Shown: positions 1 through 25,846 of the stretch, piece by piece
Position numbering within the stretch: the stretch's first letter is position 1
Layout: each line of letters begins with the position of its first letter
Origin: Saccoglossus kowalevskii
Taxonomy: Eukaryota > Hemichordata > Enteropneusta > Harrimaniidae
Assembly (NCBI RefSeq): GCF_000003605.2
Contig: NW_003119425.1
Span: 1,690,140 to 1,715,985 of the forward strand
DNA: 25,846 nucleotides
Direction of reading: 5' to 3'
Position numbers and translations under genes: made by a program
The notes under the pieces: generated by a model
Database searches by the model: none
What the model was told of the DNA's origin: nothing
Seen by the model: only the letters and a program-made list of their open reading frames with translations

Positions 1-880
1 GTGATATTTTCGACTTCTTGTTAAAAACCGCAAGTGCAATTGCTTTGATATTACATATATAGGTACTACATGTGGACCTCTCTCAGAATTGTTCATTTTG
101 TAATGATATCTTTAATTCTCTAATTTTGGTGAATATTTTTATCATTTTTGGTAAAAAGTGATATTTTCGACTTCTTGTTAAAAACCGCAAGTCCAATTGC
201 TTTGATACTACATATATAGGTACTACATGTGGACCTCTCTCAGATTTGTTCATTTTGTGATGATATCTTCAATTCTCTAATTTTGGTGAATATTTTTGTA
301 ATTTTTGGTAAAAAGTGATATTTTTGACTTCTTGTTAAAAACCACAAGTCCGATTGCTTTGATATTACATATATAGGTACTACATGTGGACCTCTTTCAG
401 ATTTGTTCATTTTGTGATGATGTCTTCAATTCTCTAATTTTCGTGAATATTTTTGTAATTTTTGGTAAAAAGTGATATTTTTGACTTCTTGTTAAAAACC
501 AATAGTTCAATTGCTTTGATATTGCATATTTAGATACTACATGTAGACTTTTCTCAGATTTGTTCATTTCGTGATGATATCTTGGATTCTATAATTTTGG
601 TGAATATTTTTGTCATATTTGGTAAAAAGTGATATTTTCGACTTCTTGTTAAAAACCAAAAGTTCAATTGCTTTGATATTACATATATAGATACTACATG
701 TAGACCTTTCTCAGATTTGTTCATTTCGTGATGATATCTTCAATTCTCTAATTTTGGTGAATATTTTAGTCATTTTTGGTAGAAAGTGATATTTTCGACT
801 ACTTGTTAAATACTGTAAGTCCGATTGCTTTGATACTATACATATTGTTCATTTTCTGATGATGTCTTCAGTTCTTTAAT
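1..880. repeat. 157-bp satellite array, about 5.6 copies, cut by the window edge
   Basis: Units begin at 1, 158, 315, 472, 629 and 786 with the landmark GTGATATTTTCGACTTCTTG or a close variant, so the period is a constant 157 bp. Each unit carries the same order of landmarks: GTTAAAAACC, TTGCTTTGATA, TACTACATGT, TTGTTCATTT, GATGATATCTT and TTTTTGGTAAAAA. The sixth unit has an internal deletion after TTTGATACTATACATA and ends near 880. Copies differ by scattered substitutions and all keep the same length. The array enters from the left, so its full size is unknown. There are no open frames and no transposase signature. It is an ordinary AT-rich satellite by appearance; a centromeric or heterochromatic role would be speculation. 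Confidence 0.95.
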
Positions 881-1545
881 TGAAATGTGCATTTCTAACA
901 GCGGAGCTATCTCAGCCGATAGGCTGCTTGTTTTTGTATATCAAATAAAAACTTGTCATGACCAACAGAAAATCACTGGTAAAACTCTGGAATGTCAAGA
1001 ATTTCTCAGCTCAATGCAGTAAGCATGGAGATTATTTTCTCAGTTGCTGCTTAATCAATGATAGACTGATTTATATAAAAGTATCTTTTCACTTTTCTTA
1101 AAATATCTTTTCTTGCCAACAAAAAACAGAATTTGGTTGGCAAAATTCCCATATCCTTGACTGCTCAGGATGCACAGTGTGTTATAAATATCTGAGAGTA
1201 CTGGAATGCACTGATGGACTGAAATGATGTACAGAGACAGTCCCACATTAGGGTCACATGTACTATACTATTATTTTTAATTTATGGTAACAAATGCTCC
1301 ATGCTCTATCAGCTGGTACGTCAATAAATAGTCAATCACTGCATTTGCTTCTACCTGATGGCATTTGGTTACTGACATCTGTTATCCTGTCTGAGCTCAG
1401 AAACAAGTGTAAATGTAAGGTCAAGTAAATCATGAAAATTTCTTTTATTTACTAATTTGATATTGATTATTAATCCATGATTCAGTGTTCGTTCTATCAG
1501 AAGCACATCTTCAGTAGAAGTGAACTTAGGGAATGACCATTTATT
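881..1545. other. no recognisable feature
   Basis: Anonymous AT-rich sequence after the satellite. The only open frame above 60 codons is antisense (1055-1246), with no recognisable motif or splice context. I see nothing functional here. Confidence 0.6.
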
Positions 1546-1666
1546 ATTACTAAGGGGGAGTCGGGTAATTCTCAGTGCTTTTTCAAAAAAATCAATGGAC
1601 CCCCTTTTATTTATTTTGTAAAAGAGGGTGCCCCTCTTTAGAAAAAATAAAAAATTTGTAACCCCC

Positions 1667-1702
<36 letters not shown>

Positions 1703-1830
1703 TTTCGAAAAAGGCGTAAAGTAAAAAAAAATGTGTCTCAATCTTTAAGAGGAAAATGTCTCCTCCTTCAGCCTTGATAAAAATCACTGCTGCCCCCCTT
1801 GTGGCTTTCGAAAATATGCTGACCCGCCCC
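1546..1830. repeat. low-complexity block with (CT)11 and (AT)7 microsatellites
   Basis: A G-rich then C-rich and A-rich stretch surrounds a perfect (CT)11 at 1667-1688 followed directly by (AT)7 at 1689-1702. Similar C-rich phrases recur around it (ACCCCC near 1598, GCCCCTC near 1631, GCCCCCC near 1793), which suggests a decayed mobile repeat, but no ends can be defined. Confidence 0.7.
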
Positions 1831-3210
1831 TCTCTGTTTTGCCTTCCTCTTCAGGAATAATAAACCTGAAATTACTTTATTGTAAGCTATATCATCGAAC
1901 AATTTCATGAAAAACAGTACTGTTTCATATATAGATCCATGTATAAACAGTTGCCTTTATATTTATTGTACATTGGATTATTGAAATATTTCTATCATTT
2001 TCACAGTTTTGTGACATCACATGATGAACACTGACAATCACTGGTATAATCACTGTTGAGTACAAACCTTCGGATTCATTTATCGAGCATAGACTTGAAA
2101 ACACAAATTGTTTGATCATGATATAAATGTACATTATCCACTTAGTTGATAAATTGTTTGTAAATCAAACGGGTGTATTAAAGTTGATTAAAAAGAATCA
2201 GAATTTTTAAATGCCATTTTGGAAATGTTAGTACGGTATTACACTGTTTATGTGAGACCTTGCCCGGACATGAAATTTAATTTTTTCATGGAATCAGTGT
2301 AATATCAATTTCATGCAAGTTGTGATTTGCTGAATATTGTTGGTACTACGTCAAGTTTTAGTCTGCACTTAACTTTTTCTAAAACGGTGTAGCAAAATGT
2401 GTGCTGGTAATATAGTGGAAATATAGTGGAAATTATGGCTTTAGTTTATAAAAACATGGTCTTGTAAAAATTCTAGAGCCTTGAGTTGAAGAGCATGGTC
2501 CGAACGCCAAAGTAGTCAATGTTTTTACAAGCTGGATGCTTGCATTCTGTTGTTGTAAATTTCCAATGAAATCATAAACTAGGGCAAGGCCCTTCTAAAG
2601 AAAAGAAGATAAAGTAAAGATTCCTTTGTGTAAAAAAAAAATTTCTTAAAATATTTGTGTGAAGTAATTATGAAATAATGTTTTACGATACCACTCCTCT
2701 TATTACTAGTGATACGCTGTGTGTGACCTGTGCTCTGTGAAAACCATTTTAACAACATTGCTTCTCTTCAGTGTCCATCAATTTTCTGATTATATCTTGT
2801 TTTCTTTATTAAACTTTCATGAGACTTCAATGAATATTGGATTGAACTTACATTCTGCGTTTGTTGAGATATTTCACTGTAAAAATGGACTATGCAGTTA
2901 GTGGATTTCGCAGTGGTTTAATTAAAGAGGTTAACGACTGAGAAGTGTTTTTTTATTTAATAATTCAAATTACACTGCTTGTGGAATCAATTGACTAAAT
3001 ATTTGGGGAACAAAGCAGAAAAAATATGGTCCTGAAATACCAGTGATATCATGCTATACGATTGATAAAAGTAACAATTATAAACAAAGCAAAATTTGTA
3101 TTAAATTGTTTTTCTGAATCACCACATGTACTATCGAGATAGGTGCGTGATTTTGCCTATTAGTCTTCATTCTGATGTTGTCCAAAAACAGGGACTTATG
3201 GATTGACCTC
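1831..3210. other. no recognisable feature
   Basis: AT-rich DNA with frequent stops in all frames. Short open frames at 1925-2134 (-) and 2719-2901 (+) have no recognisable domain, no convincing splice context and biased composition. I do not call them genes. Confidence 0.6.
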
Positions 3211-3253
3211 TGTGTGTGTGTCCGTGAGTGAGTGTGTGTGTGTGTGTGTGTGT
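3211..3253. repeat. (GT)n microsatellite with one interruption
   Basis: A run of TG dinucleotides at 3211-3221, broken by CCGTGAGTGA, then resuming to 3253. Length polymorphism is likely; no other function is suggested. Confidence 0.95.
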
Positions 3254-3259
3254 CTTAAT

Positions 3260-3850
3260 CTATATCATTTCTTGCATTCCGGAATTGGATCTTGGTCGTT
3301 TATGTATGGATTTTGGTATGGATGGTATTAGACATTACGGGTTCCTGATGCACATCATTTTGTTTTTCAGATCAGATTGTTTTTAATGAATGCTGTTCTT
3401 GAGTCATATCTCTGATATGCTTTGACTGATTATGTTCAAATTTTATATAATCATTATGCATCATGTCATACATTTAGATATACAGATAGATTTGTTTGTC
3501 GATCCAATTCAAAATGGCTGAATGACGGCCATTTTTGTGCTGAAAAATCATCAAAATCAAGCATTTCTGGCATTCTGAAACTGGATCTCAGCTGTTTACA
3601 GATAGATTTCATTCAAACTTAGTACATATATAGGACATTACAGAACCTTGATGCATGTCATTTTAGTTTTCCGATCAAATTCAATATGGTCAATCGGTGG
3701 CCATTTTGTTTTAATAAATGCTGTTCCAGAGTAATATCTCTCAATATGGACAAGTACTCGTTTGATTGTCAATCATTTTAATGTTGAAAAATAATCATAA
3801 TTCAAGCATCCATATCTCTGACATGTTTATATTCAAACTATATTACTATA
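3260..3850. repeat. old, diverged tandem repeat of about 300 bp
   Basis: Several landmarks occur twice in the same order: GCATTC..GGATCT (3274 and 3570), GACATTA..CTTGATGCA or its variant (3332 and 3634), TCATTTT(G/A)GTTTT followed by CGATCAAATT or its variant (3355 and 3659), and TGCTGTTC before a TATCTCT phrase (3391 and 3719). Spacings range from about 296 to 328 bp because the copies carry indels. A submotif of AATGGC or AATATGG followed by GCCATTTTTGT or a variant appears at 3508 and again at 3680. The 66-codon open frame at 3422-3622 lies wholly inside the repeat and is treated as chance. Confidence 0.65.
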
Positions 3851-5112
3851 AACAAAATTATATATTTTAAATTTGATAACTAATGGGGACTGTGACATGC
3901 AGCCTGCAAATAAAATTAACATGTACTTTGGAGGGTACATCTTTAGCTACAATAAGATGTCTGCTGAGTTCACATGCAATGGCCGTTCTGATCATTCCAT
4001 AGGGTGAATCCCCTCTGGCCAACCCAGTTGCTTACAACACTTACATTGCTCTGCAAGGTTGCATTGATTGATTTCATCTAGGCAATCAGGTCAATTATGG
4101 ACAAGAACATCAAATGTCCACTCTCCAGTCATTTTAAAAATGGCGCATTAATTAATTGATCACAGCCTGAGATCCAACAGTGGGTGTATTTGACCTAGAA
4201 CATTGCCTGACTATTGAATTAGAGCCTCGTATGTTGTAAATTGCAATTATATACAGAAATATACTCTTTCAATGGAAGTGGGGAGGGGGGGGGGGGTGTG
4301 TGTGTTAATTAATGTATTTATTTGTTGCAACCCATTTGAATCAGGACACTATTCAATAGATAGGAGTTGCAAAACGTTTGCAAGAAAGAACATAATGTTG
4401 CAGGGCTTTATCTCCCTAGTACTTTTATAATAGACCTGGTAAGTCAAGTGATATACTTGATTTTAATGACTGTGTATTGGTTCTGCAAACATACTCAGCT
4501 GGGGGATTTGGGTTAACATTAGTAACTCTCAGAGAGGTTTTTAAACATTTGTGGAAAAAAAAAATTATGTAGGGGAAAAGGAAAAGAAAGGAAAAAAACA
4601 AAAAACAGCTTAAATTTAAGTGAAGGAATAATTTTCCAAGTTTTTTTAGTCAGCTCTTTTAATAGCTACTGGATAAGTCAGTTTTAAGACACAACACAAT
4701 TTTAAAAATTCTTTCTGTCCATTGATTGATTTAGTAAGTGATATTCACCTGTTTACACAGTTCAATCAGTCATGTTACTATTCTTGAACAGTGGAGGAAT
4801 CTTGGCAGCTGCTGTTCATTCCAGTCATTATTATACTTTCTGTATTCAATGATATAATTATGCTTTACAACTTAAACTCAGGTCAAAATTATTAAATATT
4901 TGCTCTAGATCTTGCCTGCCTCTTTTGACGTTCAATGTTTTAAATTTTGTGAGAACAAATTTCTGCTAATTCAGTGAGTCTCGAAAATTTCTAGTCATTT
5001 TGGAACTATTTCTATAAGAAATGTTACAGAATTATTTTATAAAAAAATAGACAGAATTCATCAGAATTTACAAATAATTCAGGACAACCATAATTATCAA
5101 TTTTACATAACT
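3851..5112. other. no gene seen; contains a G-run with GT tail
   Basis: Anonymous AT-rich sequence. The only distinct items are a near-uninterrupted G run at about 4278-4296 followed by a short (GT)n, and an A/G-rich stretch near 4555-4605. No coding signal is visible. Confidence 0.6.
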
Positions 5113-5455
5113 AATACTGTAAAGTGCTTTATTTTTGCTCAATCAGTGAAAATAAATTCCGCCGAAATGAACTTTTTCTATATTTTACATTCCACTCATC
5201 CAAAAACAACAAAAATAGACTTCATACAAAACAGCTGAAATGTCTTTTCAGTGAAAATTGATTCCTGCTAACTTTTTTCTCACTGTATGTACGCAAACAA
5301 CATTTTGAGATATAATGAAACCTTATTACCATAGCAACCAATGATAAATTGCTCAAAAGACACAACAGCTGCATAACAGTGAATTTTGCAAATTTTTGTC
5401 CTGGTGATGAAAATTAAATGTTATACCGTGTTATACAGCTGAGGTTACTGTATTA
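5113..5455. mobile_element. small non-autonomous TIR element (MITE-like), TACTGTAAA family
   Basis: The left end reads AATACTGTAAAGTGC. Read on the opposite strand, the right end gives AATACAGTAACC, so the outer ten bases match as inverted repeats with one mismatch. The roughly 340-bp interior has no open frame and contains TCAGTGAAAAT repeated at 5145 and 5248. The same terminal motif bounds elements at 14472-14712 and 23897-24109. This fits a miniature inverted-repeat element moved by a transposase encoded elsewhere. The exact target-site duplication is not clear, so the boundaries are approximate. Confidence 0.5.
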
Positions 5456-6215
5456 TTAGGATTATTGGCTAGTTATCACATATTTATAGTCATATATTCA
5501 CATTATTTGGATTATAATAAATCTTTAAAAAAAACATCTAAGGGATTTCTATAAGAAAAATGGCCGTGAATGAATGAAATCCAAATTCTACAAATTTCAT
5601 AACTTAAAGGGGAACCGCTCAATCCCTTGGAATGCACCAAAGAATCATGGGACACTATTGTTTATGTTGTTTACAATGTTAATCTATCTTTTGTTATCCA
5701 TTGTTATTTTAATCCAGAAAGTAAATTTGTTGTAAAATTAATCTTAACTGGAAGGTGCCCCTTTAAACTCAAAAAAAAAAAAATTCTAGATAATTTCGAC
5801 TACGATAATCAATATTTCATTGTCGGACAACTAACAAGAAATCACTTTTTGAAAATTGACAACTACTTTTGTAAGACAGTATAACAGTTTTTTTTTTCTT
5901 GATTATGTTGATTGTATGACTTCCCTAAGGAACCCTTTGTTGCCTTGGTCATAACTATGTTATGGCTTGTTTTGCCACAAGGCAGATAATCGAAAGTGCT
6001 AATGTAGGATATATGTTCATATTTAAGTTTCATGTTTCAATATTAAGTTTCAAGTTGTGCCAGTTACACAATATAATAACTAAAGAAAAATTTTAGTTTC
6101 AACTAAAAAAGTAATTTATTGCTAAACATGTTTAACATGTGATTGAAGATATTTGTAGAGGGCGCTATCTCAGCTTTTGCGAACTAAGTTTTTTTTTCAA
6201 AATTCTTAATATTAT
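5456..6215. other. no recognisable gene
   Basis: AT-rich DNA with homopolymer runs (A at 5770-5781, T at 5888-5897). An 85-codon open frame at 5627-5884 is AT-driven, lysine- and asparagine-rich and crosses the A-run. It has no family resemblance or splice context, so I leave it uncalled. Confidence 0.55.
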
Positions 6216-6607
6216 GATGATATTACGAGGATATTGCAAAGTATGCAAGAAGACAGTACAGCAAAAGTATCAACCGAGGCGCAGCAGAGGTCAGTGCAAC
6301 TGCATACTGTCTGAGTGCGTACTTTGCAGTATCCTTGTATTAACCTTATTTATATTATATATCTTTTCCTCCCAGGGATACATCATGGGAATGCCGAAAT
6401 CCAAAACGTTTAGAACAGATTTAGCGAACTTCTTTGTGTGGGGGCAGCCATGTTTGTTTTTATTGTTAGAAGACGCTTACGCGCATAGTCGTTCTATATT
6501 TGGAATTTACATTTCCTAATATGGTAGATTGAAAATACCCAGTGCAATACCGCAAAATTACGGCACGCTGTAACTTATGGCCTCACAGTGACAGATGTAT
6601 AATAATA
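6216..6607 (+). repeat. dispersed fold-back repeat, copy 1
   Basis: About 390 bp matching a second copy at 22959-23340 in the same orientation. The 5' part is a long imperfect palindrome: the left arm at 6221-6258 (TATTACGAGGATATTGCAAA and on) pairs with the right arm at 6301-6343 (ending CAGTATCCTTGTATTAA). Next come a pyrimidine tract ending in CCCAG (to about 6375), a conserved block (CATCATGGGAATGCC, AAATCCAAAACGTT, AGAACAGATTTAGC), and a tail ending TGACAGATGTATAATAATA. Its short outer ends, ATTATTA-like on the left and TAATAAT on the right, look like a terminal inverted repeat. Similarity to copy 2 stops near 6607. A 126-codon frame through this copy is not kept through copy 2's hairpin, so I do not call a gene. 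Confidence 0.8.
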
Positions 6608-8041
6608 GTATACATGTGTATAAATACTAATATTAAAATATGAAAATCATATTATATTTTAAAATCTTTTACTGTTACAGTGATTATTTTTAATATTTAC
6701 GATTGCATTATGAAAGTTTTATAAAAAAGGCAGTTGAAGCATTGTAAATTCTGTTCTTTTTGTTTTCGGCTGAATTCTGTTCTCGTGTACATGCCAAATA
6801 TGAAAGAGAACATTAGTGTAATTACTGACCCAATATGGGTTGTACCTGAGTACAGGACTTCTGTCAAAATTTAAACTTTTCAAATGAAATTCAACAGTCT
6901 GATACTATTAGATAATTTTATTTTTTGTATAATTCTGTACAAAGTAATTTAGCTTAATTTGCATATTGATTATGCAAATTATTGTGTTTCATATGTGAAG
7001 AAGTACAAGAACAAAAAAGGCTGTTATATTATCAGTGGCTTGTATTTTACTTAAAATCTGTGGCTCAAATGTCAAGAGTGCAGTCAGTATGAGTGGTTCT
7101 GTAGACTGGATTGCCAAGTTTAGTTTTCGTCAGACTTATCATATCCTAGTAACATGATATCAAGCTGTCAGTAATATTGTTGGATATTTGTTTTATGCTG
7201 GAATTCACATTGTAAAAACAACTCTTGATACTTTTTAATTTAATTTTGTTTTGTATATTGTAGTTATCCATGTTTTGACACCTACCAGTGGAACCACAAT
7301 AACGCCTTGTGTTAATGGAATATAATGCAACACTGATTATATTCATAGTCATTACACCGTAGCCGTTATATATATATTCTTACAAAATGGAAACGCAATG
7401 AACCTTGTGGAAATAATAAAAGATCTTTTCAACTAGTACATACTTGAACCATGTTGTTTACTCGATAAATGACCCAAATGGGTGTGATAACAATGACTCT
7501 TTAATAGCAGGTTTTCTTTCCAGTTTTCTTCACTGCTTTTCTTGGCTCGTTATTCTTACGCTATAGGGTTTAAGAAAAAAGGTTAAAGCATGTTGTGTTG
7601 TGACTGGAAGCTTTTATTTATATTTCTCACTAGTTGTATAGTCAACGTACTTAAGACTTGACAAATACACTAAAAAGGCGTGTCATATGTACATGTGGTC
7701 TTTGAGCTAACAAAGAGCTAGTCACAGTTGATTGGATTTCCTAAGGTAACCCTTATATGTGTGCTGACTGTCGTCTACTTGGAGCTTTGATTCATTCTAC
7801 GTAATCCGCTTACCTTCATTCAACTACTCACCAAAAACACAAACCTGTAAACTTCTTGTATTCTCAATGGTTTGTTTGTTAGTTTTGTTTGTGTTTTGAA
7901 AACAAAACAGTAGCTCCAAACTTGAGATGATAAACTAGCTGTTCTTCTAGAATAAGTAGCTGAAAAGATTTGTGACCTCTATGAACCTATGTTGAGTTGA
8001 GATTGTAGATGAGTAATGAGAAATTAACTGCACTTTTGGCG
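6608..8041. other. no gene seen
   Basis: Anonymous AT-rich DNA. A 68-codon antisense frame at 7146-7352 has no recognisable features. The one notable item is the palindromic octamer pair listed separately at 6956-6980. Confidence 0.55.
6956..6980. promoter_or_regulatory. perfect dyad of two POU-type octamers
   Basis: AATTTGCATA at 6956-6965, then a 5-base spacer (TTGAT), then TATGCAAATT at 6971-6980, which is its exact reverse complement. Each half contains ATTTGCAT/ATGCAAAT, the octamer bound by POU/Oct homeodomain factors. That the dyad binds such a factor is inference: AT-rich sequence produces octamers by chance, and no nearby gene start is identified. Confidence 0.35.
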
Positions 8042-8067
8042 TTTTTTTTTTTTTTTATTTTTTTTTT
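8042..8067. repeat. poly-T tract
   Basis: A T run broken by a single A (8057), followed by AAATAATAAACAATAAC. Read from the other strand it could be the A-tail of a retroposed sequence, but no retroelement body is recognisable next to it. Confidence 0.6.
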
Positions 8068-8491
8068 AAATAATAAACAATAACAAATTAATAATACTGC
8101 TGTTTTTTATTTCTCTGAACACGGAGATAAATAAATTAAACAAAAATTAAAAGCTTGGTATATATAAATATAGAAACAGTACTGGACCAATTAATATAGT
8201 TAATAATCTATTGGTAGTTTCTATAAACAGGTCACTGAATATGTTCTGGCTGGAATCTTGAAATATATAATTATAAATGCTGTATTATTTTCATGCATAA
8301 TTGCAAAAGAACTCATAGTTTTATTGGAAAATCTTTGAAGATGCTCAAAATATCAAAATTAAATCCCAGTGAAAGTTATTGCTTTTATATAGAGAGGAAT
8401 TCTACGAAAATTTCTTATAAATAGTTAATTGGCTGCTTATAAACAGAAGTTTTCAAATTGGTAAAGTCAGTACTTTGTTAATACAGTAATG

Positions 8492-10066
8492 TTACCGTAT
8501 TTATCCGGGTTAAACCCAGGGTCTTGAACATGGAAAATTGTCGAAAAGAAGGGGTGGGTGTTTGCCAGGAGATCCCCGGCAAAAAAAACGAAAATTCGCA
8601 AACGCAAACGGCAAATGAAAACATGCAACGGAAATAAATGAACAATATGCAACACTAGAAGTAGAACAAAAATAATGTACTGCTTATAATGTGACAAATA
8701 AACCAGAAATAATAAAAATCGACAGTGAGGAATCATTTGAATTCGGATTTTCCTGCCGACAAACACGCCCAATACGCGTGAACTCAAAATGAATTAAAAT
8801 GTCAGGGGTTAAACTGCGTAAAATGATTTCCGGTCTCGACAAATTATGAATCAACCGTCATACAAGATCAATAATAATTTACAAATTTACACAGTAAAAA
8901 TTATAAAAATTCATAGCTGTTTGAAAACAATTCTCAGATCTTTATTTGTACGTTCATTGCCATCTTCGTCAAACTCAAAACCCTCAAAGTCCAAGTCGGC
9001 GACACTGTTGCCGTCGAACAAAAGCCCTACAACTTATTCCTGAAGTTCGTCGATATCGTCCCACACAATTTGGACTTAGCACTTTTAATCCACGGATTTC
9101 GCAGTCTGTCAGCTTGGCACTTTTCATTCATGTCTAATCATAATAAAGAGACAAGAAAAATGGCACACGATGCTTTTGTTTACAGTCTTGCAATCATCTT
9201 TGATCTTTATGCATCTGCTTTTTACTGATTGGCTAAGAATGACATCACTACTAGTATTTCATCATAAAGGTCAAATCGTGACATTGCTTTTTTATCAGAC
9301 TCGACGCTTATTAATCACGGTGAAAGTTATCATTCAGCAAGTTCCGGCGATTGGAATGTCTCACTATATGCATAGTGTGGTGGACTTGAAATAGGAAGTT
9401 TTTTTTTATCCAACGACAGAAGAATAGTTTTCATGACGGTGATGAAAAATGGTAAAAAAGTTGGCAGTCTTCGGCGTGACATTGCAATATTGCTGACCCT
9501 AGTTATGGATTCGCAAGCTGCTACAAAATATTTTATAAAGCCAAAATAACGTGATTTCAACCACTCTCCCAGGTACGGGTTGCTACAATATTCCAACATT
9601 GGTTTCATCGTCGACGGCGCTAAAGCTGAACGAGTGCGACACTTGCTAAGCGGCTCTCTTTATACAATTTGCCTGAATCATTTCCAAGGAAGCACAAACC
9701 AAACGACCAGCCATTTTAGGGCCACGACATATTTCAAAAAAAGAACTACCGTTTCTGCTTTAATATATATTTTTATAGACTAGCTGACTGTTATGATTCA
9801 GAACGCGCTGCCCTGAAGGCAGAAAGCTGTCACAGCTATTTTGTATTCACCCCTTGTTTTACGCAATTAACAATTTTTATAAGTATCACGACAGACTTCA
9901 AAAAAGTCAACTGTTAATACAACCACAGTCAACGAATAGAAAATATTTTTTTTTGTGTGTAGAAAAAGACCCCCTGGGCGTGTGCCCGGATATGACCTCA
10001 ACTTCTTTATTGTGTCAAAAGTGGGGGGTGGGTGTTCATGGGCTCTTACCCAGATAAGTACGGTGA
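8492..10066. mobile_element. decayed DNA transposon with terminal inverted repeats, about 1.57 kb
   Basis: The left end reads TTACCGTATTTATCCGGGTT. Read on the opposite strand, the right end reads TTCACCGTACTTATCTGGGT, which gives paired imperfect inverted repeats continuing into CCCA. Just inside each end a GGGGTGGGTGTT phrase preceded by CAAAAG or CGAAAAGAAG occurs in the same orientation (about 8540-8562 and 10010-10036). The interior is richer in CpG than its surroundings. On the minus strand it holds broken coding-like stretches: one near 9119-9028 reading ADRLRNPWIKSAKSKLC, and an acidic one near 9023-8944 reading DLDFEGFEFDEDGNE, in frames separated by stops. Acidic tails of this kind occur in many DDE transposases, so a dead transposase read leftward is plausible. 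The family is not identified. A target duplication (possibly TA) is not certain. Confidence 0.6.
8944..9119 (-). pseudogene. possible transposase remnant, antisense and frame-broken
   Basis: Reading leftward, bases 9119 to about 9028 encode a basic stretch that includes ADRLRNPWIKSAKSKLC before a stop. After a frame change, bases 9032 to 8944 encode an acidic stretch with SVADLDFEGFEFDEDGNE. A stop codon interrupts the second frame just upstream, after DDIDELQE. A basic block followed by an acidic DFEGF-type tail resembles C-terminal parts of transposases in invertebrate DNA transposons, but I cannot name the family. Its position inside a TIR-bounded element supports the reading. A separate 92-codon minus frame at 9608-9330 may be another fragment. 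No function should be assumed. Confidence 0.3.
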
Positions 10067-12675
10067 ATTAATGTAATGTTAATTACTTTCTTGTTATATC
10101 TGTAAAACTATTGTTAGCTATTTTGGCTTAATTTAATATTTCCTGATCAAATTTGTTGCGTTGGAAATTGAAATAATGTCTAATATACAACAATGTATCT
10201 GTTTACTAATGTATTTACTAATAATAATAATAATCACAGTGTTCTGCACATGAATTTCTACTACCATTGTGTGGTGTTTCTCCTTATGCTGAATTCAACT
10301 ACATGTATATAGCTTTAGCAATAGTCATAATTATAAATTATTGGAGTATGTCAAGGGGTAGAGGGTCAGTTTTACCATCATTGTTAAAAGGGGGTCATGT
10401 TGACCTTCATTTTGTGTGATTTGGTCAAATCTAACAATGTAAATCTGAAAATTGTTCATTTCAGTAATTTAGGCTTGCTGAATGGACAATTAGAGAGATT
10501 CGTTTTTAACTTTTTGCCTGAAATATACTAACCACTTTGTTATACTACTAATGTGTAGGCGGCCTCACCCCGTGAAAAACACCTGTATTAAAGTTAGTGT
10601 GAAAGACACCTGGGACTGTGTTTCAGATTTCCAGCGTTCTTGGCCATGAAAAGGAGTTTGTGTAATCATGCTGAAAATTGAATGGAATTTGCCAAATAAT
10701 ATCAAAAACACTGTAAGTTATGCTCCAGCTGTCAAGTGCGCTAGCTATAGAATTATCATCATCTCAACTGGTGAACTTTCATTTTGCTCCTTTGTTAAAA
10801 ACACCTGGAGAGAACGTGTACTGAATTTAACTAAAAGAGGCATTCAGAAAGAGCAATGGGGATCAATGCCCTTGTTTACATTAAACTCTACGTGACAGGT
10901 TCAAAACTTGGTTTTCATGGCTATTAGCTTTTAAAGTTTATGAAAAATCATGATAGTCTGTAATATTTTGATTACATGGTGACATGTTTTGTGGATACTG
11001 ATTGAGAACTTTGACCTTGAAATTATATAGGTTTACAGGTGCTATTCTGTCAATGCAGTGAAGCTAGCAGTGACACAGGTGTGACAGTTACAGAGGCATG
11101 AAATCTTGCAATCATGTCATGTATGTTTAGGACTGAGTTTCTTGGCTTTTTGTATACAATGTGTACATGTGTTTGGTATACACATAACCATGTATCTTGA
11201 CTCGTTATTATTTATGTTGCAAAGATAACTAGAACTGGCATAAACTTACAACTGCTTTTTTTTTCTTCAAAATTCAAGAATTTTAGTGATGAGAAGTCAT
11301 TTTTTACCAAATTCATTTCATAGTTGTTGCATAGCTCTCAAAATGACATATGTGATGGATAATTAAAGCGACACATTCATCCCGCTGTGTGCATATACCG
11401 GTATTATATTTGAGATGGGCGGCCTTACGGTATTGAATGTGATGTGGCACACAGCAATATTCAGAAATCCTTACCTGTACGAAAGCCGACTGACAATTTA
11501 CTGATGTGAAACCCTCTAGAAAATTTATTAAATGTCATGGAGTACACAGTAAAATAGTTAATATTGTGCAAATGGCATTTAGTTCACATCTCATTCTTTG
11601 TCAACATTTGAATTTAATAATAGTTTAATTGCAGACGTCATGAACACATTGATATTCACATGAGTTAACACTGAAGCGCATCAAATACCAATCGGGTCAC
11701 AAAAGTCAACATACTAGAAAACCATGAATATAAAGAAATGCCTTGTATGTAGGCTTCAAAAGTACTAAAATATTGAAGGCCCATGTTTTTTTGGTGTACA
11801 AGTACTTAAAAATACTATATTGGTCTTTCGATTGATGTGCAAGATTTGTTTTGATAATCACATTGGTTTTTTCCTAAATTCATCCCCCCCCCCCCCTACT
11901 AACATAAATATGGTGCCCTAGGTGGAAAGTATGTGTATGTGAGATGGATTCAGTGCTCAAGTTGGTTAGGAAACACGCAACGAATCATAATTTATCTACA
12001 TTTATTTAACTTGGGATCATCTCTATTTGTGTAAACTATGATCTTCTAAACCTGAAAGTTGTTTCTGTGAAGGTATGCACATTGCTTTGTGATCTATATG
12101 TTATCAACAGTCTTGTATGTACATGTTGAATATGTGTTGTGCAACAACCACTGCCCTTTCATTTCATGAAACAAATGAATCAGAGAAAACTGCCCGATTT
12201 TTGTAACAATGAACATTTCATTTCAAATCATTGTGATTTTTGTGCAATATTGTCTACAAAAATGCCTCAAATTATCGAAAATTTAAAATGTTGTAGTGGC
12301 GGAAATAAAACGGTTAACATATTTCCTGCCAATGGCTGGCTCCCCACGAAGATCTTTAACTGTAGTATGAAAGCAAACCCTGTTTATGACACACTAAACT
12401 CAGCTATTTCTCTGTTTTAATCTATAATTATGAAATTATTTGTTTTTTGATGTCAGGCTCTGTTTGCATTCTTCATCCTCCTGAGCCTCTCCTTCTTGGA
12501 TGTTGGTGGGTTAGATGGATGTTGTTGTACTTGTGTTAGCGAGCACTAAATTTAATTATCAGCAGCTCCATTTCACTTGTCCCCTCAATGCATAAAATAA
12601 CAAAATTAAAACAAAATCATGATTCAATTGTGTATGGCCGAATGGTGGCCATTGTATGTATGAACAAAAGATAAA
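10067..12675. other. about 2.6 kb without a supportable gene
   Basis: Anonymous AT-rich DNA with a short (TAA)n near 10219 and a C-run at 11884-11896. Open frames at 10668-10895 and 12139-12420 (93 codons) have start codons but no recognisable domain. A short splice-flanked candidate exon at 12457-12505 is described in the findings and is not called here. Confidence 0.5.
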
Positions 12676-13330
12676 CTAGTAATAAGTGAGTATGAATGAG
12701 TATAAGTAGTGAGTTAGAATGAGTACATTAGTGAGAATGAGTATGAGTTTGTGAGTATGAATGAATTTTATGAGTAGTGAAAGTGAGTTTGAGTAGAGAA
12801 TGAGTATGTGTGAATAGTGAGTATGAGCAAGTATTATAAGTACTGAGTGAAAATGAGAATGAGTGAGTATGACTAGTGAGTATGGGTTTGAGCATGATTG
12901 GTGAGAAAGAAGAGAGAATGAGTGAATGAATTTGTGAATAAGTATGAAGTTTTGAATATGAGTAGTGAGAATGAGTATTAGTAGTGAGTATGGGCTAGTT
13001 TGAGCATGAGTGGTGGGTGAGTATGAGAGAGTGAGTGAATGATTTGATTTGGTGAATAAGTATGAGTCTGTGAATATGAGTAGAGAATGTGAGTATGAGT
13101 AGTATATGAGTTTGAGAACAAGAAGTAAGAATGAGTATGAGTAGTGAATATGGGTGAGTTTGAGCATGAGTGGTGAGAATAAGTGGTGAATGACTGAGAG
13201 AGTGAATGAATGAGTTTGGTATATGTGAGTTTGAGCATGAGTAGTGAGAAAGAAAAATAATAAGATAATGACCATGAGTGAGTTTGTGTCATCAGTATGA
13301 GTAGCGTGTATGAGTGAGTTTGTGAATGAA
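12676..13330. repeat. GAGTATGAGTAGTGA-type minisatellite, about 650 bp
   Basis: A dense, imperfect array of GAGTATGAGT, GAGTAGTGA, GTGAATGAGT and TTTGAGCATGAGT phrases. The marker TTTGAGCATGA recurs at 12887, 12999, 13159 and 13230, so higher-order spacing is irregular (112, 160 and 71 bp). The + strand is strongly depleted in C and rich in G, A and T. The repeat lacks stops in some antisense frames, which creates artificial antisense frames of 199 and 161 codons made of repeated S, H, T, L, I and Y. Those are composition artefacts, not genes. Confidence 0.9.
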
Positions 13331-14471
13331 ATAGATATATTAATGTACTAGCCTTTATATAATAGAACACTGTTTTATAGTTAATATAAACTATTTTATT
13401 AACAGATTGTAGATGGTGAACTTTTACAAGTTTGTAACTCAAAACCATCTGGAACTGAGCCAAATAGTCACAATTTATCTTCTTATTTATAGAACAAGCT
13501 AGCTTTTATTATTAATACTTAAAAGACTTTTTTTATTGAAGAAACATTTCAAGAAATGTCACTTTATCAATATAATATTGTATACTCGATCATTAAAACA
13601 TAGACACACCTCTGTTATTTACGCATACACTGCTAATAAAGCAACTATAGTAGTGTTAATATATTTGCTTCAGGATGACACTCAAAGTCTTTATTCAACA
13701 CATGTTAATACACAGCAGTTGAATAAGTGCACTGAGCAACTTTCTCATGGGAGTCTTTCTATAAAAAATGTTGATCTTGGATTGTTTATTTATTTGCATG
13801 TATTCATTGAGTTTGAAAATGTCTGGTGATGTCATGCACTGAGACAGATGTAATAGGTTTAATAACGTCAGTGTCATAATCTCAATAAGTCAAATCGGTT
13901 AGCTATGTCGAATACTAAGATAGCAATGAAGGGGATGACGTCAATGGCCAGTTCATTGACCAAGGAACATTGTAATGCATTTGCTTACGCGTTATTGGTT
14001 CCCATCCCTCCTACTGGCTATAGGTATGTATCCCATCAGTATCAGATTGGGTGTCTAGAATATATAGGGCTGTGTGTCTTCTATTTGATTAAAGAATAAA
14101 TACTAGCAGAGCTTTTGATAGCATATACTGGTACCATTGCTAGGATTTATTTTACCATTTATGTTCCAGATCACAGACAAACCCTAGGCTTTATATGCCA
14201 TGAATCCATAATTAAATGTCAAAGTGTAATCTAGATCACATGTCATCCAGCGCACTTTTATATATTTTTCTATCCCATCTACATACACACATGTGGTCAT
14301 TAGATATTTGAATGAATTGAATGTTCGCTGTGCCATTGAGTATTTTTCGATATATTACATGTTTAGATTTTTGGCTCATCGACAGGCAAGTGCTGAAATG
14401 CGCAAAACTCTATTGGTGCCCAGACAATAAATATATTAAAGAATGTTTTGAAATTGTAGTAATTCTAAATA
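13331..14471. other. no supported gene; possible promoter-like motif cluster
   Basis: AT-rich DNA. A 64-codon frame at 13905-14099 begins ATG, and after its codon for GY it meets a good donor-like sequence, ATAG|GTATGT at about 14021. No protein family is recognised. A full CRE palindrome lies inside this frame and is listed separately. Confidence 0.45.
13936..13943. promoter_or_regulatory. full palindromic CRE (TGACGTCA)
   Basis: An exact TGACGTCA, the consensus for CREB/ATF-family bZIP factors, in the context GGGATGACGTCAATGG. An inverted CCAAT (ATTGG) lies at about 13995-13999 and a TATA-like AATATATAGGG near 14059-14069. The motif match is direct. Activity as a promoter is inference, since no transcript start or downstream gene is established. 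Confidence 0.35.
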
Positions 14472-14712
14472 TACTGTAAAATCTTTGAAATTGCTGCGCA
14501 CGATTTTGATAAATTTGACTCCATGCATAAAAAAAAAAAATCTTGATTTAGCTAAAGTATCAACTATCTCATTGTGCAATATTATACTGTCTATTAAATT
14601 AGTCACATCTTGAATTAATAGCTATCTATAATAAATTATAGAATAGCTAGATTAGCTTAATTAGCTAAATTGGCTAAAATAAATGCTAGTTAAAAAGAAA
14701 TGTTTTACAGTA
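14472..14712. mobile_element. small TIR element (MITE-like), TACTGTAAA family
   Basis: The left end is TACTGTAAAATC; the right end is GTTTTACAGTA, its inverse, giving a 10-base perfect terminal inverted repeat (TACTGTAAAA / TTTTACAGTA). The roughly 240-bp interior is non-coding, has an A-run at 14529-14540, and has self-complementary TTAGCTAA-rich sequence near 14645-14680. The same ends bound the elements at 5113 and 23897. Confidence 0.6.
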
Positions 14713-16022
14713 GTTTCAGTGTTTTTTTTAAATTGTATTTCACTTTTTACCATTTTTAATTTGCCTATCTGAATTTGTCCTTGCTTATTAAAATGTTTCT
14801 GCATTGTACTGCTTAGTAATTTTCCATGGCATGTATAGAAGTCAAATATTGTATTTGTTGAAAAATACGATGATGGTACACAAGCAACAAGTTTATGTTG
14901 TTAATTAGATAATGTTATTGTATAATCGACAATTGTGGCCTATTCCCACTGTGACCTAGACCTACCCAAGAATTTTGGGGGTTGGTGACCCTACGATGAC
15001 CTATATTATGTAAGGCATCATGGCAAGAATGCACCTCAATTTCTGCAACATAATATTTTTCAAATTAATGTAGTTAAATTGAAATATGCTAACAAAGATT
15101 ACACAAACATATTTTTCCTTGTGTTTATTAAAGTAGAATGCTACTTAGGGACAACATCAAAAGTTCAATGTAGGATAAAAAACTCCTTTCGTTTCCCCCC
15201 CCCCACCCCCCCACTGAAACTTAATTGATAAATATTGATCATGGCATCAGACTACATTTACCATTAAATACAAATTGATAATCGGACAGTAGTTTGAAAT
15301 TGACCTCATTTGACGCTCATATTTACACTCAGACCAAGCAATTTTCTCATCTTGGATGTTTTTTTTTTCATTTTCTGTTATTTTTGTCCATGATTGGATA
15401 AAAAACAAACTAACTACAAATACTCCAAGATTTGTTTGACTTCATTAAAAAATAAAATCGTTTTTGTAGGATAGAAAATTTTTAAGCAAATAAGTTTTTT
15501 ATCCGACATCGATCTTTTGACATCGTCCCTTATGACTTTGACATGTGTGCATATTTTAGCGCATACAGCAGTGACAATATTTTGTGTCAAGATCTGTCTA
15601 CAATTATTCGTTTTAGTATTACCAGTAGTCAACAGTATGAACTTTTTTGATTCACTCTAAATCTGTTTTTGAGAAGAGCAGTAAAATGATTATGCATAAA
15701 ATGTCATTTCAGTAGCTGTTTCCATAGACCGCAATGAAAACAGATTCCCACGATAAAACCCATTAAAAATATTGTCAATTTTGTAATACTTCTAGACATC
15801 AAAAAAAACCTTGTAAGACCTGATCTTTTTTTCACCATATGTCATCGAGCAAAATTTTGAGATATTGAGATATATCCTTGCCATAAGAAACAATGTTAAA
15901 ATGCCCTGAAATAGACGAAACATGCTACTTTCACTCCATGTACATCGATTTTCACCGAACCGAGTACAGTAACCCCATATTTTTATTCCATTTTCTTAAT
16001 CCTTGTGACATGAAATATCAAA
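14713..16022. other. no recognisable gene
   Basis: AT-rich non-coding DNA with a C-rich run at about 15196-15212 and T runs near 15359. The antisense 72-codon frame at 15414-15632 has no recognised motif. The part from about 15800 to 15890 loosely resembles 5265-5335 (TTTTTTC-CAC-ATGT then TTTTGAGATAT), hinting at another old copy of a mobile repeat. Confidence 0.45.
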
Positions 16023-16137
16023 TACCGTACTCGACGGCGTTAGCGCCCATGGTCCTCAACTCAGGATTTTTTAGGGGTGGGCGCTTACCCAAGCACCCCC
16101 TCGGAAAAGAGTGCAAATGACAATTTTAATTTACCGT
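16023..16137. mobile_element. possible short relative of the 8492-10066 transposon
   Basis: It begins ACCGTACTCG, followed by TTAGCGCCCATG and a downstream AGGGGTGGGCGCTTACCC. This parallels the end of the larger element, which read inward from the right gives ACCGTACTTATCTGGG and AGAGCCCATG, with GGGGGTGGGTGTT nearby. The far side has ATTTACCGTGTG rather than a clean inverted end. It is probably a truncated or rearranged copy. Confidence 0.3.
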
Positions 16138-19100
16138 GTGATAGATTGAGGGAGATATTACGTCTTTGAGGGAAAATAAAATTACGAAATTAGGTACGTT
16201 GTCATTGGTATGTAAAAATGAAGAAAATGACAATATTTTCACTTTGTGTAGTGTTCTACCTTATTTTACTCATCTAAGAGGAATGACATAATGGTTTTAA
16301 ATGATTTAAACCATATATTTCCGAAGAATTCAGTGTTTGTCTTGTAGTAATTGGTGGTTGAAGTGACATCTTTTGATTTAGATTTGAAATTGGTGACTAC
16401 GAATTGTAAGCCAGACGAGGATTCTCTGTGTCTATCACATAAGACTCTGATAATCATCATCTGAAGGTACCAGGAGAAACTTTGATCTATAAGTTTGCGT
16501 ATTTGCATAAGTTTTTACGTTTAGTAAAGACATAAAAGATACTCAAACAGGAAAAACATTGTTGACTTTTATAAATGACACATCATTTTCGTCACACTGC
16601 CGTAATTTTCGGCTGTAAAAATTTTACTGCTATCCTGATTGAAGTGTCGAAAGCCGAAGATGTGGTCCGTGGCAGTTTCAACAACTGAATTGAAGTACAC
16701 TCCTCTAGTTTATCTATAATATCATGCATGACTAATTTATAAATGTGGTGCGTAACCTGTATTTATGGATGTTTCATGTTCAGACCAATTGTAAATAAAG
16801 TTGTAAACAGCTGATACCTTGAACTCTGACATGGTACCTGCCACAGTTTTCATTTTAATAGCCAAGGGTGGTGGCTATGGTGATGAGGAACTTTGTATTC
16901 TTTAGCCTTGTAAATTTAGTAAACTGGTACTAATTTACATTCCCTTTTTCCACTGAAGAAGCTATGATGACCCAAATCTCTAACAGCCACAACCTAGTAA
17001 AGTTGGCAACTTTGTTTATAGCTTGAATGTTTATTTGTAAAATTGACATAGTTTTGATGTGTATCTAACAGTCAAGGAAACCTTTTGAAACAGTTAACAG
17101 CCTTCAAATTCCAACAGTCATTGATTGCACTATGTCATTATTGGTGTCGATACTGTTCACATGCAACAATGTGAAAAACATAATAAATGTGTTTATTAAC
17201 ACAAATTTCAAACTTGGAATTGGTGCTTTCATACGTTACAACTATATGTTCGGAATTGGAAATTGAGGCATTGCCTAAAATCCTGCATAAAAATCAATAT
17301 ATTTAACTATTTCATTCATGATTTGAATCAGTCCAAGGCAGTTTTAGGAATTGTGGTCTTGAAATCGAGAGCCCTTCAGAATAGCCAAGTTCAAACCCTG
17401 TATACTGACATGAAATGTTAAAATGTAATTAAATGTACCAGATACACCAATATGTAGGTCATTGATATTGTGTAGATTGTTGTCACAGAATTTATTTACT
17501 TAGTTACAATACTGTCATGTCTATCTACCCCAGCTGACAGCAGGTTATTTATACTTTAATAAAGGCTATTTTCAAGGGCAAGTAGGGTAGGTGTATGGAG
17601 GAGTGAACTTTTTGAATCTGTGTGTGTGGTTCGGAAGCAATTCTAGGTGAATTTACAAACTCAAGGACGGAATGTATATATAATGTAGAGAATGTATATA
17701 TAATTTCAACAGCTTTTGTACTTTTCAAGTCAACATCCTTATAATTATAATAAAGTTATGATTATTATTATACATACATGTCACTGAGGGATGGGCCGTT
17801 ACAAACTCTGGGAGAGAAGATAAAAGGAATAATTTGCAAATAATTATCTTTCTCACTTAGTTTTTAGCTAGATTCTTTTTCTTGGATGATGTCGCTGAAA
17901 ACACATGTTTTTGGCTAGTCATTGTGCATGGATTTTTTTAGGTATGGATTTATTCCCAGGATTTTGTGTTCTAATTTGAGTTCTCCCCAAATTTTTATAA
18001 TTCCAACTCTTAACTACCAAAAGTCTAAGAAAAGTTGAAGCTAGAGTAAATTGAAATTTTTGATATTTTGCTATAAAAGCATATTGTTAATTTATTATTC
18101 ATTCATTTTAATATTTATTTACATAAAACCCCAGCAGTCAAATATGGCCAATAATAAGGGTATAGTAGTAAAAAACAAATTATAAGGTCTTTATAAAAAA
18201 AAAAGAACTCTTGTTACATCAAATAAATGACAAAAAGCAAAGCGCTTTTGATTTCACATATTGCATTTATGCTTAATCTGATGATCATTTGAAATTGAAA
18301 ATTATGCAAAATTCAGTCACTATTAAAGTCTATATTTCAAAATATACTGGTAGTTCATGTGGTGTTCATACACTTGTAGTGTGACATTTTCAGACTTTAC
18401 AACCTAGAATAACTTCTCAGGAAATTCCTGTGTGAAAATGTGTTGATAGCAATTATGTTATTGCTCTTACAAGGCAACAGGTGGGAGAATTTCAGTGTTC
18501 TTGCTCTGGCTGCCCAACCACATTAGTCTCATGTACACATAGTGTTAGATGAAGTGACATTTTTGACACCTGCTTTCCAGATCTTGCTATATGCACTGAT
18601 GGATTGATGTGCTCTGTCAGCCATGTGCTGCTCAAACTGTGACTATCATCACACGCATAGATTGAGCCTACTGAAATTGTATCAGTGTTCCTTACATGGC
18701 GTTCCCCTTTAGTTATGTTTGCACAGTGTCACTGCACTTTGCATTGAAGTGATAAACAAAATTGATGTATGTGTATTAGTTTTGATGCATAAAAAGTAGG
18801 CGTGTCATTATGCAGGAAATAGACTTGTAGTAATTTTGATGTCCAGACCAGGCTTAACATGAAATATTTTTAAAGTGGTATTGCTTGTAACACTATTGCA
18901 CTGTTGTAAATTGTTTATTTTGCCCTATGACACATTTTCACACCTGAAAATTGTAAGCGTACATACTTGAATACATGAATATATTTCGACTGATGTTTGC
19001 AAGGATGCACTATTTCACTGTCATGACCTGATCTTCTGTGTATTTATTCAAGATTCTCTTATCGGTGTTGTCGTTTGACCTTTAAATCATATTTATCAGT

Positions 19101-19970
19101 TTACACATACACTGGTATCACATTGTTGTCAAAAGTAAATTTATATTTCAGATTCAACGACTAAAACAAATTAGTTTAATATTGTTGAGTGAACATTCTT
19201 TTCTGTTATGATATGAATTGTAAACAGTGGAAGTATATCGGCCGTAAACATTGATTGTTGTTATTATAAATTGATGTTGACCATGTGATAGTATTCTTTT
19301 GTGAAATATTAGACATGTAATCACATGTAATTTATCACTACCTTATTCTATGCTTATCAGTTTCCAAAAAAAATATCATTCACAATGTGGTTACCATGCT
19401 CTGTATTTAACGCAACTACATTATTATGATTATCTTTTTTTTATATATACATATTTTTTTTGCTTTTGTCTTTTTTGTTATTATTTTAGTTCTAGACCAT
19501 TTTATAGTTGTTATTTTGTAGTATTTTTGTTATCGAGGATATCTTGAAAGAGTACAGTTGTAGTATAGTTGTTAGCTTATTAGTATTAGTCAATTTATTG
19601 TGAGAATTTTGTTAGTTTTACAATGTAAGAAATGAAACCCTTTTCATCCTTTCAGAAGGATGTGTTTTCTCAATAAATGCACTGTGTGGTGCATGTAGCT
19701 GCTGTCGAATGTATGAAAAATAGATAAATCATGGTCATGTGACGTTTTCAGCTTTTAAATCACAGGTGTAAGTAGCATGTACTGGTTTATGTTCTGTAAC
19801 CCTCACCAAAACGCATAGGGAGAAATGAGGGGGGGGGGCTGCAGGAGCAATTCAATGAAAAAAAAAAACTACATCTAAAGAATAACATCATCTTGAGACA
19901 AACAATCTAACTCAAAACTAAGTTATGAATAAATATAAAAAAAAAATCATTCCTTTTTTTACTCTACCAG
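16138..19970. other. 3.8 kb upstream of the first recognised exon, no gene identified
   Basis: AT-rich DNA without repeats I can define. Earlier exons of the MEI1-like gene are expected somewhere upstream, but no stretch with an acceptor, an open frame in a compatible phase and a donor is convincing. The best weak candidate starts at 18581 after TGCTTTCCAG and reads LAICTDGLMCSVSH, with a poor donor. A 65-codon frame at 19350-19547 is a T-rich artefact of F, Y and C codons. Confidence 0.45.
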
Positions 19971-20076
19971 ATTCTGCAGACGAAGCCATGTGGTACAGTT
20001 GTAGCAGGATTGTCACTGTTGAGTCATCTGTGTCAAAGTCTACCTGCAATAGTACATCCTTTACTGATTAATCAAG
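19971..20076 (+). CDS. mei1: MEI1-like exon A (internal, first recognised)
   Basis: Acceptor TTTTTTTACTCTACCAG precedes 19971 and donor CAAG|GTAATA follows 20076. The 106 nt enter in phase 0 and leave in phase 1, encoding ILQTKPCGTVVAGLSLLSHL then CQSLPAIVHPLLINQ. Other entry phases meet stops, which fixes the frame. A second possible acceptor lies nine bases in, after ATTCTGCAG, and would drop only I-L-Q. The content is two hydrophobic helices. Confidence 0.75.
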
Positions 20077-23000
20077 GTAATATCAGACCCTGCCAGATTA
20101 ATAAGGTCAAAAGAAAAATTAAGTTTGCCACATCCATTTTTATTTATATAAATATGTGATCTGTACTATGATGATGAATGATTCCTTCAAATACATTTAA
20201 GTTAAAAAAAAAGTAGTCACAGAAACATGGAGTTAACTTAGGTAAAGTGCACATGTATAAAGTAGACATGTATAACTTTTTAGACAGTAGGTGCTCTCTA
20301 AAAATAAATTGTGAAAAATGTTTTGTAAGTTTAAAAAAAGGATTAATAAATAATTAACTATTTTTGCCAAACAGGGTCTTTGATACAATGCAGGGTAAGA
20401 ATTACACTAGTATTCTGTTGAAAAAAAATATAAAAATTGAAGTGTTTGTTCAGGATTCTCAGGTTAGCCCTGGTTAATCAGTCATTTATTATCCAAGCAT
20501 ACAAGACAGTATGTGTGATGGGGCATAGACTGAAAGGATTAAGCATTACCAGGCTGAATGGAACTATCTTGGGACTAAACACATAATGACACTTTGATGA
20601 AGAGACTTATTGTACTGGGTACTCCAGAAGTAAAACTCTGGTGATCATTTTGATGATTTTCCTTTGCTGTATGCAACTCAAATCAATTGTTTTCCACATG
20701 GTAGTTATATTCTGTAAATTAAATTAAACTTTACTGAAACTATCTCAAAATTGATTGACCATGTTGGCTGGTTTAAACCCCTCTCAATACGTTAACATTT
20801 TTACCACCAGACTTTATATTCTTCTGTAAATGACCCTAATTTTGGAGGCAACAGACACAATTTGAATTAATTTTTACTCAAAAAATGTTTACTATTTTTG
20901 TCCCAATCTTCTGAAAGAAAGTGCAAATGCGACTATTTTGCGAATTTGTGATGAAAAGAGGAAACTGGTTGTGCAAAGGTGAATATATGACCTCTCCCAA
21001 ATACATCTTATGAGGGCGCTATGTTGTTGTTAAGCTTGGTGATTCATATTCGCTCAGTGTAGTTAGTACCTGTCAATGAACAACTCTTCTAAAACTGGTT
21101 TAGACTTTCATTTGGTAACTATAAACAGAATGGTGAATTAAAATTTATTCCAACAAATTAGAGCGGCAAATATTTTTGGCCTTCAGGGATGATAATATAC
21201 ACATATGTGTCTCATTAAATAATTGTACTTGACTAGCATTTACTAACATAATTGATTGACGTAATTGATAGAAGTAGTTATTGGTTGTTCATCTGTATAT
21301 CTAATATATGAAATCAAGCAGAGAATTTTTGTGAGTGTGATTTACATTCAACTGTAAGTCATGTAATTTAAAGTTACACAGTCATTGTACCATGTATTAT
21401 TCGATACAGGCTCCATGCGATGTATGAAACATCAAACAAGATTGACCTCTATGTGTGCATGCATGCATTTTCTTTTCGAGATGAGTTTCTGCACTAATTT
21501 TTATCTGGTCTGCACAGTGAGAATGTTGAAATTAGTCTTCCATTATGTATATATTTAGTTATGCTGTTTATCCACCCTTGTTTTCTACTCCAGATGAAAT
21601 TCTTCAATACTTATTATCTGGTCTGCATAGTGAGAATATAGAGATTCAGTCTTCCATTATGTATACATTCATCCACTGACACTGCAAACCCTTATGTTTA
21701 TCCACCCTTGTTTTCTCTTCTATACGAGATTCTTCACTACTTATTATCTGGTCTGCACAGTGAGGATGTAGAGATTCAGTCTTCCATGATGTATACATTC
21801 ACTGACAATGCAAACCCTTATGTTTATCCACCTTTGTTTTCTCTTCTAGACGAGGTTCTTCACTACTTATTATGTGGTCTGCACAGTGAGGATGTAGAGA
21901 TTCAGTCTTCCATGATGTATACATTCACTGACACTGCAAACCCTTATGTTTATCCACCCTTGTTTTCTCTTCTAGACGAGATTCTGCACTACTTATTATC
22001 TGGTCTGCACAGTGAGGATGTAGAGATTCAGTCTTCCATTATGTATACATTGAGCAGTGTTTATAGCGACGTTGATAATATCTCAAGTCAACTACATAAA
22101 CCATTGTGCCACAATATATTAGTGGTGTTAGAGAGTACACAGTCACAACAACTTATCACAAATACTGTGGGTGAGTACTGGTATATAAATCACTGGGCTG
22201 GCTTTATAATGAGAAACCTTACATGGAATTTGAGATAATTATAGAGAAATTCATTGGTGCATTGTTTTAGTCTGATACAATAAATAGAGGGAGATTTTGG
22301 ATACCAAACATTATGTACTTCCTAGGTTAATGGTGCTTTAAATGCACATTATAGTAAAGATGATATTAACTTAGTCATTAGTCAGTGAAATATGTCAGTT
22401 AATTTAGACTAGGATAGCTAGTGAATATTTCAACAAAATGTTGCGGACCCTCTAATTTTAGAAAACCTATCATATTCCCTCACAGTCATTTTCAACTTCT
22501 ATGTAATTGCACAATGTGTATTTCCACACCAGGAGAATGCCTAGCGAAATCAGTTTTTTGAACCAAATTTGAAATTGGAAAAAATAAAGATTATTCAGAA
22601 AATAATATGAGACCAGTGTTGAACAGTACTTCTTTAATATGGGTATTTGTTGTTCTTTGAATGTTGCAGGATTGCTTAAGAAACTATTGGCTAATCAATC
22701 TTTGGCAGAAAGTTTTATGAATTATCATGGAGATGTATCACTACCATCTGTACTCAAAAAGGTAATATTTAATAATGATATCATAATGTCATATACTAGG
22801 AGGCATCAGTCTAATTATGATTATATTGTCATGTGATGCATGTATTTGCAACAGTTGTTGCTGTATATTTTGTGTTTTATTAATATAATCATAATTAGGC
22901 TATCGTTCAATCCAGGTATACCGCTCAACATTGCACAGTGCAGATGCTTATACATATGAGATTATTACGAGCATACTGCAAATTATGCACAAAGACAGTA

Positions 23001-24487
23001 CAGCGACAGTATCGACCGACACTCAGCAGAGGTCGATGTGATAGCATACTGTCTTAGTGCATAATTTGCAGTATCCTCGTAATAACCTTATTATTATACG
23101 TCTTTTCCTCCCAGGAATACATCATGGGAATGCCAAAATCCAAAACGTTGAGAACAGATTTAGCAAACTTTGTTAGGGGTCAAGTCAAAGCCTGGGAGCC
23201 ATGTTTGTTTTTATTAGTAGTCGTTCCATATTTGGAATTTGCGATTCCTAATATGGAAGGATGAAAATACCCAGTGCAATACCGAAAAATTACGACACGC
23301 TGTAACTTATGGTGTTACGGTGACAGATGTATAATAATATTTCTTACTTGTGGTATTTTGATATGGTTTAAACATTGATTTTAAAATAAGTTGAAGCTCA
23401 CCGGACCTTGGACCGGAATACTTTCTCTTAACTGAAACATATACCGCGGGTACCGAATAAACTTATCAGGTGTTTTTTATGACTTATGTTTTCACCTGTT
23501 TCATCTACTGTTAAGGTTTACTTTCTTGTGACTAAGTAACTCCTGCTTTATCCATAGATATTGTTACAGTGTTCTGCTGTGAGTATTAAGATTGCTGCTG
23601 TTCAGTGTCTATGTCAACTACTGGTTCAAAACGACCAGTATGCGGCACTTTTTTTACAAGCTGATATTGCAGAGTTTCTTTACGAAACCCTCGCTACAAC
23701 TGATCATTTACTAATTGGGTAAGTTTGTTAACTTTATTTATTAATACTCGAGCACAATTGAAAAATGGATGAACATCATTCATGTATATTAGGATTTTAT
23801 CAAATTGAAGATGTGTTGTATAAATTGAGATGATCACAAAAACATACATTTCTAGTATGTTTGTGAAGAAACTGGTCAGTGTTCGTCTCAGACTGTGCTG
23901 TAAAAAGGTTAATTATTCACTGCGTTTTAATTTTGCTTATTTCGCTGACTGGAAAATGTCCTAAATTAAAACCCAGTGAATATGTAAAATTGAGCATAGA
24001 ACACATTATCTAAATTATAAAATCATGAACTTAAAACCTACTGAATATGCCTGAAATGCTAAGTCAGTGAAATTTAAACTCATGAAAATTAGTCATTTTA
24101 CAGTATTGGTAATGTCCTTGAATATTTCAAAGTAGTAGTATGGACCAATCAAATTACAACATTAAACATATACATCATGTGACACATATTGACATGTATT
24201 TGTTTCAACTGCTGATTCAAAATGGCTGACTCATTGTCTGTGTCATGTGATTTGTTTTTGTTGATTTACCCCTCTGTTGAAAGTGAATTATAAAATATAA
24301 AGTATTTTAGTTACAGTATGTTACTTAAACTGTCTTTTTATTACAGTTCTGTGCTGTGTTGTTTATTATTACTAAGTAACTCAGAAGACTTCTACAGTAA
24401 ATGTCATAGTGTCTATGGCATGGAAGCTATCATTAGGTCCATTCAACACTGCTTGCAATCAAACCGACTGAAAGTTGCTGCTGAGGG
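19971..24487 (+). CDS. mei1: MEI1-like meiotic double-strand-break protein, partial, five exons
   Basis: Joining 19971-20076, 21976-22170, 22670-22761, 23558-23718 and 24347-24487 gives 695 nt, 231 codons plus two bases, open throughout, with intron phases 1, 1, 0, 2 and 2. The residues are leucine-rich amphipathic helices typical of armadillo/HEAT repeats. Diagnostic phrases are GLHSEDVEIQSSIMYTLSSV, LQADIAEFLYETLAT and YSKCHSVYGMEAIIRSIQ, which I associate with vertebrate MEI1 from memory. MEI1 is known to be needed for meiotic DNA double-strand breaks, acts in the nucleus of germ cells, and is related to plant PRD1; the human protein is roughly 1,270 residues. This is therefore an internal fragment, perhaps a fifth of the protein. 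The N-terminal exons were not found and the last donor points beyond what can be resolved. Another armadillo protein cannot be excluded without a search. Confidence 0.62.
21440..22051 (+). repeat. tandem duplication of an intron end plus exon start, about 5 copies, 126-bp unit
   Basis: The phrase CTGGTCTGCA or a variant begins at 21505, 21618, 21748, 21874 and 22000, giving spacings of 113, 130, 126 and 126 bp. Each unit holds a pyrimidine-rich 3' splice-site region, then the exon start DE(I/V/F)L.., then a stretch encoding TFTDTANPYVYPP in the newer copies. Equivalent exon starts are 21481, 21594, 21724, 21850 and 21976. Acceptor AGs are weak in copy 1 (TTCGAG), present in copy 2 (CTCCAG), lost in copy 3 (TTCTAT) and intact in copies 4 and 5 (TTCTAG). 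Copy 1 has an early stop, and copy 2 has a stop after a 4-base insertion. Copies 3 to 5 form one continuous frame from 21708 through the exon. Confidence 0.92.
21976..22170 (+). CDS. mei1: MEI1-like exon B, preceded by tandem partial copies of itself
   Basis: Acceptor CTTGTTTTCTCTTCTAG ends at 21975; donor GTGG|GTGAGT follows 22170. The 195 nt enter in phase 1 (G plus AC gives Asp) and leave in phase 1. The peptide starts DEILHYLLSGLHSEDVEIQS, runs through SSIMYTLSSVYSDVDNI, and ends ESTQSQQLITNTV. The first 75 or so bases and about 50 bases of the preceding intron are tandemly repeated upstream. This is the only copy followed by the rest of the exon and by a donor, so it is the functional one in the simplest model. 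Confidence 0.8.
22670..22761 (+). CDS. mei1: MEI1-like exon C
   Basis: Acceptor TTGAATGTTGCAG ends at 22669; donor AAAAAG|GTAATA follows 22761. The 92 nt enter in phase 1 and leave in phase 0, encoding GLLKKLLANQSLAESFMN and then YHGDVSLPSVLKK. The split glycine (G plus GA) confirms the junction with the previous exon. Confidence 0.8.
22959..23340 (+). repeat. dispersed fold-back repeat, copy 2, inside intron 3
   Basis: Same family and orientation as 6216-6607. The palindrome is cleaner here: left arm 22961-23000 (ATTATTACGAGCATACTGCA and on) pairs with 23043-23085 (ending TTTGCAGTATCCTCGTAATA), and the loop contains a smaller CGACC/GGTCG stem. It is followed by TTTTCCTCCCAG to 23114, the conserved CATCATGGGAATGCC block, and the tail ending GATGTATAATAATA. 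Relative to copy 1 there is extra sequence near 23180-23205 and a deletion near 23220. Confidence 0.85.
23558..23718 (+). CDS. mei1: MEI1-like exon D
   Basis: Acceptor TGCTTTATCCATAG ends at 23557; donor TTGG|GTAAGT follows 23718. The 161 nt enter in phase 0 and leave in phase 2, encoding ILLQCSAVSIKIAAVQCL, CQLLVQNDQYAALFLQADIA and EFLYETLATTDHLLIG. The LFLQADIAEFLYE segment is one of the best family signatures in this gene. The composition is more GC-balanced than in the flanking introns. Confidence 0.82.
23897..24109. mobile_element. small TIR element inside intron 4, TACTGTAAA family
   Basis: The left end is GCTGTAAAAAGG. Read on the opposite strand, the right end is CCAATACTGTAAAATGAC. 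Inside, TCACTGCGTTTTAATTT (23917-23933) and AAATTAAAACCCAGTGA (23963-23979) form a 17-base hairpin with one mismatch, and CTGAATATG or GTGAATATG phrases recur. It has no open frame. It matches the small elements at 5113 and 14472 in end sequence. Confidence 0.5.
24347..24487 (+). CDS. mei1: MEI1-like exon E (last recognised)
   Basis: Acceptor TGTCTTTTTATTACAG ends at 24346; donor GAGGG|GTAAGT follows 24487. The 141 nt enter in phase 2 and leave in phase 2, encoding SVLCCLLLLSNSEDF, YSKCHSVYGMEAIIRSIQ and HCLQSNRLKVAAEG. The SKCHSVYGMEA stretch is the strongest reason for the MEI1 call. No convincing next exon was found before 25846, so the gene continues to the right. Confidence 0.82.
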
Positions 24488-25846
24488 GTAAGTAATGTGA
24501 AATCTGGAATGCTTTGGACATGCTTCGAGTCCCCTGTGCGCGTTCCATGGTTGCTACATTACTGAGTGTGTTTGCAGTAAAAAAAGTGGGGGTAGAGGAT
24601 GATATTAAAACCCTGTTTGTGTCAGTTTCCAATAAACATTGTAATGTATCCAACTTAACTGTGGTGTAAGAATAAAAAAAAATAATATGTGTACCGTATT
24701 TTAATTTAAGACAATAAACCAGATAATATACAAAAGTATATCAAAGTCAGTATTTCAAGTAAATAAACTTGATAACATAAAATGTATATATCATATTTTT
24801 GTTAGAAACTTTAAAAATATAAACAACTTTTATTTATTGTGTTAATTTTCTGTTTCTTTTTCATTTATATAGTATGTGCTTTTTCCAATAATTTTATTGC
24901 AGCTCCTAATTACTTACTAGTGAGCTCCTGATGTAAAAGGGTAGCAACAAATAAATAAATAAATAAACAAACTGCAACAATGTTTTTGGTATTTTTTAAA
25001 CCCTAAGAAAATGTTTAAACCATCACACAAGTCTTTTTTGAATGTGTATGAAATGGTTTTCATGTGTGTATACAGTTGAGTTAATGTTGGTAGTGTTTAT
25101 TTCACATAGTCTGGCTTATAGATATGTGTCATGACCTGATTAATTTTTAATGGATGGCATATGTCTAAAGGTATCAACTACCCATGGTCTTTGTTAGGGG
25201 TGAGTTTATGGATTTGTGGATGGGGTGGGGTGATGGTGTACTTCCATTTGACAGCTTTTAATAGATATATATACCGATATGTACACATATTGTTAGAAAA
25301 TGTTGTAAAAATAGTTTCAATTTTCGCTGTTTGGAAGAATTAAGATTTATAAGACAACATACCCTGATAATTTTCTAGGCATGTGCACATCAGGGAGCAA
25401 CACTTCCATCTTATTTACAGCATCCTTAATCGTTTCTGTCTAATTTTTGTTTATTCCTACTTACCCCCTCCCTCCCCCCACAATGTTAAATAAAATCTTT
25501 GTATTTAGAATCATATGGTCATTTTTTTAAGTGAATTCTCCAGATTGTAAAGTAATTTTCCAGAAAGGAATTATTGCCACATGCTGCAAAATAACAGTAT
25601 TTGACAAAAATAAGTATTTTAAACTTTAAAACAGACACAAATTTTAAGGTCAGGTCTATTAATGGAACCTACAACACATTAATTGCCATTAATTGGGGTA
25701 ATTTGTGATGCGGACCGGAATTTCATCATATGTCAATACTCAATATAGGATATAAAAGAAAAATATTAACACTTAAAAAGTAAAAACATCATGCTTGTAT
25801 ATATGTAATATAAAGTAATGTATATTGGCCATAGATGATGCATTTT
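24488..25846. other. presumed intron of the MEI1-like gene, no features
   Basis: Starts with a strong donor (GTAAGTAATG). It holds a short (AAAT)n near 24949-24967 and C-rich runs near 25464-25480. Possible acceptors near 24902, 25378 and 25561 lead quickly to stops or to sequence that does not resemble the protein family, so none is taken as the next exon. Confidence 0.55.

Follow-up and report, generated by a model that had tools for sequence, protein, structure and literature searches.

Tandem copies of an intron/exon boundary form a minisatellite-like array in the hemichordate Saccoglossus kowalevskii

In lancelets, minisatellite-like tandem duplications of an intron/exon boundary have been described under the name of mirage (PMC3087553). 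The amphioxus BflGb6 mirage occurs in haplotypes with three and six units, which are 81-100% identical and homogenised among the inner units, and RT-PCR suggested that regular splicing is undisturbed by it (PMC3087553). Boundary duplications with apparently undisturbed splicing are also described for the lancelet genes PGBD5, Adh, and TnC (PMC3902484). In potato, the RdRp gene is reported to have gained an intron via tandem duplication of an intron-exon boundary, with a donor located in the exon part (PMC4974935). In human segmental duplications, variable internal tandem repeats are found at exon-intron boundaries, and most coding units longer than 60 bp are in-frame ones (15 of 20; Table 2 of PMC2812944).

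Here we analyze a comparable array in S. kowalevskii. The window, i.e., the whole stretch of DNA analyzed, spans 25,846 nucleotides (G000:C1210:1690140-1715985) of a 572-Mb assembly comprising 4830 contigs. It contains five phase-matched exons of the host gene, of which the first two, exon A and the exon at the end of the array, are described in Table 1, and the others lie at 22670-22761, 23558-23718, and 24347-24487. Exon-like stretches continue further along the gene at 33534-39071, in numbering continued beyond the window end. The phase 1 exit of exon A, as called in the original prediction, was recovered. The exon at the end of the array is flanked by an upstream intron of 1899 nt (1773 nt if copy 4 is used) and a downstream intron of 499 nt. 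A search with Rfam (gathering scores) and for tRNAs returned no match. All splice and exon scoring relied on hand-entered donor and acceptor matrices.

Table 1. Features of the boundary array and its upstream exon, in window coordinates.
Feature	Range	Strand	First exon or exon-like base	GTGAG	Description
Exon A (upstream exon)	19971..20076	+			106 nt; phase 1 exit; ag/gt signals and open frame
Copy 1 (oldest-looking)	21468..21580	+	21481	21517	In-frame TAA; 1-nt deletion; acceptor GAG (weak)
Copy 2	21581..21710	+	21594	21630	CAG acceptor intact; 130 nt before copy 3
Copy 3	21711..21836	+	21724	21760	Acceptor AG changed to AT (TAG to TAT); frame open
Copy 4	21837..21962	+	21850	21886	AG 21848-21849 intact; pyrimidine tract and branch-like motifs like those of copy 5; 21850-21975 gives 42 potential codons
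Donor-like GTGAGG in copy 4	21886..21891	+			Weak score; ranks in the top 5.3% among the window's 1653 + strand GT sites
Copy 5 (real exon)	21976..22170	+	21976	22012	195 nt; acceptor AG 21974-21975; donor TGG/GTGAGT

Several other features were noted in the surroundings. A satellite-like array (period 157, 5.4 copies, 92% matches) occupies positions 1-845, starting at the first base of the window, and TGAGTA-rich repeats at 12687-13116 form a degenerate array whose higher-order periods are 112-118. The open stretches 6136-6516 and 23058-23261, the second of them within the gene's own intron 22762-23557, have the reading YIMGMPKSKT.RTDLANF in common, and they likely belong to a dispersed element since they share it. 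Exon-like stretches upstream of the gene, at 3618-5524 (L006) and at -24168 to -19889 relative to the window (L005/L004), may represent gene neighbors; their putative assignments are WD40-like (+ strand) and UVRAG-like (- strand).

The end of the 1899-nt intron carries a tandem array of five copies of the intron-end/exon-start boundary, the last copy being the real exon. The spacing from copy to copy is 113, 130, 126, and 126 bp, and TRF independently detected the array at 21565-22051 with a period of 126, 3.8 copies, a score of 819, and 92% matches. Both results agree with the earlier claim of a distance of exactly 126 bp from copy 3 to copy 4 and from copy 4 to copy 5. The exon start matched the four upstream copies by blastn with E values of 1.7e-21 to 9.9e-31, and the array is therefore far beyond chance. 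The 126-bp unit comprises 76 exon-like and 50 intron-like bases, and copies 4 and 5 agree at 72 of the 76 exon-like bases. The range first proposed for the array, 21708..22238, holds for copies 3 to 5 but leaves out the two upstream copies (21481 and 21594), and its end lies too far downstream, since the real exon stops at 22170 and 22171-22238 belongs to the next intron. Likewise, the frame of the real exon is open as predicted, but it extends beyond the proposed limit of 21708, back to 21642. Extra copies within 4 kb were present at 1 of 32 exon ends (both ends of 16 real or predicted exons), only at exon 21976-22170; these 16 exons, most of which are unproven predictions with many N in the sequence outside the window, were picked by eye and consist of 15 of the 26 listed stretches (21976 replacing 21850, 11 stretches omitted) plus 39489-39616. 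The best matches to the 27-nt spacer, for which a source was sought elsewhere in the window, reached 16 of 27 bases on the + strand outside the array and 17 of 27 on the other strand.

Compared with the BflGb6 mirage as described in PMC3087553, the array is built alike: the 3′ end of an intron and the 5′ part of an exon are repeated in tandem in several units, and splice signals are kept in many but not all units. The likeness extends in part to the similarity of the inner units and the divergence at the edge. The repeats cross the exon-intron boundary, their unit is of minisatellite size (126 bp in five copies, against 10-160 bp in the cited cases), and the acceptor AG is intact in copies 2, 4, and 5, weak in copy 1 (GAG), and lost in copy 3. 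Over the first 58 exon bases, copies 3 to 5 are mutually 95-98% identical, copy 2 is 86-90% identical to them, and copy 1 is 74-79% identical to the other four. The pattern of homogenised inner units and diverged edges is thus seen upstream (copies 1 and 2) but is absent downstream, where copy 5 is close to copies 3 and 4. The two systems differ in gene and in unit length, which is 150-160 bp in BflGb6, and BflGb6 has haplotype and RT-PCR data whereas the array here is known from the sequence of one assembly. PGBD5 (repeats of 60 and 108 bp), Adh, and TnC also resemble it in having tandem repeats at splice sites, although these are other genes and the PGBD5 repeats involve splice sites of both kinds, 5′ as well as 3′ (PMC3902484). 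By this comparison, we judge the array to belong to the known mirage kind, which is best described in lancelets.

The explanation that we favor, with a probability of about 0.78, is a minisatellite-like, mirage-type array of a 3′ intron/exon boundary in which 20076-21976 is the probable normal junction and copy 4 is a likely minor acceptor. A 126-bp piece, made of the last ~50 bp of the intron and the first 76 bp of the exon, would have been duplicated in tandem, and the array would then have grown by unequal exchange or slippage, leaving young inner copies and old copies at the upstream edge. The copies, which lack a strong 5′ splice site of their own, would be mostly dead weight inside the 1.9-kb intron. 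The normal transcript would probably join 20076 to 21976, and copy 4, with its complete acceptor, would probably serve on occasion to give a minor form longer by 42 residues. That the extra copies instead arose from mis-joined reads or from two haplotypes seems very improbable. Tandem arrays are prone to misassembly, and one lancelet globin array was thought by its authors to be aberrantly assembled in the draft (PMC3087553), but each copy here has differences of its own, copies 1 and 2 are well diverged, and the array locus stands alone among the listed own-genome matches, although the exact number of copies 3-5 may prove different. In that protein search of the species' own genome, for which ten candidates were scored, 8 of 8 matches fell on the array locus, and no paralogue or processed copy recording the splicing was present among the listed matches.

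Three of the four upstream copies are unfit as in-frame extensions, i.e., copy 1 by its stop and deletion, copy 2 by its frame, and copy 3 by the loss of its AG, leaving copy 4 as the sole fully usable one. Copy 2 was considered as an extension start and rejected, as it is out of frame and its read-through hits a stop because 130 nt separate it from copy 3. In copy 4, the AG proved intact and in phase as predicted, and exon A joined to 21850 reads DEVLHYLLCGLHSEDVEIQSSMMYTFTDTANPYVYPPLFSLL, followed by the normal exon, so that the inserted residues are exactly the 42 that had been named. Given this phase, frame, and acceptor, the spliced and extended forms are indeed both translatable, with an array exon of 195 nt if it starts at copy 5 and of 321 nt if it starts at copy 4. 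From -20 to +3, the acceptors of copies 4 and 5 differ solely at -17 (C to T), the pyrimidine count staying at 15 of 17, and four branch-like motifs occupy identical positions in both copies. Since its signals nearly match those of the real site, occasional use of the copy 4 acceptor, yielding a minor in-frame form with 42 additional residues, is plausible. In a survey of alternative acceptors, the upstream site was generally preferred, but significantly less so when both flanking introns were long (PMC9225289). Both introns flanking the array exon are long, which is the condition of reduced upstream preference in that survey. As this preference drops with long introns on both sides, the choice of acceptor would not be decided by sequence alone and a mixture of forms is plausible.

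With the five exons, Pfam gave helical-repeat matches that all fall below the curated cut-offs (V-ATPase_H_N, 20.2 versus 25.7 bits; Mo25, 17.1 versus 31.2; HEAT, 11.5 versus 23.5), so that among these five of the gene's exons no ARM/HEAT-like family match exceeded its cut-off. A PDB search of the protein gave one match, at E 1.6, and the string of downstream exon-like peptides (33534-39071) gave two Pfam matches below cut-off, its PDB matches having E values of 1.2 and 1.7. The earlier designation of the protein as MEI1-like thus found no confirmation in the Pfam and PDB searches. A search for protein relatives among viral, bacterial, and archaeal sequences (viral_contigs and genome_contigs) returned 3 and 39 pattern matches, respectively, none of which was confirmed. 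A preprint describes Armadillo-like folds for human MEI1 (PMC12642689), and MEI1 splice forms are reported in horses (PMC12691261). The Armadillo-like folds agree with a helical-repeat protein at this locus, but this is no test of MEI1 identity.

One ARM/HEAT repeat is close to 42 residues in length, and use of the copy 4 acceptor would add about one helical repeat. Together with the fitting phase, frame, and acceptor of copy 4, which from -20 to +3 equals the real site bar position -17 and shares its four branch-like motifs, this speaks for the extended form being a regular functional isoform or even the main form. So does a crude exon scorer that selected the long version of the exon, 21850-22170, although length alone raises its score. 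We nevertheless consider such an isoform unlikely. For the normal form, Pfam listed weak matches to V-ATPase_H_N (E 0.00044) and Mo25 (E 0.0035); once the insert was included, neither remained in the list up to E 1, which hints weakly that the insert disrupts the protein's repeat pattern. The predicted fold of the extended exon (107 residues, single sequence) had five helices with a mean pLDDT of 47.5, which is too poor to use and neither supports nor excludes a folded module. The broken state of three of the four upstream copies also argues against a functional role, and the lancelet counterparts, as described in PMC3087553, seem to be normally spliced.

An open, in-phase unit is likewise not beyond chance. 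In the parts of the window that belong neither to the five exons nor to the array, a stretch of 48 bases is stop-free in a given frame in 33% of cases (36% for 45 bases and 31% for 51). Multiplied by the one-in-three chance that a period is divisible by three, this gives about 0.11, or roughly one in nine, for a multiple-of-three period with an open intronic part. The three open copies are not independent evidence because later copies of an open unit are open too. Between copies 3 and 4, the 42 codons carry four replacement changes and one silent change, against a neutral replacement fraction of 0.75; these changes fit neutral drift, although five of them prove little. In the 25 codons away from the junction, copy 5 differs from copy 4 by replacement and silent changes at 3:1 and from copy 3 at 2:1. 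Between copies 2 and 5, four changes are silent and three are replacements when the junction is left aside (P = 0.07), or four and four when its codon is counted (P = 0.12), and copies 1 and 5 differ by three silent and four replacement changes, one being a stop (P = 0.26). The silent excess between copies 2 and 5 hints at constraint, possibly from the real exon. In that same comparison, 51 of 58 exon bases and 26 of the last 30 intron bases are alike, so that the exon part of copy 2 proved no better conserved than its intron part. Selection on the 42-residue extension was thus weighed and set aside, the replacement and silent counts being too few to decide and copies 3 and 4 looking neutral. 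The original prediction had presented the locus as intronic sequence recruited as coding sequence; this reading is supported in part, as copy 4 is indeed usable in frame, but the neutral-looking, though very few, changes between copies 3 and 4, the three broken copies, and the seemingly regular splicing of the lancelet counterparts leave actual recruitment doubtful.

Every copy contains a GTGAG 36 nt (12 codons) after the acceptor position (Table 1). Combined with the acceptor of copy 5, the GTGAGG of copy 4 would define a potential in-frame micro-exon of 36 nt and a new intron of 90 nt. An intron could in this way be born from a copy-internal donor and a later acceptor, an event like that of potato RdRp in kind. 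There, too, the duplicate spans an intron end and an exon start, so that acceptor, tract, and branch site are inherited, but the cryptic exon donor was activated, as confirmed by RNA-seq reads, while the GTGAGG here is weak and a candidate donor only (PMC4974935). A similar model was proposed by the lancelet authors (PMC3087553), and the 36-nt distance is in frame in copies 2 and 4, which would yield introns of 346 and 90 nt, respectively, to copy 5. Such a birth nonetheless appears highly unlikely at this locus: the donor-like sites of the array score 1.08-1.47, whereas the genuine donors of the five exons score 2.80-5.55 (with the hand-entered matrix), GTGAGG also lies within the real exon, where it must go ignored, and 36 nt is short for an exon. 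Human boundary repeats, which can be either kept in or spliced from the transcript, have been likened here to the array, but they are documented by paralogues with transcript support, as opposed to one locus and its DNA sequence in our case (PMC2812944).

Arrays that place near-identical acceptors before one donor provide a natural experiment on the spliceosome's choice among equivalent sites, and also on intron and exon gain through tandem duplication. A more speculative possibility, which we regard as rather improbable, is that the boundary minisatellite acts as a protein-length switch: germ-line splicing would employ the acceptor of copy 4, some 50 bp of previously intronic DNA would encode a portion of a 42-residue helical repeat of a meiotic protein, and the number of copies in the array would set how many repeats can be spliced in. 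Should copy 4 be used, the locus would capture intron sequence in the course of turning into coding sequence, with the original form still being produced.
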